A stretch of 64,000 bases of DNA, from NCBI GenBank assembly GCA_949294085.1, contig CASFFX010000004.1:62001-126000 (forward strand). The letters are read 5' to 3'. Below, in pieces: positions 1 to 64,000 of this stretch (position 1 is its first letter; the number at the start of each line of letters is the position of its first letter). The position numbers and the translations under genes were made by a program. Source of the DNA: an uncultured bacterium. GTDB lineage: Bacteria > Elusimicrobiota > Elusimicrobia > Elusimicrobiales > Elusimicrobiaceae. A model generated the notes under the pieces. It did not search any database. It was not told the origin of the DNA and worked only from the letters and a program-made list of their open reading frames with translations.

Positions 1-1
1 T

Positions 2-109
2 ACCCGCAAGGCGGACGGCTCCGTCATCAGCCGGGTACGGCAAACCGAGCCCGGCGAAACCGTATTTATTCAAGTGCAGGACGGTATGATCCGCTCCGAA
101 GTGAAGTGA
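2..109 (+). CDS. xseA: Exodeoxyribonuclease VII large subunit, C-terminal end (partial)
   Basis: Only the last 35 codons of an open frame entering from the left edge are visible, ending in TGA. The residues (GSVISRVRQTEPGETVFIQV, then DGMIRSEVK) match the usual XseA tail, in which a final beta-rich stretch speaks of the subunit's 'DG' motif. The assignment rests mainly on the next gene, xseB, which starts six bases later and normally follows xseA. XseA is the nuclease subunit of exonuclease VII, which degrades single-stranded DNA in both directions in the cytoplasm. Nothing can be said about the catalytic domain, which lies outside the window. Confidence 0.8.
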   Translation, partial: TRKADGSVISRVRQTEPGETVFIQVQDGMIRSEVK

Positions 110-115
110 GGTATT

Positions 116-364
116 ATGGCAAGCAAAGTAAATTTTGAAAAACAACTCGCCCGCTTGGAAGAAATCGTGGCGAAGCTGGAAGAAGAACAAACCGATTTGG
201 ACGCGTCGGTCAAACTGTTTGAAGAAGGGGTGGCGCTCTCCAAAGAATTGGCTCAAAAATTGGAAACCGTTAAATTTAAGGTGGAAGAGTTAAAAAAGAA
301 AGGCTCCGAAATGATGACGGCGCCCTTTGACACCGAATTGGCCGAGGATTCCGATGCCCGCTAA
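116..364 (+). CDS. xseB: Exodeoxyribonuclease VII small subunit
   Basis: Encodes 82 residues, the usual size for XseB. The protein is almost wholly helical and charged: an LARLEEIVAKLEEE stretch near residues 11-24 and LDASVKLFEEGVALSKELAQ near 28-47 are the family hallmarks. Several copies of this subunit coat and regulate the large XseA subunit of the single-strand exonuclease involved in DNA repair. It follows the xseA end by six bases and its 3' end overlaps the tlyA start by 11 bases, so the three genes are probably co-transcribed and tlyA translationally coupled. No departure from the family is seen. Confidence 0.93.
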   Translation: MASKVNFEKQLARLEEIVAKLEEEQTDLDASVKLFEEGVALSKELAQKLETVKFKVEELKKKGSEMMTAPFDTELAEDSDAR

Positions 365-1124
365 AAAGCTGCGTTTGGATATGGCCTTGGTGGAAAAAGG
401 CTTTTTTGCCAGCCGCAACCGCGCCCAGGCCAGCATTATGGCGGGGGAAGTGCTGGTAAACGGAGAGGTGGACACCCGGGCCGACCGCACCATTTTGCCG
501 CAGGACGTAATTGCCCTTAAAGAAAAATCCTGCCCGTATGTGTCGCGCGGCGGGCTGAAGCTGGCGGGCGCGCTGAAAGCCTGGAATATAGACGTGAAAA
601 ATAAAGTATGCGTGGACATTGGCGTGGCGACGGGCGGATTTTCGGACTGTATGCTCCAGGCGGGCGCCAAAGACGTCTATGGCGTGGACGTAGGCAAAGG
701 CCAACTGGCCGACGAAATGCGCCGCTACCCCAATTTCCATTTCAAACCCGAAACCAACGCCCGCTACATGACGGCCGATTTATTTGACCAAGCCCCGCAG
801 TTTGCGGCGGTGGACGTGTCCTTCATTTCGCTTACGATGATTATGGAACCGCTCTTTAAGGTCATGGCCCCGCAAGCGGAAATCGTTTTTTTGATTAAAC
901 CCCAGTTTGAGCTGACCCCCAAACAAGTGCCGCACGGCATTGTAAAAACGGAAGAAAACCGCCAGCTGGCAATCCGCCGCGTGCAGGATTTTTTTGAAAC
1001 CCACCTCAAAGAAAAATACGGCGGCGTATCGGGCGAGGTAATGGAAAGCCCCATCAAAGGCACGCACGGCAATACCGAATATCTCTGGCACGTAACCCTG
1101 AATAAACCGGAGACTTTTTCCTGA
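354..1124 (+). CDS. tlyA: TlyA-type rRNA 2'-O-methyltransferase (S4 + FtsJ-like domains)
   Basis: Encodes 256 residues from the ATG inside the end of xseB (MPAKKLRLDMALVEKG). An upstream in-frame start at 327 is possible but would add nine residues before the S4 domain that homologues lack. Residues about 4-60 form an S4 RNA-binding domain. A Rossmann methyltransferase follows with the SAM loop VDIGVATGGFSDCML near residue 83, an aspartate-rich VDVSFISL motif, and LIKPQFELT carrying the lysine of the catalytic K-D-K-E set. TlyA proteins methylate ribose of cytidines in 16S and/or 23S rRNA. It sits last in the xseA-xseB-tlyA operon, an order common in bacteria, and is followed by a strong terminator. 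Despite the 'haemolysin' name, rRNA modification is the likely role. Confidence 0.9.
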   Translation: MPAKKLRLDMALVEKGFFASRNRAQASIMAGEVLVNGEVDTRADRTILPQDVIALKEKSCPYVSRGGLKLAGALKAWNIDVKNKVCVDIGVATGGFSDCMLQAGAKDVYGVDVGKGQLADEMRRYPNFHFKPETNARYMTADLFDQAPQFAAVDVSFISLTMIMEPLFKVMAPQAEIVFLIKPQFELTPKQVPHGIVKTEENRQLAIRRVQDFFETHLKEKYGGVSGEVMESPIKGTHGNTEYLWHVTLNKPETFS

Positions 1125-1152
1125 AAAAAACCCGCCGTCAGGCGGGTTTTTC
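1124..1152. terminator. Bidirectional intrinsic terminator between tlyA and pilin
   Basis: A perfect six-base GC stem (CCCGCC at 1131-1136, GGCGGG at 1141-1146) with a four-base loop. It has an A run on its left and a T run on its right, so it can end the plus-strand tlyA transcript and the minus-strand pilin transcript. Confidence 0.88.
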
Positions 1153-1172
1153 AATTTGTAAAAAGCTCAAAA

Positions 1173-1697
1173 TTAGGGCAACCGATAAATGGTAACGCTC
1201 CCTCCCTTCATACCGCCTTCCGTCCCGTTTCCATGCAAAGTGCCTCCCAGGCTTTTACACACCCGGTTGGCAACGGTATCATTTTGCGCGGCCAAACACC
1301 AAGTGATCCCCGCATGCGGGCCATGGTCCAAACCTTGCTGATAGCCCAGGCGGGCTTGGCCTTCTTTGCCGGAATATCCCCCTACATTGTACAGTCCCGG
1401 CGTATTGGTAAGCATGTTGTACCACGAATCCGGACACGACACATGCCCTACGGTGCCCATCGTACAGCCTTGCAGGCCGTCAATCGCCAAAGTAGAGGCA
1501 TCGTCCGCATATTCGCCATTGGCCAAATAGTACAATTCGGCCGAATCCTTCAAGGCCTTTACCATAGGCATTAATTTAGACAGGCGGGCCTTTTCTACCG
1601 CCACTTCATATTGCGGTAAAGCAATCGCCGCTAAAATACCAATAATCAATACGACCACCAACAATTCAATTAATGTAAATCCGGTCGGCCTTTGCAT
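1173..1697 (-). CDS. Type IV pilin-like protein (prepilin)
   Basis: Encodes 174 residues with a textbook class III signal. The short leader MQRPTG would be cut by prepilin peptidase before Phe7, and mature Glu5 (FTLIE) is present. The next 20 or so residues are the hydrophobic assembly helix. The segment ALPQYEVAVEKARLSKLMP and a Tyr/Asn-rich ELYYLANGEY follow, a pattern I associate with the pilin-like genes of Elusimicrobiota. Four cysteines (in GCTMGTVGHVSC and near WCLAAQ and RVCKSL) could form two disulfides. It lies 17 bases after pth with a GGGGGAA ribosome site, so it could be expressed from the glmU operon. No pilus assembly genes are nearby, so whether it builds a pilus or a secretion pseudopilus is unknown. 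Confidence 0.88.
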   Translation of the reverse strand: MQRPTGFTLIELLVVVLIIGILAAIALPQYEVAVEKARLSKLMPMVKALKDSAELYYLANGEYADDASTLAIDGLQGCTMGTVGHVSCPDSWYNMLTNTPGLYNVGGYSGKEGQARLGYQQGLDHGPHAGITWCLAAQNDTVANRVCKSLGGTLHGNGTEGGMKGGSVTIYRLP

Positions 1698-1713
1698 ATG
1701 TTCCCCCAGAAAA

Positions 1714-2274
1714 TTAATTAAATTGATTCATCGCTTTTTCCAACCCTTGCGACAAAATCATTTCCAGTGCGTCCACCGCGCGGGTAAGGGCGCCGTCCAG
1801 CGTGGGTTGGTCCGCCTTGGGAAAATTGGAAAGTACAAAATTGGCCAGGTCAAACTTTTCGGGTTTGGGTCCAATCCCCAGGCGCAGGCGGGGGATATCC
1901 TGCGTGCCCAATTGCTCTATCACGCTTTTCATCCCTTTTTGCCCGCCGGCAGAACCGCTCTTGCGAATACGCAATTTGCCCAGCTCCAGCGACACATCGT
2001 CAAAGCAAATCAGGCAGTTTTGCGGCGCAATTTTATAAAACCGGGCCAAGCTGGAAACAGCTCGGCCCGATTCGTTCATATACGTAGAGGGTTTGATCAG
2101 AAAGACATCGCTCCCTGCCACGGTAACTTTTGCATACACTCCCAGGTTCTGCCAGGTTTTCCACTCGGCCCCCCACCGTTTGGCAGCGGCGTCCAGCACC
2201 ATAAATCCGGCGTTGTGCCGCGTGTGTTCGTAGGAAGTACCGGGATTTCCAAGCCCCGCCAAGAGATGTTGCAT
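1714..2274 (-). CDS. pth: Peptidyl-tRNA hydrolase
   Basis: Encodes 186 residues, the normal length. The N-terminus LAGLGNPGTSYEHTRHNAGF contains Asn10 and catalytic His20 in the expected places. The FDDVSLELGKLRIRKSGSAG region holds the conserved aspartate and the Gly-rich segment before GGQKGMKS. The enzyme releases tRNA from peptidyl-tRNAs that drop off the ribosome. It follows rplY by three bases in the order prs-rplY-pth, which is widespread and supports the call. Nothing is missing. Confidence 0.95.
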   Translation of the reverse strand: MQHLLAGLGNPGTSYEHTRHNAGFMVLDAAAKRWGAEWKTWQNLGVYAKVTVAGSDVFLIKPSTYMNESGRAVSSLARFYKIAPQNCLICFDDVSLELGKLRIRKSGSAGGQKGMKSVIEQLGTQDIPRLRLGIGPKPEKFDLANFVLSNFPKADQPTLDGALTRAVDALEMILSQGLEKAMNQFN

Positions 2275-2277
2275 ACG

Positions 2278-2958
2278 TTATTTCTTCGCGGCTTCCTTGT
2301 CTTTGGTAAGGTTGCCTTCTTCGTCTTTCTTGCCCTTGGTGGAAGAGCTTTCCGGCTGGGCGGCGGCAGCATCGGCGGCCGGCGCAGGAGCAGGAGCTTC
2401 TTCTTCTTTCGGGATGGCCAAGTGCACCACGGGGGCTTCCGGATCCGTCAGGAGTTCCACCCCTTCCGGCAGTTTAATTTCGCCCGCCACGATACCTTTG
2501 TTGATGGTCATCGGGGTAATATCCAGCACAATTTCGTGCGGGATGGCGCTGACCAGCGCGCGCACTTCAATTTCGCGCAGGATGTGTTCAATAATAGCGC
2601 CATAGTTGGCCACGTCCGCCGGCATACCTTCCAGTTTGAGCGGGACGATGACGTCCATCTTGTCTTTCATGCTCACACGTTGAAAATCGGCGTGAATCGG
2701 GTTGTCGGTAACCGCGTGATATTGGACTTCCTTCATCAGGGCCAATTCTTTGGCCCCGTCCAAATCTACTTCCACCAGCGTGTTTTTACCGGCTTTAATG
2801 ATTTTGTCCAAATCTTTTACGCTTACGGTAACGCTAACGGGTTCTTTGTGTCCGCCGTAGATTACGGCCGGAACTTTCTTTTCGGCTCTGATTTTAGAAA
2901 GAGCCCCTTTGACGCCAATCCCTTCGCGGGCGGCGGCAGAGATGTTTACTTTTTCCAT
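2278..2958 (-). CDS. rplY: 50S ribosomal protein L25, long Ctc form
   Basis: Encodes 226 residues. Residues about 1-95 form the 5S rRNA-binding L25 domain (VNISAAAREGIGVKGALSKI, then KVPAVIYGG). The following beta domain (residues about 100-185, with PEGVELLTDPEAPVVHLAIP) defines the longer Ctc/TL5 form. The last 40 residues are a low-complexity Ala/Pro/Glu tail ending in a Lys/Glu-rich stretch, longer than in many homologues and probably disordered. Ctc proteins are often stress-linked, but no stress promoter is visible here. It sits 40 bases after prs and three before pth, in one minus-strand operon. Confidence 0.94.
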   Translation of the reverse strand: MEKVNISAAAREGIGVKGALSKIRAEKKVPAVIYGGHKEPVSVTVSVKDLDKIIKAGKNTLVEVDLDGAKELALMKEVQYHAVTDNPIHADFQRVSMKDKMDVIVPLKLEGMPADVANYGAIIEHILREIEVRALVSAIPHEIVLDITPMTINKGIVAGEIKLPEGVELLTDPEAPVVHLAIPKEEEAPAPAPAADAAAAQPESSSTKGKKDEEGNLTKDKEAAKK

Positions 2959-2998
2959 TTTTTTCCTCCAAATTTTCCGCAGAAAATTGAAATTTTAT

Positions 2999-3943
2999 TT
3001 AATTGAACATATCGCTGATAGAGCGGCCGTCGTGGTTGCGCTTAATAGCGTCCGCCAGTAAATACGAAACGGACAGCACATCCACCTTCGGTCCTAAGTC
3101 GCGTATCGGAAGCGAATCGGAAATGACCAGCTTCTTGATGTCCGACTTGTTGATTTTATCTATCGCGTTGCGGGACAACAGCCCATGCGTGCATACCGCA
3201 TAGATTTCGCGCGCGCCCCGCTCTTTGATTTTTTGGGCCACGGTGGTCAGCGTGCCGGCCGTGTCCACGATATCATCAAAAATGATGGCAACTTTGTCTT
3301 TCACGTCGCCGATGACGTTGTACACCACGGCTTCGTTGGCTTTGGGGCGGCGTTTATCAATAATCACCAGTCCCGCGTCCATACGGGCCGCAAACTTGCG
3401 GGCGCGTTCCACCCCGCCTACATCCGGCGAGATGACCACCACGTCCTTGCGGCTAAAATCTTTGAAATAATCCAAAAATACTTTGCGGGCACGCAAGTGG
3501 TCCACCGGGATGTCAAAAAATCCCTGAATTTGGCCGGCGTGCAAATCCACCGTCATAATCCGGTCGGCACCGGCTTCCGTAATCAAATTGCTGGCCAGCT
3601 TAGCCGTGATTGGCACGCGGGGCGAACCTTTCCGGTCCGCACGGGCATAGCCAAAATAGGGAATTACCGCCGTAATCTTGCCGGCACTGGCGCGTTTGAA
3701 CGCGTCAATCATAATCAGCAGTTCCATCAAATTTTCGTTGACGGGCGGACAGGTGGGCTGAATTAAATAGCAATCGTGCGCGCGGACGCTTTCCAAAATC
3801 TGCACGTCAATCTCTCCGTCCGCAAATCGCTCTACGCGCAATTTGCCCATTTCCATATTCAGGTGACCGCAAATTTTCTGCGCCAGGGCAATGTTGGCAT
3901 TGCCGGAGAAAATTCTCAAATCGCCGTTTACGCTTTTAGTCAT
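2999..3943 (-). CDS. prs: Ribose-phosphate pyrophosphokinase (PRPP synthetase)
   Basis: Encodes 314 residues, the usual length for class I enzymes. Visible motifs are FADGEIDVQI near residue 41, the ATP/regulatory loop YARADRKGSPRVPITAKL near 97-114, the catalytic loop after VISPDVGGVERARKFA, and the PRPP-binding IIFDDIVDTAGTLTT near 215-230. The enzyme makes PRPP from ribose 5-phosphate and ATP for purine, pyrimidine, His, Trp and NAD synthesis. Its start overlaps the glmU end by eight bases, so it is translationally coupled to glmU, a conserved pairing (glmU-prs-ctc-pth). Confidence 0.96.
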   Translation of the reverse strand: MTKSVNGDLRIFSGNANIALAQKICGHLNMEMGKLRVERFADGEIDVQILESVRAHDCYLIQPTCPPVNENLMELLIMIDAFKRASAGKITAVIPYFGYARADRKGSPRVPITAKLASNLITEAGADRIMTVDLHAGQIQGFFDIPVDHLRARKVFLDYFKDFSRKDVVVISPDVGGVERARKFAARMDAGLVIIDKRRPKANEAVVYNVIGDVKDKVAIIFDDIVDTAGTLTTVAQKIKERGAREIYAVCTHGLLSRNAIDKINKSDIKKLVISDSLPIRDLGPKVDVLSVSYLLADAIKRNHDGRSISDMFN

Positions 3944-5339
3944 TTTTCTTTACACCTTTTTTTCCCAGAACGACCTGACGCGAACGGGCTATTGCCAGAG
4001 ATTCCGCCGGAACCTCTTTGGTAATGGTTGACCCCGCGCCGATTTTTGCATATTCGTGCACCGTTACCGGCGCCACAAAATTCACGTTAGACCCTACAAA
4101 CACGTGGTCCCCAATGACCGTTTGGTGTTTGTTCTTTCCGTCATAATTGCAGGTAATCGTTCCCGCTCCCACGTTCACCCCGGCGCCCATTTGCGTATCG
4201 CCGATGTAGCTTAAGTGGTTGACCTTGGAACCTTCCCCAATGACGGATTTTTTGATTTCTGAAAAATTGCCCACTTTGGCGCCTTTTTTAAGCACGGATT
4301 TCGGGCGCAGGTGCGCATACGGCCCCAACTGGCAGGAGGCTTCCACTTCGGATTCCTCTATATAGGTGCCCATTTTGATGGTTACGTTGTCGCCAATGAC
4401 GGAATCCTTAATGTACACGTTGCCTTCAATGTCGCAATTTTTGCCGATCACCGTGTTGCCGCTGATGTAGCAGCCGGGGCAAATGCGGGTGTCCGCACCA
4501 ATTTGCACCCCGGGGTCTATATACACCTCTTTCGGGCGCACCAGCGTAACGCCTTGGTCCATCAGTTCCGTGGCCACGCGGTCGCGCATGATTTGTTCGG
4601 CTTCGGCCAGCTGGGCTTTGCTGTTGACGCCCAAGGCTTGTTGGTAATCTTGCCCGGCAAACACCAAAACGGGCTGATTCATTTGCTTGATTACGGCTAA
4701 CGTATCGGTTAAATAGTATTCCCGTTTGGGGCCTTGCGGCGTAAGCTGGGAAAGAGCCGTCTGCAGCGATTTGGAATTAAAAACGTACATGCCGCTGTTA
4801 ATTTCGGCAATTTTTTTGGTTTGTTCATCGGCGTCGGTATCTTCCACAATCGTGGCAAAAGAACCGTCCGCCTCGCGCACGATGCGCCCATAGCCGCTGG
4901 GATCCGGCACCGTTACACCCAGCACCAGCGCGCCGGCTTCGTTGCGTTCAAACACTTCCGCCATGCGGGCCAGCGACTGCGCTTTTAGCAGGGGCGTATC
5001 GCCGTTTAAGACCATCATCGTTTCAAATTTTTGCAAGAGAGGCGTGGCCGCTTTAACCGCCGAGGCGGAACCGGACAGTTCCGTTTGGTGCACAAACACC
5101 ACCGGCGCCGTAATGCCCCACTGGGCAAGCCCGGCTTGCACCGTGTGCACCACTTGCTCGGCCTCGTGGCCGACCACAATACCGATGGCCGCGGGACCCA
5201 AAGCTTGGGCCGCTTTCAAAATATGTGCGATAATCGGAAGACCGCAAACGATGTGCAGCGGTTTGGGGAGAGGGGATTTCATCCGGGTGCCTTTGCCGGC
5301 CGCCAGGATGAGAACACACAGATTTTTTTTGGCTACCAT
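3936..5339 (-). CDS. glmU: Bifunctional UDP-N-acetylglucosamine pyrophosphorylase / glucosamine-1-phosphate acetyltransferase
   Basis: Encodes 467 residues with both domains. The N-terminal uridylyltransferase carries LAAGKGTRMKSPLPKPLH at residues 13-30 and the VLNGDTPLL metal/UTP motif. From about residue 255 a left-handed beta-helix of hexapeptide repeats follows, with GTITCNYDGKNKHQTVIGDH near 390. The enzyme makes UDP-GlcNAc for peptidoglycan and LPS. It is the first gene of the glmU-prs-rplY-pth-pilin operon, preceded by a 60-base AT-rich leader and a near-consensus promoter. Confidence 0.96.
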   Translation of the reverse strand: MVAKKNLCVLILAAGKGTRMKSPLPKPLHIVCGLPIIAHILKAAQALGPAAIGIVVGHEAEQVVHTVQAGLAQWGITAPVVFVHQTELSGSASAVKAATPLLQKFETMMVLNGDTPLLKAQSLARMAEVFERNEAGALVLGVTVPDPSGYGRIVREADGSFATIVEDTDADEQTKKIAEINSGMYVFNSKSLQTALSQLTPQGPKREYYLTDTLAVIKQMNQPVLVFAGQDYQQALGVNSKAQLAEAEQIMRDRVATELMDQGVTLVRPKEVYIDPGVQIGADTRICPGCYISGNTVIGKNCDIEGNVYIKDSVIGDNVTIKMGTYIEESEVEASCQLGPYAHLRPKSVLKKGAKVGNFSEIKKSVIGEGSKVNHLSYIGDTQMGAGVNVGAGTITCNYDGKNKHQTVIGDHVFVGSNVNFVAPVTVHEYAKIGAGSTITKEVPAESLAIARSRQVVLGKKGVKKND

Positions 5340-5408
5340 TGTTTTATCTACTCTTGCCTAAAAAGAATCTAACTTGTTAATGATAAATCAGGAACAAATT
5401 ATATATAT

Positions 5409-5437
5409 ATTATACCAATAATCCGCCCAACCTGCAA
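5409..5437 (-). promoter_or_regulatory. Sigma70-type promoter of the glmU operon
   Basis: Read on the minus strand, TTGCAG (5437-5432) is followed by a 17-base spacer and a perfect TATAAT (5414-5409). The predicted start near 5402 leaves a leader of about 60 bases before the glmU ATG. Confidence 0.75.
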
Positions 5438-5492
5438 AGCGGAAATGTTGGCACTTCCTGCCTAGGCGGGGCATTGATTATATTGTAGCATT

Positions 5493-6728
5493 TTACCGGG
5501 CAAACGGCTGGGCAAAGCACAAGGGTCCTTCCGCCCGGATGATTTTCGCCCGTACCAACCCGTGCAAAGGGGCGGGCGTTTCCAAGACCGTTTGCTGAAA
5601 ATTAGACGTTATCCCGTGCGGGCGGCCCTGTTTGTGCTCTTCTACAAAAATTTCTTGCTCCGTCCCCACCAGCGAAGCGGCAAAATTGGCCCGCAGTTCT
5701 TGATCCAGCTGACGAAGCGCGTCCGCCCGGCGTTTGATGACTTCGTGCGGCAGCTGAGGCAGCCGGGCCGCCGGCGTGCGCGGCCGCGGCGAATAGCTAA
5801 ACACGTGCAGCCCCGCCAAGCGCACCGAGCGGATAAACGCCGCGGTAGCGTCAAAATCCGCTTCCGTTTCGGTAGGATAACCCGCAATCACATCGGCAAA
5901 AATGCCAATCTGCGGCACCTGGCGGCGCAAATCCTCCACGCGGGCGCGGTACGCGGCCGTATCGTAGTGGCGGTTCATGTCTTTCAAAATTTTATCGCAC
6001 CCGGCCTGCAGCGGCAAGTGGAAATAATTGCAAAACCGGTCCGGTCGCTGGGCCATTTGGCGGATAATGCCGTCCGTAACCGTTTGCAGTTCTATGGAAG
6101 AAAACCGCACCCGAAAATGCCCCGGCAGGGCGGCAATGCGCTCGCACAAGGCGGCTAAATCCGCCCCCGTTTGGGGACAGCGGTAATTGCCGATGTTAAT
6201 CCCGGTCAGCACCACTTCGGCAAAGCCGTTCTGCTCCAGCGTCTGGATTTCGTGCAGCACGTCTTCCAGCGGTTTGGACCGCTTGACCGGACGCGCATAC
6301 GGCACAATACAGTACGAGCAAAAGCAATCGCACCCGTCCTGAATTTTAATAAAAGCGCGGCTGTGCCCTTCGTGCCCGGACACCGTCCAGCAGACGTCCG
6401 GCACCTGGAACAACTTTTCCCCCAATTCGTATTTGCCGATGATTTGCGCTTGCGGAAATTTTTCGCGCACGGCGGCTTCGTGGGCAGCCGCATAACAGCC
6501 CGTTAACACCAGGCGGGCCTTCGGATTGCGGCGCAAAATCTGGCGGATTTGTTTTTCCACGTCTTTATCGGCCTGGTGCGTAACGGTGCAGGTATTAAGC
6601 AGGCACAAGTCCGCCGTTTCAAACGAATCGGCCGGCGTAAACCCGCTGCGCAGAAATTGTTCCCAAAGGGCTTGGCTTTCCACTTGGTTGACGCGGCAGC
6701 CAAAGGTTTTAATAAAAAAAGTAGTCAT
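5493..6728 (-). CDS. mtaB: tRNA t6A37 methylthiotransferase MtaB (radical SAM)
   Basis: Encodes 411 residues. I start it at the ATG that overlaps the rsmE stop by one base; the open frame continues upstream inside rsmE but that part is arginine-rich and unlike the family. The N-terminal UPF0004 domain has the three cluster cysteines (KTFGCRVN, LLNTCTV, LTGCYA). The radical SAM motif is in DGCDCFCSYCIVPYARP, giving C-x3-C-x2-C plus one extra cysteine inside it. A TRAM RNA-binding domain occupies roughly the last 65 residues. MtaB adds a methylthio group to t6A at position 37 of ANN-decoding tRNAs. The rsmE-mtaB pair follows the heat-shock operon as in many Firmicutes. No T-rich terminator is visible after the gene. 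Confidence 0.92.
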   Translation of the reverse strand: MTTFFIKTFGCRVNQVESQALWEQFLRSGFTPADSFETADLCLLNTCTVTHQADKDVEKQIRQILRRNPKARLVLTGCYAAAHEAAVREKFPQAQIIGKYELGEKLFQVPDVCWTVSGHEGHSRAFIKIQDGCDCFCSYCIVPYARPVKRSKPLEDVLHEIQTLEQNGFAEVVLTGINIGNYRCPQTGADLAALCERIAALPGHFRVRFSSIELQTVTDGIIRQMAQRPDRFCNYFHLPLQAGCDKILKDMNRHYDTAAYRARVEDLRRQVPQIGIFADVIAGYPTETEADFDATAAFIRSVRLAGLHVFSYSPRPRTPAARLPQLPHEVIKRRADALRQLDQELRANFAASLVGTEQEIFVEEHKQGRPHGITSNFQQTVLETPAPLHGLVRAKIIRAEGPLCFAQPFAR

Positions 6729-7423
6729 TATAAAAGTTTTGCGGCAACGGCAATGCACGCCGTTTCCGCCCGTAAAATGTTGACGCCCAGCGTAACCGGA
6801 CGCACGCCGTGCTGCTCGGCCTGGGCAATTTCTTCGGCCGTCCAGCCGCCCGCCGGCCCCACATACACACGCACCCGCTTGGGCGAGCCTAACTGTTCCA
6901 GCCCCCAAAAAAGCGTGTGCGTTTCTTCCGCTTCGTAAGCGATTAACGCCGGGCCCGGCTGTTCCAGTGCTTGGGCAAAAGAAAGCGGCGGCAAAATGGC
7001 CGGGATAAACGGCGTGTCGCACTGTTTGCAGGCGGCAATCATAATTTGGTGCCAACGTTCGTTTTTGCCGTCCCACTTTTTAAGCACGTCGTATTCGCTG
7101 CGCGCGGTAACCACCGGGCGAAACGCCGCCACGCCCAGCTGGGTGCATTTGTCCAGCACGTCCTCCAGCCCCGTGCGGGAATTGGGAGCAAAACACAGCT
7201 CCAGCTCCCGTTCCGGACGCCGCACCCGGCAAGGCTGCAGCAGGGTGCCGCGGACAAACTTTTTTTGAATACGGTCTATGCGCGCCATATACTGGCGGCC
7301 GGTACCGTCAAACACGCGGATTTCGTCCCCCTCTTTATGGCGGGCGACGGCTGCGGCGTGATGGGCTTCGGCCTCGGTTAAAAAGAATTCCTTTTCTTTG
7401 ATGTCTGCAAAATACTGGGGCAT
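6728..7423 (-). CDS. rsmE: 16S rRNA (uracil1498-N3)-methyltransferase RsmE
   Basis: Encodes 231 residues, near the family length of about 240. A PUA-like N-terminal domain (residues 1-70) precedes a SPOUT knot. The signature YVGPAGGWTAEEIAQAEQ, the later LGVNILRAETACIAV, and ARSEYDVLKKW/RWHQIMIAACKQC typical of RsmE are all present. It methylates U1498 in the decoding region of 16S rRNA. It lies between dnaK, from which it is separated by a terminator, and mtaB, with which it overlaps by one base. No Shine-Dalgarno sequence precedes its ATG; instead TAAAAT lies exactly six bases upstream. Confidence 0.92.
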   Translation of the reverse strand: MPQYFADIKEKEFFLTEAEAHHAAAVARHKEGDEIRVFDGTGRQYMARIDRIQKKFVRGTLLQPCRVRRPERELELCFAPNSRTGLEDVLDKCTQLGVAAFRPVVTARSEYDVLKKWDGKNERWHQIMIAACKQCDTPFIPAILPPLSFAQALEQPGPALIAYEAEETHTLFWGLEQLGSPKRVRVYVGPAGGWTAEEIAQAEQHGVRPVTLGVNILRAETACIAVAAKLL

Positions 7424-7429
7424 ACAGTT

Positions 7430-7435
7430 ATTTTA
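7430..7435 (-). promoter_or_regulatory. -10-like box six bases before rsmE
   Basis: TAAAAT on the minus strand ends exactly six bases before the rsmE ATG, with no ribosome site between. A weak -35 (TTGTGT, 18-base spacer) may exist. It would give a leaderless or nearly leaderless mRNA. Confidence 0.45.
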
Positions 7436-7491
7436 CTTTTTCCCCGGGGGCAAACACAAACGCGCCGCCGCCCAAGACGCCGGAAGAACAC

Positions 7492-7523
7492 AAAAAAAGG
7501 GGAACCTTTTCGGTTCCCCTTTT
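7492..7523 (-). terminator. Intrinsic terminator of dnaK
   Basis: A perfect eight-base stem (GGGGAACC at 7499-7506, GGTTCCCC at 7512-7519) with a seven-A run on the plus-strand left side, which is a T run in the minus-strand transcript leaving dnaK. Confidence 0.9.
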
Positions 7524-7540
7524 GCAGCGGTTGTGTGAGA

Positions 7541-9418
7541 TTATTTATCTACCACTTCGGCTTCTACCACGTCGTCTTTGCCGCCGTTGTTACCGGTTGC
7601 TTGCGCTCCGGCCGCCGGGCCCTGCTGTGCGCCCGCTTGCGCACCCGCTTGGGCCTGCTGTTGAGCTTGCGCGTTTTTGTACATCGCTTCGCCCAATTTC
7701 TGGCCGGCTTTCAAGGCTTCGTCCGTAGCCGCTTTGATGCGGGCCACATCTTCGCCTTTGAGGGCGTCTCTCAAGTCGCCCAAGGCGCGGTCAATGGCCA
7801 AGCGGTCGTCCTGAGACACTTTGTCGCCGTATTCCTTCAGCGATTTTTCCGTCTGGTAGAGCACGCTGTCGCCCTGGTTTTTGGCCTCAATGACTTCTTT
7901 GTGTTTCTTGTCTTCTTCCGCGAATTTCTCCGCGTCTTTGACGAATTTTTCCACTTCAGCATCACTGAGTTTGTTGGGCGAGCTGATGGTAATGTGCTGT
8001 TCCTTGTTGGTACCCAGATCCTTGGCGGAAACGTTCAAAATACCGTTCGCGTCAATATCAAACGTAACTTCAATCTGCGGTACGCCGCGAGGAGCTGGCG
8101 GAATACCATCCAGGTCAAATTTGCCCAGTGGTACGTTGTCTTTGGCCATCGGGCGTTCACCCTGCAGCACGTTGATGGTTACGGCCGGCTGGTTGTCCGA
8201 AGCCGTAGAGAAGATTTGCGTCTTGCGTACCGGGATGGTGGTGTTGCGTTCAATCAGGCGAGTGCACACGCCGCCCAAGGTTTCCAGACCCAAAGACAGT
8301 GGGGTTACGTCCAACAAGAGCACGTCTTTGACGTCGCCCGTCAAAATACCGGCTTGTACAGCCGCACCAATCGCCACGCATTCCATCGGATCAATACCGC
8401 GTTCAATCTTCTTGCCGACCAAGTCTTCCACGTATTTCTGCACAATCGGCATACGGGTCGGACCGCCGACCAAGATGATGCGGTCAATCTGCGAGACCGT
8501 CAAGCCCGCATCGGACAAGGCCTGATTGACGGATTTACCGCAGCGTTTGACAATGTCGTCCACCAAGCTTTCCAGTTTGGCGCGGGAGAGCTGCAGTTCC
8601 AAGTGTTTCGGGCCGTCGGCACCCGCGGAAATGAACGGCAGGTTGATGTCCGTTTCCATCGTGGTGGACAGTTCAATTTTGGCTTTTTCGGCCGCGTCTT
8701 TCAAGCGTTGCTGCGCTTGTTTGTCTTTGGACAAATCAATCCCGGTCTGTTTGCGGAATTCGTCCACCATCCACTGGATGATGGCGTTATCCATATCCGT
8801 ACCGCCCAGCTGCGTATCGCCGGAGGTGGCCAGCACGTCAAAGGTGCCTTCCTTCCCCATTTCCATAATGGTTACATCCAGCGTACCGCCGCCCAAGTCG
8901 AACACCATGACTTTTTGTTCTTTGCCGGCTTTATCAATCCCGAAAGCCAACGCGGCAGCCGTCGGTTCGTTGACCAAGCGCACCACTTCCAACCCGGCAA
9001 TGCGGCCGGCGTCTTTGGTGGCCTGGCGCTGGTTATCGTTAAAATAAGCGGGCACCGTAATTACGGCTTTTTCTACCGGTTCGCCCAAGAAAGCTTCGGC
9101 GTCTTTTTTCACCTTCTGCAAGATGAAAGCCGACAGCTGCTGAGGCGTAAATTCTTGTCCGCGCAAATTGTATTTATAGTTTTCCCCCATTTTGCGTTTG
9201 AAGGCCGTTACCGTGCCTTCCGGGTTTGCGATGGCCTGACGGCGGGCAGGTTCACCCACCAGGCGCTGACCGTCTTTGGTAAACGCGACGTAAGACGGAA
9301 ACGCCTTACCGCCGATGGAGCTGCCTTCGGCAGACGGAATAATGGTTCCTCTGCCTCCTTCCATTACCGCCGCGGCGGTGTTGGAAGTTCCCAAATCAAT
9401 ACCAATAATTTTAGCCAT
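7541..9418 (-). CDS. dnaK: Molecular chaperone DnaK (Hsp70)
   Basis: Encodes 625 residues. The ATPase domain starts with [19 protein letters not shown] and contains the Hsp70 signature [18 protein letters not shown] near residue 195 and [19 protein letters not shown] near 330. The substrate domain begins after the [14 protein letters not shown] linker near 385. The C-terminal lid ends in a Gln/Ala/Gly-rich tail and the classic [11 protein letters not shown], the conserved acidic tail of bacterial DnaK. It binds unfolded proteins with DnaJ and GrpE. It is third in hrcA-grpE-dnaK, 50 bases after grpE, with a good AAGGAG site, and would be under HrcA/CIRCE control. No dnaJ follows. Confidence 0.97.
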
Positions 9419-9468
9419 ACTTATATTCTCCTTATAAAATCAAAATTTGTAACTTTCCCAGCGGAAGA

Positions 9469-10062
9469 TTACCCTTCCGCATGCTGTCCGACAATGACCC
9501 GCGCCGGGCGCAGGACTTTGCCGTCCATGGTAAATCCCATTTGTACTTCTTGCAGGACTAAACCGTCTTGATCTTCGGAGGACGGGATCATCGCCACCAC
9601 TTCCTGGGTGGCGGGGTCGTAGGGTTTATCCAGCACGTCCATATGCTCAATCCCTTCGGCCTTAAAAGCTTTTTCCAGTTCCGCAAACACCATATTCAGC
9701 CCGTCTTTGACGGCTTTCAAGGAAGCGGGACACTCTTCTTCTTTTTGTTTTTTGGCTAACTCCTCACGTTGACGCAACAGCACTTCGTAGGCGGGAAGCA
9801 GTTTCTCGGCGAATTGTTTTTTGCCATAAGCCAAGAAAGATGCTTTTTCGCGCTCGGTGCGTTTGCGGTAGTTTTCAAAATCTGCACTCAAACGAACCAG
9901 TTGGTCGTAATAATCAGGCTTTTTTCCCTGGGCAGGCGCTTCGGCCTTCGGTTCCGGGGTTACGGCTTCCGGTTCCGTTTGCACGGCGTCCTGCTGTTCG
10001 GTAAGTTCTTCTTCCGCGGCAGCCTGCGGCTCGCCGTGTTTTTGTTGATGTTTCTTACTCAT
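9469..10062 (-). CDS. grpE: Nucleotide exchange factor GrpE
   Basis: Encodes 197 residues from MSKKHQQKHGEP. A longer reading upstream would run through hrcA and is unlikely. The first 60 residues are low-complexity (Gln, Glu, Ala, Pro). A long helix follows (YYDQLVRLSADFENYRKRTE near residue 65), which is the GrpE dimer stalk. The C-terminal four-helix and beta part ends with VLQEVQMGFTMDGKVLRPARVIV, the GrpE signature. It exchanges ADP for ATP on DnaK. Its start overlaps the hrcA end by eight bases, so it is translationally coupled. Confidence 0.95.
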   Translation of the reverse strand: MSKKHQQKHGEPQAAAEEELTEQQDAVQTEPEAVTPEPKAEAPAQGKKPDYYDQLVRLSADFENYRKRTEREKASFLAYGKKQFAEKLLPAYEVLLRQREELAKKQKEEECPASLKAVKDGLNMVFAELEKAFKAEGIEHMDVLDKPYDPATQEVVAMIPSSEDQDGLVLQEVQMGFTMDGKVLRPARVIVGQHAEG

Positions 10063-11155
10063 AGTCTTTCTCTTCCTCGGAGGGCAGGGCCGCCCAATGT
10101 TGCAGGGACGATTCCAACAGGCTCCCAATGAAATTTACCAAAGACATCACCCGGGTATATTCCATGTGCTTGGGGCCGATAATGCCCAACATGCCCACCG
10201 TTTTGTCCCCCACGCGGCACGCCGTAGAAACAATACTGAGATTTTTCAGTTCCTGCAGTTCGTTCTCGCTGCCAATGCTGACGTTGAGTTTCTGGTTGGA
10301 TTTTTCCATATCCGTCATTTTCTCGTTTAACAACGAGGAAAAACGGTCGCGCTCTTCTACTACGCGCATCATTTGTTTCAAATCTTCGTAATCGGCCTGC
10401 GTCGTATTTTCCAGCAGGCGGCCAATGCCTTCCACATACAGCTCGTCCGCCCCCGTTTGAGGCCGTTCAATGTCTTTGAGCACCTGGGTGGCCAAATCCG
10501 CCAAGTCCGAAATTTCCCGGTGCCCCGAGTGGATGTGCTGCCAAAGCACCTGGCGGGCCTGCGTTAAGGTAAGCCCCGCAATCTCTTCGTTGATAAACCG
10601 GCTGAGCACCCGCAGGCGGTTCGGCTCAATCACATACCCCGTACGCACCGGCCAATGGCGCACGGCCCCCGCTTCGGTTACCAGCACCGCCAAAATGACA
10701 CCCGGCGTAACTGGAATAAAATCTAACCGGCGAATCCGCTGGTCCGCCACTTGGGCCGCATACACAAACCCCGCCGCCCCGGACAGCATGGCCAGCAAAC
10801 GCGAGGTTTGCACCAACATATTGTCCACCTCGTTCACGCGGGCATCGTATTGTTCTTCAATGTGCTGGCGTTCGCGGGCGGCCATTTTTTGTACGTTGGC
10901 CAGGTAGTCCACATAATAGCGGTAGGCTTTGTCCGTAGGGATACGTCCGCCGGAAGTATGCGGCTGGTAAAGATATCCTTCTTCCTCCAGTTCCTTCATG
11001 ATATTGCGAATCGTCGCGCTGGATACATCGGGCAGCGCCCCATCCGCAATCATCTGGGAACCGACCGGCCGGCGGGTTTCCACAAACTGCTGGATGACCC
11101 ACCGCAGGATTTTTTCTTTACGCGCTTTAGCAATTTCCGGTTTCAGAATTCTCAT
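10055..11155 (-). CDS. hrcA: Heat-inducible transcription repressor HrcA
   Basis: Encodes 366 residues. The N-terminal winged helix (residues about 8-75) includes RRPVGSQMIADGALPDVSSA and ATIRNIMKELEEEGYLYQPH, which carries the recognition helix. The SGGRIPTDKAYRYYVD motif is diagnostic of HrcA. The rest is the GAF-like dimer domain ending with a TRVMSLVNFIGSLLE helix. HrcA represses the dnaK and groE operons by binding CIRCE and is kept active by GroEL. It is first in hrcA-grpE-dnaK, and a CIRCE site sits over its own start point, so it should be autoregulated. Confidence 0.96.
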   Translation of the reverse strand: MRILKPEIAKARKEKILRWVIQQFVETRRPVGSQMIADGALPDVSSATIRNIMKELEEEGYLYQPHTSGGRIPTDKAYRYYVDYLANVQKMAARERQHIEEQYDARVNEVDNMLVQTSRLLAMLSGAAGFVYAAQVADQRIRRLDFIPVTPGVILAVLVTEAGAVRHWPVRTGYVIEPNRLRVLSRFINEEIAGLTLTQARQVLWQHIHSGHREISDLADLATQVLKDIERPQTGADELYVEGIGRLLENTTQADYEDLKQMMRVVEERDRFSSLLNEKMTDMEKSNQKLNVSIGSENELQELKNLSIVSTACRVGDKTVGMLGIIGPKHMEYTRVMSLVNFIGSLLESSLQHWAALPSEEEKDYE

Positions 11156-11192
11156 AACTTTCTGGGGAGACCTTCGGAGCGTTCGGTTTATT

Positions 11193-11219
11193 TTAGCACT
11201 CTTTCTGCCTCACTGCTAA
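11193..11219. promoter_or_regulatory. CIRCE operator
   Basis: TTAGCACTC (11193-11201), a nine-base spacer, then CACTGCTAA (11211-11219). The first arm is the perfect CIRCE half-site; the second differs from GAGTGCTAA at two positions. It begins one base after the -10 box of the hrcA promoter, so HrcA bound here would cover the transcription start. Confidence 0.9.
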
Positions 11220-11220
11220 T

Positions 11221-11249
11221 AGTATATGCAATTATTTTATTTTTGTCAA
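11221..11249 (-). promoter_or_regulatory. Consensus sigma70 promoter of hrcA-grpE-dnaK
   Basis: On the minus strand a perfect TTGACA (11249-11244), a 17-base spacer, and TATACT (11226-11221). The start is expected near 11214, inside the CIRCE operator. Confidence 0.9.
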
Positions 11250-11269
11250 CCCCTTTTTTAGAGTGCTAA
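11243..11269. promoter_or_regulatory. Possible second, degenerate CIRCE over the -35 box
   Basis: A perfect half-site GAGTGCTAA (11261-11269) is preceded at nine-base spacing by TTGTCAACC (11243-11251), which matches TTAGCACTC at only some positions and contains the -35 hexamer. It could be a weak second HrcA site. Confidence 0.45.
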
Positions 11270-11302
11270 TTTTGCACCCCTAGCGCTCGTCGTAAAATGC
11301 AA

Positions 11303-11331
11303 TTCAAAGAACAGATTTTCTTTACTATAAA
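11303..11331 (+). promoter_or_regulatory. Candidate promoter upstream of tatD
   Basis: TTCAAA (11303-11308), 17-base spacer, TATAAA (11326-11331). It would give a leader of roughly 76 bases containing a small CCCC/GGGG hairpin around 11372-11386. An alternative -10 lies much closer to the start codon. Confidence 0.5.
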
Positions 11332-11401
11332 AAAGGAATTTCGCGCGTGCAAGCGTATTTTTATATTAGTTCCCCGCTGGCAGGGGGCCTCGCAAAAAAG
11401 A

Positions 11402-11407
11402 TAAAAT
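11402..11407 (+). promoter_or_regulatory. -10-like box six bases before tatD
   Basis: TAAAAT ends six bases before the tatD ATG with no ribosome site between. No good -35 is visible at 16-18 bases. Confidence 0.4.
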
Positions 11408-11413
11408 ATTTTT

Positions 11414-12223
11414 ATGCAATTTATTGATTCACACGCCCATTTGAACGATCCCGCCTTTGACGCGGACCGCGACGAGCTTCTCGCCCGCACGCTGCCGCAG
11501 GCGGGCCTTACGCTAAGCGTAGAAATTGGCTGTTCCCCCGAGGAGTGGCAGCCGGCCTTGGCCCTGGCGGACAAATACCCGGCGCTCGTGCGTGCCGTAT
11601 TGGGGGTACACCCCGAATATGCCTGCAAAATGACGCCGCAGCACCTGCAAACGCTGGCCGCTTTGCTGCCGGACCCGCGCAATGTGGCGGTAGGGGAAAT
11701 TGGGTTAGATTACACCTGCTTGGACGTTACTTCCAAAGACAAACAACAGGAAACTTTCGCCCAAATGCTGGATCTAGCCAACCAAACCCAAAAACCGCTG
11801 GTGCTGCACGTGCGGCGCGAAGGCGAAGATTACAGCGCCTACGAGGATTCGTTTTACGCCCTTAAACACCAATGGAAAGGCACGTCCGCTACGGCACATC
11901 CGGGCGTGTTGCATTGTTTTTGCGCCCGCTACGAAGAAGCCAAACGCGCCCTGGATATGGGCTTGCTGCTGGGCATAAACGGCTGCTTTACCTATAAGAA
12001 AAACGAATATATCCGGGAAGTCGTCAAAAAAGCCGGGGCCGATAAGCTGATTTTGGAAACCGATTGCCCGTACCTTTCCCCCCAAGGCAAGCGCGGCCAG
12101 CGCAACGACCCGTCCAATATTCCGCTGATTGCGCAATTCGTGGCCGATTATTTGAATATGCCCCTGGAACAACTGGCCGAAATGACCGTACGCAATACAA
12201 AACAGCTGTACGGGCTGGCATAA
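11414..12223 (+). CDS. tatD: TatD family metal-dependent hydrolase
   Basis: Encodes 269 residues. Metal ligands of the amidohydrolase fold are visible: IDSHAHLNDP (His7, His9), VGEIGLDYTC (the glutamate), LVLHVRREGED, a later VLHCFCARYEEA histidine and LETDCPYLSPQG (the aspartate). These are the landmarks of TatD/YcfH nucleases, which act as magnesium-dependent 3'-5' DNases or D-aminoacyl-tRNA-like hydrolases. The family is broad, so the exact substrate is not known. It stands at the head of a plus-strand group with two envelope proteins and has no clear Shine-Dalgarno sequence. Confidence 0.88.
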   Translation: MQFIDSHAHLNDPAFDADRDELLARTLPQAGLTLSVEIGCSPEEWQPALALADKYPALVRAVLGVHPEYACKMTPQHLQTLAALLPDPRNVAVGEIGLDYTCLDVTSKDKQQETFAQMLDLANQTQKPLVLHVRREGEDYSAYEDSFYALKHQWKGTSATAHPGVLHCFCARYEEAKRALDMGLLLGINGCFTYKKNEYIREVVKKAGADKLILETDCPYLSPQGKRGQRNDPSNIPLIAQFVADYLNMPLEQLAEMTVRNTKQLYGLA

Positions 12224-12245
12224 ATTTGTTATATTGGGAGAAACT

Positions 12246-12821
12246 ATGAAAAAGATGCTACTCCCTTTTTTTGCGGTGCTGTTGGCGGCGGGGTGTCTGT
12301 CTCCGGAACAAAAACAAAAGGTCTATTCGTTCTGGCTGCAGCAATATGCGCAGGTCATGATGAAGAAAATGGCCCAGCAGATGGACAGCCTGCAAAACAA
12401 CCCTTTATTTAAGAATTGGTCCGCCCAGCCGCAGGCACCGCAAACGCCTCCGCCTCCGGCAGCCGCACCCGCCAAACGGCCCCAGCCGCCGCAGATTATG
12501 GACGTGTCCATGGCGTCCGACACGCTGCCCGGCAAAGCGTCCCCAGCCGAACGCGCCCAAATGAAACGCGCCCTGGATGCCGTGCAACTGGCCAACCAGG
12601 AAACCTTGTCCGACATTGCCGCCACCTTCGGCAATGACGTCAAATACAAAGCCTTTTTAATTACTACCCAAACGGAAACGAAGCTCAAACAAGCGGCGGC
12701 ACAAAGCGCCAATTTTGCGGCTTATGCTGCCGCTCAAAAGAAATTGCTCCAAACGCAAGACACTCAGCTCAACCGCCTGATGCAGCAAAATGTGGGCAGT
12801 ATTAAAAAAATCCGCCGTTAA
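12246..12821 (+). CDS. Putative lipoprotein of unknown function
   Basis: Encodes 191 residues from the ATG after GGGAGAAACT; an upstream in-frame ATG four codons earlier is less likely. MKKMLLPFFAVLLAAGC is a lipoprotein signal with lipobox LAAGC. The mature protein has a helical start (KVYSFWLQQYAQVMMKKMAQ), a Pro/Ala/Gln linker near residues 60-85 and a helical C-terminus rich in Ala and Gln. I recognise no domain. It follows tatD by 22 bases and precedes another anchored protein by 24, and the two share the linker-plus-helix layout, so they may act together in the envelope. Confidence 0.75.
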   Translation: MKKMLLPFFAVLLAAGCLSPEQKQKVYSFWLQQYAQVMMKKMAQQMDSLQNNPLFKNWSAQPQAPQTPPPPAAAPAKRPQPPQIMDVSMASDTLPGKASPAERAQMKRALDAVQLANQETLSDIAATFGNDVKYKAFLITTQTETKLKQAAAQSANFAAYAAAQKKLLQTQDTQLNRLMQQNVGSIKKIRR

Positions 12822-12845
12822 CTGCCGTTTAGAGAGGAACTACTT

Positions 12846-13583
12846 ATGAACCGACTGGTATTCTTGTTAGCTGTACTCGTATTGGTATGCTGTATTGCTT
12901 ATTCTACCCGCTCGTCCTGGCTGAAATTACCGCCGCCCACAACTACGGCCGAACAAACCGAACCGCCGGCCGAAGGCTTTGCCGGCCATATGCAGCGCCT
13001 GAGCCAAACCGTTACCAATTTTGCCACCTCCCTTTCTCAGCCGGCCACGCCGCCGGCCCCCAAGCTGGATCCGGTGCCGCCGCAGCCCGTAAAACCGGCC
13101 AAGCCGCGCCCGCCCAAAAAGCAGGAACTGCTGCAAATTGTGTTTGAAGACGCCCGTCCCCCGCTGGAAAACGAAGCCATCGGTCCGAAAGATTCCGCCC
13201 GATTGGAGGACTTTTTGATGGACCGGATGGACAGCAATGCCGAATTTGTAGATTTAATCCAAGGGGTGTTTGGCCACGACGCCGCCAAAGAAGTGGTGCG
13301 CGTGCTGACGGAAGACGAAAACGCCACCGAAAAAAATGCCCGCACCTGCAAATCCTTGGAGGAATTTGCCCTGCGCCAAGAAAAAATTGAGCAAAAAACC
13401 CAGCACGATTTGCACAAGGCGCTGGCCCCGCTGGGCAAAAACCTGGAACAGCAGAAAAAAGCCGTTTCGCCCGCGTGGAAAGCCTTTGACCGCCGAGTCC
13501 ACAACTATGAACGGGTAAATAAAGGGCTGCCGGTGGGCGAACCGGAAGAAAACGTGCGCCCCATGCCGGATTTTATGCGCTAA
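12846..13583 (+). CDS. Membrane-anchored protein of unknown function
   Basis: Encodes 245 residues. Residues about 3-20 (LVFLLAVLVLVCCIAYS) form one hydrophobic anchor, or possibly a signal peptide. A Pro/Thr/Ala linker runs to about residue 95. The rest is charged and helical, with acidic PLENEAIGPKDSARLEDFLM and a Glu/Lys/Gln-rich C-terminal coil. No known domain was recognised. It is spaced 24 bases from the preceding lipoprotein gene, has an AGAGGAAC ribosome site, and ends just before a terminator, so the pair forms the end of one transcript. Confidence 0.72.
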   Translation: MNRLVFLLAVLVLVCCIAYSTRSSWLKLPPPTTTAEQTEPPAEGFAGHMQRLSQTVTNFATSLSQPATPPAPKLDPVPPQPVKPAKPRPPKKQELLQIVFEDARPPLENEAIGPKDSARLEDFLMDRMDSNAEFVDLIQGVFGHDAAKEVVRVLTEDENATEKNARTCKSLEEFALRQEKIEQKTQHDLHKALAPLGKNLEQQKKAVSPAWKAFDRRVHNYERVNKGLPVGEPEENVRPMPDFMR

Positions 13584-13596
13584 ATAACGTCCCTTT

Positions 13597-13627
13597 TCCC
13601 CCTCGGTCCGTGCGGCCGGGGGTTTTT
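13597..13627 (+). terminator. Terminator of the tatD/lipoprotein group
   Basis: A CCCCC...GGGGG stem around a GC-rich loop (13598-13622) followed by TTTTT on the plus strand. Confidence 0.7.
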
Positions 13628-13635
13628 ATAGACAC

Positions 13636-13664
13636 AAAAACCCCGCTCCTAGGAGCGGGGTTTT
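13636..13664. terminator. Bidirectional terminator after rplT
   Basis: A perfect palindromic stem (ACCCCGCTCCT against AGGAGCGGGGT) flanked by A and T runs, between the convergent plus-strand anchored-protein gene and minus-strand rplT. Confidence 0.88.
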
Positions 13665-13684
13665 GACTTGCCTGGCAGAAACGC

Positions 13685-14032
13685 TTAGGCGGCTTTGACG
13701 ACGTCCACCAATTTCTTGAAGGACACCGGGTCTTTAATCGCCATTTCGGCCAACATTTTGCGGTTAAGCGTGATGTTGGCTTTGGCCAAGCCGCTGATGA
13801 ATTTGGAGTAAGACAAGCCTTCCTCTCTTACCGCGGCATTGATGCGGGTGATCCACAACTGGCGGTAAGTGGTTTTTTTGTCTTTGCGGCCTACGTAAGC
13901 ATGCACGCCGGATTTATCCAGCTGCTGGGTGGCCATGCGCAAGCGGCGGGATTTATCTCCGTAATAGCCGCTGGCTCTTTTCAATACTTTTTTCTTTCTT
14001 GCGTGTCTGGGAACGCTGAATTTAATTCTCAT
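13685..14032 (-). CDS. rplT: 50S ribosomal protein L20
   Basis: Encodes 115 residues, the normal length. It starts [20 protein letters not shown], with the very basic N-terminal extension that threads into 23S rRNA, followed by [17 protein letters not shown] and [18 protein letters not shown], both L20 signatures. L20 is essential for early 50S assembly and in several bacteria represses its own operon through the mRNA. Order here is infC-rpmI-rplT, with 12 bases after rpmI. Confidence 0.97.
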
Positions 14033-14044
14033 GTTTCTAACCTC

Positions 14045-14251
14045 TTATTTGGCCATCGGGAGATATTTTTCCAAAATCTTCCCTTTGTTGGACTCGGGCG
14101 TAATCACGCCGGTCTTTCTGGTTTCGTGCTTCCGGGAGGCAGAAACAGGCGTAAGCAAGTGTTTTCTGCCGGCTTTTCTGTGGGTGAATTTACCCGTGGC
14201 GGTTTTTCTGAAGCGTTTTTTGCCGCCGCTGTGGTTTTTCAATTTAGGCAT
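14045..14251 (-). CDS. rpmI: 50S ribosomal protein L35
   Basis: Encodes 68 residues: MPKLKNHSGGKKRFRKTATG is the L35 N-terminus, and HLLTPVSASRKHETRK corresponds to the conserved middle. It is small and strongly basic as expected. It lies between infC and rplT; a 102-base gap separates it from infC and holds a long-range stem that may be a leader regulated by L20. Confidence 0.96.
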   Translation of the reverse strand: MPKLKNHSGGKKRFRKTATGKFTHRKAGRKHLLTPVSASRKHETRKTGVITPESNKGKILEKYLPMAK

Positions 14252-14275
14252 TTTTATAGTACCTCTGTTTAATTA

Positions 14276-14341
14276 GTCCTTTTTCCGAACAACCTGCGCC
14301 GGGAGCCGGTCAAGCCCCGTACACAGTACACTAAAAAGGAC
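14276..14341 (-). promoter_or_regulatory. Candidate L20-type leader upstream of rpmI
   Basis: A perfect nine-base long-range stem (GTCCTTTTT in the mRNA at 14341-14333 ... AAAAAGGAC at 14284-14276 by strand symmetry) encloses two small hairpins (GTAC-TGT-GTAC and CCGG-CTC-CCGG). The 3' arm ends about 24 bases before the rpmI ATG. In other bacteria L20 binds structures in the infC-rpmI region. Assignment to L20 is an inference from position. Confidence 0.5.
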
Positions 14342-14353
14342 CTAAAAATCGGT

Positions 14354-14893
14354 TTAGTTTTTGGGCACAAACGTCATAGACATCCGGTTGCCCATGGACT
14401 GCAGTCCGCCGTCCACATTGGCAAGCTCGGCCAAGCGTTTGGCCGTATCGTTCAAAATTTGGATGCCGATATCCTTGTGCTGATTTTCGCGGCCGTGGAA
14501 CACCACTACAAAACGCACCATGTCTTTCTTGCGCAAAAATTCTTCAATTTGGCGTATTTTTACGTCCAAATCGTGCGGAGCAATGCGCGATTTGATGCGC
14601 AGCTCTTTCAAGGTTACTTTGGTTTGTTTCTTTTTGGCTTCCGCCGCTTTCTTTCCCTGTTCGTAAACATACCGGTTGTAATCGAGTATCTTACACACAG
14701 GAGGCTGCGCGTTGGGTGAAATTTCCACCAAGTCCAGCTCTTGTTCTTTGGCCAGCGCGACGGCTTGCGCCACCGGCATGACCCCAATCATCGTGCCGTC
14801 GGAATTAATCACTCTTACTTCCGGCACGCGGATGTTTTGGTTTCTGCGATAGAGATCTTTTTTGTACTCTCTTCTAGTATCGTATCTGACCAT
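14354..14893 (-). CDS. infC: Translation initiation factor IF-3
   Basis: Encodes 179 residues. The N-domain begins near residue 18 (NQNIRVPEVRVINSDG) and includes GVMPVAQAVALAKEQELDLV, PPVCKILDYNRYVYEQGKK follows as the interdomain signature, and the C-domain carries TLKELRIKSRIAPHDLDVKI and the RFLRKKDMVRFVV-like stretch. The factor keeps 30S subunits free and checks initiator tRNA. The start used is ATG, not the rare AUU used for autoregulation in E. coli. A strong promoter and a 5' hairpin precede it. Confidence 0.96.
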   Translation of the reverse strand: MVRYDTRREYKKDLYRRNQNIRVPEVRVINSDGTMIGVMPVAQAVALAKEQELDLVEISPNAQPPVCKILDYNRYVYEQGKKAAEAKKKQTKVTLKELRIKSRIAPHDLDVKIRQIEEFLRKKDMVRFVVVFHGRENQHKDIGIQILNDTAKRLAELANVDGGLQSMGNRMSMTFVPKN

Positions 14894-14907
14894 TTAAGTA
14901 TTCTTTG

Positions 14908-14932
14908 AAAAAAATAGTTCCTCATCAGGAAC
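14908..14932 (-). promoter_or_regulatory. Hairpin plus T run in the infC leader
   Basis: In the mRNA sense, GTTCCT-GATG-AGGAAC (14932-14917) is followed by TATTTTTTT. The hairpin sits at the expected extreme 5' end of the transcript and resembles a short attenuator or a stabilising stem. The ATG is about 15 bases further on. Confidence 0.5.
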
Positions 14933-14938
14933 AATATT

Positions 14939-14968
14939 ATTATAGCAACTTCGTCTAAAAGCTGTCAA
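14939..14968 (-). promoter_or_regulatory. Consensus sigma70 promoter of infC-rpmI-rplT
   Basis: Perfect TTGACA (14968-14963), an 18-base spacer and perfect TATAAT (14944-14939) on the minus strand. The -35 box overlaps the last codons of the preceding small secreted-protein gene. Confidence 0.88.
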
Positions 14969-15399
14969 TGCGCCGCCGGCGGATTCGGCGCCTGATAAAC
15001 CGGCGTGCCGCGCTCCAGCAGCCGCCACCCTTCCGGCAGGCGCAATAAGCGCCACTTGCCGTCGGGCTGTGCCCAGCAGGGACCCTCGGGCGTAAACGAG
15101 CGGGCAAGCACCAGCGGGGCCGTTTTTACCGGCAAAAACACTTCGGCTTCCGTCCCGTCGGCAGACAGCACCACGTACGCCGCCACGTCCGATGCCTCGG
15201 GCGCACACGCACGCAGGGCAATTCCGCTCTCCCACAGCCGCACGCACGCCTGGGCGGCACCGCTCCACACGTACCCGGCAGAAGCGATACAGCCGTGGCT
15301 GTCCCGATCGGCCCCGAGAAGTTGCTGCTGTGCCGGCTCCGTAGCACAGCCCAGCCCCAAACTGACGGCGCCAAGCACTGCGAAAAGATGTTTTTTCAT
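14965..15399 (-). CDS. Small secreted or lipid-anchored protein of unknown function
   Basis: Encodes 144 residues from MKKHLFAVLGAVSLGLGC, a signal peptide whose cysteine is in an imperfect lipobox (GLGC rather than LxxC). The frame stays open upstream, but that part lacks a signal and crosses a terminator. The core DSHGCIASAGYVWS, a spaced second cysteine and RLWESGIALRACA look like a recurrent domain found in small secreted bacterial proteins that I cannot name. The C-terminal half is beta-like, ending PVYQAPNPPAAH. A perfect TATAAT lies six bases before the ATG, suggesting its own near-leaderless mRNA. Confidence 0.68.
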   Translation of the reverse strand: MKKHLFAVLGAVSLGLGCATEPAQQQLLGADRDSHGCIASAGYVWSGAAQACVRLWESGIALRACAPEASDVAAYVVLSADGTEAEVFLPVKTAPLVLARSFTPEGPCWAQPDGKWRLLRLPEGWRLLERGTPVYQAPNPPAAH

Positions 15400-15405
15400 A
15401 GCGTT

Positions 15406-15411
15406 ATTATA
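15406..15411 (-). promoter_or_regulatory. -10 box six bases before the small secreted protein gene
   Basis: Perfect TATAAT on the minus strand ending exactly six bases before the ATG, with no Shine-Dalgarno sequence between. No good -35 is seen. Confidence 0.5.
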
Positions 15412-15434
15412 CGATTTTTTGCCCGCCCACCCAT

Positions 15435-15461
15435 AAAAAGGCTCCCTTGCGGGAGCCTTTT
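15435..15461 (-). terminator. Terminator of the DUF2807 gene
   Basis: A perfect GGCTCCC/GGGAGCC stem with TTGC loop (15440-15457) and A/T runs on both sides, directly after the minus-strand gene ending at 15476. Confidence 0.87.
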
Positions 15462-15475
15462 CAAAGCAGTTTGGT

Positions 15476-16279
15476 TTAGTCGTCGTAATCGTCATCGCGG
15501 TCGCGCACGACTTTTTTGGCGTTTCCTTCTTTGCGAAGCGTGGAAGGATAGCCTCTGTATTCAATTCTGCCGCGGCCGTTGGCTTCGGCATACAGCGCGT
15601 CGCTGGCGTTTACTTTAATTTTGCCGGAAGCGTTCGCGGTGGCGCGCACCGTAACGGCACGCAAATCGTCGGCGTCAATTTCGCCGGAGCCGTTATTGAC
15701 CAACACGGCTTCTTCCGCCGCGCCGGACAAATCTACATCGGAGCGCCCTTCCGCCGTCGCATGAATTTGCTGTGCGTGAACCCGGCCCAATTCAATGTCC
15801 GAGCGGTCATACGCGGTGGCCGTAATGGTATCGGCATTGACGTAGTCCATGGAAATATCCGAATCCTGGTCCGTGGTCAGTTCCAATTGGGGGGTGTCCA
15901 ACGAGCCGCGCAGGTCAAACTCGCCGCTTTGGCTGGCGGTTACCGCCGTCAATTCCGGAGCTCTTACCGCTACGCGCAGTTCGTATTCGCCGCGCACGCG
16001 CACCGGGCGTTTGAACGCCACTACCAGCACGCCGTCTTTCACCTGTACTTGCGAAAGTTCCACCAGGTTTTCCCGCCCGCTGACGGTTACGGAAGCGTTT
16101 TTATCCTGCATAAAATCCACTTCAATATCGCCGCGTACTTCCACCGCATAAAAAGCCGGCAGGTTGTGCACATCCCGCGATACATAGCGCCCGCGGCCGG
16201 TTACCGACTGCAGTTTCTCCGCAAAGGCAGGCGCGGCCACCAGCAGCGCCGCCAAAAATAATAAACTAATTTTCTTCAT
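15476..16279 (-). CDS. Exported DUF2807-like (head GIN domain) protein
   Basis: Encodes 267 residues from MKKISLLFLAALLVAAPAFA, a clear Sec signal with an AFA cleavage site and a GGGGGAG ribosome site. The mature part is a repetitive beta structure: VRGDIEVDFMQDKNASVTVS, an ELRVAVRAPELTAVTAS strand pair, then short repeats with S/G-D motifs (SGEFDLRGSL, DSDISMDYV, RSDIELGRV, RSDVDLSGA, SGEIDADDL, SGKIKVNAS). This ladder is typical of DUF2807 'putative auto-transporter adhesin, head GIN' proteins. The C-terminus is a charged RDRDDDYDD tail. Function in this family is not established; it is probably periplasmic or surface-exposed. Confidence 0.8.
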   Translation of the reverse strand: MKKISLLFLAALLVAAPAFAEKLQSVTGRGRYVSRDVHNLPAFYAVEVRGDIEVDFMQDKNASVTVSGRENLVELSQVQVKDGVLVVAFKRPVRVRGEYELRVAVRAPELTAVTASQSGEFDLRGSLDTPQLELTTDQDSDISMDYVNADTITATAYDRSDIELGRVHAQQIHATAEGRSDVDLSGAAEEAVLVNNGSGEIDADDLRAVTVRATANASGKIKVNASDALYAEANGRGRIEYRGYPSTLRKEGNAKKVVRDRDDDYDD

Positions 16280-16313
16280 ACTGCTCCCCCTTGGGATAAT
16301 TTCATACAACAGT

Positions 16314-16319
16314 ATTATA
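16314..16319 (-). promoter_or_regulatory. Candidate -10 of the DUF2807 gene
   Basis: Perfect TATAAT on the minus strand, about 34 bases before the ATG. A weak -35 (TTTCCG, 16342-16337) is at 17-base spacing. Confidence 0.5.
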
Positions 16320-16459
16320 CTAGCACAAAACACACCCGGAAAAACAGTATAAAAACTTATTATGCTCCTTGCCCTTCCCCGCTTCCGCGCGCGTTCCTGC
16401 AAGGGCGTGGGAAATTTGCTAAAATTAATTATATTTTCATTATTTTTAAGGTGGCAATT

Positions 16460-18876
<2,417 letters not shown>

Positions 18877-18895
18877 CTGCACCCTTTGTTCATGC

Positions 18896-18929
18896 AAAAA
18901 AGGCGGGGCCAAGCGGTCCCGCCTTTTTT
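18896..18929. terminator. Bidirectional terminator between ligA and the TPR gene
   Basis: A nine-base stem (GGCGGGGCC/GGTCCCGCC, one G-U pair) with AAGC loop, flanked by A6 and T6, serving the two convergent genes. Confidence 0.9.
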
Positions 18930-18942
18930 AGATTTTATTGGT

Positions 18943-20295
18943 TTATTCCAACAAATCGCCGTCGTCCAAACACACGGTGTAGCCGTAGAACATATAGCTC
19001 TCCACCAACGAGTTGGAAGGCACTTTAATTTTGGGGTTGCGCTTGGCGCGGGACGCCATCAGATAATAATAAGGCACGCCTTTTTTGGGGTCGGCCGTTT
19101 GCCGCGCCAGCACAAAATAGCGGCGGTCTTTATTGGTCATCGGCAGCACATAAACGCCCAGCTTGTTGCGCAGGGTTTCATCGGAACATTTCGTTTGATT
19201 TTGAATCATCTTGTATTCCGAATACGTAATTTCCACATAGCCCGCTTCTTTCAGCTGGCGTTCCCGTTCGGCCACTTGGGCCAAAAAAGCCTGCGTGGGC
19301 GGGACGGATTCGTCGGGCAGTAAAAACGCTTTGCGGTTTTGCAGCGCTTCGGTGTAAACGTAGTAGCCGCTTTCCGTCAGCGTGCTTTCCGGCGTAAAAA
19401 TTTTGGCGCCTTGCATATCCCGCAAATCAAACACGTCTTTAATCGGCACGCCCGCCTTTTGGAATACGGCAATGGCGTCCTGCCCAATGCTCTTTTGCAG
19501 GGCCTTATATCCTTCCAACGTCAGCATTTCGCGCTCAAAACTGGTGTCTTTGTTAATGGTAACGATGTAATCTTTTGGAACGCGCGTGTATTTATTTTTC
19601 AAATAATCAATGCCGCGGCGCTGTTCGGCCAAATGGATTTGCGTGAACAGGGTGCGGTCCGCCTCGGTCAGTTCCGTCGCGTCCGGGGCGACGGCATAGC
19701 GCTGTTTTAAGGCGGCGAGCATTTCCTCATCGGTCAGGTAATCCGGCTCCAGGTTAATCAGCCGTTTGCGCGCAATCAAATTAAGCGGTTCCACCGCCAG
19801 GGCCGACCGATAATACTCCGCCGCGCCCTGCTTGTCGCCCTGATATTCCACAATCACGCCCTTGCCCACCAGCGAATTGACGTTGGCCGCATTGTATTCC
19901 AACGATTTGGAATACATTTGGAGGGCTTTGTCGTTCTGCTGTTGTTTTAAGGCAATGTCCCCCAGCATGGAATACGTGTATGACCAATACGGGGACGTGC
20001 GCTTCATATTTTTTAAGGCGGCGGAAAATTGCTGTTCCGCCCCTTTCAAGTCGTCCTGTGTCAGCAGTACGCCCGCCAGCGACAAGCGAACATCCACATT
20101 GTTCGGGGCCAGCTTTAAGCAACGGGTAAAGGTGGTTTTGGCTTGGGTATAGTCTTTGGCTTCAAACGCTTTTTTGCCGCTTTCCAAACATTGGCTTACC
20201 GTCTGCTTGGGCTGGGCCGCGTACACGGCGCCGCCCGCCAGGCAAACTAAAAGCATCGTCCGAACCAAATTAGAAGAAAGTTTTAAGCAGTGCAT
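18943..20295 (-). CDS. Exported tetratricopeptide-repeat protein
   Basis: Encodes 450 residues. The N-terminus MHCLKLSSNLVRTMLLVCLA...AVYAAQ is a signal peptide; a shorter start at Met14 would also leave a signal, and I cannot choose between them. TPR helices begin near residue 31 (ECLESGKKAFEAKDYTQA-like repeat) and run through five or so units to about residue 190. The C-terminal half (LNKKYTRVPKDYIVTINKDT-like region onward) matches no fold I know. The 5' end overlaps the squalene/phytoene synthase-like gene by 26 bases, making it last in a four-gene operon. A scaffold or periplasmic partner role is only a guess. Confidence 0.75.
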   Translation of the reverse strand: MHCLKLSSNLVRTMLLVCLAGGAVYAAQPKQTVSQCLESGKKAFEAKDYTQAKTTFTRCLKLAPNNVDVRLSLAGVLLTQDDLKGAEQQFSAALKNMKRTSPYWSYTYSMLGDIALKQQQNDKALQMYSKSLEYNAANVNSLVGKGVIVEYQGDKQGAAEYYRSALAVEPLNLIARKRLINLEPDYLTDEEMLAALKQRYAVAPDATELTEADRTLFTQIHLAEQRRGIDYLKNKYTRVPKDYIVTINKDTSFEREMLTLEGYKALQKSIGQDAIAVFQKAGVPIKDVFDLRDMQGAKIFTPESTLTESGYYVYTEALQNRKAFLLPDESVPPTQAFLAQVAERERQLKEAGYVEITYSEYKMIQNQTKCSDETLRNKLGVYVLPMTNKDRRYFVLARQTADPKKGVPYYYLMASRAKRNPKIKVPSNSLVESYMFYGYTVCLDDGDLLE

Positions 20296-21088
20296 AAGCT
20301 ATACGGTTTAATTTTTCGCCTTTCGTTAATTTAATGGCGCGGGTAAAAATAAAGCCCGTTTTCTTTATTTTAGCAAGATTTGCGCGATATACACATCCCA
20401 TTACCCGGCACGGCAGCATTTTAAGGCGCGGCAGTTTGCGCATCGTGGCAAAAGCTTGGTCGTAACTGGCTTCCGCCCGCTCGGCCAGTTGGGCCAGCGC
20501 GGCCGCCAACACGCGGGGCAGGCGATTTTCCAATACGTCTTGCCGCGAGAGCGAAAAACGCGTCAGCAAATCGTCCGGCAGGTACACCCGCCCCAGGCGG
20601 GCGTCTTCCGCTACGTCCCGGATGATATTCGTCAGCTGGACCGCCGTCCCCAGCTGCAGGGCCAAAGCGTCCGCCGTCGGCCCCCGCACGCCCAAAATGT
20701 CCAGCGTGGCCGAACCGACCACCACCGCCACCCGGTACAAATACCAATCCAAGGCCTGCTGCGTGGGATAGCGTTTCCCTTCCAAATCCGCGCGCATGCC
20801 TTCTATCAAAAGCAAAAAGCGATCGGCCGGGAGAGAAAAGGTTTGTACGTCCGCCTGCAGGCGGCGGCCCAAATCCGTTTGCGGCCGGCCGTCATACACC
20901 CGCCCTATTTCCCGGGTCCAATCGTCCAATTGGCGCTGTGGCTGCGGCACCTGGGGTTCATCGGCGATATCGTCCATCAAACGGCAAAATTCGTAATAAT
21001 CGGCCAGCGCTTCGCGGCGGCGTTTGGATAAAAAGAAAAACGCCGGCCCGAAACTGGATTTTTTATACGACTGCGCATTAGCCGACAT
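20270..21088 (-). CDS. Squalene/phytoene synthase family protein
   Basis: Encodes 272 residues from MSANAQSYKKSSFGPAFFFL; the frame is open further upstream but overlaps the kinase gene and is not family-like. The two diphosphate-binding motifs are present: DYYEFCRLMDDIADEP (first Asp-rich motif, near residue 30-45) and QLTNIIRDVAEDARLGRVYL (second, near 150-170). RRREALADYYEFCR precedes the first, as in CrtB/HpnD proteins. These enzymes join two isoprenyl diphosphates head to head. No partner genes for hopanoids or carotenoids are in the window, so the product cannot be told. It overlaps the pantothenate kinase end by 11 bases. Confidence 0.82.
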   Translation of the reverse strand: MSANAQSYKKSSFGPAFFFLSKRRREALADYYEFCRLMDDIADEPQVPQPQRQLDDWTREIGRVYDGRPQTDLGRRLQADVQTFSLPADRFLLLIEGMRADLEGKRYPTQQALDWYLYRVAVVVGSATLDILGVRGPTADALALQLGTAVQLTNIIRDVAEDARLGRVYLPDDLLTRFSLSRQDVLENRLPRVLAAALAQLAERAEASYDQAFATMRKLPRLKMLPCRVMGCVYRANLAKIKKTGFIFTRAIKLTKGEKLNRIAYALLKTFF

Positions 21089-21923
21089 GAATCTTCCCGC
21101 TTTTATACAGGTACGACAGCGCCGCCCCCGTGGCCGTGGCGTAAATGGCGTTGGGCGGAATAATAAAGTTGACGCCGTGCATTTTGTGCAGCGCCTGGAA
21201 CACCGTTTTGGCAAACGGCACCAGCGTCAGCGTGCCGGTTAAAATGACGTCTTTTACCGAGTCGTTGCGGCAGGCAAACACGGCCATCATGCCAATCGTT
21301 TGAAAGACCATATTCAAAATGCCCACGGTTAAATCTTCCGGGGTGGCGCCGTCTTCCATTTTGCCAAAGTTGGAAGCCGTGGTGTCGGGCGTCAGCGTAG
21401 AGATGACGCCTTTGCTGATGTCGCAAATATTCAAATCCACTTTTCCCAATTCGCCGCCTTCGGCCATTTCCACCACCGTTTTGAACGAGGTAGCTCCGCA
21501 CAGTTTGCCGCACAGCCCCAACACCGTGCCGCCCCCTACGCCCGAGCCGCCAATGTGGCAAATTCCATCCTTCCCAGCGCGGACAAACGCCGTCCCCGTG
21601 CCCATGCTGACAATCAGCCCTTCCTTCTTGCCGGAAAGCGCCAGCCCGCCCGAGCCGATGGCTTCAAATTCGTCCACCTTGGAGGTGGGAATACCGTAAA
21701 TGTCTTTTTGGAACAGAGCCGAGCCAACCCCGGTTAAAATAATTTGCTGTACGTCGGACAGGGACAAGGCGTTCTCGTTGATAAATTTGCCCAACGCGCC
21801 GTAGGCGCTGGTCAGCGGGTCGGCCGCTTCCACCTTGAGCATGGACACCTGTTTGCCGGCATCGGTGTAGCCCACAATTTTGGTGGTGGATCCGCCGACA
21901 TCAATTCCAATCACAACGCTCAT
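21078..21923 (-). CDS. coaW: Type II pantothenate kinase
   Basis: Encodes 281 residues. The ASKHA-type phosphate loop VVIGIDVGGSTTKIVGYTD is at the start, then VDEFEAIGSGGLALSGKKEG, IVSMGTGTAFVRAG and GGSGVGGGTVLGL, which together resemble the CoaW family rather than the E. coli CoaA or CoaX types. It would phosphorylate pantothenate, the first step to coenzyme A. It overlaps the M3 peptidase gene by four bases (ATGA) and the squalene/phytoene synthase-like gene by 11, so all are translated from one mRNA. Confidence 0.85.
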   Translation of the reverse strand: MSVVIGIDVGGSTTKIVGYTDAGKQVSMLKVEAADPLTSAYGALGKFINENALSLSDVQQIILTGVGSALFQKDIYGIPTSKVDEFEAIGSGGLALSGKKEGLIVSMGTGTAFVRAGKDGICHIGGSGVGGGTVLGLCGKLCGATSFKTVVEMAEGGELGKVDLNICDISKGVISTLTPDTTASNFGKMEDGATPEDLTVGILNMVFQTIGMMAVFACRNDSVKDVILTGTLTLVPFAKTVFQALHKMHGVNFIIPPNAIYATATGAALSYLYKSGKIHVG

Positions 21924-23968
21924 AAATCCTCCCGGTTCAGGCCGATCGATTCCAAGAACGGCCCGATTTCAGCCGGGCGGCCCAAGAAATTTTCCACCAT
22001 TTGTTCTTCTTCCACGGTGCCGCCTTTTTCCAAAATTTCACGGCGGAATTTAAGCCCCGTTTCGGGATTAAAAATACCGTGTTTCTTAAATTCGCCGAAG
22101 AAATCTTCCGCAATGACTTCCGACCATAAATACCCGTAGTAACCGGCGTCGTACCCGCCCATAATGTGGCCGAACGACGCCTGCGGGATCGTCCCTTTGG
22201 TGAGCGGAAGCCCGCGGATTTTTTTGGTTAAATCAAAGTAGAGTTTGGTAGAATCCGGCGTGGTTTTGGCGGTGTGGAGCGTCATATCGTATTGGGCAAA
22301 AAAGTCCTGCCGCAAATACGTCCCTCCGGAACCAAAATTTTTGGCCGCAATCATCCGCTGGATTAAATCGTCCGGCAGCGGCTCGCCCGTTTTGTAGTGC
22401 TTGCTGATTTTTTTGAGCACTTGCGGATCCCAAGCCCAGCGTTCCAGCATTTGGCTGGGGGCTTCTACAAAGTCCCAGCTGACGCTGGTGCCCGAAAAAG
22501 CCGAATATTTAGATTTCGTCAGCGCGTTGTGCAGCACGTGCCCAAATTCGTGGAACAGCGTTTCCACTTCGCTGTGCTTCAACAGCGAGGGCGTATCGGC
22601 CGACGGCTTGTTCATATTGGCCACAATGGCTACAAACGGCAGTTGGTAGGTGCCGTCTTTCTTTTCTTCCCCCTCCACCAGGCCAAAGCAGGCGGCGTGT
22701 TTGTATTTGCCTTCGCGGGGGTACAAGTCCATATAAAAATACGCCAGCCGCTGGCCGGTGGCCCGGTCCTTGATTTCAAAGGCTTTTACGTCCGGGTGCC
22801 AGACGGGGATGTTGACGGGTTCAAACGTAATGCCAAAAACACCGCCGAACAAATCCAGCATGCCGTCTATGACGACTTGGGACGGGAAATACTCTTTGAT
22901 TTTTTCGCTGTCTAACGCCAGGTTTTCTTTGCGGTATTTATTGCTCCAATAGCCGCTTTCCCACGGATAAAGCGTGCGGCTTTTTTTGCCTGTTTTGCTG
23001 TTTTTGTAGGCAATCATTTCCCGGTCTTCTTTTTTGGAAAGGGGTTTGAGCTTTTTTTGCAAATTTTTCAAAAATTTCATCACCGTCTGGGGATTTTTGG
23101 CCATGCGGTTTTCCAGCTTCATCTGGGCGTGATTTTCATACCCCAGCAGCTGGGCGATTTGGCGGCGCAGCGTAAGCGTTTTTTCCAACAGTTCCACATT
23201 TTCCTGCCCGCCGCGGCGGTTGTATTTGTATTCCAGGGCTTTGCGGGCGGATTCGTCGTCGGCGTTGAGCATAAAGGGCACGTAGTCCGGGTAATCCAGC
23301 GTAACCAAGTATTTGCCGTCGGGCGTTTTTTCCAATTTGCCGATGTAATCTTCCCCCAGGCCTTGCAGCTGTTCTTTGGTAACGGGTAAAGGATCTTTGT
23401 ATTCCTGGATATTTTTATCAAATTTAATGACGTATTCGGCTTCCTCTTTGTTCAGCGCTTTGAATTTTTCCAAATCTTCGTCGTTTAATTCCATACCGCT
23501 GTTTTTGAAGCCAATCAGCATTTCTTTGACCAGCTTGGCTTGTATGGGGTCCAGCTGGGGGTTGGTGTCGGTATATTCGCGGATGGCGCGGTACACGTCG
23601 CGCCGGGTGGCAACGTCCACCATATACTGGCTGATCTGCATTTGAAGGGCCAGGGCCGCATCGCGGAATTGTTTGTCCGTGGAAACATACGACAAAAACC
23701 CGCTCATCCCCAGCGCATTGCCATAATCGTCAAAGGCCCGTTCATACGCCATAATGGTATTTTCAAAGGTGCGCTGTTCCTTGGGCAGGGCCACCAGGGC
23801 GGCCAAGTCTTTTTCCAGTTGCACGCGGGCCGCCGCCTCGGCCGGGGCCAACTCTTCCGCTTTATAATCAAAATGCAAAACGCCGTTTCTAAACATGTCT
23901 GCCATACAATACGCTCCCGTCGCGGTCAAAAGAAAAGCCGTAACCAAAAGAAATTTTGTTTTTTTCAT
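21920..23968 (-). CDS. Exported M3 family metallopeptidase (oligopeptidase)
   Basis: Encodes 682 residues. MKKTKFLLVTAFLLTATGAYC is a signal peptide, and an internal cysteine right after it could even be lipidated. The catalytic zinc motif is in ETLFHEFGHVLHNAL (HEFGH) near residue 472, with the third ligand in the following helix (the APSQMLERWAWDP region). The N-terminal helical domain has the M3-type LGYENHAQMKLENRMAKNP. Related enzymes (Dcp, PrlC, oligopeptidase A) digest short peptides; the signal suggests a periplasmic peptide scavenger. It begins the four-gene operon and has TAATAT six bases before the ATG. Confidence 0.88.
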   Translation of the reverse strand: MKKTKFLLVTAFLLTATGAYCMADMFRNGVLHFDYKAEELAPAEAAARVQLEKDLAALVALPKEQRTFENTIMAYERAFDDYGNALGMSGFLSYVSTDKQFRDAALALQMQISQYMVDVATRRDVYRAIREYTDTNPQLDPIQAKLVKEMLIGFKNSGMELNDEDLEKFKALNKEEAEYVIKFDKNIQEYKDPLPVTKEQLQGLGEDYIGKLEKTPDGKYLVTLDYPDYVPFMLNADDESARKALEYKYNRRGGQENVELLEKTLTLRRQIAQLLGYENHAQMKLENRMAKNPQTVMKFLKNLQKKLKPLSKKEDREMIAYKNSKTGKKSRTLYPWESGYWSNKYRKENLALDSEKIKEYFPSQVVIDGMLDLFGGVFGITFEPVNIPVWHPDVKAFEIKDRATGQRLAYFYMDLYPREGKYKHAACFGLVEGEEKKDGTYQLPFVAIVANMNKPSADTPSLLKHSEVETLFHEFGHVLHNALTKSKYSAFSGTSVSWDFVEAPSQMLERWAWDPQVLKKISKHYKTGEPLPDDLIQRMIAAKNFGSGGTYLRQDFFAQYDMTLHTAKTTPDSTKLYFDLTKKIRGLPLTKGTIPQASFGHIMGGYDAGYYGYLWSEVIAEDFFGEFKKHGIFNPETGLKFRREILEKGGTVEEEQMVENFLGRPAEIGPFLESIGLNREDL

Positions 23969-23974
23969 ATTAAT

Positions 23975-23980
23975 ATATTA
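23975..23980 (-). promoter_or_regulatory. -10-like box six bases before the M3 peptidase
   Basis: TAATAT on the minus strand ending six bases before the ATG, without a ribosome site. The surrounding sequence is AT-rich, so this one is less certain than the TATAAT cases. Confidence 0.4.
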
Positions 23981-24121
23981 CACTTTTATTGTATCGGTTT
24001 TGCGCCCAAACGGGCAACCGATAAAAGTGGTATTCGGATTATAACAGAAAACAAAACTTTTGTTATTTGTTATAATTTATATTATATTAATTCACATCAA
24101 GGAATTCGTGGAAAAATAAAA

Positions 24122-24676
24122 ATGTACGAAGCGTTTGTACCCAAAGAGATATTCCTTACCAAAGGAATCGGCAGACACAAAGAAAAACTGGCCAGCTTTG
24201 AAGAAGCGTTGAGAGACGCCAAAATCGCCAGCTTTAACTTGGTGCCTGTTTCCAGCATCTTCCCTCCCGGCTGCAAAACCGTGCCCGTTTCCAAAGGGCT
24301 TCAAGAATTGCACCCGGGCCAAATTCTGCATTGCGTCATCAGCAGAAACACCAGCAACGAATACCGCCGCTTGATTTCCGCTTCCGTGGGTCTGGCGATC
24401 CCGAAAGAAGGAAAGAAAACGCACGGGTACATCTCCGAGCACCACAGCTTCGGCGAAACCGACAAACAAGCCGGCGACTACGCGGAAGATTTGGCTGCTT
24501 TGATGCTCTCCACGACGTTGGGCATCGAGTTTGATAACAACACCACTTGGGACCAGAAAGAAGAAATCTGGAAAATGAGCGGTAAAATCGTCCGCACCAC
24601 TAACATTACCCAGTCCGCCATCTGCGTGGAAGGTCTTTGGACCACCGTTGTAGCGGCGGCTGTGTTTGTAAAATAA
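24122..24676 (+). CDS. pdaD: Pyruvoyl-dependent arginine decarboxylase
   Basis: Encodes 184 residues from MYEAFVPKEIFLTKG; the frame is open upstream, but that part runs antisense to the M3 peptidase and is not family-like. The self-cleavage motif VPVSSIFPPG places the Ser44-Ser45 pair where the pro-enzyme splits to form the pyruvoyl group, and the later GYISEHHSFGE and CVEGLWTTVVAAAVFV are also typical. The enzyme turns arginine into agmatine without pyridoxal phosphate. It sits 13 bases before an agmatinase, giving a complete route to putrescine. A TATAAT at 24071-24076 in the AT-rich upstream region could be its -10. Confidence 0.9.
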   Translation: MYEAFVPKEIFLTKGIGRHKEKLASFEEALRDAKIASFNLVPVSSIFPPGCKTVPVSKGLQELHPGQILHCVISRNTSNEYRRLISASVGLAIPKEGKKTHGYISEHHSFGETDKQAGDYAEDLAALMLSTTLGIEFDNNTTWDQKEEIWKMSGKIVRTTNITQSAICVEGLWTTVVAAAVFVK

Positions 24677-24689
24677 CTCCGGTAACATT

Positions 24690-25574
24690 GTGAGCGATAA
24701 CGTACAAACCGATAAGTTTATGGGGCTAGAGAGCAAATACAGTTCTCTGCCCCTTTGTAAATTCGTGGTAGTGCCCGTCCCGTTTGAAAAAACGGTGTGC
24801 TACGGACACGGTACCGCCAAAGGCCCTGCCGCCGTAATTGAAGCTTCCACCCAAATTGAACTTTGGGACGAGGAAACCAAAACCGAAACTTGGGAACTCG
24901 GCATCAATACGCAGCCTGCCGTAAACTGCAAAGGTTCCACCAATACGGTGTTCAAGAACATTGATAAAACCGTGCGCAACCTGATGCAGTACAAAGCCAT
25001 TCCGTTCTACATCGGCGGGGAACACACCGTTACCCAAGCCCTGGCACAGCCTTATATTGATAAATATAAAGATTTGAGCATCCTGCACTTTGACGCCCAC
25101 GCCGATTTGCGCGAAACCTTTGAAGGTACGCCCAAAAGCCACGCGTGTGCGCTGTATCCGGCGTCCCGCCAGGTGCCGGTGGTGCAGGTGGGCATCCGCA
25201 GTGTGGCCAGCGAAGAAAAACAATACTGCAATGCCGGCAAGGTAACCACGTTTTTAATGCACGAAAACCGGGACATCAAAAAACTGATTCCCCAGGTGCT
25301 TAAAAAACTGACGGACACCGTGTACATCACCATTGACGTGGACGGCTTTGATCCGTCCGTCATCCCGGCCACGGGCACGCCCCAACCCGGCGGATTTATG
25401 TGGTATGAAGCGCTGGATTTGTTCCGCGAAGTCATTAAACACAAAAAAATCGTGGCGGTGGACGTGGTGGAAGCCTGCCAAAGAAAGGCCGACGTCATTA
25501 CGGAATTTAACGTTTCCAAGTTAATTTACCGGCTAATGGGCTACCTGGCCTTGAAAGACCAAAAGAAAAAATAA
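24690..25574 (+). CDS. speB: Agmatinase
   Basis: Encodes 294 residues from a GTG start (MSDNVQTDK); an ATG ten codons later is the alternative. Ureohydrolase metal motifs are present: GGEHTVTQ, ILHFDAHADLRETFEG, and TIDVDGFDPSVIPATGTPQPGG. A glutamate follows in VAVDVVEAC. The enzyme hydrolyses agmatine to putrescine and urea. Pairing with a pyruvoyl arginine decarboxylase just upstream fixes the role better than the sequence alone, since arginases and guanidinobutyrases look alike. A terminator pair follows. Confidence 0.92.
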   Translation: MSDNVQTDKFMGLESKYSSLPLCKFVVVPVPFEKTVCYGHGTAKGPAAVIEASTQIELWDEETKTETWELGINTQPAVNCKGSTNTVFKNIDKTVRNLMQYKAIPFYIGGEHTVTQALAQPYIDKYKDLSILHFDAHADLRETFEGTPKSHACALYPASRQVPVVQVGIRSVASEEKQYCNAGKVTTFLMHENRDIKKLIPQVLKKLTDTVYITIDVDGFDPSVIPATGTPQPGGFMWYEALDLFREVIKHKKIVAVDVVEACQRKADVITEFNVSKLIYRLMGYLALKDQKKK

Positions 25575-25580
25575 CTTTTA

Positions 25581-25604
25581 CCCGCTCTTCGGAGCGGGTT
25601 TTTT
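25581..25604 (+). terminator. Terminator of pdaD-speB
   Basis: CCCGCTC-TTCG-GAGCGGG with a stable tetraloop (25581-25598) followed by TTTTTT. Confidence 0.92.
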
Positions 25605-25623
25605 GTGTTCCGCGTTTATTCCG

Positions 25624-25652
25624 CCGCTCCGGGCCGCCCGGGGCGGTTTTTT
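25624..25652 (+). terminator. Second tandem terminator after speB
   Basis: A ten-base stem (CCGCTCCGGG/CCCGGGGCGG, one G-U pair) followed by TTTTTT; it backs up the first terminator. Confidence 0.82.
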
Positions 25653-25660
25653 GTGGACAT

Positions 25661-25697
25661 AAAAAAACCCGCGGACGGAGATGACACGTCCGCGGGG
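25661..25697 (-). terminator. Terminator of the first barrel-protein gene
   Basis: A ten-base stem (CCCGCGGACG at 25668-25677, CGTCCGCGGG at 25687-25696) with seven A's on the left, a T run for the minus-strand transcript. Confidence 0.85.
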
Positions 25698-25713
25698 CGA
25701 TTTTCCCCCCGAA

Positions 25714-26427
25714 TTAGAACTGGTACGACAATTTGAAAAGCAGGGTAACGTAATGCAGGTTTTCGCTGCCTAAGCCGGAGAAAAATTGATCGTAGTCAAA
25801 GCGGAAACTTTGATATCTTCCCTCCAAGCCCCACAGCCACGAGCCCGCCAAGCGGTGCTCCACCCCCAGCCCGGCATAGTAGGTAAAAGAACGGCTGTTG
25901 GCAGCCTGTCGGGCCTCCGTGTACGTCGTCGTGCCGCTGTTTTGTTCCCAAAAGCTGTTTTTAATGGTGCTTTTGGCAAACGCAATCCCCGCGCCAAACG
26001 GCACATAAAACCGAAAACTCCCCTGCGGGTTGAGCGTAAAACGGCCGGCCGCCATGACGTTGTGGACGTCCATATCCTGGTCCACTTCCGCCTTCATATG
26101 CTGCCCGGCCCCGCCCCAGGCGTTCAATTCATCGGTAGCTCCGTCAAACCAATTGGCGTTATACTCAGCCCCAAACGCCCAGTACGGGCTGACGGCATAC
26201 AAGTATTGCGCTCCCAGGGCCACACTCTCGTCGCCCCAGCCCAAATCGTTCGTAGTGCCGAGCGGATAGCCGGTATCGTCCCGAAAATCAAAGAATAACG
26301 AAGTGTCGTTCGTCGCCCCGCCGGCACCGACAAACACCGATACCAGTTGGTCGCCTTTTTGCAGCCCTTGCGCCACGGTCGGCGCAGGCCACGCACTAAG
26401 CAAACTGACTAAAACGGCCAGGAACAT
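25714..26427 (-). CDS. Outer-membrane beta-barrel protein with a frameshifted start
   Basis: The intact frame encodes 237 residues from an internal ATG (MFLAVLVSLLSAWP). The mature part begins near AQGLQKGDQLVSVFVGAGG and alternates beta strands ending in a C-terminal phenylalanine (LLFKLSYQF), the usual outer-membrane insertion signal. The better start, with AGGAGG eight bases before it, is the ATG at 26440-26438, but there an A7 run puts it out of frame and it stops after 14 codons. The neighbouring paralogue has A6 at the same place and reads MKKLTLLAV. With six A's this gene would begin MKKLMFLAV. It may be switched, broken or misassembled; the internal ATG has no ribosome site of its own. 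Confidence 0.75.
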   Translation of the reverse strand: MFLAVLVSLLSAWPAPTVAQGLQKGDQLVSVFVGAGGATNDTSLFFDFRDDTGYPLGTTNDLGWGDESVALGAQYLYAVSPYWAFGAEYNANWFDGATDELNAWGGAGQHMKAEVDQDMDVHNVMAAGRFTLNPQGSFRFYVPFGAGIAFAKSTIKNSFWEQNSGTTTYTEARQAANSRSFTYYAGLGVEHRLAGSWLWGLEGRYQSFRFDYDQFFSGLGSENLHYVTLLFKLSYQF

Positions 26428-26430
26428 CAG

Positions 26431-26437
26431 TTTTTTT
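26431..26437 (-). repeat. A7 homopolymer at the start of the barrel gene
   Basis: Seven A's (minus strand) immediately after the ATG at 26440. One A fewer would restore the full signal peptide. The equivalent tract in the paralogue ending at 27262 has six. Confidence 0.85.
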
Positions 26438-26496
26438 CATGGAAAGTTCCTCCTAGGAATTTTTCTTAATAACTATATCATACCAATTTTGGATAT

Positions 26497-26523
26497 AAAA
26501 AACCCCGCGTTTTGAGCGCGGGG
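26497..26523 (-). terminator. Terminator of the second barrel-protein gene
   Basis: CCCCGCG/CGCGGGG stem (26503-26509 with 26517-26523) and an A6 run on the left, ending the minus-strand transcript. Confidence 0.82.
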
Positions 26524-26545
26524 TATAAAACAAGGGGAATTTGGC

Positions 26546-27262
26546 TTAGAAACGGTAGCCCAGTTTAAGCAACAAGGCAAAGTAGCTTTGGTCCTTTTTG
26601 TCCAATCCGTCCATAAATTTCCCGTAATCAAACTGAAAGCCCTGGTAGCGGCCTTCCACTCCCCAGATCCAGTCCTGGCAAAAAGTCCCTTCTACACCCA
26701 AACCCACGTAGTACGCAAACGAGGTGGTGCGTTTGCTGTACGACCCATTGGTGCGGTCAATCTGTCCGCCCTCATTGGTAACGTCGTCCAATTCAAAGGT
26801 AGCTTTTGCAGAAGCGATACCCAAACCGAGCGGTACATAGAAGCGCACCTTGGACTGCGGGTTGACCGTATAGCGGCCGGCTACCATAAAGTTTTGCACG
26901 TCCATTTTGCTGTCCACTTCGCGCTCGCCCCAATTGTTCCAGTCCACAAAGTATTCCCGTTCATATTCGGCGTCGCCAAAGTTGTTGCCCATGTATTCGG
27001 CCCCAAGGGCAAAATGCGGCGTAACTGCATACATGTATTGCACACCGTAAGACGTAGAAGCATCGCCCCAGTCCAGCGTGTCGGTGTCAAAGTCCTCCCC
27101 GGTAACCACATCCGCCGTAACACCGGAGTCATTGAGAGGCATACCGCTTCCCAAGAAAACGGACACCATTTGGTCTCCCTTTTCAATTCCCTGCGCCAAC
27201 GAAGCCACAGGCCACGCGCACAACATACTTAACAGTACTGCAAGTAACGTCAGTTTTTTCAT
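26546..27262 (-). CDS. Outer-membrane beta-barrel protein
   Basis: Encodes 238 residues. MKKLTLLAVLLSMLCAWPVA...LAQG is a Sec signal with a good AGGAGG ribosome site. The mature start GIEKGDQMVSVFLGSGMPLN and end SYFALLLKLGYRF (terminal Phe) match the neighbouring frameshifted paralogue; FYVPLGLGIASAKATFE, YYVGLGVEGTFCQDWIWGVE and EGRYQGFQFDYGKFM align too. Eight or so beta strands fit an OmpW/OmpA-like small barrel, but the family cannot be fixed by eye. It sits 118 bases upstream of the frameshifted copy, with a terminator between, so each may be expressed separately. Confidence 0.8.
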   Translation of the reverse strand: MKKLTLLAVLLSMLCAWPVASLAQGIEKGDQMVSVFLGSGMPLNDSGVTADVVTGEDFDTDTLDWGDASTSYGVQYMYAVTPHFALGAEYMGNNFGDAEYEREYFVDWNNWGEREVDSKMDVQNFMVAGRYTVNPQSKVRFYVPLGLGIASAKATFELDDVTNEGGQIDRTNGSYSKRTTSFAYYVGLGVEGTFCQDWIWGVEGRYQGFQFDYGKFMDGLDKKDQSYFALLLKLGYRF

Positions 27263-27345
27263 GATTCCTCCTAAGGAAATGTAGTTGTTATCTTACCAAT
27301 TCTGTATCTGTCTTACAACCGCTCTTCTTAGAGCGCGGGTTCTGC

Positions 27346-28536
27346 TCACATGGGCGGCAGCGGCCCTACTCCCTCCGCCGGGACGGAATACGGCGTTTGC
27401 AACAGCTGTTTGGCCAAGTCGTCAAAGCCCCATTTGTCATCAAACGACAACACGTACTTATACTGCTTTTTGGCCAAATTGCGCTCGCCCAACACATCGT
27501 ACACCTGCCCCAGGCGCATTTCGTTCCACACACCCCAGCGGCTGGGCTCCTGGCGGCGAATCGCTTCGCGCCCTTGCTCAAACAGTGCGCGCGCTTTGTC
27601 AAAATGACCTTGCGCCATCTGCACGGTGCCCAGCGCCGTGTAGGCACGGGAAATGTAGATGTCTTTGTAAAACGGGTCCTTGCCAATCAGCTGTAAAAAT
27701 TGCTCCGCCTGGGCAGAAACGTCCTCGTAATGGCCGGTTTCATACAGGCAGATGATTTCCACGTAATGCATCAGCGGGTTTTTGGGATATTTAGCCCGCA
27801 GTTCGCGGATGTATTCCAACGATTTTTGTGGGTCATAATATTTGCTGCCGCGCGTGTTTTGAATTTCAATTAAAATCAGCTTGGCGCTGTCCGAAGTAAA
27901 ATGCGCTTTTTGGCGGGCCAAGTTCAACTGGGCGACGCCTTCGTCCGGGTCGCCTTTAATCGCCACGATTTTGGCCAAAATTTTAATGACGGACGGCAGC
28001 GTGCCCGCGTAATACTGGTAAATGCCCAGCCCAAAATACGCGTCGTAATACGTGGGGTCCAGCTCCAGGGATTTTTCCAAATTTTTAATGGCTTTCCGGC
28101 CGGAAAAATACGCCGTAATCCAACTGCGGTTGCGCATGGTGAACAGCGCGCGCAGGCCGTACAGCGCGCCAATGCCCATATAGGCGTTGGGGTCGTTGGG
28201 GTATTGCTTCATCCAGCGTTTAATGCCGGCGATGGAATCGTCCAGAATTTGTTCAAACACTTTGCGCTGGCGGTCGTCGCTCAGTTCGTACTCGTATTCA
28301 TAGCGGCTCCAGGCAATCATCGCATTGCCAAAATGCGCAAACGGGTGATCGGGATAATCCCGAAACACCCGTTCAATATTTTTTTGTGCGGTATCAAAGT
28401 CCAGACTATAAACGCCGTTAATGCCTTCCGTTGCGTATTGCATCACGTCGGGCGGAAGCGTCAGTTCGGCAGACGAAGGGAGCACCGCGGTCAGCATACA
28501 TACACAAGCCGCCGCCAAATGAAGCCAGCGTTTCAT
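27346..28536 (-). CDS. Exported TPR-like protein
   Basis: Encodes 396 residues. MKRWLHLAAACVCMLTAVLPSSA is a signal peptide. The remainder is helical-repeat in character: YSLDFDTAQKNIERVFRDYP, NPDPNAYMGIGALYGLRALF-like, DPTYYDAYFGLGIYQYYAGT, and further TPR-type pairs (ISRAYTALGTVQMAQGHFDK) near residues 305-325. I do not recognise a specific family. Its ATG overlaps the serS stop by one base, so it is probably translated from the same mRNA, an odd pairing. A weak hairpin follows, but no clear terminator. Confidence 0.78.
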   Translation of the reverse strand: MKRWLHLAAACVCMLTAVLPSSAELTLPPDVMQYATEGINGVYSLDFDTAQKNIERVFRDYPDHPFAHFGNAMIAWSRYEYEYELSDDRQRKVFEQILDDSIAGIKRWMKQYPNDPNAYMGIGALYGLRALFTMRNRSWITAYFSGRKAIKNLEKSLELDPTYYDAYFGLGIYQYYAGTLPSVIKILAKIVAIKGDPDEGVAQLNLARQKAHFTSDSAKLILIEIQNTRGSKYYDPQKSLEYIRELRAKYPKNPLMHYVEIICLYETGHYEDVSAQAEQFLQLIGKDPFYKDIYISRAYTALGTVQMAQGHFDKARALFEQGREAIRRQEPSRWGVWNEMRLGQVYDVLGERNLAKKQYKYVLSFDDKWGFDDLAKQLLQTPYSVPAEGVGPLPPM

Positions 28537-29825
28537 TATTTTTTGGCCTCAATTTTGTCTTTGCCAAAATACGGACGCAACGCCGGCGGAATAATGACCG
28601 AACCGTCCGCCTGTTGGAAATTTTCCAAAATGGCGGCAAACGTGCGGCCCACGGCCAAACCGCTGCCGTTTAAGGTGTGCACGTATTCCAGCTTGCCCTG
28701 CGCATTTTTGTAGCGCAGGCCCATGCGGCGGGCCTGAAAGTCCAGGCAGTTGGAGCAGGACGAAATTTCGCGGAAGCGGTTTTCGCTCGGCATCCACACT
28801 TCAATATCATACGTTTTGGCCGACGAGAAACCAATGTCCCCGCTGCACAATTCCACCACGTGGTACGGGATGCCCAGCTCTTTCAAAATTTCCTGCGCGT
28901 CCGACACCATAATCTCCAACATTTGGTACGAATGTTCCGGTTTGGAGAGCATCACCAGCTCCACTTTGTCAAACTGGTGGTTGCGGATTAAGCCGCGGGT
29001 GTCTTTGCCATAGGTTCCCGATTCCTTGCGGAAGCACGGCGAATAGGCCGTCAGTTTAATGGGCAGTTCCGCTTCCGGGATAACGCGGATGCGGTTTAAG
29101 TTCGTCAGCGGGATTTCAGCCGTAGAAATCAAAAATTGTTTCGGTTCCCCCACCAATTCATACATGTCTTCGCGGAATTTGGGCAGCTGGCCGGTACCGA
29201 TTAAAATGTCTTCGTTGACGATAACGGGCGGCAGGACTTCGGTGTAGCCCTTTTTGGCGTGCATATCCAACATAAAGGAAATGATGGCGCGTTCCAAGCG
29301 GGCACCGTCCCCTTTGAACAAAGCAAACCGGCTGCCCGAAAGCGCCGCGGCGGCTTCAAAATCCAAAATGCCCAGTTTTTCGCCTACGGCCTGATGATCC
29401 AACGGTTTGAAATCAAAATGCGGAAGCGGCGTGGTGCAAGGCAGATATTCCGGGTTGTCCGCGTCCGACACGCCCACCGGGATGTGTTCGTTGGGCAGGT
29501 TGGGAATACTTAACAGCAAATCGTTGATTTCTTTTTTAAGCGGTTCCAATTCGGCTTCTTTTACGGCCATTTCTTCCTTCAGTTTGCCTACCTGGGCCAT
29601 GGCTTCTTTGGCGGCTTCGTCGCCTTGTTCTTTTTTAATTTTGCCGATGGATTTAGACATCTCGTTGCGTTTGGCGCGCAATTCTTCCACCCGGGCCAAT
29701 ACGGTTTTGTAAGCGGTATATTTGGTTAACACCTCGTCTATCTGGGCAGCCAGCTCCGGCTTGCGCAAGGACAAACGTTTCTTCACTTCTTCAGGATGTG
29801 CAACGATATATTTGATGTCTAACAT
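28536..29825 (-). CDS. serS: Seryl-tRNA synthetase
   Basis: Encodes 429 residues. An N-terminal two-helix arm (roughly 25-110) for tRNA-Ser is followed by the class II core: motif 2 in YSPCFRKESGTYGKDTRGLI-type sequence near 260-285 and motif 3 in LNGSGLAVGRTFAAILENFQ near 380-400. MLDIKYIVAHPEEVKKRLSL is the typical start. It charges tRNA-Ser, and also selenocysteine tRNA where present. Upstream lie two envelope genes in the same direction with 10 bases between, and downstream a TPR gene overlaps by one base. Confidence 0.96.
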   Translation of the reverse strand: MLDIKYIVAHPEEVKKRLSLRKPELAAQIDEVLTKYTAYKTVLARVEELRAKRNEMSKSIGKIKKEQGDEAAKEAMAQVGKLKEEMAVKEAELEPLKKEINDLLLSIPNLPNEHIPVGVSDADNPEYLPCTTPLPHFDFKPLDHQAVGEKLGILDFEAAAALSGSRFALFKGDGARLERAIISFMLDMHAKKGYTEVLPPVIVNEDILIGTGQLPKFREDMYELVGEPKQFLISTAEIPLTNLNRIRVIPEAELPIKLTAYSPCFRKESGTYGKDTRGLIRNHQFDKVELVMLSKPEHSYQMLEIMVSDAQEILKELGIPYHVVELCSGDIGFSSAKTYDIEVWMPSENRFREISSCSNCLDFQARRMGLRYKNAQGKLEYVHTLNGSGLAVGRTFAAILENFQQADGSVIIPPALRPYFGKDKIEAKK

Positions 29826-29835
29826 AAAAACCTCG

Positions 29836-30087
29836 TTATTTAGTTTCTAAATCAATCAGGTACGGCTCCGGGAACAAATGGCGGTACGGCTTGAAGGTGG
29901 CTACGGCATATTCCATCCCGTACGCCGTAAGCAGCCGCAGGCTGACCGGCGCCACCGCGCTTTGCCCCGCCACCAGCGCCCCCACACTAAGCGCCAGCAA
30001 AATAAACAGCGTTTTTAACAGCATAAAAAACGCTTTGAACAACAGCGAGGCCGACTGTTCGGCCCACGTGAGGGGAGACGGGTTCAT
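29836..30087 (-). CDS. Small membrane protein of unknown function
   Basis: Encodes 83 residues. A long hydrophobic region at about 14-44 (SLLFKAFFMLLKTLFILLAL then VGALVAG) gives one or two membrane helices. The polar tail TFKPYRHLFPEPYLIDLETK has no family I know. Its start overlaps the CsgG-like gene stop by four bases (ATGA) and it ends ten bases before serS, so it looks like a real coupled gene rather than a chance frame. Confidence 0.65.
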   Translation of the reverse strand: MNPSPLTWAEQSASLLFKAFFMLLKTLFILLALSVGALVAGQSAVAPVSLRLLTAYGMEYAVATFKPYRHLFPEPYLIDLETK

Positions 30088-30764
30088 TTTTGTTCCTGTA
30101 ATTTAGCCAATTCCTTGGTAAAACTTTTTACTAAGCCTCGGGCGATGTAATCCGCCGCGTCCAACGCGCTGGAGCCGAATTCGTCCGCCGAGCCAATCCA
30201 TATGATTTCCGCCGTTTCCACGTCCACCAATTTGGCAATAATGCCCACCTGGGCATTAATCGTGTATTCCGTAGGGCGCACATCGGTAGAGTGGGAATAC
30301 TGCGTGCCCACATTGCGCGTGTAGCCTACGTAGGTGCCGTCGGGCAGTTTCATCACGTCCTGCGTATAGACGGGGCGCGCTTCCGTACGGCGGGTGGTCG
30401 TCAGCGTCAGTTCCGTGCGGGCCGGCGTGTACGAGCTCACTTCGCCAATCAGCAGCACGTCCACCCCCAAAATGCGTCCAATTTCCCGCGTGGTCTGCGG
30501 CGACAAATACCCCGACACCGAAATATTGTGCTCTTGAAGCACACTTTCCAGCTGGGCGCGTTCCACCACCTTAAACCCGGCTTCAATCAGATATTTGGCG
30601 AATAAATTTTCCACCCCCTGCATGGCTGGCCAGGAGTTGGAGAACCCCATCACCCCGATGCGGTTCATTTGGTCAAAATTATACGTTTTGCTGATGACCG
30701 ACTTGGGCGTACAGCCGCCCAGCGGCAACAGGGCACACAAAGCCAAGCAGAGAATTTTCTTCAT
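30084..30764 (-). CDS. CsgG-like lipoprotein
   Basis: Encodes 226 residues. MKKILCLALCALLPLGGC is a lipoprotein signal (lipobox LGGC). RIGVMGFSNSWP, FKVVERAQLESVLQEHNISV and REIGRILGVDVLLIGEVSSY are the core of the CsgG/curli-assembly-type family, and VGIIAKLVDVETAEIIWIGS completes its beta sheet. CsgG itself secretes curli; most relatives outside that system have unknown jobs in the outer membrane. No csg genes are near. It starts with a perfect TATAAT six bases upstream and diverges from kdsC. Confidence 0.8.
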   Translation of the reverse strand: MKKILCLALCALLPLGGCTPKSVISKTYNFDQMNRIGVMGFSNSWPAMQGVENLFAKYLIEAGFKVVERAQLESVLQEHNISVSGYLSPQTTREIGRILGVDVLLIGEVSSYTPARTELTLTTTRRTEARPVYTQDVMKLPDGTYVGYTRNVGTQYSHSTDVRPTEYTINAQVGIIAKLVDVETAEIIWIGSADEFGSSALDAADYIARGLVKSFTKELAKLQEQK

Positions 30765-30770
30765 ATGATA

Positions 30771-30776
30771 ATTATA
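30771..30776 (-). promoter_or_regulatory. -10 box six bases before the CsgG-like gene
   Basis: Perfect TATAAT (minus strand) ending six bases before the ATG; no ribosome site between. It shares the 54-base divergent gap with the kdsC promoter. Confidence 0.5.
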
Positions 30777-30803
30777 TAATTTTTAGTCCGCCGAAAATAA
30801 AGG

Positions 30804-30809
30804 TATAAT
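30804..30809 (+). promoter_or_regulatory. -10 box nine bases before kdsC
   Basis: Perfect TATAAT on the plus strand, nine bases before the kdsC ATG. The -35 position (TTTTAG, 17-base spacer) is poor. The start would leave only a few bases of leader. Confidence 0.5.
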
Positions 30810-30818
30810 AAAAAAAGT

Positions 30819-31409
30819 ATGACAACCCCCCTGTTTGAACAAAAAGCCAAGCGCCTCAAACTCCTGCTGACGGACGTGGACGGCGTAATGACCAACGGCA
30901 CGCTGAGCTTTTTTACCGACGAAAAAGGCGTGGCACGCGAAATTAAAAATTTTGAATCGCTGGACGGGATGGGCCTGCTGTTTTTGGCCTATTGCGGCAT
31001 ACAGACGGGCATTGTGTCCAAAGGGGCCAGCCCCACGCTGGAGTTTTGGGCCCAAGCCCTGGGGATGAATTATCTGTTTTACAACACGTCTGTCAAACAC
31101 CGGGCGCTGGAATTTTTACAGCAAGAATACGGCATCCTGCCGGAAGAAACCGCTTTTATCGGCGACGATTTGATAGACATCGGGCTGCTGAGCCGGGTGG
31201 GCCTGCCGCTGGCGGTGGCCAACAGCGTGCCCGAAGCCAAGCAGCTGGCGCTTTACACCTCCCCCCGCCATGGCGGCGCCGCCGCCGTGCGCGACATTGC
31301 CGAGCAAATCCTCAAAGCCCGCGGCCAATGGCAGCGCGTGGTGCAGGACAATCTTTCCGGCGCGTTTCAAAACCCCAAGCGGCCGCTTCGTATTGTAAAA
31401 GGATTGTAA
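30819..31409 (+). CDS. kdsC: 3-deoxy-D-manno-octulosonate 8-phosphate phosphatase (KdsC-type HAD)
   Basis: Encodes 196 residues, slightly longer than typical KdsC. The HAD nucleophile motif LKLLLTDVDGVMTNG gives Asp19 and Asp21. GIVSKGASPTLEFWAQALG holds the motif II region, where usual KdsC has a serine or threonine, and FIGDDLIDIGLLSRVGLPLAVAN gives motif III/IV acidic residues. No cap domain is seen, as expected for this class of tetramers. It would release Kdo from Kdo-8-phosphate for LPS. No other Kdo genes are adjacent. Confidence 0.88.
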   Translation: MTTPLFEQKAKRLKLLLTDVDGVMTNGTLSFFTDEKGVAREIKNFESLDGMGLLFLAYCGIQTGIVSKGASPTLEFWAQALGMNYLFYNTSVKHRALEFLQQEYGILPEETAFIGDDLIDIGLLSRVGLPLAVANSVPEAKQLALYTSPRHGGAAAVRDIAEQILKARGQWQRVVQDNLSGAFQNPKRPLRIVKGL

Positions 31410-31455
31410 AATTTTTACAATATAAGAGATGTTTTTCTAAACCCAAAGGAGCCTT

Positions 31456-32091
31456 ATGAAAAAATTATTTTTGCTGTGCGCGCTGTTTCTGGCCGTGCCT
31501 GTGGTAGCGCAGGAATATTACGGCTTGCAGGAATACGGCTTGCGCAAAAACACCACCCGCATTGAATTTTATGGCGGTATGGTGCTGCCCCAGGACGACT
31601 GGGCCCATAACGGACAAAATGTAGATTTGGGCGGTACGGGCTGGACGGCCGGGCTGGGCTTTGTACGCAATATTTCGTCCGTTTTCTCCTTAGGCATGGA
31701 CGCCAACTACGCCCAGCTGGGGGACGGGGACAACTTTACCTCTGGCAGCCAAACCGCGTATTACCGCACCGGGCTGGCCACGGGCCTTGTAACGGGGCGC
31801 ATTAACTTCTTCCCGTCGCAATCCACCCGCTTGTACATCCCGGTTGGCATCGGCGTAGGCCATATGTTCGCCCGCCAGAAAAACGAGGACGGCTCCCACC
31901 TGACCACCGACAGCACCGACCTGGCCACCATGCTGGGCTTGGGGTTGGAATTTGATATTGACGAAACGGTGATCTTTGGCGTGGAAGGACGCTACTATTT
32001 CCTGGACGCCCAAGACGAATTCAAAGATACGTTCGGCAAAGGCCACTATCAGTATATGACGGTCATGCTGAAAATCGGAACCCGTTTTTAA
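31456..32091 (+). CDS. Outer-membrane beta-barrel protein (third small barrel)
   Basis: Encodes 211 residues with a Sec signal (MKKLFLLCALFLAVPVVAQE) and an AAAGGAG ribosome site. It ends with TVMLKIGTRF, a C-terminal Phe like the two barrels at 25714-27262, and shares the strand pattern SVFSLGMDANYAQLGD, RLYIPVGIGVGHMFARQ and TVIFGVEGRYYFLDAQ, where GVEGRY matches the other two. It is a diverged paralogue. It lies in a different operon, between kdsC and the transporter, and ends before a terminator. Confidence 0.78.
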   Translation: MKKLFLLCALFLAVPVVAQEYYGLQEYGLRKNTTRIEFYGGMVLPQDDWAHNGQNVDLGGTGWTAGLGFVRNISSVFSLGMDANYAQLGDGDNFTSGSQTAYYRTGLATGLVTGRINFFPSQSTRLYIPVGIGVGHMFARQKNEDGSHLTTDSTDLATMLGLGLEFDIDETVIFGVEGRYYFLDAQDEFKDTFGKGHYQYMTVMLKIGTRF

Positions 32092-32109
32092 CGGAATTCT
32101 CTGCCAAAA

Positions 32110-32141
32110 CCCACCGCCCCGATTGAGGCGGCGGGTTTTTT
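32110..32141 (+). terminator. Terminator after the third barrel gene
   Basis: CCCACCGCC against GGCGGCGGG (one A-C mismatch) with an eight-base loop, followed by TTTTTT. Confidence 0.8.
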
Positions 32142-32197
32142 ATATATAGTCTAAAAAAACCCTTGGCACGGATGATTAAAAAGAATTAAATAACCCT

Positions 32198-33250
32198 ATG
32201 GAACCTTCTTTTTCCGTCGTAGTGATGACGTTACTTTCACTGATTGTATTGGCGGCGCTGACGCTGCCGTTTTTGGTGCACAAAGTAGAGGAAGAACTGG
32301 AAATTTTCCTCCTGGTGTGCGGGCTGTGTGCGGTAACCGTTTCCAGCGCTTGGAGCGGGCACCTGATTGCCGAAGCGCTCAAAGAACCGCTGGCCATTAC
32401 GGCCGCCGTATTGGTGTTGGGCGTCTTGTTTAAGCGGTTTGGCCATTGGACCGCCCACGCGCTGCACGCGGTGGAACGCAAAGCGGGGCCGCGGATTTTG
32501 CTGTTTTTGACGGTCTTTTTCATTGGGCTGTTTTCCAGCGTACTAACGGCCATTATCGCCGCGCTGATTACGGCGGAAATCATTAAACTGTTGGATTTGC
32601 CGGCCCCACAAAAAACGCGGCTGGCGGTCTATGCGTGTTTTGCCATCGGGTTTGGCGCCATTTTAACGCCGATTGGCGAACCGCTTTCCACCATCGTCAT
32701 CGCCAAACTGAAAGGGGAGCCGTATCAGGCGGATTTTTTCTTCCTGCTTAGGCTGATGGGCGTATGGATTTTGCCGGCGTTGGTCTTTTTTGCGGCGTTT
32801 GCCGCCCGCCTGGGCAACCGCCCGCTGACGGCCACCCCGTCCGGCCAAACGGAAGCGGAAAGTTATAAACAAATTTTAGTGCGCGCGGGCAAAGTGTATC
32901 TGTTTGTGGCCGCGCTGATTTTGCTGGGCGAAGGACTCAAGCCGCTGGCCGCCCGCACCATTACCCATTTGTCCAAATACGCGCTGTATTGGATTAACTC
33001 GCTTTCGGCGGTGCTGGACAATGCTACCCTGGCCAGCATTGAAATTATGCCGTCCCTGCCCAAAGAATCCCTGGTATTTTTGTTGACCTCGCTGATTTTG
33101 GCGGGCGGATTGTTAATACCGGGCAACATTCCCAATATTATCTGTGCGTCCAAGCTGGGCATTAAAAGCCGCGAGTGGGCCCGCGCGGCCTTGCCGGTGG
33201 GGCTGGGGCTGATGGTGGTTTACTTTATCTTGCTCTGTATTGTATTATAA
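32198..33250 (+). CDS. Putative cation transporter (DUF1646-like, ion transporter superfamily)
   Basis: Encodes 350 residues with about ten hydrophobic segments (for example LIVLAALTLPFLV, ITAAVLVLGVLF, LLFLTVFFIGLFSSVLTAI, VWILPALVFFAAF, VYFILLCIVL). Two re-entrant-type loops are visible: AIGFGAILTPIGEPLS near residue 155 and LIPGNIPNIICASKLGI near 306, reminiscent of the NhaD/ArsB superfamily. The overall pattern resembles DUF1646 proteins, suspected cation transporters of unknown ion. There is no clear Shine-Dalgarno sequence. It is followed four bases later by mgtC-like, suggesting ion homeostasis. Confidence 0.7.
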   Translation: MEPSFSVVVMTLLSLIVLAALTLPFLVHKVEEELEIFLLVCGLCAVTVSSAWSGHLIAEALKEPLAITAAVLVLGVLFKRFGHWTAHALHAVERKAGPRILLFLTVFFIGLFSSVLTAIIAALITAEIIKLLDLPAPQKTRLAVYACFAIGFGAILTPIGEPLSTIVIAKLKGEPYQADFFFLLRLMGVWILPALVFFAAFAARLGNRPLTATPSGQTEAESYKQILVRAGKVYLFVAALILLGEGLKPLAARTITHLSKYALYWINSLSAVLDNATLASIEIMPSLPKESLVFLLTSLILAGGLLIPGNIPNIICASKLGIKSREWARAALPVGLGLMVVYFILLCIVL

Positions 33251-33254
33251 AGAT

Positions 33255-33884
33255 ATGGATGATATTTTTATCAAAATCTTTTTGGCCTTGGTACTGGGCG
33301 GCAGCTTGGGGCTGGAACGCCAATACCACGACAAGCCCGCCGGTTTCGCCACCAACTGTTTAATCTGCCTGGGGGCCATGCTGTTTACCGTATTATCCGA
33401 ATTCATGAGCCAGCAAGGCGGCGACCCCGGCCGCATTGCCGCCCAAGTGGTAACGGGCGTGGGCTTTATTGGGGCGGGCTCCATCCTGCGGGACGGGAAC
33501 AAAATTTCCGGTTTGACCACCGCCGCCGGAGTATGGCTGGTGGCCGCCATTGGGATGGCCGTAGGATACGGACAGTATTTCTGGGCGGCGCTGTGTGCGG
33601 TGGCCATTTTAATCGTCCAGTTAGGCGTACGCAAAACCCTGCGCATGGTGGAATTTGTAAAACGCTATGACACCTTCTACCTGACGTGCGAGCCGCGCTG
33701 GGCGGTGGTTAACAAAATTTTCCGCCAAATTGAAGCGCAAAACATTACCATTTTGAAAAGCGAAGTTACCAAGCAGGACAACCGGTTCCACGTCAGTTTA
33801 GTGGCCACTTTTACGGGGCACGACTTCCAAAACGTAACCAAAGAACTCTTGGAAATGCCCGAAGTGTACAGCTTGTTCAAATAA
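33255..33884 (+). CDS. MgtC/SapB family membrane protein
   Basis: Encodes 209 residues from [21 protein letters not shown]; a TTG five codons earlier overlaps the previous stop and is less likely. The MgtC signatures are [40 protein letters not shown] and [20 protein letters not shown], covering four or five helices, with a soluble C-terminal ACT-like domain of about 75 residues. Family members affect magnesium adaptation and, in some pathogens, ATP synthase activity, although the biochemical role is debated. It is four bases after the transporter gene and 13 before the aminotransferase. Confidence 0.88.
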
Positions 33885-33897
33885 TATAGGAGACCCC

Positions 33898-35037
33898 ATG
33901 ACGGACGACATAAAACCTATCCCGCTGTTTAACTTAAAAGAACAACACGACAGTTTGAAAACCGAAATCAACGCGGCGGCCTTAAACGCCTTAAACTCCA
34001 TGCACTGGCTGCTGGGCCCGCAAACCGAAAAATTTGAAGAAGAATTTGCCGACACGATTGGCGTGAAACATTGTATTTCCTGCTCGTCCGGCGCCAGCGC
34101 TCTCCAAATCGCTCTGGCGGCGGCCGGAATCGGCCCGGGGGACGAAGTCATTACCACGCCGTTTACCTTCATTGCCACCACGTCCTCCATTTCGCTGACG
34201 GGCGCCCAATTTGTCTTTGCCGACATTGACCCCCGCACCTATAATCTGGACGTCAAGGACGTGGAGCGCAAAATTACCAAAAAGACCAAAGCCATTTTGC
34301 CCGTTCATCTCTACGGCTATCCGGCCGATATGGACGCCATTATGCGCCTGGCCAACGAACATGGGCTGAAAGTGATTGAGGACTGCGCTCAGGCACACTT
34401 GGCCATGGCGGACGGTGTGATGGTGGGCAGCATTGGCGACGCGGGCTGTTTTAGCTTTTACCCCAGCAAAAATTTGGGTGCCTGCGGCGACGCCGGCTGC
34501 ATTACCACCAACGACGACGAGCTGGCCAACCGCTGCCGCTCCCTGCGCCACAGCGGCCGCGCCTTGGGCAAAGCCTACGAATACGATTTGGAAGGCTCCA
34601 CCCTGCGTATGGACGAAATCCAGGCGGCGATTCTGCGCGTCAAACTGCCGCACCTGGAAGAGTGGACCGACAAACGCCGCAAAGCCGCCGCGTTGTACGC
34701 CGAAGGATTGGAAGGCGTGCCGGTGGTGCTGCCGCCCACGCCGCCCGTCGGCTATGCCCAATCGTACTACGTGTACACGATTCGCGCCGAAAAACGCGAT
34801 GAACTGCAGGCCTTTTTGAAGGAACGCGGCATCGGTTCGGCCGTGTACTACCCGGTTCCGCTGTACAAACAGCCGGTGTACCAACACCGCGGCTTTGACC
34901 CGGCCGACTATCCGGAAGCGGAAAAAGCCGCCCGCGAGGTGCTTTCTATCCCAATGTTCCCGGAACTGACGGAAGAACAAATCCGCCGCGTGTGCGAAAC
35001 CATTCGGGAATTCTACGAAAAAGATTCCGCCCTTTAA
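33898..35037 (+). CDS. DegT/DnrJ/EryC1/StrS aminotransferase
   Basis: Encodes 379 residues. PLP-enzyme landmarks: [20 protein letters not shown] at the start, [19 protein letters not shown] (the phosphate-binding loop), [11 protein letters not shown] (the pyridine-contacting aspartate) and [20 protein letters not shown], whose lysine near residue 190 binds PLP. The family makes amino sugars or transaminates nucleotide sugars for surface glycans. The exact sugar cannot be predicted. AGGAG precedes the ATG. It may lie in one operon with the transporter and MgtC genes, which is not functionally obvious. Confidence 0.9.
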
Positions 35038-35050
35038 GCACCCGTAAAAT

Positions 35051-35082
35051 CAAAACGCCGGGGTTCACCCCGGCGTTTTTTG
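35051..35082. terminator. Terminator after DegT aminotransferase
   Basis: AACGCCGGGGTTCACCCCGGCGTT is a near-perfect stem with a small loop and a T run to the right; A's on the left may serve the convergent endonuclease gene too. Confidence 0.9.
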
Positions 35083-35102
35083 TGTTTTGTTTTCCCGCAC
35101 CT

Positions 35103-36260
35103 TTACAACTGCAAACAATGCTTCAAAAATGCCTCGCCGCCGGGAACATCCACCTCAGGTTGGCCGCCGGCCAACACCGCTTCCAACGCGCTTCCGGCAA
35201 ACTGCGTGACTCCGCGCGAATTGCGCCCCGCCCAATGAGCAATCACCCGCGTGCCCACCAATAATTGGGGCTGATAAATGGAGCATAAACGGGCCCGGAT
35301 CGGCTGGCCTTCGTCAATCCCCACTAGATAAAGCAGATAGACGCTTTTGTCCTGGGCCAAAAACCGCAGCAATTTATCCACATTATACCCCTTGGGACAG
35401 CTGGACAAATGCAGTACTTTGGTTTTAATGTCCGTGGCCGTAATATACGCGTCAAACCGGCGTTCATAATCGCCCAATTTATCCGCCGTAAAAAGAGGCG
35501 GCAACGGCCGCTGAAATTGCAGGCACTCCGTCAGCTCGCGTTTCATGGCGTCGTCTCCCGTCAGCAAACACTCAATCACGCGGCCGCGCAGATTGACATT
35601 CTCCACGCAGGCCGCCCGTTCAATGGCTTCCTGCGCCTGGCGAACTCGGCCCGACAAATCCTGCTGCAGCAGCCGATAGTCGCCTGAGCGGCAAAAATCC
35701 TCGGCCCGGGCAACGGACTCCAAAATACAGCGTTGCTGTGCGGGGGTGGGCCGAAATTTGACGCCGGTGGGGCTAATGTGCTGGGTGGCGGCGGACAGGC
35801 GTTGTACGTTGTCTTGAAACGACACGCGCTGATGTGCGGCAAACAGCCGCTCAAAATTTTCCGGGATATTGGCAAGTCCTTCCCATTGCCGCATAATGTC
35901 CCCCCCGTTAAAACTGCCGCGGATGTGGGTGGGCGTCAAATCCTGCGAGGAGTGGCTGATTTTATGTAAAAAAGAAGAATTGGCCAATAACAAATAGTTG
36001 CGGCTGGGCGTTACGACGCATACCAAAAAAGGCCGGCTGTCATAGGCCTGCAGCGCCGACAGCGAAAGCACGGTGTTGCTGAACATGGGCTTTTGTGCCC
36101 GGCAAAAACGAAGAGCCAAATCCGCACAAAAATAAACGCTGCGCGCCCGAGCCAGATGAAACTGGGCCTGTACGGCCCGGGCGATTTGTGCTTTGTCGCC
36201 CTGCCCGTCTAACGAAGCAATATAGTGAACGACTTGTTGGATAAGGGGTGCATTAAACAT
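35103..36260 (-). CDS. Putative type II restriction endonuclease (PD-(D/E)XK-like)
   Basis: Encodes 385 residues. I know no family with certainty. The call rests on two things. First, it lies eight bases after a beta-class DNA methyltransferase on the same strand. Second, residues about 270-282 (RFDAYITATDIKTKVLHLSS) fit D-x6-D-x-K of the PD-(D/E)XK nuclease core, giving Asp270, Asp277 and Lys279, and the following YNVDKLLRFLAQDKSVYLLY resembles the helix-strand of such nucleases. The first 200 residues are mostly helical with several cysteines. No clear ribosome site precedes it, suggesting translational coupling. It could be an orphan unrelated gene. Confidence 0.55.
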   Translation of the reverse strand: MFNAPLIQQVVHYIASLDGQGDKAQIARAVQAQFHLARARSVYFCADLALRFCRAQKPMFSNTVLSLSALQAYDSRPFLVCVVTPSRNYLLLANSSFLHKISHSSQDLTPTHIRGSFNGGDIMRQWEGLANIPENFERLFAAHQRVSFQDNVQRLSAATQHISPTGVKFRPTPAQQRCILESVARAEDFCRSGDYRLLQQDLSGRVRQAQEAIERAACVENVNLRGRVIECLLTGDDAMKRELTECLQFQRPLPPLFTADKLGDYERRFDAYITATDIKTKVLHLSSCPKGYNVDKLLRFLAQDKSVYLLYLVGIDEGQPIRARLCSIYQPQLLVGTRVIAHWAGRNSRGVTQFAGSALEAVLAGGQPEVDVPGGEAFLKHCLQL

Positions 36261-36268
36261 AAAAATGC

Positions 36269-37213
36269 TTATTTTTTAGGCTTTTTTTGAAGCGCCCCCG
36301 TATTGCGTTCCCAAAAAACTCCCTCTTCATACCCTTGGATAGAGCCGCCCAGGCGGGCACTTTCCAGGCGCTGTTCGGCCCAAATGCAATACTGCGGGTC
36401 TTGCTCAATGCCCAGGTAATGTCGGCCCAGTTTCTTGGCGACCACGCTGGTCGTCCCAGAGCCCAAAAACGGGTCAAACACCATGTCCCCTTCTCTAGAG
36501 GAGGCCAACATAATTTTGGCGATCAATTTTTCGGATTTTTGCGTCGGGTGCGCCGTGTTTTCCGGCATGGACCAAAACGGGATGGTAATATCATCCCAAA
36601 AATTGGAAGGACACGTATCCCGGTAGTTGCCCTGGGCGGTTTCGTGCCAATCTTTGGGCTGGCCGTTTAAGCGGTAAGGGGCAATCACTTTTTTGCGGAT
36701 TTTAACGGCTTGCAAATTAAAGGTGTAGTCCGCGCTAGAGGTAGCGAACCAAATGTCCTCCAACCCATTTTTCCAATTGCTTTTCGCCCCGCGCCCCTTT
36801 TCGCGCTGCCACGTAATGCGGTTTCGCACGATAAAAAATTCTTTTAATACACGCCCCACAATCAAACTGCTTTCCCAGTCGCAGCACACATAAATAGAAC
36901 CCGTTTTTTTTAGCAGGGGTTTCACTTGCTGCAGCCAAGCACGCGTGTATTGTTCGTATTGTTGATCTTTGCGCTTGGAAAACGTGCTGCCATTAAAGGA
37001 TTTGGTCAAATTGTACGGAGGATCTGCAATAATCAAATCCATACTATGTTTGGGAAGCAAAGGACAGACGGCAAACATATCGCCGCAGAGGGTGCGGTCC
37101 CGCACGGAGGCCAACGTGCGCAGGGGGCGCGTGAGCTTCACACAGCGCTTAAGAAATTGGGCCCCCTGGGCAAGAGAGGTGTTAATGGTCTTATTGCGAG
37201 CGGCTTTCATCAT
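36269..37213 (-). CDS. Beta-class DNA (adenine-N6-type) methyltransferase
   Basis: Encodes 314 residues. Catalytic motif IV DLIIADPPYNL is early (Asp64-Tyr67), and the SAM-binding motif I FDPFLGSGTT is late (246-255), just after the motif X-like HPTQKSEKLIAKI. This IV-TRD-X-I order defines the beta class, and DPPY favours adenine methylation. KKTGSIYVCCDWESS and NRITWQREKGRGAKSNWKNG lie in the catalytic domain; the target-recognition region is about residues 160-215. It is either half of a restriction-modification pair with the next gene or a solitary regulatory methylase. It follows parB by 20 bases on the same strand. Confidence 0.88.
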   Translation of the reverse strand: MMKAARNKTINTSLAQGAQFLKRCVKLTRPLRTLASVRDRTLCGDMFAVCPLLPKHSMDLIIADPPYNLTKSFNGSTFSKRKDQQYEQYTRAWLQQVKPLLKKTGSIYVCCDWESSLIVGRVLKEFFIVRNRITWQREKGRGAKSNWKNGLEDIWFATSSADYTFNLQAVKIRKKVIAPYRLNGQPKDWHETAQGNYRDTCPSNFWDDITIPFWSMPENTAHPTQKSEKLIAKIMLASSREGDMVFDPFLGSGTTSVVAKKLGRHYLGIEQDPQYCIWAEQRLESARLGGSIQGYEEGVFWERNTGALQKKPKK

Positions 37214-37233
37214 GATAACGGCGGGTCCGGCGC

Positions 37234-38133
37234 CTACAGCATTTTATTTTTTAAGCGGCTGGCGATATTGTCCAATTCGTCCAACGAGTGATAATGAATG
37301 ACCAACGTGCCTTTTTTCATGTTTTTGCCGCATTTGACTTCTACCTTGGTGCCCAAGGCGCTTTGCAAGTCGTTTTCAAACGAGGCAATTTCCACCGGTT
37401 TTCCCGCTTTGTCCGCCTTTTTCGCCGGGAACATCAAGGCCCGGGCGGCGTCTTCCGCCTGGCGGACGGACATTTTGCTTTTTTGCATTTTCTTAAAAAG
37501 CAAATCGCGCTTGGCGCTGTCCGTTACCATCAGCAGGGCGCGGCCGTGCCCTTCGGAAAGGGTGCCGTCCTGCAGGGCTTGCTGGATTTCGGGTTCCAGG
37601 TCCAACAGGCGAAGCGCATTGGAAATAGCCGCCTTGGACTTGCCGCAATACGAAGCCAAATCCGTTTGATTAATATAGAATTTGCTCATTAAGTTGCGGT
37701 ATCCCAAGGCCGTTTCAATGGGGTTCAAATCTTCGCGTTGGATGTTTTCAATCAGGGCCAGGGCGCACATTTCTTGGTCGTCCAAGTGTTTGTGAACAAT
37801 CGCGTCAATTTCCGTCAATCCGGCCAGCTGCGTGGCCCGGAAGCGGCGTTCCCCCACCACAATTTCGTATTTATCCAGCCCGGCATCGTACACCACCACA
37901 ATCGGCTGCGTAAGGCCGTGCTCTTTAATAGACTGGGCTAACTCCTGCAGTTTTTCCTCGTCAAACACGCGGCGGGGCTGAAACCGGTTGGGCACAATCT
38001 TATTGACGGCAATCCGGGTAACGCTCATGCCCGGGGTCTGCAGTTGCTGCGCCTGCTCCGCAGGCATTTGCATAACTTCTTGCGTTTGTTTAATTAAAGC
38101 GTCTAAACCTTTACCTAAAGCCTGTCTGGACAT
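37234..38133 (-). CDS. parB: Chromosome partitioning protein ParB
   Basis: Encodes 299 residues. The N-terminus MSRQALGKGLDALI is the ParA-contacting start. GERRFRATQLAGLTEIDAIV is the CTP-binding box, and NIQREDLNPIETALGYRNLM the following ParB signature. The helix-turn-helix YCGKSKAAISNALRLLDLE lies near residue 160, and the C-terminal part (about 240-299) would dimerise. ParB loads at parS near the origin and slides as a clamp. It starts one base after parA ends on the same mRNA. Two candidate parS sites lie within 3 kb. Confidence 0.96.
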   Translation of the reverse strand: MSRQALGKGLDALIKQTQEVMQMPAEQAQQLQTPGMSVTRIAVNKIVPNRFQPRRVFDEEKLQELAQSIKEHGLTQPIVVVYDAGLDKYEIVVGERRFRATQLAGLTEIDAIVHKHLDDQEMCALALIENIQREDLNPIETALGYRNLMSKFYINQTDLASYCGKSKAAISNALRLLDLEPEIQQALQDGTLSEGHGRALLMVTDSAKRDLLFKKMQKSKMSVRQAEDAARALMFPAKKADKAGKPVEIASFENDLQSALGTKVEVKCGKNMKKGTLVIHYHSLDELDNIASRLKNKML

Positions 38134-38134
38134 C

Positions 38135-38968
38135 TTAGCCTCCGAAATCGTAGTTCAACGGAATATCGCCCGTCATTTTGAAATCTTTATAGTCGGCCGG
38201 GTTTGCCCCGCGGCGGGCCAAAAATTCAATGGCCAATTGGATATAGGCATTGGCTCCGCGGCAAGCGGGGTCGTAGTCAAAAATAGACTGCCCAAAGCTG
38301 GGGGCTTCCGCCAGGCGAATATTGCGCGGAATCGGCGTTTTGTATACTTGATCCCCAAAGAAACGGCTGACTTCCGCAAACACTTGTTTGGACAAGTTCA
38401 TCCGGGCGTCGTACATCGTCAGCACACCGCCGTCCATCTTCAATTTGGGGTGCAAAAATTGTTTAATTTTGGCCACCGTGCTCATAAAATGTGCCAGCCC
38501 TTCCATAGCGTAATATTCGCATTGCACGGGCGTAATCACGCTGTCCGCCGCCATCATGGCATTTAAGGTAAGCAACCCCAACGAAGGCGGACAGTCAATA
38601 ATAATATAGTGATACATATCCCGAATCGGGGCCAAGGCGTCTTTGAGCATATTTTCGCGGCCGCGGACGTTTACCAATTCCACTTCTGCCCCGGCCAAAT
38701 CTTTGCAGGCGGGCAAGACATCCAACAATTCGCTGGACGTTTGGCGCACCACCTGTTCAAACGGGGCCGTTTTGGTCAACAAGTGATATACGGATTTTTC
38801 GCCGTCCGCCACCGTTACCCCCAAGCCGGAACCGGCATTTCCCTGCGGGTCAAAATCCACCAGCAGGACTTCCTGATTCAGGCAGGCCAAAGCATAAGAC
38901 AAATTAATAGAAGTAGTGGTTTTCCCTACCCCGCCTTTTTGGTTGGCGATGACGACTATTTCTCCCAT
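38135..38968 (-). CDS. parA: Chromosome partitioning ATPase ParA
   Basis: Encodes 277 residues. The deviant Walker A is VIANQKGGVGKTTTSINLSY at residues 5-24. VDFDPQGNAGSGLGV gives Walker A', and IIIDCPPSLGLLTLNAM Walker B. This is the typical chromosomal ParA/Soj without an N-terminal HTH. It cooperates with ParB to move origins and is placed upstream of it in the usual order. An AGGAGG site precedes the ATG, and a promoter with an adjoining parS-like palindrome lies upstream. Confidence 0.96.
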   Translation of the reverse strand: MGEIVVIANQKGGVGKTTTSINLSYALACLNQEVLLVDFDPQGNAGSGLGVTVADGEKSVYHLLTKTAPFEQVVRQTSSELLDVLPACKDLAGAEVELVNVRGRENMLKDALAPIRDMYHYIIIDCPPSLGLLTLNAMMAADSVITPVQCEYYAMEGLAHFMSTVAKIKQFLHPKLKMDGGVLTMYDARMNLSKQVFAEVSRFFGDQVYKTPIPRNIRLAEAPSFGQSIFDYDPACRGANAYIQLAIEFLARRGANPADYKDFKMTGDIPLNYDFGG

Positions 38969-38994
38969 ACATCCTCCTGTTTCAATATACTTAT

Positions 38995-39023
38995 ATTAAA
39001 CATTAATTCCGTATAAAAATCAA
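38995..39023 (-). promoter_or_regulatory. Candidate promoter of parA-parB
   Basis: TTGATT (39023-39018), a 17-base spacer and TTTAAT (39000-38995) on the minus strand, about 30 bases before the ATG. A parS-like palindrome lies 15 bases upstream of the -35. Confidence 0.6.
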
Positions 39024-39037
39024 TATACGCAGCCGTT

Positions 39038-39053
39038 GTTTTCACGTGAAAAC
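39038..39053. promoter_or_regulatory. Candidate parS site 1
   Basis: GTTTTCACGTGAAAAC, a perfect 16-base palindrome sharing the TTTCACGTGAAA core with the Bacillus-type parS (TGTTTCACGTGAAACA). It lies between parA and lepB. The same 16 bases recur at 40043-40058. Confidence 0.75.
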
Positions 39054-39055
39054 TG

Positions 39056-40024
39056 CTATTTAATTAAACCAATCCGCGAAGGCGGCCAATGGATGAACCA
39101 CGCTTTGCCTTTGATATTCTCGCGCGGAACGGGGCCCCAAAAGCGGGAATCGCACGAATTATCCCGATTGTCCCCCATTACAAAATACGTACCTTCCGGC
39201 ACGGTAACAGGGCCAAATGAATCCCGCAGGTAGAGCCCCAAGTAATTATCCAATTGGTGGTCCTGCCAAATTTGTTGGTATTGATCCAAATCTTCCGGTA
39301 TTTCATACGGTTCGCGTACAATATCCTCATACAATTCATAGGGTTGTTGGGGCAGTTCTTTGCCGTTTACCACCGGGCGGCCATTAATCACTTGTACCGT
39401 ATCCCCCGGCATAGCAATGACCCTCTTTACAAAATCCTTGCCATATTGGCTGCCGCCGCAGTTTTGCTGTTGGCGGTTCTCGGCTGGGAACCGAAAGACC
39501 ACAATGTCCCTGGGTTTAATTTCATCCAGCGCACCAAAGCGGATTTGAGTCAGCGGGATTCGGAAGCCGTAAGCCGCTTTATTCACAAACAAATGGTCCC
39601 CTTCCAATAAGGTATTATGCATAGAAGCAGAGGGAATCTTGAAAGCTTGGATAAAAAAGAACATGACAATAGAAGCTACAAACCCGGCAAAATAGACCGT
39701 ATTGCTCCACTCCAAATCCGCCTTCATTAAGGATTCCTTCTTTTTGTCAGAGGCTTTTTTGCCATGGACATAGCCATAGCCCCCACATACTGCAGCCATC
39801 AACAGGGATAAAATAATCTTACTCGCCCCTACCGGCTCGCCGATTCCTCCCCCCATGACAAACAACACCAAGTACGCCGCGCACAGTAAAATAAGAAACA
39901 CAAACGCCGCATGCCACCGGCCAAAGGCTTCCGCCGAGGCCAATTTGTTGCGTTTATTTAAGTATCGGGTAACTAAAGTAAAGGCATACATCACACATGC
40001 CGCAATAAAAAGACGTTGTTCCAT
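39056..40024 (-). CDS. lepB: Signal peptidase I
   Basis: Encodes 322 residues. Hydrophobic segments occur near 5-20, 40-58, 68-86 and 111-128. The serine motif is KIPSASMHNTLL, with nucleophile Ser134 (the usual next residues are 'PTL', here 'NTL'). The general-base lysine is Lys200 in GKDFVKRVIAMPGDTVQV. The C-terminal GDNRDNSCDSRFWGPVPREN matches box E. It removes Sec signal peptides on the periplasmic side of the membrane. It ends three bases before parS-like site 1 and follows the glycosyltransferase by eight bases, so it is not obviously part of the par operon. Confidence 0.94.
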   Translation of the reverse strand: MEQRLFIAACVMYAFTLVTRYLNKRNKLASAEAFGRWHAAFVFLILLCAAYLVLFVMGGGIGEPVGASKIILSLLMAAVCGGYGYVHGKKASDKKKESLMKADLEWSNTVYFAGFVASIVMFFFIQAFKIPSASMHNTLLEGDHLFVNKAAYGFRIPLTQIRFGALDEIKPRDIVVFRFPAENRQQQNCGGSQYGKDFVKRVIAMPGDTVQVINGRPVVNGKELPQQPYELYEDIVREPYEIPEDLDQYQQIWQDHQLDNYLGLYLRDSFGPVTVPEGTYFVMGDNRDNSCDSRFWGPVPRENIKGKAWFIHWPPSRIGLIK

Positions 40025-40032
40025 ATTGGCTC

Positions 40033-41148
40033 CTATTTAGTAGTTTTCACGTGAAAACCAACGTTTGTAAGTTGTTGAGAAAGGTGTTGATATTGTTGAG
40101 AAGTATGCACTATGCGACGGGAAATCTGCAGCGATTTCCGCCCCATAGCGGCGCGGCGGGACGGGTTTTCCACCAGTTCCGTCATCACACAGCTAAGCAG
40201 GGTTAAGTCCTGCTTTTTAATCACAAATCCATTTTTGCCATGCTCTACCCACAGCGGCATGTCCCCCACCTTGCTGACAATGCACGGCAGTCCCACCCGC
40301 AAGGCTTCCAATAGCGCCAGCGGAAGGGATTCCTCCAGCGAAGGCAATACAAATACGTCCGCCATATTCAGCCAACGGTTTACGTCCGTCTGCTGCCCCG
40401 CCAGCAGAACCTGCTTGTCCAAATGATTTTCTGCAATATACGCTTCCAATTCGGCCCTTTTTTCCCCTTCCCCCACATACACCAACCGTGCGTGCGGAAA
40501 GTTGCGCACGACATTGCGAAACGCCTGCAATAAGGTCAGCGGGTCTTTGACCGGGGACAGGCGGGCCACACTCATAAAGACCGTTTCTTCGGGAGTAAAG
40601 CCGTATTTCAGGCGCATGGCCGTGCGGATTTCTTCATTCGGGAAAAATGTCGTTCCGTCCGACCCGTTGGGAAGCAAATAGACTTTAGACTTTTGATAAT
40701 GCTGTTTTTCTATTAAATACCGTGCCGTTGAAAAAGATTCCGCTACCGTCAGCGTGTCTAAATCTTTCAGCAAGCGGTCTATCCAGCGCAGAAAAATAGA
40801 TTTTTTGGACAAATCACAATGAGGGGTAGTTACTAAAATGCGCTTCTTACCGGCACAGGCACACCGCGTATATTCAATTCCGCGGTACAGCATGGCGTGA
40901 ATCAAGTCCGGCTGGAAAGAGTGAATCTGTTCGGCTAAGCGCGATACAATCCCCCCCGGAAAATACCCCCGCATCTGCAGCGACACCACTTCCACCCCGT
41001 TTTGGGCAAGTTCTTTGGCTACGGCTCCTAACGGCTTGAGTGAGATGACACGCACGGTATTTTCCCGCGCCATATATGCGGCTAATTCCGCCAGGGCTTT
41101 TTCCGCCCCCCCCAATTCGGTAGAAGTGATGACATATAAAATCTTCAT
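40033..41148 (-). CDS. Glycosyltransferase family 4 (GT-B) protein
   Basis: Encodes 371 residues. The N-domain begins MKILYVITSTELGGAEKALA, the usual GT4 'GGAE' start. The C-domain has VARLSPVKDPLTLLQAFRNV, LVYVGEGEKRAELEAYI, VLLAGQQTDVNRWLNMADVF and the donor motif LPSLEESLPLALLEALRVGLPC, with glutamates of the EX7E type. It probably adds a sugar to a surface polymer from a nucleotide-sugar donor; the acceptor is unknown. Its last codons contain parS-like site 2. A TATAAT ends six bases before the ATG. Confidence 0.9.
   Translation of the reverse strand: MKILYVITSTELGGAEKALAELAAYMARENTVRVISLKPLGAVAKELAQNGVEVVSLQMRGYFPGGIVSRLAEQIHSFQPDLIHAMLYRGIEYTRCACAGKKRILVTTPHCDLSKKSIFLRWIDRLLKDLDTLTVAESFSTARYLIEKQHYQKSKVYLLPNGSDGTTFFPNEEIRTAMRLKYGFTPEETVFMSVARLSPVKDPLTLLQAFRNVVRNFPHARLVYVGEGEKRAELEAYIAENHLDKQVLLAGQQTDVNRWLNMADVFVLPSLEESLPLALLEALRVGLPCIVSKVGDMPLWVEHGKNGFVIKKQDLTLLSCVMTELVENPSRRAAMGRKSLQISRRIVHTSQQYQHLSQQLTNVGFHVKTTK
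40043..40058. promoter_or_regulatory. Candidate parS site 2
   Basis: A second identical GTTTTCACGTGAAAAC, 1.0 kb from site 1, lying within the last codons (FHVKTTK region) of the glycosyltransferase gene. Together the two sites bracket lepB. Confidence 0.75.
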
Positions 41149-41154
41149 ATGTTT

Positions 41155-41160
41155 ATTATA
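41155..41160 (-). promoter_or_regulatory. -10 box six bases before the glycosyltransferase
   Basis: Perfect TATAAT (minus strand) ending six bases before the ATG, no Shine-Dalgarno between; -35 poor. Confidence 0.5.
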
Positions 41161-41208
41161 CTAGTTTCCGTCCGCTCTGTTTGCGTTTGTGTGGCGGCCC
41201 CAACCGGC

Positions 41209-41240
41209 AAAAAAGGGCTCCCTGCCGGAAGCCCTAAAAA
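41209..41240 (-). terminator. Terminator of the rubredoxin cluster
   Basis: A GGGCTCCC/GGAAGCCC-type stem (one mismatch) with A6 on the left for the minus-strand transcript, 43 bases after the rubredoxin stop. Confidence 0.75.
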
Positions 41241-41282
41241 ATACTTAAATTTTAAGCATTTTTTCCAAAATAGGCCCAAATT

Positions 41283-41444
41283 TTAATTTTCAGCCTTGAA
41301 CTGGTCCTTTCCTACCCCGCAAACCGGGCATACCCAGTCCTCTTTTACATCTTCCCATTTGGTGCCGGCCGGAACGCCATGCTCCGGATCGCCCACCGCG
41401 GGATCATACGTATAACCACAAACTTCACACACATATTTTACCAT
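41283..41444 (-). CDS. Rubredoxin
   Basis: Encodes 53 residues: [20 protein letters not shown], then [20 protein letters not shown] and DQFKAEN. The two CxxCG iron-binding knuckles (Cys6/Cys9 and the pair in VCPVCG) give the single Fe(Cys)4 site. It is the classic small electron carrier. It lies 31 bases after the flavin reductase, and the flavodiiron protein and superoxide reductase genes are upstream on the same strand, so it likely passes electrons to them. A GAGGAAAC ribosome site precedes the ATG. Confidence 0.95.
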
Positions 41445-41475
41445 AAGATGTTTCCTCCCCAATTGGGTTATTATT

Positions 41476-41988
41476 TTATAAATGCGTTGCGCCTGGCGGC
41501 GTTTTGCCTTTAATCACATCGTGATAATAGGCATACGTCAAGGCCGTACCATGCGGACACAGAACGCCGGCGTCTTTTACCTCGCCGATAAACAGCGTGT
41601 GGGTGCCAACGTCCAGCGTTTGGCAGACACACGCTTCCATGTACGAAAGCGTGTGCTCTTGCACGACGGGGCAGCCCAAGGCGCCCATTTTATAGGGTAC
41701 TTGGGCAAACTTATCAAAAGTGCGCCCCGTACGAAAACCAAAAATTCCGATAAACGGCAGCGGAGTGGATTGCTCCAGCGGCATGGCGGCAAAGACGCGG
41801 CTCTTCAAAATTAGTTCGTGTGTAAGGCTGTTTTTATTGACGGAAATGGCAATGCGGGCGGGCTCGGCCGTTACTTGAAAAACGGTGTTTACAATCAGCC
41901 CGTTCTTGCGTTCGCCGTCCGCCGTGGTAACAATGTACAACCCGTACGTTACGTAATGAAGGCCTTCGTTAATGTCTTGTACCGACAT
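41476..41988 (-). CDS. Flavin reductase domain protein
   Basis: Encodes 170 residues of the split-barrel FMN-binding fold. The start [20 protein letters not shown], the FMN contact [30 protein letters not shown]-type region, and [16 protein letters not shown]-type middle match the flavin reductase-like proteins found fused in high-molecular-weight rubredoxins. It could link NAD(P)H to rubredoxin and the flavodiiron protein. Spacing is nine bases from the flavodiiron gene, and a good AAGGAGG-type site precedes it. Confidence 0.85.
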
Positions 41989-41997
41989 GACTCCTCC

Positions 41998-43194
41998 TTA
42001 GTGCAGTTTTTCCGCTAATTTTTTGCTGACCAACAGCCCCAACTCTTTGCAGGCTTGTTTGACTTTATCGTCGGGCACAAACGGCGATTTGACGGCCGGA
42101 GCCGCCACTTCCGCTTTCATGCTTTCCAGGGTTTTGGTCAACTCGTCAATCGGTGCGCCGTTCCAGCCGTACGACCCAAAGGCCGCCCCGATTAAGCCCT
42201 TTTTGCGCAGCCCTTTCAAATAGCACAGTACGTCCGCCATCGCCGGGAAAATTTGGCTGTTCAGCACCGGGGACCCAATCAACAGCGCGCTGGAATCCAA
42301 CAGTTCCGTAGCCACATCGCTGCGGTGATTGGCGTGCATGGAGAGTTGTTTGACTTCCGTGCCCCCTTCGCGCAGGCCTTCGGTAATGTAATTCGCCATT
42401 TTTTCGGTGCTGCCCCACATGGTATCGTACACGACGATCGCTTTATTTTTGGGAGCCTGCGCCGCCCATTTGGCATACAGCTTAATAATTTTGGACGGAT
42501 CTTTGCGCCACACAAAACCGTGATCCGGCGCAATCAAGCGCGGGGCCAGCCCCATTTTTTGCACTTGGTCCAAAAAGCGGAGCACAATGTCCGAATACGG
42601 CAGAACGATGTTGGCGTAGTATTTTTCCGCTTCGTAAAGCCAAAGTCTCTCTTCGTTTTCGTCGTCAAACAGCTTGCCGGTGGCATAGTGCATGCCGAAT
42701 ACGTCGTTGGTAAACAGGACGTTTTCTTTTTCCAAATACGAAAACATACTGTCCGGCCAATGCAGCATGCGCGCTTCTACAAACGAAATCGTATCGCCGC
42801 CGATGTCAATCCGGTCGCCGGTTTTGACGGTTTTTAATTTCAAATCACAATGAAATTGTTCCGTAATGTCCTTAAAACCCATGGCGGATACGTACACTTC
42901 TTCGGGCTGGATGTAATTGACGGCTTGCGGCAACGCGCCGGAGTGATCCATTTCCGAGTGATTGGAAATAATAATTTTGATTTTTTTGGGGTCAATCACG
43001 CTTTGGATCCGTTCCATCATTTCGCCGTAAAATTCTTTTTTTACCGTATCCACCAGCGTGGGTTTTTCACCCAAGACCAAATAGGCGTTGTACGTCGTGC
43101 CGCGTTTGGTGGAGTATCCGTGAAAATCCCGAATATTCCAGTCAATAGCACCTACCCAATACACATGCTCCGAAATCTTGACCGCTTCCATCAT
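41998..43194 (-). CDS. Flavodiiron protein (rubredoxin:oxygen/NO oxidoreductase)
   Basis: Encodes 398 residues. The metallo-beta-lactamase-like domain (1-250) carries diiron ligands HSEMDH at 79-84, His145 (MLHWPD), Asp164 (LFTNDVFG) and His223 (PDHGF). The flavodoxin domain from about 250 has the FMN loop VVYDTMWGSTEKMANYI. It reduces O2 to water, or NO to N2O, with rubredoxin electrons, protecting anaerobes. There is no fused rubredoxin domain; the separate rubredoxin is two genes downstream. The start could be the first or second ATG. Confidence 0.95.
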   Translation of the reverse strand: MMEAVKISEHVYWVGAIDWNIRDFHGYSTKRGTTYNAYLVLGEKPTLVDTVKKEFYGEMMERIQSVIDPKKIKIIISNHSEMDHSGALPQAVNYIQPEEVYVSAMGFKDITEQFHCDLKLKTVKTGDRIDIGGDTISFVEARMLHWPDSMFSYLEKENVLFTNDVFGMHYATGKLFDDENEERLWLYEAEKYYANIVLPYSDIVLRFLDQVQKMGLAPRLIAPDHGFVWRKDPSKIIKLYAKWAAQAPKNKAIVVYDTMWGSTEKMANYITEGLREGGTEVKQLSMHANHRSDVATELLDSSALLIGSPVLNSQIFPAMADVLCYLKGLRKKGLIGAAFGSYGWNGAPIDELTKTLESMKAEVAAPAVKSPFVPDDKVKQACKELGLLVSKKLAEKLH

Positions 43195-43251
43195 ACTTGT
43201 TTGTCTCCTAACGTAAAGTTGCGCCCCCCAAAATAAGGAGGGCGCCTAAAG

Positions 43252-43638
43252 TTAATTTTCCTTCTGCCACAAGCCGTGCAAATTGCAGTATTCGCGGGCG
43301 ATTACTTTTTCCGCCTTGGTTTCAAATACCGCTTCCGGCGCGTCGCCCGGTTTTAAGTATTTGCGCTGCACTTTGCCGCATTCTTCGCAGATCAGTTCAA
43401 TAAATTCAATGTAATGTGCGTCCAACATCGGGTGCGCCACACTGCCTACTTTCACCCGGTAGCCGCCTTCAATTTTTTCAATCACGGGCACATGTTTTTC
43501 CGTCGCACCGTCGGTTACGCCGGGGTTCTGCAGTTTCATCGGCTGGCCGCAGCACACCAATTCCCCCGCCCCCGCATGCAGGACTTCTACCATATTCCCG
43601 CAGACAGAACATTTATACACTTCGTTCACTTTGGTCAT
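43252..43638 (-). CDS. dfx: Desulfoferrodoxin (class I superoxide reductase)
   Basis: Encodes 128 residues. The N-terminal desulforedoxin-like centre has Cys10, Cys13 and the adjacent Cys29-Cys30 ([15 protein letters not shown]), so it is the two-iron class. The catalytic centre II ligands are in [23 protein letters not shown] and the C-terminal [10 protein letters not shown] (the Cys and His). It reduces superoxide to peroxide without making O2, using rubredoxin. It leads the dfx-flavodiiron-flavin reductase-rubredoxin group, with a GAGGGAG ribosome site. Confidence 0.96.
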
Positions 43639-43770
43639 AAATAATTCTCCCTCTTGCTAGATTTCAAACGCACTTCCGCACTTGCCAGCGCGGGAACAAA
43701 CAGCAGATACCTTCTATTATACTTTGTTTCTCCGCCGTGTACACACTTCCCTGCCGGATATTTCAATTTC

Positions 43771-43796
43771 TTATTAATAATAATTCCTATTAATAA
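43771..43796. repeat. AT-rich inverted repeat in the origin region
   Basis: TTATTAATA (43771-43779) and TATTAATAA (43788-43796), a perfect nine-base inverted repeat with an eight-base spacer. It could be a regulator site near the dfx promoter or part of the unwinding element. Confidence 0.6.
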
Positions 43797-43886
43797 AGTA
43801 TAGCAAACTTCCCCCTTGCTAAGATAGTCTATTATAAAAGTGTCTTTTATCCTGCACAAGCTTAAAAAATAACTAGTTTTACCAGC

Positions 43887-43895
43887 TGTGGATAA
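43887..43895 (-). promoter_or_regulatory. DnaA box upstream of dnaA
   Basis: TGTGGATAA on plus, that is, a perfect TTATCCACA on minus, inside the AT-rich region. Confidence 0.85.
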
Positions 43896-44037
43896 GTAAA
43901 TCAAAAACCATATTTTTGGTAAAACACCAGTTTTTTTGAAAGTTTATAAAAAAATAAGGGCTAGACAGCTTAAAAATAAAAAAATGTAAAATTACGCATT
44001 TTAACCTATCTAAAAGCGATTTTTACGGTTTGTTTCA

Positions 44038-44066
44038 TTGACCTATCCCCCAATAAGTGGTATCAT
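44038..44066 (+). promoter_or_regulatory. Promoter of dnaA
   Basis: TTGACC, a 17-base spacer, TATCAT; the start near 44073 leaves a leader of about 27 bases before the GTG start codon. Confidence 0.8.
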
Positions 44067-44099
44067 TGTAGTAAATCATCTTTTTATGGCGGCGTTATT

Positions 44100-45467
44100 G
44101 TGGAAAATTTACAAGCTTACCCTCAGTTAGTTCCCGTTTTCCAAGACATAGAAAACATTATAGGAAAAGATACCTACGATATGTGGCTTCGGCCGGCGCA
44201 GTTTGTGTACGAAGGCAATACGCTGACCATTACGCTGCCCAACCAATTTTGGGGTAAAACCATCCGCGAACGCTACGAACACATCATCACAGACGCATTT
44301 TTGAAACATTTGGGAGCGGAAATTTCCGTCGTGTATGCGGTATCGACACAGGAACCGGCGCCCGTCGTCAGTTCTGCGCAGGATGTCGTGCCCGTACACC
44401 CAGTGGCTGCGCCCGTCTTGAAAAAAAATCCCTTTCCGTCGCGCCTAAATTCTTCGTACACCTTTGACAATTTTATTGAATCCCCCTCCAACCGCTTTGC
44501 TTATAAAGCGGCCGAGGCCGTGGTGCACAAACTGGGCAACCGCGAAAATAACCCGCTGGTCATTTATTCCGCCCCGGGATTAGGCAAAACCCACTTGCTC
44601 CATGCGATTGGAAACCAAATTTTGAAAGAAAATCCCAATGCCAAAGTGCTGTATATGTCCGGCGAAGAATTCGTGAGTGAATACATTGAAGCGCTGCAAA
44701 ATAAATCGTCGGAAAGCTTCCGCAAAAAATACCGTTCGCTGGATTGCTTTTTAATGGACGATATCCAATTTGTAGCCGGTAAATCCGCCAGCGAAATTGA
44801 ATTTTTCTATACCTTTAATGCGCTGTTTGAAAGCCGAAAACAAATTGTACTGTCGTCGGACAGAACCCCCCAGCAGCTGGACTTGGACGAACGCTTGTCC
44901 TCGCGTTTGCTGTCGGGGATTATTGCCGAAGTCAAACGCCCCAATCTGGAAACCCGTATCGCCATTTTGCGCCAAAAGCGCGAATCCATTAATTTTGACA
45001 TCGGCGATGACGTCCTTTCTTTTATTGCCGAAGGCATCCAAACCAACATCCGCGAACTGGAAGGCTCGCTCTTTCGGTTGGTGGCGTACTGCAGCATGCA
45101 CGGGGTAACCCCCACCATTGCCATCGCCAAAGAATTACTGGCCGATATTTTGACCAACGAAAACGATTTGTCCATTAACGTCAATTCCATTAAAAAAATC
45201 GTCGGCAAACATTTTAATATTAAAATGGAAGATTTTAACGCCAAACGCAAAACGCAATCTATTGCGTGGCCGCGGCAGATTGCCATGTTTTTAACGACGG
45301 AACTGACGGATTTGTCTTTGCCTGAAATCGGCCGGGAATTCAACCGTGATCACAGCACCGTCGTACACGCGCGCGACGTGGTAAAGGAAAAAGTGGAAAC
45401 GGATCCGTTCTTTGCGGCCGAAATCAACCAAATTATTTTGGATATTAAGGCTGTGGATAAAAAATAA
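44100..45467 (+). CDS. dnaA: Replication initiator DnaA
   Basis: Encodes 455 residues from a GTG start ([16 protein letters not shown]). Domain I is residues 1-80, a Pro/Val linker lies at about 85-115, and domain III AAA+ begins [20 protein letters not shown]. The Walker A is SAPGLGKTH at 157-165, where the usual first glycine is serine. [20 protein letters not shown] is Walker [20 protein letters not shown] the sensor/arginine-finger region, and [20 protein letters not shown] the domain IV box-binding signature. It opens the origin. It is followed by dnaN in the normal order, and DnaA boxes lie on both sides. Confidence 0.97.
45452..45460 (-). promoter_or_regulatory. DnaA box overlapping the end of dnaA
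   Basis: TGTGGATAA on plus (perfect TTATCCACA on minus), inside the last codons of dnaA. Confidence 0.85.
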
Positions 45468-45472
45468 AAAAC

Positions 45473-45602
45473 GGTGGATAACCCGTTTATAAAACAAAAA
45501 AACGAAGGACAAAATTTTTTGCGGTGGAAAATGTGGACAAAAAAAGTTGTTTATGCACAAACCCCGGTTTTGAACTGTATTGGGAAACAAACATTATCCA
45601 CA
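45473..45602. promoter_or_regulatory. DnaA box cluster between dnaA and dnaN
   Basis: In 130 bases: a perfect TTATCCACA at 45594-45602, and three one-mismatch boxes, GGTGGATAA (45473-45481), TGTGGACAA (45532-45540) and TTATGCACA (45551-45559). Orientations are mixed. The cluster with its A/T-rich spacers looks like a second origin element. Confidence 0.78.
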
Positions 45603-45635
45603 CAATAAACAGGACATATAAATAGGGATTAAGAT

Positions 45636-46745
45636 ATGAAAATAAATATTACTAAAGCCACTCTTTTGGAAGGCATACAGATTGTTTCCGCGGGCGTATC
45701 GTCCCGCACCACGCTTCCGATTTTGCATAACTTTTTGATGGAAGCGCAGGGCAGTAAAATTAAACTGGTCCGCACCGATATGGAAATGGCCACCGTCCAC
45801 TACGTCAACGCCGAAGTGGAAGAAGAAGGCAGTATGACGGTGCCGATCAAAGAATTTTCCGATATCATCAAAAACCTTCCCGACGATAAAGAAATCAATC
45901 TTTTCAGCGACGAAAACAACAAATTTCATATCAAATCCGGCAAAAGCAAATTTTGGGTGATTGGAACGCCCAAAACGGAATATCCGCCCATTCCCGAAGT
46001 GGAACGGGCCAACAGCGTGTCGTTGGATCCGCTGTTATTGCAGCAGATGATTGAAAAAACGGCATTTTCCGCTTCCACGCAGGAAACCCGCTACATTTTG
46101 AACGGGTTATTGTGGAATAACACCGCCGATAAATTTGAAATTGTGGCGACCGACGGCGGCCGCTTGGCCGTGGCCACCCACGAAGCGCTCCCCGGCAGCA
46201 AAGAATTCAAAATTATTATCCCGACCAAGGTGCTGACGGAGCTTTGCCGCTATATTACCATTGCCAAACCCGGCAAAGACAGCAAAATTGAAGTGAACGT
46301 GGCGTCCAATCAAGTGAGCTTTATGATGAACGAAACGACGTTCATTTCCCGCTTGATTGAAGGCAACTTTCCCAATTACAATCAAGTAATCCCCACCAAA
46401 AAGAATATTGGGTTTGAAGTGTTTGCCAAAGAATTATTGGCTTCCACCCGCCGGGCGGCGTTGTGCGCCGGGGAATTTGGCAGCGTGGTAAAATACAAAC
46501 TGGAAAACAACGCGCTGACGGTGTCGTCCAATTCGCAGAATATGGACTTTACCGACGAACTGCCGGTGGAATACACGCAGGAAGCGTTTGACGTGGCTTT
46601 CAACCCGCAGTACATTATTGACGTGTTGAAAAACATCGCGGCGGAAAAAGTATCTTTTTCGTTTATTAATGCCTCGCAGCCGGTGCTGATTGAACCGGTG
46701 GGCGATGCGACGTTTAAGTACGTCATTATGCCGGTGAGAGCGTAA
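45636..46745 (+). CDS. dnaN: DNA polymerase III beta subunit (sliding clamp)
   Basis: Encodes 369 residues, the normal length. Three similar domains of about 120 residues are seen. MKINITKATLLEGIQIVSAGVS is the usual start; FSASTQETRYILNGLLW and the later NPQYIIDVLKNIAAEKVSFSFI belong to domains two and three, and the C-terminus FKYVIMPVRA contains the MPxR-type protein-binding end. It clamps polymerase III to DNA. It lies after dnaA and its stop overlaps the dciA start by one base. Confidence 0.97.
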   Translation: MKINITKATLLEGIQIVSAGVSSRTTLPILHNFLMEAQGSKIKLVRTDMEMATVHYVNAEVEEEGSMTVPIKEFSDIIKNLPDDKEINLFSDENNKFHIKSGKSKFWVIGTPKTEYPPIPEVERANSVSLDPLLLQQMIEKTAFSASTQETRYILNGLLWNNTADKFEIVATDGGRLAVATHEALPGSKEFKIIIPTKVLTELCRYITIAKPGKDSKIEVNVASNQVSFMMNETTFISRLIEGNFPNYNQVIPTKKNIGFEVFAKELLASTRRAALCAGEFGSVVKYKLENNALTVSSNSQNMDFTDELPVEYTQEAFDVAFNPQYIIDVLKNIAAEKVSFSFINASQPVLIEPVGDATFKYVIMPVRA

Positions 46746-47041
46746 TGAAATTTGGTCAAAACCCCCAAAAACAATGGCGCTCCAGCCATGAGTTGGATTC
46801 TATGCGCAACCCGCTGGCGCGCCGTTTGAACCGGTTGATGATTTTGGACCACGTATGGAAGCAGTTAGTGGGCAATAAAGGCCGGTTTTGGGTGTTAAAG
46901 GCCGTAAAAGACGATACGCTCTACGTACAGGTAAAAGTGTCGGTGGCGAAAAACGAGTTGATTGCCAAACGCCAGCAGTTAATGGCGGAACTGAACAAGC
47001 ATTTTCAAACCCCGTGGATTCGCCATATAGACATTTGTTAA
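46745..47041 (+). CDS. dciA: DciA-like helicase loader (DUF721)
   Basis: Encodes 98 residues. The core (LNRLMILDHVWKQLVGNKGR then LKAVKDDTLYVQVKVSVAKNELIAKRQQL-type strand-helix) is the DUF721/DciA pattern, with W-K-x-x-V-G at its centre. DciA is the ancestral loader of the replicative helicase DnaB in bacteria without DnaC or DnaI. Its position between dnaN and gyrB, overlapping dnaN by one base, fits a replication-initiation role. I see no other helicase loader in the window. Confidence 0.8.
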   Translation: MKFGQNPQKQWRSSHELDSMRNPLARRLNRLMILDHVWKQLVGNKGRFWVLKAVKDDTLYVQVKVSVAKNELIAKRQQLMAELNKHFQTPWIRHIDIC

Positions 47042-49549
<2,508 letters not shown>

Positions 49550-49552
49550 TTT

Positions 49553-49583
49553 TTTCCGGGCGGAGAAAAGCTCCGTCCGGAAA
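49553..49583 (+). other. Hairpin between gyrB and gyrA
   Basis: TTTCCGGGCGGAG against CTCCGTCCGGAAA (one G-U pair) with a five-base loop. There is no T run after it, so it is not an ordinary terminator; it could be an RNA processing or stabilising element between the two genes. Confidence 0.55.
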
Positions 49584-49614
49584 TACGATTTATCCGTAAC
49601 AGGAGATATTTTTA

Positions 49615-52131
49615 ATGAGCGAAGAAACGAACAATCAGCCGCAAGCCCAAAATACCAATGTGGACTTGTTTGGCAACATCCAACAGCGCGACATCGCGGG
49701 GGAAATGCGCTCCTACTATATTGACTACGCGATGAGCGTTATCGTCGGGCGCGCCCTGCCCGATGTGCGCGACGGCCTCAAGCCCGTACACCGCCGCGTG
49801 TTGTATTCCATGAACGAAATGGGCCTGAAATACAACAAACCCTATAAAAAATCCGCCCGTGTGGTGGGGGACGTGCTGGGTAAATATCACCCGCACGGCG
49901 ATACGGCCGTTTATGATACGCTGGTGCGCATGGTGCAGGACTTTTCCTTGCGCAAACCGTTGATTGACGGACAGGGAAACTTCGGTTCTATTGACGGAGA
50001 CTCCGCCGCCGCCATGCGTTATACCGAGTGCCGCCTGCAGCGCATTTCCGAAGAAATGCTGGGCGATTTGGACAAAGACACCGTCAAAATGATTCCCAAC
50101 TACGACGGTTCGCTGATGGAACCTTCCGTGCTGCCGGCCAAACTGCCGGCGCTGTTGGTCAACGGTTCCTCGGGTATCGCCGTCGGTATGGCGACCAATA
50201 TTCCCACCCACAACTTAGGTGAAGTGTGCGACGGTATTATTGCCTATATTCACAACCCGGATATTTCCACCAAAGAGATGATGAAAATCATCAAAGGGCC
50301 GGATTTCCCGACGGGGGCCATTATCCGCGGCACGAAAGGAATTTACGAATATTTTGAAACGGGCCACGGCAGCGTCAAAGTGCAGGCCACGACGGAAATT
50401 GAACAGCGCAAGAACGGACGGGAAGCCATTATCGTAACGGCTATTCCGTATCAAGTGAACAAAACGGCGTTGATTGAAAGCATTGTGGCGTTGGTGCGCG
50501 ACAAAAAAGTAACCGATATCTCCGATATTCGCGACGAGTCGGACCGGCGCGGCATGCGGCTGGTCATTGAAGTTAAACGCGACGGCAATGCCCAGGTGGT
50601 GCTCAATCATCTGTTCAAACACACGCAGCTGCAAACGTCCTTCCCGGTCAATATGTTGGCCATTGTGGACGGGCGGCCGCGCGTGCTGTCGCTGAAAGAA
50701 GTGATGAAGGCGTATGTAAAACACCGCCAGGAAATCATCACCAACCGGACGAAATTTGACTTGAACAAAGCCCAAAAACGCGAACACGTGCTCAACGGGT
50801 TGCTGGTGGCTATTGCCAATATGGACGAAGTGGTGGCCATTATCCGCAAAGCCAAGGACCCGACGGAAGCCAAATTCACGTTGATGGCGCGCTTCACGCT
50901 TTCGGAAGTGCAGGCCCAGGCCATTTTGGACATGCGGTTGCACCAGCTGACGCAGCTGTCCGCCTTGGCGATTGAAAACGAACGCAAAGATTTGCTCAAA
51001 TTGATTGCCGATTTGCAGGAGATTTTGGGCAATCCGCAGAAAATTTTGGACATCATCGTCGAAGAACTCCAGGAGCTCAAAAAGGACTATGGCGATCCGC
51101 GCCGCACCCAAATCGGCCCGGATATGACGGACTTCTCTATGGAAGATTTGATTGAAAAAGAAGACGTCGTCATCACCATTTCCAACGACGGCTACGCCAA
51201 GCGCATCCCGCTCTCTACGTACAAGAGCCAGAACCGCGGCGGCAAGGGCATCATCGGCAGCAAGACGAAGGAAGAAGACTTTATGGAACATCTCTTCATC
51301 ACGTCGTCGCACGCTACGATTTTGATGTTCACCAACCGCGGCCGCGTGTTTGCGCTGCGCGCGTTTGAAATTCCGGAAGGCAACCGCCTCTCCAAAGGCA
51401 AGGCGATTGTGAACCTGCTGCAGCTGACGGGCGAAGAAAAAGTAACCTCCGCCGTAGCGATTGAGGAATTTAACCCCAAACATTGCGAAAATACGTACCT
51501 GACGATGTGCACGCGCTTTGGCAGCATTAAACGCGTGGAACTGAGCGAATTTGCCAATATTCGCCGCACGGGCATTATTGCCATCGGGTTGGAAGAAGGC
51601 GACGTGCTGGTGGGCGTACAAACCACGCACGGCAAGTCCGACATTATCGTGGCGACCAAGAACGGCAAATCGATTCGCTTTGATGAAAACCAGGTGCGCT
51701 GCATGGGCCGCCCGGCCAAAGGCGTGCGCGCCATTAATTTGGCGCAGGGCGACGTGGTAGTCGGCATGGAACAGGCGCCGAACGATGAACCGCAGCCCGA
51801 TGTGCTGTCCGTCTGCGAAAACGGCTTTGGCAAACGCACGGAGTTTAGCGAATACAAACGCCAGAACCGCGGCGGTATGGGGGTGATTACCATCAAAACC
51901 AGCGCGCGCAACGGTTCGGTCGTGGGCATTAAATTGGTGGACGAAAACAAAGACTTGATGATCGTTACCGAAAAGGGGATGACCATCCGCGTCCGCTGTG
52001 CCGATATCCGCTCCGTCAGCCGCAACGCCCAAGGCGTTACGTTGGCCAAGCTGGAACCCGGCGACAAAATTGCCCGTATTGCGCCCGTCGTGAAAGACGA
52101 AGAAGAGGCGCACGAAGAAACGGATAAATAA
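49615..52131 (+). CDS. gyrA: DNA gyrase subunit A
   Basis: Encodes 838 residues. The start [20 protein letters not shown] and [20 protein letters not shown] are typical, with catalytic Tyr136 in [10 protein letters not shown]. At the quinolone-contact position equal to E. coli Ser83 there is Thr97, and Asp101 corresponds to Asp87. The C-terminal wrapping domain has a GyrA-box-like QNRGGKG near residue 543 and a second QNRGGMG near 756. The acidic tail ends [12 protein letters not shown]. With GyrB it supercoils DNA. It follows gyrB by 65 bases with a hairpin between. Confidence 0.97.
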
Positions 52132-52151
52132 CCGGTTCTTCCGATGTTTTT

Positions 52152-52190
52152 CATCCGCTCCCTGCCGTGTTGGCGGGGGGCGGATTTTTG
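52152..52190 (+). terminator. Terminator after gyrA
   Basis: A GC-rich stem (ATCCGCTCCCTGCC against GGCGGGGGGCGGAT, imperfect) ending in TTTTTG on the plus strand. Confidence 0.78.
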
Positions 52191-52207
52191 TGGGTATTTA
52201 AGCGCGG

Positions 52208-52221
52208 TTACCGCTCGGTAA
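52208..52221. promoter_or_regulatory. Palindrome upstream of the GH13 promoter (operator A)
   Basis: TTACCG-CT-CGGTAA, a perfect inverted repeat seven bases before the -35 box. The same 14 bases recur at 53888-53901. The look is TetR-family-like, but no such gene is in the window. Confidence 0.65.
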
Positions 52222-52228
52222 AAAAAGG

Positions 52229-52257
52229 TTTACAACCGCCCCAGAAAGTGCTATAAA
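52229..52257 (+). promoter_or_regulatory. Promoter of the GH13 gene
   Basis: TTTACA, a 17-base spacer and TATAAA; the start near 52264 gives a leader of about 14 bases containing GGGG. Confidence 0.78.
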
Positions 52258-52277
52258 AAAGATAGGGGAAATCTGTT

Positions 52278-53741
52278 ATGAGGACAAATCCGCATATTTT
52301 AGAAATTAATACGCGTTCCTGGCTTAAGCGCCTGGAAGCGCGGTATGGCCGCCCGATGACGTTGGCGGACGTCCCGGATGAATATTGGCAGCGGGCCAAA
52401 GACACCGGGTTTGACGCGATTTGGCTGATGGGGGTATGGAAAATCAGCCCGACCGCGGAGAAGATTGCGCGCGAAAATAAGGAAATTCAAGACCAAATCC
52501 GCGCCATTAAACCGGACTTTAAGCCCGAGGACATTACCGCCTCGCCTTATGCCGTGTATGAATACAACGTGGACGCTTCGCTGGGCGGCAATGCGGCGCT
52601 GGCGGCGGTGCGTGCCAAGTTAAATGCCTTGGGCATTGAACTGTTGTTGGATTTTGTGGGAAACCATACCGCCATTGACAGCCCCACCGTTACCTCTAAC
52701 CCCGATTTGTACATCAATACCGGTACCCAAGAACCTCATACACACAAAGATTGGTTTTTCAAAAACGCGAACGGCGTGTACATTGCCCACGGGCGGGACC
52801 CGTATTTCGCCCCGTGGACGGATACGGCCCAGCTGAATTATTTCAACCCCAAAACGCGCGAATTTATGCTGGCCAACCTGCTGCACGTGGCCGATATGTG
52901 CGACGGCGTGCGCTGTGATATGGCCATGCTGACGCTGAACAAAGTACACCGCGATACGTGGTGGGAATTTATCGGCGGGAATCTGCCGCAGGAAGAGTTT
53001 TGGCACCAAGCCTTGACGGCCGTGCACGAAAAACACCCCGAATTTATTTTCATCGCCGAAGTGTACTGGGGCCTGGAGTGGGACATCCAGGAAATGGGCT
53101 TTGACTACACGTACGACAAAATTTTGTACGACCGGCTGCGCTTTTCCAATCCGGAAAACATCCGCGGGCACCTGGGCGCCGAACACTTGTTCCAGATGCG
53201 CTCCATCCGCTTTACGGCCAATCACGACGAAGAGGAAAGCCTCAAAGCATTTGGAAAGGAAAAATCCCTCGCGGCCAGCACGATCATCGCCACGCTGCCC
53301 GGTGCGCGCATGTTCCATTTGTTCCAGCTGTTGGGCCGTCCGGCGCGCATGCCTATCCAGTATATTAAAGACGACTTCCAGGAAAACAAAGAAGTGCTGG
53401 ATTATTACGTCAAACTGTTGCATATCGCGTCCGACCCGGCGTTTCACGGGGGGCAATGGTCCCTGCGGGACGTGGCCTGTGCCGGCATGGGGGATGACTC
53501 CAACCGCAATATTTTGGCGTGGCAGTGGAAACAGCGCAACACGGGCAAGTTGATTGCCATCAATTACAGCGGAGCTCCGGCCCGGGGGCGCTTGTCCTTA
53601 AAGGGCGTGTACGGCCCGGGCAGCCAAATTACCGAAGAATTGACCGGCGAAAAAATAGTCGTTACGCCGGAAATGCTTTCGCAGGGCTACGAGCTGAACT
53701 TAAAGCCGTACGAAAGTAAAATATTTACGTACACCGTCTAA
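52278..53741 (+). CDS. GH13 family glycosidase (alpha-amylase-like)
   Basis: Encodes 487 residues with no signal peptide, so it is probably cytoplasmic. GH13 landmarks: LDFVGNHTAIDSPTV (region I), DGVRCDMAMLTLNKVH (the nucleophile aspartate), FIFIAEVYWGLEWDIQEM (acid/base glutamate) and MRSIRFTANHDEEESLKAF (the third aspartate). KDTGFDAIWLMGVWKISPTA fits the early barrel. The C-terminal beta domain ends LNLKPYESKIFTYTV. It likely acts on stored or imported alpha-glucans; the linkage cannot be told. It is a single-gene unit with its own promoter, palindrome and terminator. Confidence 0.9.
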   Translation: MRTNPHILEINTRSWLKRLEARYGRPMTLADVPDEYWQRAKDTGFDAIWLMGVWKISPTAEKIARENKEIQDQIRAIKPDFKPEDITASPYAVYEYNVDASLGGNAALAAVRAKLNALGIELLLDFVGNHTAIDSPTVTSNPDLYINTGTQEPHTHKDWFFKNANGVYIAHGRDPYFAPWTDTAQLNYFNPKTREFMLANLLHVADMCDGVRCDMAMLTLNKVHRDTWWEFIGGNLPQEEFWHQALTAVHEKHPEFIFIAEVYWGLEWDIQEMGFDYTYDKILYDRLRFSNPENIRGHLGAEHLFQMRSIRFTANHDEEESLKAFGKEKSLAASTIIATLPGARMFHLFQLLGRPARMPIQYIKDDFQENKEVLDYYVKLLHIASDPAFHGGQWSLRDVACAGMGDDSNRNILAWQWKQRNTGKLIAINYSGAPARGRLSLKGVYGPGSQITEELTGEKIVVTPEMLSQGYELNLKPYESKIFTYTV

Positions 53742-53743
53742 CT

Positions 53744-53772
53744 GAAAACCCCGCCGGGTGGCGGGGTTTTTT
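53744..53772 (+). terminator. Terminator after the GH13 gene
   Basis: CCCCGCC-GGGT-GGCGGGG stem (53749-53766) followed by TTTTTT. Confidence 0.92.
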
Positions 53773-53871
53773 ATGGGCCCAAAAAGTGCTCCCCTCTTGC
53801 TCTAGATTTAATACAATAAAAGAAAGGGACTTTTCGTGCGGGAAGCGATAGCTTTTTTGCCGAAAGTTTTT

Positions 53872-53877
53872 TATAAT
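53872..53877 (+). promoter_or_regulatory. Candidate -10 of the ATP synthase operon
   Basis: Perfect TATAAT ten bases before the operator-B palindrome. A convincing -35 is not visible at 16-18 bases. The start would lie near 53884. Confidence 0.5.
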
Positions 53878-53886
53878 ATAAATATA

Positions 53887-53902
53887 TTTACCGCTCGGTA
53901 AA
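53887..53902. promoter_or_regulatory. Palindrome at the ATP synthase promoter (operator B)
   Basis: TTTACCGCTCGGTAAA, a perfect 16-base palindrome containing the same TTACCGCTCGGTAA as operator A, lying about where transcription should start. Such a position suits a repressor. Confidence 0.65.
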
Positions 53903-53918
53903 CAACCGGGGGCAATGT

Positions 53919-54179
53919 ATGGCGTTGGGGCCTTTTACCAAGCAGGACCATTTGGAAATTACGACGTTGGGCATGGAGTTTGCCGTATCCGAAATACTGT
54001 GCGCAGGCGCAGGATATTGGCTGGACCAACGGTGGGGCACGGCCCCTTGGTGTTTGGTAGCGGGCGCCGCGGCGGGTTTTGCGCTGGGGTTGTATCAAAT
54101 CCTGCGGGCGGCCCGACAAATGACGCAGGACAACGCTAAATTCAAAAAGGCAGAAGAAAAGAAAGATGGACGTCGCTGA
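53919..54179 (+). CDS. AtpZ/AtpI-like small membrane protein
   Basis: Encodes 86 residues. Two helices are likely: GMEFAVSEILCAGAGYWL and APWCLVAGAAAGFALGLYQI. The spacing G-x-WLD-x-x-x-GTAPW is typical of AtpZ-like proteins at the head of ATP synthase operons, where they help assembly or, in some species, transport magnesium or calcium. The C-terminal tail is very charged. Its 3' end overlaps atpB by 14 bases. GGGGG precedes the start. Confidence 0.8.
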   Translation: MALGPFTKQDHLEITTLGMEFAVSEILCAGAGYWLDQRWGTAPWCLVAGAAAGFALGLYQILRAARQMTQDNAKFKKAEEKKDGRR

Positions 54180-54927
54180 AATTATTTCTCATCACATTTT
54201 GGACCATGATTGGGGGGTTACCCTGGCCGGATTTCGTGTTCCGGTTACTACACACACCGTCACGCTGATGGCGGTAAGCCTGGTGCTGTTGCTGGGGCTG
54301 TATTGGATTTCGCGGCGGCACCAAAGCCGGGCGGGCCGGCTGCTCACTACGCTGACGGAGGAATACGTTTCGTTTATCCGCGACGGCGTGGTTCTGCCCA
54401 ATATGGGCCCGGAAGGACGCAGCTTCCTGCCGTATTTCTGCACGCTGTTTCTATTTGTGCTGTTCTGCGCGCTGGCGGGGCTGATTCCGAATATGAAAAC
54501 CGCCACCGCCAATATTTCCGTTACTGCCGCCCTGGCCTTGTGTTCGGGCGGGCTTATTTTATATTGCGGCCTTAAATTTCACGGGCCGATTGGCTTTTTG
54601 AAAGGCTTTATTCCGTCCGGCACGCCGGGCTGGCTGGTCCCGCTGATTTTTCCGCTGGAAATTATCAGTATGATTATCAAGGTGTGCGTGCTGGCAATTC
54701 GTTTGTTTGCCAATATGCTTTCGGGGCACATGGTGCTGATTTGTTTGCTGCTCATTATTTTTGTGGTGGGGCAAATGCACATTGCCGCCGGAGCCGGCGC
54801 GCTGCTGCCGGCGATGGGGCTGGAACTTTTTATGACCTGCCTGGAAATTCTGGTGGCGTTTTTACAGGCGTACGTGTTTACGCTGTTAACCAGCATTTTT
54901 GCGGGCTCGGTCATTCATACGCATTAA
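54166..54927 (+). CDS. atpB: ATP synthase F0 subunit a
   Basis: Encodes 253 residues with about five to six helices. The essential arginine is in VLAIRLFANMLSGHMVL near residue 185, and FMTCLEILVAFLQAYVFTLL is the conserved C-terminal pair of helices with Glu and Gln residues for ion flow. The N-terminus MDVAEIISHHILDHDWGV is typical. It forms the ion path against the c-ring. It overlaps the small AtpZ-like gene by 14 bases. Confidence 0.95.
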   Translation: MDVAEIISHHILDHDWGVTLAGFRVPVTTHTVTLMAVSLVLLLGLYWISRRHQSRAGRLLTTLTEEYVSFIRDGVVLPNMGPEGRSFLPYFCTLFLFVLFCALAGLIPNMKTATANISVTAALALCSGGLILYCGLKFHGPIGFLKGFIPSGTPGWLVPLIFPLEIISMIIKVCVLAIRLFANMLSGHMVLICLLLIIFVVGQMHIAAGAGALLPAMGLELFMTCLEILVAFLQAYVFTLLTSIFAGSVIHTH

Positions 54928-54974
54928 TTTGAAAATCTATCAACAGGGCTTCGGCCCAAAAAGGAGAAAAACAT

Positions 54975-55205
54975 ATGGAACTCGTAGCACTTAAATACAT
55001 CGCCGCCGGTCTCGGCGCGGGGCTGACCGTCATTGGTGCGGGGCTCGGCTTGGGGAAAATTGGTAATGCCGCGTTGGAAGGGATTGCCCGCCAGCCGGAA
55101 GCCGGTGCCGATTTGCGCTCTACGATGATCGTAATCGCCGCGTTGTTGGAAGGCGCCGCCATGTTGGGCTTGGTAATCTGCCTGCTGACGTTGGTGCTGA
55201 AATAA
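54975..55205 (+). CDS. atpE: ATP synthase F0 subunit c
   Basis: Encodes 76 residues, two helices joined by the ARQPEA loop (38-43). The ion-binding carboxylate is Glu59 in IAALLEGAAMLG. The sodium signature residues (Gln in helix 1 and Ser/Thr after the Glu) are absent: Gly follows Glu59 and Leu sits at the Gln position, which suggests proton coupling by inference. GLGLGKIGNAALEG forms helix 1 with glycines. AAGGAG precedes the ATG. Confidence 0.95.
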   Translation: MELVALKYIAAGLGAGLTVIGAGLGLGKIGNAALEGIARQPEAGADLRSTMIVIAALLEGAAMLGLVICLLTLVLK

Positions 55206-55224
55206 CCGTTAGGACGCAACGCGT

Positions 55225-55719
55225 ATGGAAGATTTGTTAAAGCCGGACTACGGCGTGTTGGTGTTGACCGTCTGCAACTTTTTGCTCTTGGTGTATTTGC
55301 TCAAAAAGTTCGCGTGGGACCGCATTATCAGCGGGTTGGAACAGCGCGAAAAGCAAATTGCCGATGACAAAAAGCAGGCGCAGGACGCCCGCGCCGCCGC
55401 GGAAAACATCAAACGCGAACTGGACGAAAAATTGGCCCAAATTTCGGACGAAGCCGCCAAAAAAATGGCGGAAGCCGTGAAAATGGGAGAAACGCAGAAG
55501 GAACAAATCCTTTCCGCCGCCAAAGAACAGTCCGAACGTTTGCTGGAACAAGCCAAAGCGCAAATTGAAGCGGAAAAGAACAAGGCGCTCAGCGATGTGC
55601 GGGGCGAAATTGCCCGTACGGCTGTGTTGGCCGCCTCCAAGGTGGTGCAGCAGCAGATGAGCGAAGAATCCGCCAAGAGCGTGGTGGACCGCGTATTGAA
55701 CGAAATAAAAGCGAAGTAA
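55225..55719 (+). CDS. atpF: ATP synthase F0 subunit b
   Basis: Encodes 164 residues. One N-terminal membrane helix (LVLTVCNFLLLVYLLKKFAW) is followed by a long charged coiled coil rich in Ala, Glu, Lys and Gln (DDKKQAQDARAAAENIKREL and so on). The C-terminus RTAVLAASKVVQQQMSEESA binds the delta subunit. This single-copy b gene implies a homodimeric stator. It lies 19 bases after atpE and four before atpH. Confidence 0.92.
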   Translation: MEDLLKPDYGVLVLTVCNFLLLVYLLKKFAWDRIISGLEQREKQIADDKKQAQDARAAAENIKRELDEKLAQISDEAAKKMAEAVKMGETQKEQILSAAKEQSERLLEQAKAQIEAEKNKALSDVRGEIARTAVLAASKVVQQQMSEESAKSVVDRVLNEIKAK

Positions 55720-55723
55720 CTCT

Positions 55724-56251
55724 ATGAACAGTTCAGACAGAATTGCGGTGCAGCGTTATGCCGCCGCCTACAATGCCCTCAGCGCAACGAACGAACAGGC
55801 CGTCCGCCGTGCGGAAGACCTGCGCGCCGCCGCCCAGGCATTGGACGCCGTGCGCAATTACATGACCAGCCCGCGTATCCAAACACAAGCCAAAAAGCAG
55901 GCCGTCCGGGCCGCTTTGAAAGACGCCCCGGAAACGGCGGCGTTTGTGGAACTGTTGATTGACGCCAAACGCTACGCGCTTTTAGATGCCGTTTCCCACC
56001 GGGTGGGGGAATTGCTGGACGACCGGTTGGGTATTTTGCGTGCGCAAGTCGTGTCGGCCCGTGCGCTGAGCCCCGAACAGCAACAAGAAACCGAAGCCGC
56101 CCTTTCGGCGCGCTACGGCGGAACGGTGAAGGCGTCGTTTTCCACCGATCCGGCCCTGTTGGGCGGGCTTCAAATCCGGTGCCGGGGAGAACTGATAGAC
56201 GGCAGCCTGCAGGGGCGTTTAGCAAAACTGCAGGAAGAATTGACACATTAA
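55724..56251 (+). CDS. atpH: ATP synthase F1 subunit delta
   Basis: Encodes 175 residues. The N-domain is helical (RIAVQRYAAAYNALSATNEQ). The C-terminal VSARALSPEQQQETEAALSA and DPALLGGLQIRCRGELIDGS segment is the family signature. It links the b stator to the top of the alpha-beta hexamer. It lies between atpF and atpA in the normal order. Confidence 0.93.
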   Translation: MNSSDRIAVQRYAAAYNALSATNEQAVRRAEDLRAAAQALDAVRNYMTSPRIQTQAKKQAVRAALKDAPETAAFVELLIDAKRYALLDAVSHRVGELLDDRLGILRAQVVSARALSPEQQQETEAALSARYGGTVKASFSTDPALLGGLQIRCRGELIDGSLQGRLAKLQEELTH

Positions 56252-57799
<1,548 letters not shown>

Positions 57800-58738
57800 A
57801 TGGACGCGAAAACGAAAAAGAAATACCTGGTTACCGGCGGCGCCGGGTTTATCGGCAGCAACATTGCCAAAACCCTGGAAGCCCAAGGCCACGAAGTAAC
57901 CGTGCTGGATGATTTTTCCAAGAACGGACACTTCAAAAATTTAATCGGGTTTAAGGGAGACGTCATCACCGCGGATTTGTTTGAATACATGCCCACGGAT
58001 ATGTATTTTGACGCAATCTTCCACGAAGCGGCCATCACCGATACGACCGTGATGGACCAAAAAGCCATGATGGAACAAAACGTGGAAGCGTTCAAGAACC
58101 TGTTGACGTTTGCCGCGGATAACGAAATCAAAAAAGTGATTTACGCTTCTTCCGCCGCGACGTATGGCAACGGCCCCGTGCCCAACGTGGAAACGCAGCC
58201 CACGCACCCGGAAAACGTGTACGGTTTTTCCAAGGTGATTATGGACAACGTCGCCCGCCAATTTGCGGAAGACAACCACGATATGACCATCATCGGCCTG
58301 CGCTATTTTAACGTGTACGGCCCCGGGGAATATTACAAAGGCAAAATGGCCAGCATGGTGTATCAGCTGTACAACCAAATGAAAGCCGGCCAGCGCCCGC
58401 GGGTGTTCAAATACGGCGAACAGCAGCGCGATTTTGTGTACGTCAAAGACATCGTTAAAATCAACCTCTGCGCGCTGAACAACGGCAAAGAAACCGGCGT
58501 GTACAACGCCGCCACCGGCATCCCGCGCGACTACAATGCCATCATCGCGTGCCTGAACCGAGAGCTCGGCACCCATTTGGAACCCGAATACATTGACAAT
58601 CCGTATCCGTTCTTCCAGCTGAAAACGCAGGCGGATATGACGTTGGCCAAAGAAAAACTCGGGTACGAACCGGATTACTCGCTGGAAGCGGGGATTGCCG
58701 ATTACGTATCCATTTTGGAAGGCCGCAACAAAAAATAA
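57800..58738 (+). CDS. ADP-L-glycero-D-manno-heptose 6-epimerase-like protein (extended SDR)
   Basis: Encodes 312 residues of the extended SDR fold. The NAD(P) loop is YLVTGGAGFIGSNIAKTLEA near 9-28, the catalytic YxxxK is Tyr141-Lys145 in NVYGFSKVIMDN, and YASSAATYGNGP gives the serine. The downstream NVYGPGEYYKGKMASMVYQL and DFVYVKDIVKINLCALNN match HldD (RfaD) rather than GalE. HldD makes the heptose for LPS core. The place between atpA and atpG is unusual: its ATG begins immediately after the atpA stop, and atpG follows nine bases later. It is clearly in the operon. A related nucleotide-sugar epimerase cannot be excluded. Confidence 0.82.
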   Translation: MDAKTKKKYLVTGGAGFIGSNIAKTLEAQGHEVTVLDDFSKNGHFKNLIGFKGDVITADLFEYMPTDMYFDAIFHEAAITDTTVMDQKAMMEQNVEAFKNLLTFAADNEIKKVIYASSAATYGNGPVPNVETQPTHPENVYGFSKVIMDNVARQFAEDNHDMTIIGLRYFNVYGPGEYYKGKMASMVYQLYNQMKAGQRPRVFKYGEQQRDFVYVKDIVKINLCALNNGKETGVYNAATGIPRDYNAIIACLNRELGTHLEPEYIDNPYPFFQLKTQADMTLAKEKLGYEPDYSLEAGIADYVSILEGRNKK

Positions 58739-58747
58739 GGAATTTCC

Positions 58748-59650
58748 ATGGAATCACTTAGGGACATACGGCAAAATATCAAAGCCATCAAATCCACGCA
58801 GCAGATAATGCAGACGATGAAAATGATTTCCAGCGCCCGCATCCGCCGCGCCCAGGAAGCGATGGAAGCCGCCCGACCGTTCGCCAAAAAGATGTTGGAA
58901 ATGGTGGACGATTTGAAACAGGATATCCTGGCCCTGCCGCAGCCGGACGAAGGCGAAAGCTGGGCGGGAAGATTCTTCGTCAACAAAACCGGCGACCCGC
59001 ACAAAGTGGGCCTGCTGGTCATCACGGGCGACAAAGGGCTGGCGGGTTCGTTCAACGCCGTTATTTTGCGCAGCGCGCTGCAGTTTTTGAAGGAAAACAA
59101 AGAGAAGGAAATTTTTGTTTTTGCGGTGGGCAAAAAAGGCCGAGACTTTTTGGCCCGCTTAAAAATGCCAAACCTGCACATCGTGTACGAAAGCGTGGGG
59201 ATTTTCCCGAAAGTATCGTACGCGCACGCGGAATTGTTGGGACAGGCGGTGCTGAAAGAATTTTTTGAGCGCAAACTGTCCGGCGTAACGTTGATTTACA
59301 ACGATTTCAAGTCCCTGGCCAGCCAAAACCTGGTGGAGGAAAAGCTGCTTCCGTTTGATTTTGACGCCATCAAAAAGAAAAAGGAAGAAAGCGATTTCCT
59401 GTTTGAACCGGGCATGGTGGAAATTTTCCAGTTGCTGGTACCGCGCTTATTCAAAGCCAATATGTACCGCTTTTTGCTGGAATCTCAGGCGGCCAACCTG
59501 GCAGCGACCATGAACGCGATGGACGCCGCCAGCAAAAACGCCGGGGAACTGGTAACCGCGCTGGGCGTAAAGCTCAACAAAGTGCGCCAAGCCAGCATTA
59601 CCAACGAAATTTTGGATATTGTAAACGGGGCAGAGGCTCTGAACAGTTAA
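58748..59650 (+). CDS. atpG: ATP synthase F1 subunit gamma
   Basis: Encodes 300 residues. The N-terminal helix MESLRDIRQNIKAIKSTQQI followed by TMKMISSARIRRAQEAME and the C-terminal NAGELVTALGVKLNKVRQAS are the shaft helices; the middle LLVITGDKGLAGSFNAVILR is the conserved Rossmann-like part. It is the rotor of F1. It follows the epimerase-like gene by nine bases, with a GGAA-type site. Confidence 0.95.
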   Translation: MESLRDIRQNIKAIKSTQQIMQTMKMISSARIRRAQEAMEAARPFAKKMLEMVDDLKQDILALPQPDEGESWAGRFFVNKTGDPHKVGLLVITGDKGLAGSFNAVILRSALQFLKENKEKEIFVFAVGKKGRDFLARLKMPNLHIVYESVGIFPKVSYAHAELLGQAVLKEFFERKLSGVTLIYNDFKSLASQNLVEEKLLPFDFDAIKKKKEESDFLFEPGMVEIFQLLVPRLFKANMYRFLLESQAANLAATMNAMDAASKNAGELVTALGVKLNKVRQASITNEILDIVNGAEALNS

Positions 59651-59655
59651 TTTAA

Positions 59656-61089
<1,434 letters not shown>

Positions 61090-61092
61090 GCT

Positions 61093-61503
61093 ATGGCCAA
61101 AAAACTGACCCTTAACCTGATTACGCCGGAAAAACAGCTCATCTCCAACCTGCAGGTGGATATGGTCATCCTGCCCGCATTGCTGGGGGAGATGGGCGTG
61201 TTGCCCGGGCACATCAAAACGATTGTGCAGCTGGGCATGGGGTCCATGCGTTACAAACAGGACGGGAAGGAAGAAGAATTCGCCGTACTGGGCGGATTTG
61301 TGGAAGTGCTTAACGACGTGGTAAATGTTTTTGCGGAAGGGGCGGACCTCGCCGATGAAATTGACGAAGAAGCCGAAAAGCAAAAAATAAAAGCCGCCAA
61401 GGAATCGCTTTCCCGCAAAGACGCCGATATTGATTTTGAACTCGCCGAGATTGAAATCAAGCAGGCGCTGGCCCGTATGAAAGTGAAAAAAAGACATATG
61501 TAA
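61093..61503 (+). CDS. atpC: ATP synthase F1 subunit epsilon
   Basis: Encodes 136 residues. The N-terminal beta sandwich (LTLNLITPEKQLISNLQVDM, LLGEMGVLPGHIKTIVQLGM) and a C-terminal helical pair (EIDEEAEKQKIKAAKESLSR) are as expected. It couples and can inhibit F1. It is the last gene of the operon, ending before a strong terminator. Confidence 0.95.
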   Translation: MAKKLTLNLITPEKQLISNLQVDMVILPALLGEMGVLPGHIKTIVQLGMGSMRYKQDGKEEEFAVLGGFVEVLNDVVNVFAEGADLADEIDEEAEKQKIKAAKESLSRKDADIDFELAEIEIKQALARMKVKKRHM

Positions 61504-61520
61504 TTTTGTCTGCTTCAAGC

Positions 61521-61550
61521 AAAGCCCCGCCCATACGGGGCTTTTCTTTT
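61521..61550 (+). terminator. Terminator of the ATP synthase operon
   Basis: AAGCCCCG/CGGGGCTT stem with a CCCATA loop, then TTTTCTTTT. Confidence 0.9.
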
Positions 61551-61560
61551 CGGAGGGAAT

Positions 61561-62412
61561 ATGCAAAAACCGTTGCTTTTAGGATTGGGAGAAGTGCTGT
61601 GGGACACGTTTGCTGACGGAACTCGTCGGGCGGGCGGCGCGCCGGCCAATGTGGTGTTTCGGGCGGCTCACAGCGGGGCGGAAGGCTGTTTGATTAGCGC
61701 CGTGGGCGAGGACCCGGCCGGCCGGGAGCTGTTGGCCGCTTTGCGCCAAAACGGCATTGCGTATGAAGCCCCGTGCGTTCCTTATCCCACGGGACGGACG
61801 GAAGTGGTGCTGCACGAGGGAATTCCTTCCTACCAAATTGTAGAAAACGTCGCCTGGGACCATATCCCGCTTACGGCGCGTGCCCAAGCGTTGGCCCAGC
61901 GGGCGGACGCGGTGTGCTTTGGCAGTTTGGCGTTTCGGGCGGAAGAATCGCGCCGGACGCTGACGGCCCTGTTGCAGCAGGTGCCGGAGACGGCACTGAA
62001 AGTGTTGGACGTCAATTTGCGGGCGCCGTATTATTCGGCAGAACGGTTGGATTTTTTGCTTCGGCACGCAAACGCGCTTAAAATTAATGACGAAGAATTG
62101 CAGGTGCTTAGCCCCCTGTTTGGCTGGAGCGGGACGCCCCAGCAGCGCTGCGAGGCCGCCGTGTGGCAATACGGCCTGCGGTTTTTGATTTTGACGGCCG
62201 GCGCCCAATACAGCGAGGTTTTTGTGCCGGGGGCGTGTTCCCGCTTGGCCACGCCGTCGGTTACCGTAGCCGATACGGTAGGGGCGGGCGATGCCTTTAC
62301 GGGAGCGTTTGTGTGTGCCCTGCTGGCCGGGAAGCCATGGCGCGAAGCGCACCGCGAAGCAGTACAAACCGCGGCGCGGGTGTGCACGCAGGAAGGCGCA
62401 TGGGTTTCATAA
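61561..62412 (+). CDS. PfkB family carbohydrate kinase (fructokinase-like)
   Basis: Encodes 283 residues. GLGEVLWDTF and RRAGGAPANVVFRAAHSGAE give the sugar-binding start, and VADTVGAGDAFTGAFVCALL carries the anion hole and catalytic aspartate. VLDVNLRAPYYSAERLDFLL, LKINDEELQVLS and LILTAGAQYSEVF match fructokinases closely. It probably phosphorylates fructose in the cytoplasm. GGAGGG precedes the start. It stands alone after the atp terminator, with the GH13 gene nine kilobases away as the only other sugar enzyme. Confidence 0.87.
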   Translation: MQKPLLLGLGEVLWDTFADGTRRAGGAPANVVFRAAHSGAEGCLISAVGEDPAGRELLAALRQNGIAYEAPCVPYPTGRTEVVLHEGIPSYQIVENVAWDHIPLTARAQALAQRADAVCFGSLAFRAEESRRTLTALLQQVPETALKVLDVNLRAPYYSAERLDFLLRHANALKINDEELQVLSPLFGWSGTPQQRCEAAVWQYGLRFLILTAGAQYSEVFVPGACSRLATPSVTVADTVGAGDAFTGAFVCALLAGKPWREAHREAVQTAARVCTQEGAWVS

Positions 62413-62476
62413 AACTTTGTAAAATATCATAACCATACCGGGCGGCAAGTGCCCGCCCGAAAGACAAGGAGAAAGC

Positions 62477-63286
62477 ATGAGAAACATTACCCCCCTTCAG
62501 TTGGATTGGAAAAAAATAGTGTGGCCGCTGGTGATTTTGCTTGTTGCAGCCGGGGCATACGGTTCGTTTTTTACGGTTTCGGCCGGCAGTGCGGCGGTCA
62601 AACTGCGCTTTGGAAAAATCGTGGGTGCGTACGGCGAAGGACTGCATTTCAAATTGCCGGGCATTGATAAGGTGGAAAAATTTTCGGTCCGCATCAAAAA
62701 AGATTCGTTTGAAACGGAAGCGTTTTCCAAAGATTTGCAGACGGTGGGCCTGACGCTGGCCATTAACCACCGCATTTTGCCCGACACCATTGAATCCATT
62801 TACCGCAACCTGGGGCCGGAATACACGACCACCGTCTTAAAACCGATGGTGGAAGAGTGGACCAAAGCCGTGATTGCCAAATACTCGGCCGACAGCCTGA
62901 TTTCCAACCGGGTGGAAGTGGCGCGCGAATTGGACCAAATTTTGAAGGAAAAAATGAAGGAAAAAGAAGTCATCGTTTCCGACATTGCCATTACGAATTT
63001 TGAATTTTCGCCGCAGTTTTTGAAAGCGGTGGAAGAAAAACAAATTGCCGAACAGGAGGCCAAACGCGCCACCAACTTGGTGGAAAAAGTGAAAAAGGAA
63101 GCAGAACAAAAAATTCTGCAGGCGGAAGCGGAAGCCAAATCCCTGCGGCTGCAGCGGGAAGTGGTGTCCGACAATTTGATTAAACTGCGCCAGGTGGAAG
63201 CCCAGCTGAAAGCCATTGAAAAATGGGACGGGCGCATGCCTACATATATGGCGGGGGATCAAATGCCGTTTGTGATGGCCAAATAA
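62477..63286 (+). CDS. SPFH/band 7 (prohibitin/HflC-like) membrane protein
   Basis: Encodes 269 residues. One N-terminal helix (VWPLVILLVAAGAYGSFFTV) is followed by a band 7 domain: AAVKLRFGKIVGAYGEGLHF and KLPGIDKVEKFSVRIKKDSF. A charged coiled coil with EIAEQEAKRATNLVEKVKKE-like sequence runs from about 185 to 240. Such proteins form ring scaffolds, for example around FtsH. Neither HflK nor FtsH is in the window. AAGGAG precedes the ATG. The C-terminus MPTYMAGDQMPFVMAK resembles prohibitin tails. Confidence 0.88.
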   Translation: MRNITPLQLDWKKIVWPLVILLVAAGAYGSFFTVSAGSAAVKLRFGKIVGAYGEGLHFKLPGIDKVEKFSVRIKKDSFETEAFSKDLQTVGLTLAINHRILPDTIESIYRNLGPEYTTTVLKPMVEEWTKAVIAKYSADSLISNRVEVARELDQILKEKMKEKEVIVSDIAITNFEFSPQFLKAVEEKQIAEQEAKRATNLVEKVKKEAEQKILQAEAEAKSLRLQREVVSDNLIKLRQVEAQLKAIEKWDGRMPTYMAGDQMPFVMAK

Positions 63287-63317
63287 ATGCCCGCAAAAAG
63301 GCTTTTGAAAGGTATAA

Positions 63318-63351
63318 TAAAAGGGGGGAGGTTTTGCTCTCCCCTTTCTTT
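63318..63351 (+). terminator. Hairpin terminator before the Sel1 gene
   Basis: AAAGGGGGGAG/CTCTCCCCTTT stem with TTTTG loop and a T-rich right side. It would end the band 7 transcript; a TATAAT at about 63313 just before it may be a weak promoter. Confidence 0.7.
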
Positions 63352-63366
63352 TATGAGGAGCCGTGT

Positions 63367-64000
63367 ATGAAAACCTTTTTGAAATTATTGTTGTTGGTGC
63401 TGGTGGCGGCGGGGATTTATCTGTTTGTGTTTTATAAAACGCCGCAGCAGCGCACCTTTGAAAAAACGCTGGCCGCCGCCCGTACGGGCGACGTGCAGGC
63501 CGCCATGGACGTAGCCGCCCTGTATGCGTCGGGAACGGGCTTGCCCGCGCCGGACGGCAATCAAGCGGCCGAGTGGTACCGCAAAGCCGCCGCCGGCGGG
63601 CAAATGCAGGCGGCGTGGCAGTTGGCCCAGCTGTACACGCAGGGCAAACTCGTCAAACAAGATTTGGAAGAAGCGGCGGTCTATCTGCAGGCCGCGGCGC
63701 GCGGCGGCGTGGCGGACGCGCAAAACGAATTGGCCCGTTTTTATACGGAAGGGCTGGGCGGTTTGTCGGCCCATCCCGCCGAAGCCTTATTTTGGCAGCT
63801 GCAGGCGGCGGCCGGCGGCAACGAAGCCGCACAAACGGCCGTGCAGGACGTGCAACTGGAAAATCCCCAGTTGTATGAAGAAATTTCTCGCTTTTCGGAA
63901 GTATTCAAGCAGACCGAGCAGGGCGATGGCGAAGCCGCGTTGGAAGTGGGGCAGGCGTTTGCCTCCGGCTACCCGCGGGCCCGCAACGCGGAGGACGCTT
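63367..64000 (+). CDS. Sel1-repeat protein, N-terminal part (cut by window edge)
   Basis: At least 211 residues, still open at the right edge. MKTFLKLLLLVLVAAGIYLFVFY is a membrane anchor or uncleaved signal. Sel1-type repeats follow: AAMDVAALYASGTGLPAPDG then QAAEWYRKAAAGGQMQAAWQ, LAQLYTQGKLVKQDLEEAAV, and LARFYTEGLGGLSAHPAEAL with AAAGG turns, so three or more units up to about residue 150. Sel1 proteins are usually scaffolds for protein contacts. GAGGAG precedes the ATG. The true length and any C-terminal domain are outside the window. Confidence 0.82.
   Translation, partial: MKTFLKLLLLVLVAAGIYLFVFYKTPQQRTFEKTLAAARTGDVQAAMDVAALYASGTGLPAPDGNQAAEWYRKAAAGGQMQAAWQLAQLYTQGKLVKQDLEEAAVYLQAAARGGVADAQNELARFYTEGLGGLSAHPAEALFWQLQAAAGGNEAAQTAVQDVQLENPQLYEEISRFSEVFKQTEQGDGEAALEVGQAFASGYPRARNAEDA

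Follow-up and report, generated by a model that had tools for sequence, protein, structure and literature searches.

A seven-base A run closing the start of a predicted outer-membrane barrel gene: a candidate slippage allele in the Elusimicrobiaceae

Repeat runs in known surface genes

Classical contingency loci carry long homopolymers or other repeats in the genes for outer-membrane proteins of Neisseria, Haemophilus, Campylobacter and Helicobacter. The gene analysed here, barrel B, lies in a stretch of 64,000 nucleotides (the window) and shares with these loci a predicted surface product, a repeat within or ahead of the 5' coding region and a reading frame that is set by the repeat number. 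Unlike them, its family has only short runs (A5–A7, T7, G6–G8), its genome carries MutS and MutL, and it is known from sequence alone.

The closest precedent is the 5' A6/A7 tract of inlA in Listeria monocytogenes, for which Orsi, Bowen and Wiedmann (2010; PMC2831843) give rates of ~5.5e-7 for the gain of an A (A6 to A7) and ~3.9e-8 for its loss (A7 to A6). In both genes a short A6/A7 run stands at the 5' end of a surface-protein gene, and a change of one A leaves a very short peptide, of 8 amino acids in inlA and 14 in barrel B. The inlA change has at least two independent origins, and closed starts are found in two or three lineages of the barrel family (PMC2831843 for inlA). However, A7 is the in-frame form of inlA and A6 the out-of-frame form, opposite to barrel B, and the inlA work compared strains of one species and measured rates, whereas barrel B is compared through one genome per species and from its letters only (PMC2831843).

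The frameshift-gene clusters that were classed as phase variation with GeneTack (Antonov and others 2013; PMC3711429) are also similar: several homologues are frameshifted, in some of them the shift coincides with an A/T run of seven or more, and the product is at the surface. Yet that class also presupposes that the family was already tied to phase variation (PMC3711429). The barrel family has no such earlier tie, and its shift positions vary from one homologue to another. Barrel B would fit a known kind of on/off surface gene. A literature search on phase variation in Elusimicrobia found no relevant report, and another, which asked about escape from phage through the loss of barrels in gut metagenomes, was of no help.

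The start of barrel B and its run in relatives

Barrel B and its tandem paralogue barrel A, ~0.8 kb apart, both match the Pfam profile OMP_b-brl (PF13505) above the curated cut-off. In its predicted structure (mean pLDDT 86) barrel B forms eight main strands, and its best match among solved structures is OmpA (E 1.8e-8). The profile score (37.9 bits vs a cut-off of 28.7) and the small transmembrane beta-barrel fold of the model place it in OMP_b-brl, beside the small barrels of the OmpA/OmpX/OmpW type (PF13505), whose profile match and eight-stranded fold it shares; compared with OmpA it lacks the C-terminal domain, and its identity to solved barrels is only 12–17%. Barrel B is predicted to be a gene for a small, eight-stranded, OmpA-like outer-membrane protein.

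The two barrels are flanked by an agmatinase gene and a TPR protein gene. In the stretch ~24000–25574 on the plus strand, the former (Pfam Arginase; agmatinase by context) comes after a frame that resembles a pyruvoyl-dependent arginine decarboxylase; the two are likely an arginine-to-putrescine pair. A third small barrel of the same family, intact and of 211 amino acids with the start MKKLFLLCALF, is located ~4 kb from the pair (31456–32091, plus strand).

Read on the minus strand, the region upstream of barrel B consists of a Shine–Dalgarno AGGAGG (26454–26449), a spacer of 8 nt, an ATG (26440–26438), seven A's directly after this start codon (26437–26431), CTG, and a second ATG at 26427. 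Translation from the well-placed ATG 26440 gives MKKTDVPGRFSQFA and then TAG, i.e., only 14 codons (26396–26440), as the first-pass annotation had claimed and as direct reading confirms. The barrel frame itself runs from ATG 26427 to 25714 with no stops in 237 codons, and its preceding in-frame stop is a TGA at 26439–26437 that overlaps the first ATG. Because ATG 26427 has no Shine–Dalgarno sequence and would begin a signal peptide without the usual lysines or any other basic residue before the hydrophobic stretch, little barrel is expected from it. A promoter-like extended −10 of putative function (TTGGTATGATATAG; 26474–26488, minus strand) stands upstream, and similar bases also precede several barrel B orthologues. 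Barrel A (26546–27262, minus strand; 238 residues; PF13505) is intact and has the six A's and the normal MKKLTLLAV start with which it had been annotated. The remaining claim, that the frame of barrel B is intact over 237 residues and has not decayed, is borne out by the open frame and by the constraint seen in dN/dS; all the sequence statements of that annotation are correct.

The genome, G000, is a draft of metagenome type or similar (1.5 Mb in 12 contigs). The 66 genomes of the genus set each represent a different species, so run lengths can be compared between species only; a contig search for relatives found three, with no second genome of this species among them. Starts in which a Shine–Dalgarno sequence and ATG are followed by A6 or longer are out of frame in 1 of 12 cases in 388 kb of G000, the one being barrel B, and in 0 of 15 in 392 kb of G065.

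In the set examined, barrel B has five orthologues (G014, G065, G024, G034 and G021). The length of the run, by its placement, sets the reading frame: A7 right after the start codon closes barrel B, while the closest relative, G014 (86% amino acid identity), has one A fewer and an open start, but also a 20-nt deletion in mid-gene. G065, with a GTG start and A7, is open owing to different bases downstream of the run; G024, with 93% nucleotide identity to G065, has ATG-A6 and is out of frame. The start is open with A5 in G034 and with A6 in G021, the latter having two inner indels, and a more distant copy in G077 reads ATGC-A7, a third closed start. Two sister pairs therefore show a one-A difference in the run, A7 in G000 against A6 in G014 and A7 in G065 against A6 in G024, with opposite on/off senses. 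The comparison of the tract in related genomes that had been proposed as a check thus does reveal variation by one A between sister species, although the G024 data point is weakened because that assembly carries an error in gyrB (see below).

Breaks and constraint across the barrel family

The pattern of breaks over the whole family is more interesting than the single A7. Within the genus, 10 of the 43 copies examined at the locus are broken, compared with ~4 of 125 for the two flanking genes, agmatinase and TPR (Fisher p 2e-4), and 3 of 12 lesions fall in the start A run, within 7 nt (p 2e-4 if lesions were uniform), both p values being optimistic because the compared subclades were not fixed in advance. 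By subclade, breaks affect 4 of 6 copies of B, 1 of 10 of A, all 5 distinct copies of the o5 clade and none of the others. Outside homopolymers the lesions include a TAA in G005, ATA in place of the ATG start of barrel A in G012, and the deletion in G014. More than one lesion is carried by G021 and by one G088 copy; few old, heavily decayed copies were met, and gene copies have been gained and lost at the locus among relatives. Two contigs of G077, C12 and C22, each hold the 3' end of agmatinase together with a different barrel copy; the C12 copy hardly differs from the one in G082, the two entered the count as one, and one of the two contigs may be wrongly binned.

These frames are nonetheless under purifying selection. 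Pairwise dN/dS is 0.08–0.24 for barrel B, where computable, and 0.07–0.18 downstream of the breaks in the o5 clade, which argues that the breaks are recent. For barrel B, ~0.3 stops are expected per 1% of neutral divergence and none is seen although dS to G014 is 0.45, so the break is recent on that scale. A coding frame kept by selection is what is looked for in a contingency locus, and barrel B has one. The first-pass annotation had suggested that further disruptions in relatives would point to plain pseudogenisation; relatives do carry breaks, yet these lie at differing sites, and constraint on the frame persists.

Two copies of the o5 clade, L073 and L076 (in G088 and G062), have both lost the frame at one shared T7-G site downstream of the signal peptide. 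Their differences are mostly silent, with a dN/dS of 0.066 at a dS of 0.37 between two closed copies; should the break have been inherited, the gene would have remained useful in its broken state.

Another OMP_b-brl paralogue, X, is found elsewhere in the genomes (L148–L177). Most of its 30 copies keep the frame, having G6 or an interrupted run at a DWGE motif, and 4 are out of frame at G runs: G7 in G067 (C49) and in G012 (C27), G8 in G016 (C1), and another G run in G081 (C18). Frame splits of this sort at G runs are characteristic of poly-G contingency loci.

Over 818 bp, the barrel A genes of G012 (L040, 2451–3267) and G067 (L069, 1094–1911) share 99.1% identity, with neighbouring genes at only 82–86%. 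This indicates a recent exchange of the gene between the two species, with an edge near the Shine–Dalgarno sequence. Fluctuating selection on a surface protein is consistent with a constrained gene broken recently, repeatedly and independently, and the exchange points the same way.

Competing explanations for the closed start

Most likely, the A7 is real and marks a null allele that slippage produced recently in the gene of a surface barrel silenced time and again. We hold with middling confidence the fuller reading, in which barrel B belongs to a gene family that is silenced again and again, while long-term purifying selection and fluctuating selection on the surface protein act on it. With one A more than the closest relative, ribosomes loaded at AGGAGG would enter a 14-codon dead end, and the sequenced allele reads OFF. 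This allele would have arisen recently by replication slippage, and a return to ON would be possible, so that ON and OFF cells may coexist. Phage or host pressure, for example, could make the selection fluctuate, and short homopolymers would offer a way to OFF that is often taken, at a low rate, and could in principle be reversed.

How far this amounts to switching is a separate matter. Phase variation of barrel B, the first reading of the run, is plausible: an intact and constrained frame, a recent break, one-A differences between sisters, the excess of breaks and the G runs of paralogue X all speak for it. Against a dedicated switch stand the short A7, the presence of MutS and MutL and the many family lesions outside homopolymers. 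The slippage rate should be low given that the mismatch repair genes are present, and the indirect signs (the short run, MutS and MutL) would be unfavourable to high reversible switching; even inlA gave only ~4e-8 for A7 to A6 (PMC2831843). We regard as tentative the broader proposal that the genus's small outer-membrane barrels are low-rate contingency loci, in which the A run of barrel B, the o5 T7 after the signal peptide and the G6–G8 of paralogue X would serve as independent switches and the genes would be kept functional over long periods by switching back.

If barrel B were a plain, recent pseudogene, a dispensable barrel of high turnover would have been lost by a random indel in its most mutable place, the A run, with the paralogue 0.8 kb away covering its function and no switching. 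The variety of lesions in the family (nonsense, start loss and a 20-nt deletion), the copies with more than one lesion, the coming and going of copies at the locus, and a short run in a genome with mismatch repair all agree with this. However, the same frames have long been under purifying selection, even between two broken copies (the o5 pair), lesions are concentrated in homopolymers in two separate paralogues, and old, heavily decayed copies are few; we consider the pseudogene rather unlikely. In G000 itself there is a single lesion in a constrained frame, though a very recent loss would look alike. Improbable, in our view, is a sequencing or assembly error in the A run of cells that carry an in-frame gene, the alternative that the first-pass annotation had left standing. 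The genome is a draft, and errors of this kind are real in the data set, as the gyrB of a sister assembly illustrates. Yet G000 has no other verified start loss or internal frameshift among ~190–198 pairs of orthologues with G065 (388 kb), its gyrB is intact, the 230 A7/T7 runs in 388 kb leave no trail of broken genes, and errors, unlike the breaks, should not be concentrated in barrel genes. Least probable is low-level expression of barrel B despite the A7, via transcriptional slippage, ribosomal frameshifting on the A run, or ATG 26427. RNA polymerase and ribosomes are both prone to slip on runs of A or T (PMC3711429), and the frame is still constrained. Against it count the poor second ATG described above, a folding z-score of +0.8, which points to no unusual RNA structure at the site, and the fact that most homologues start in frame and that shift sites differ, so that no programmed device is conserved. 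A run of seven A's is also at the low end for transcriptional slippage.

The sister-assembly error concerns gyrB, a single-copy gene that a one-base change in an A run disrupts in G024 only (C1, 470081–472521) and that is intact in 14 other genomes. Such a break is hardly tolerable in a living cell, which shows that sister assemblies do contain homopolymer errors; it is a probable assembly error and calls for caution with all homopolymer calls in the genome set. In the nucleotide lesion scan most calls were false, due to over-extended ORF starts, and only inner lesions were used.

Three further candidates were rejected. Hypermutation by lost mismatch repair fails on MutS and MutL, which are present and intact; genome-wide decay fails on the lack of any other start loss or verified split in the ~190–198 gene pairs; and programmed frameshifting or recoding fails on homologues that are mostly in frame, with lesions at different sites and no unusual structure.

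Returning to the probable slippage allele, the gyrB case means that homopolymer calls need read-level checks before further use, and one assembly per species can hide mixtures of ON and OFF. If real, the allele would add an uncultured lineage to those that toggle surface barrels through short homopolymers, and would single out the barrels as probable targets of pressure from phage or host.
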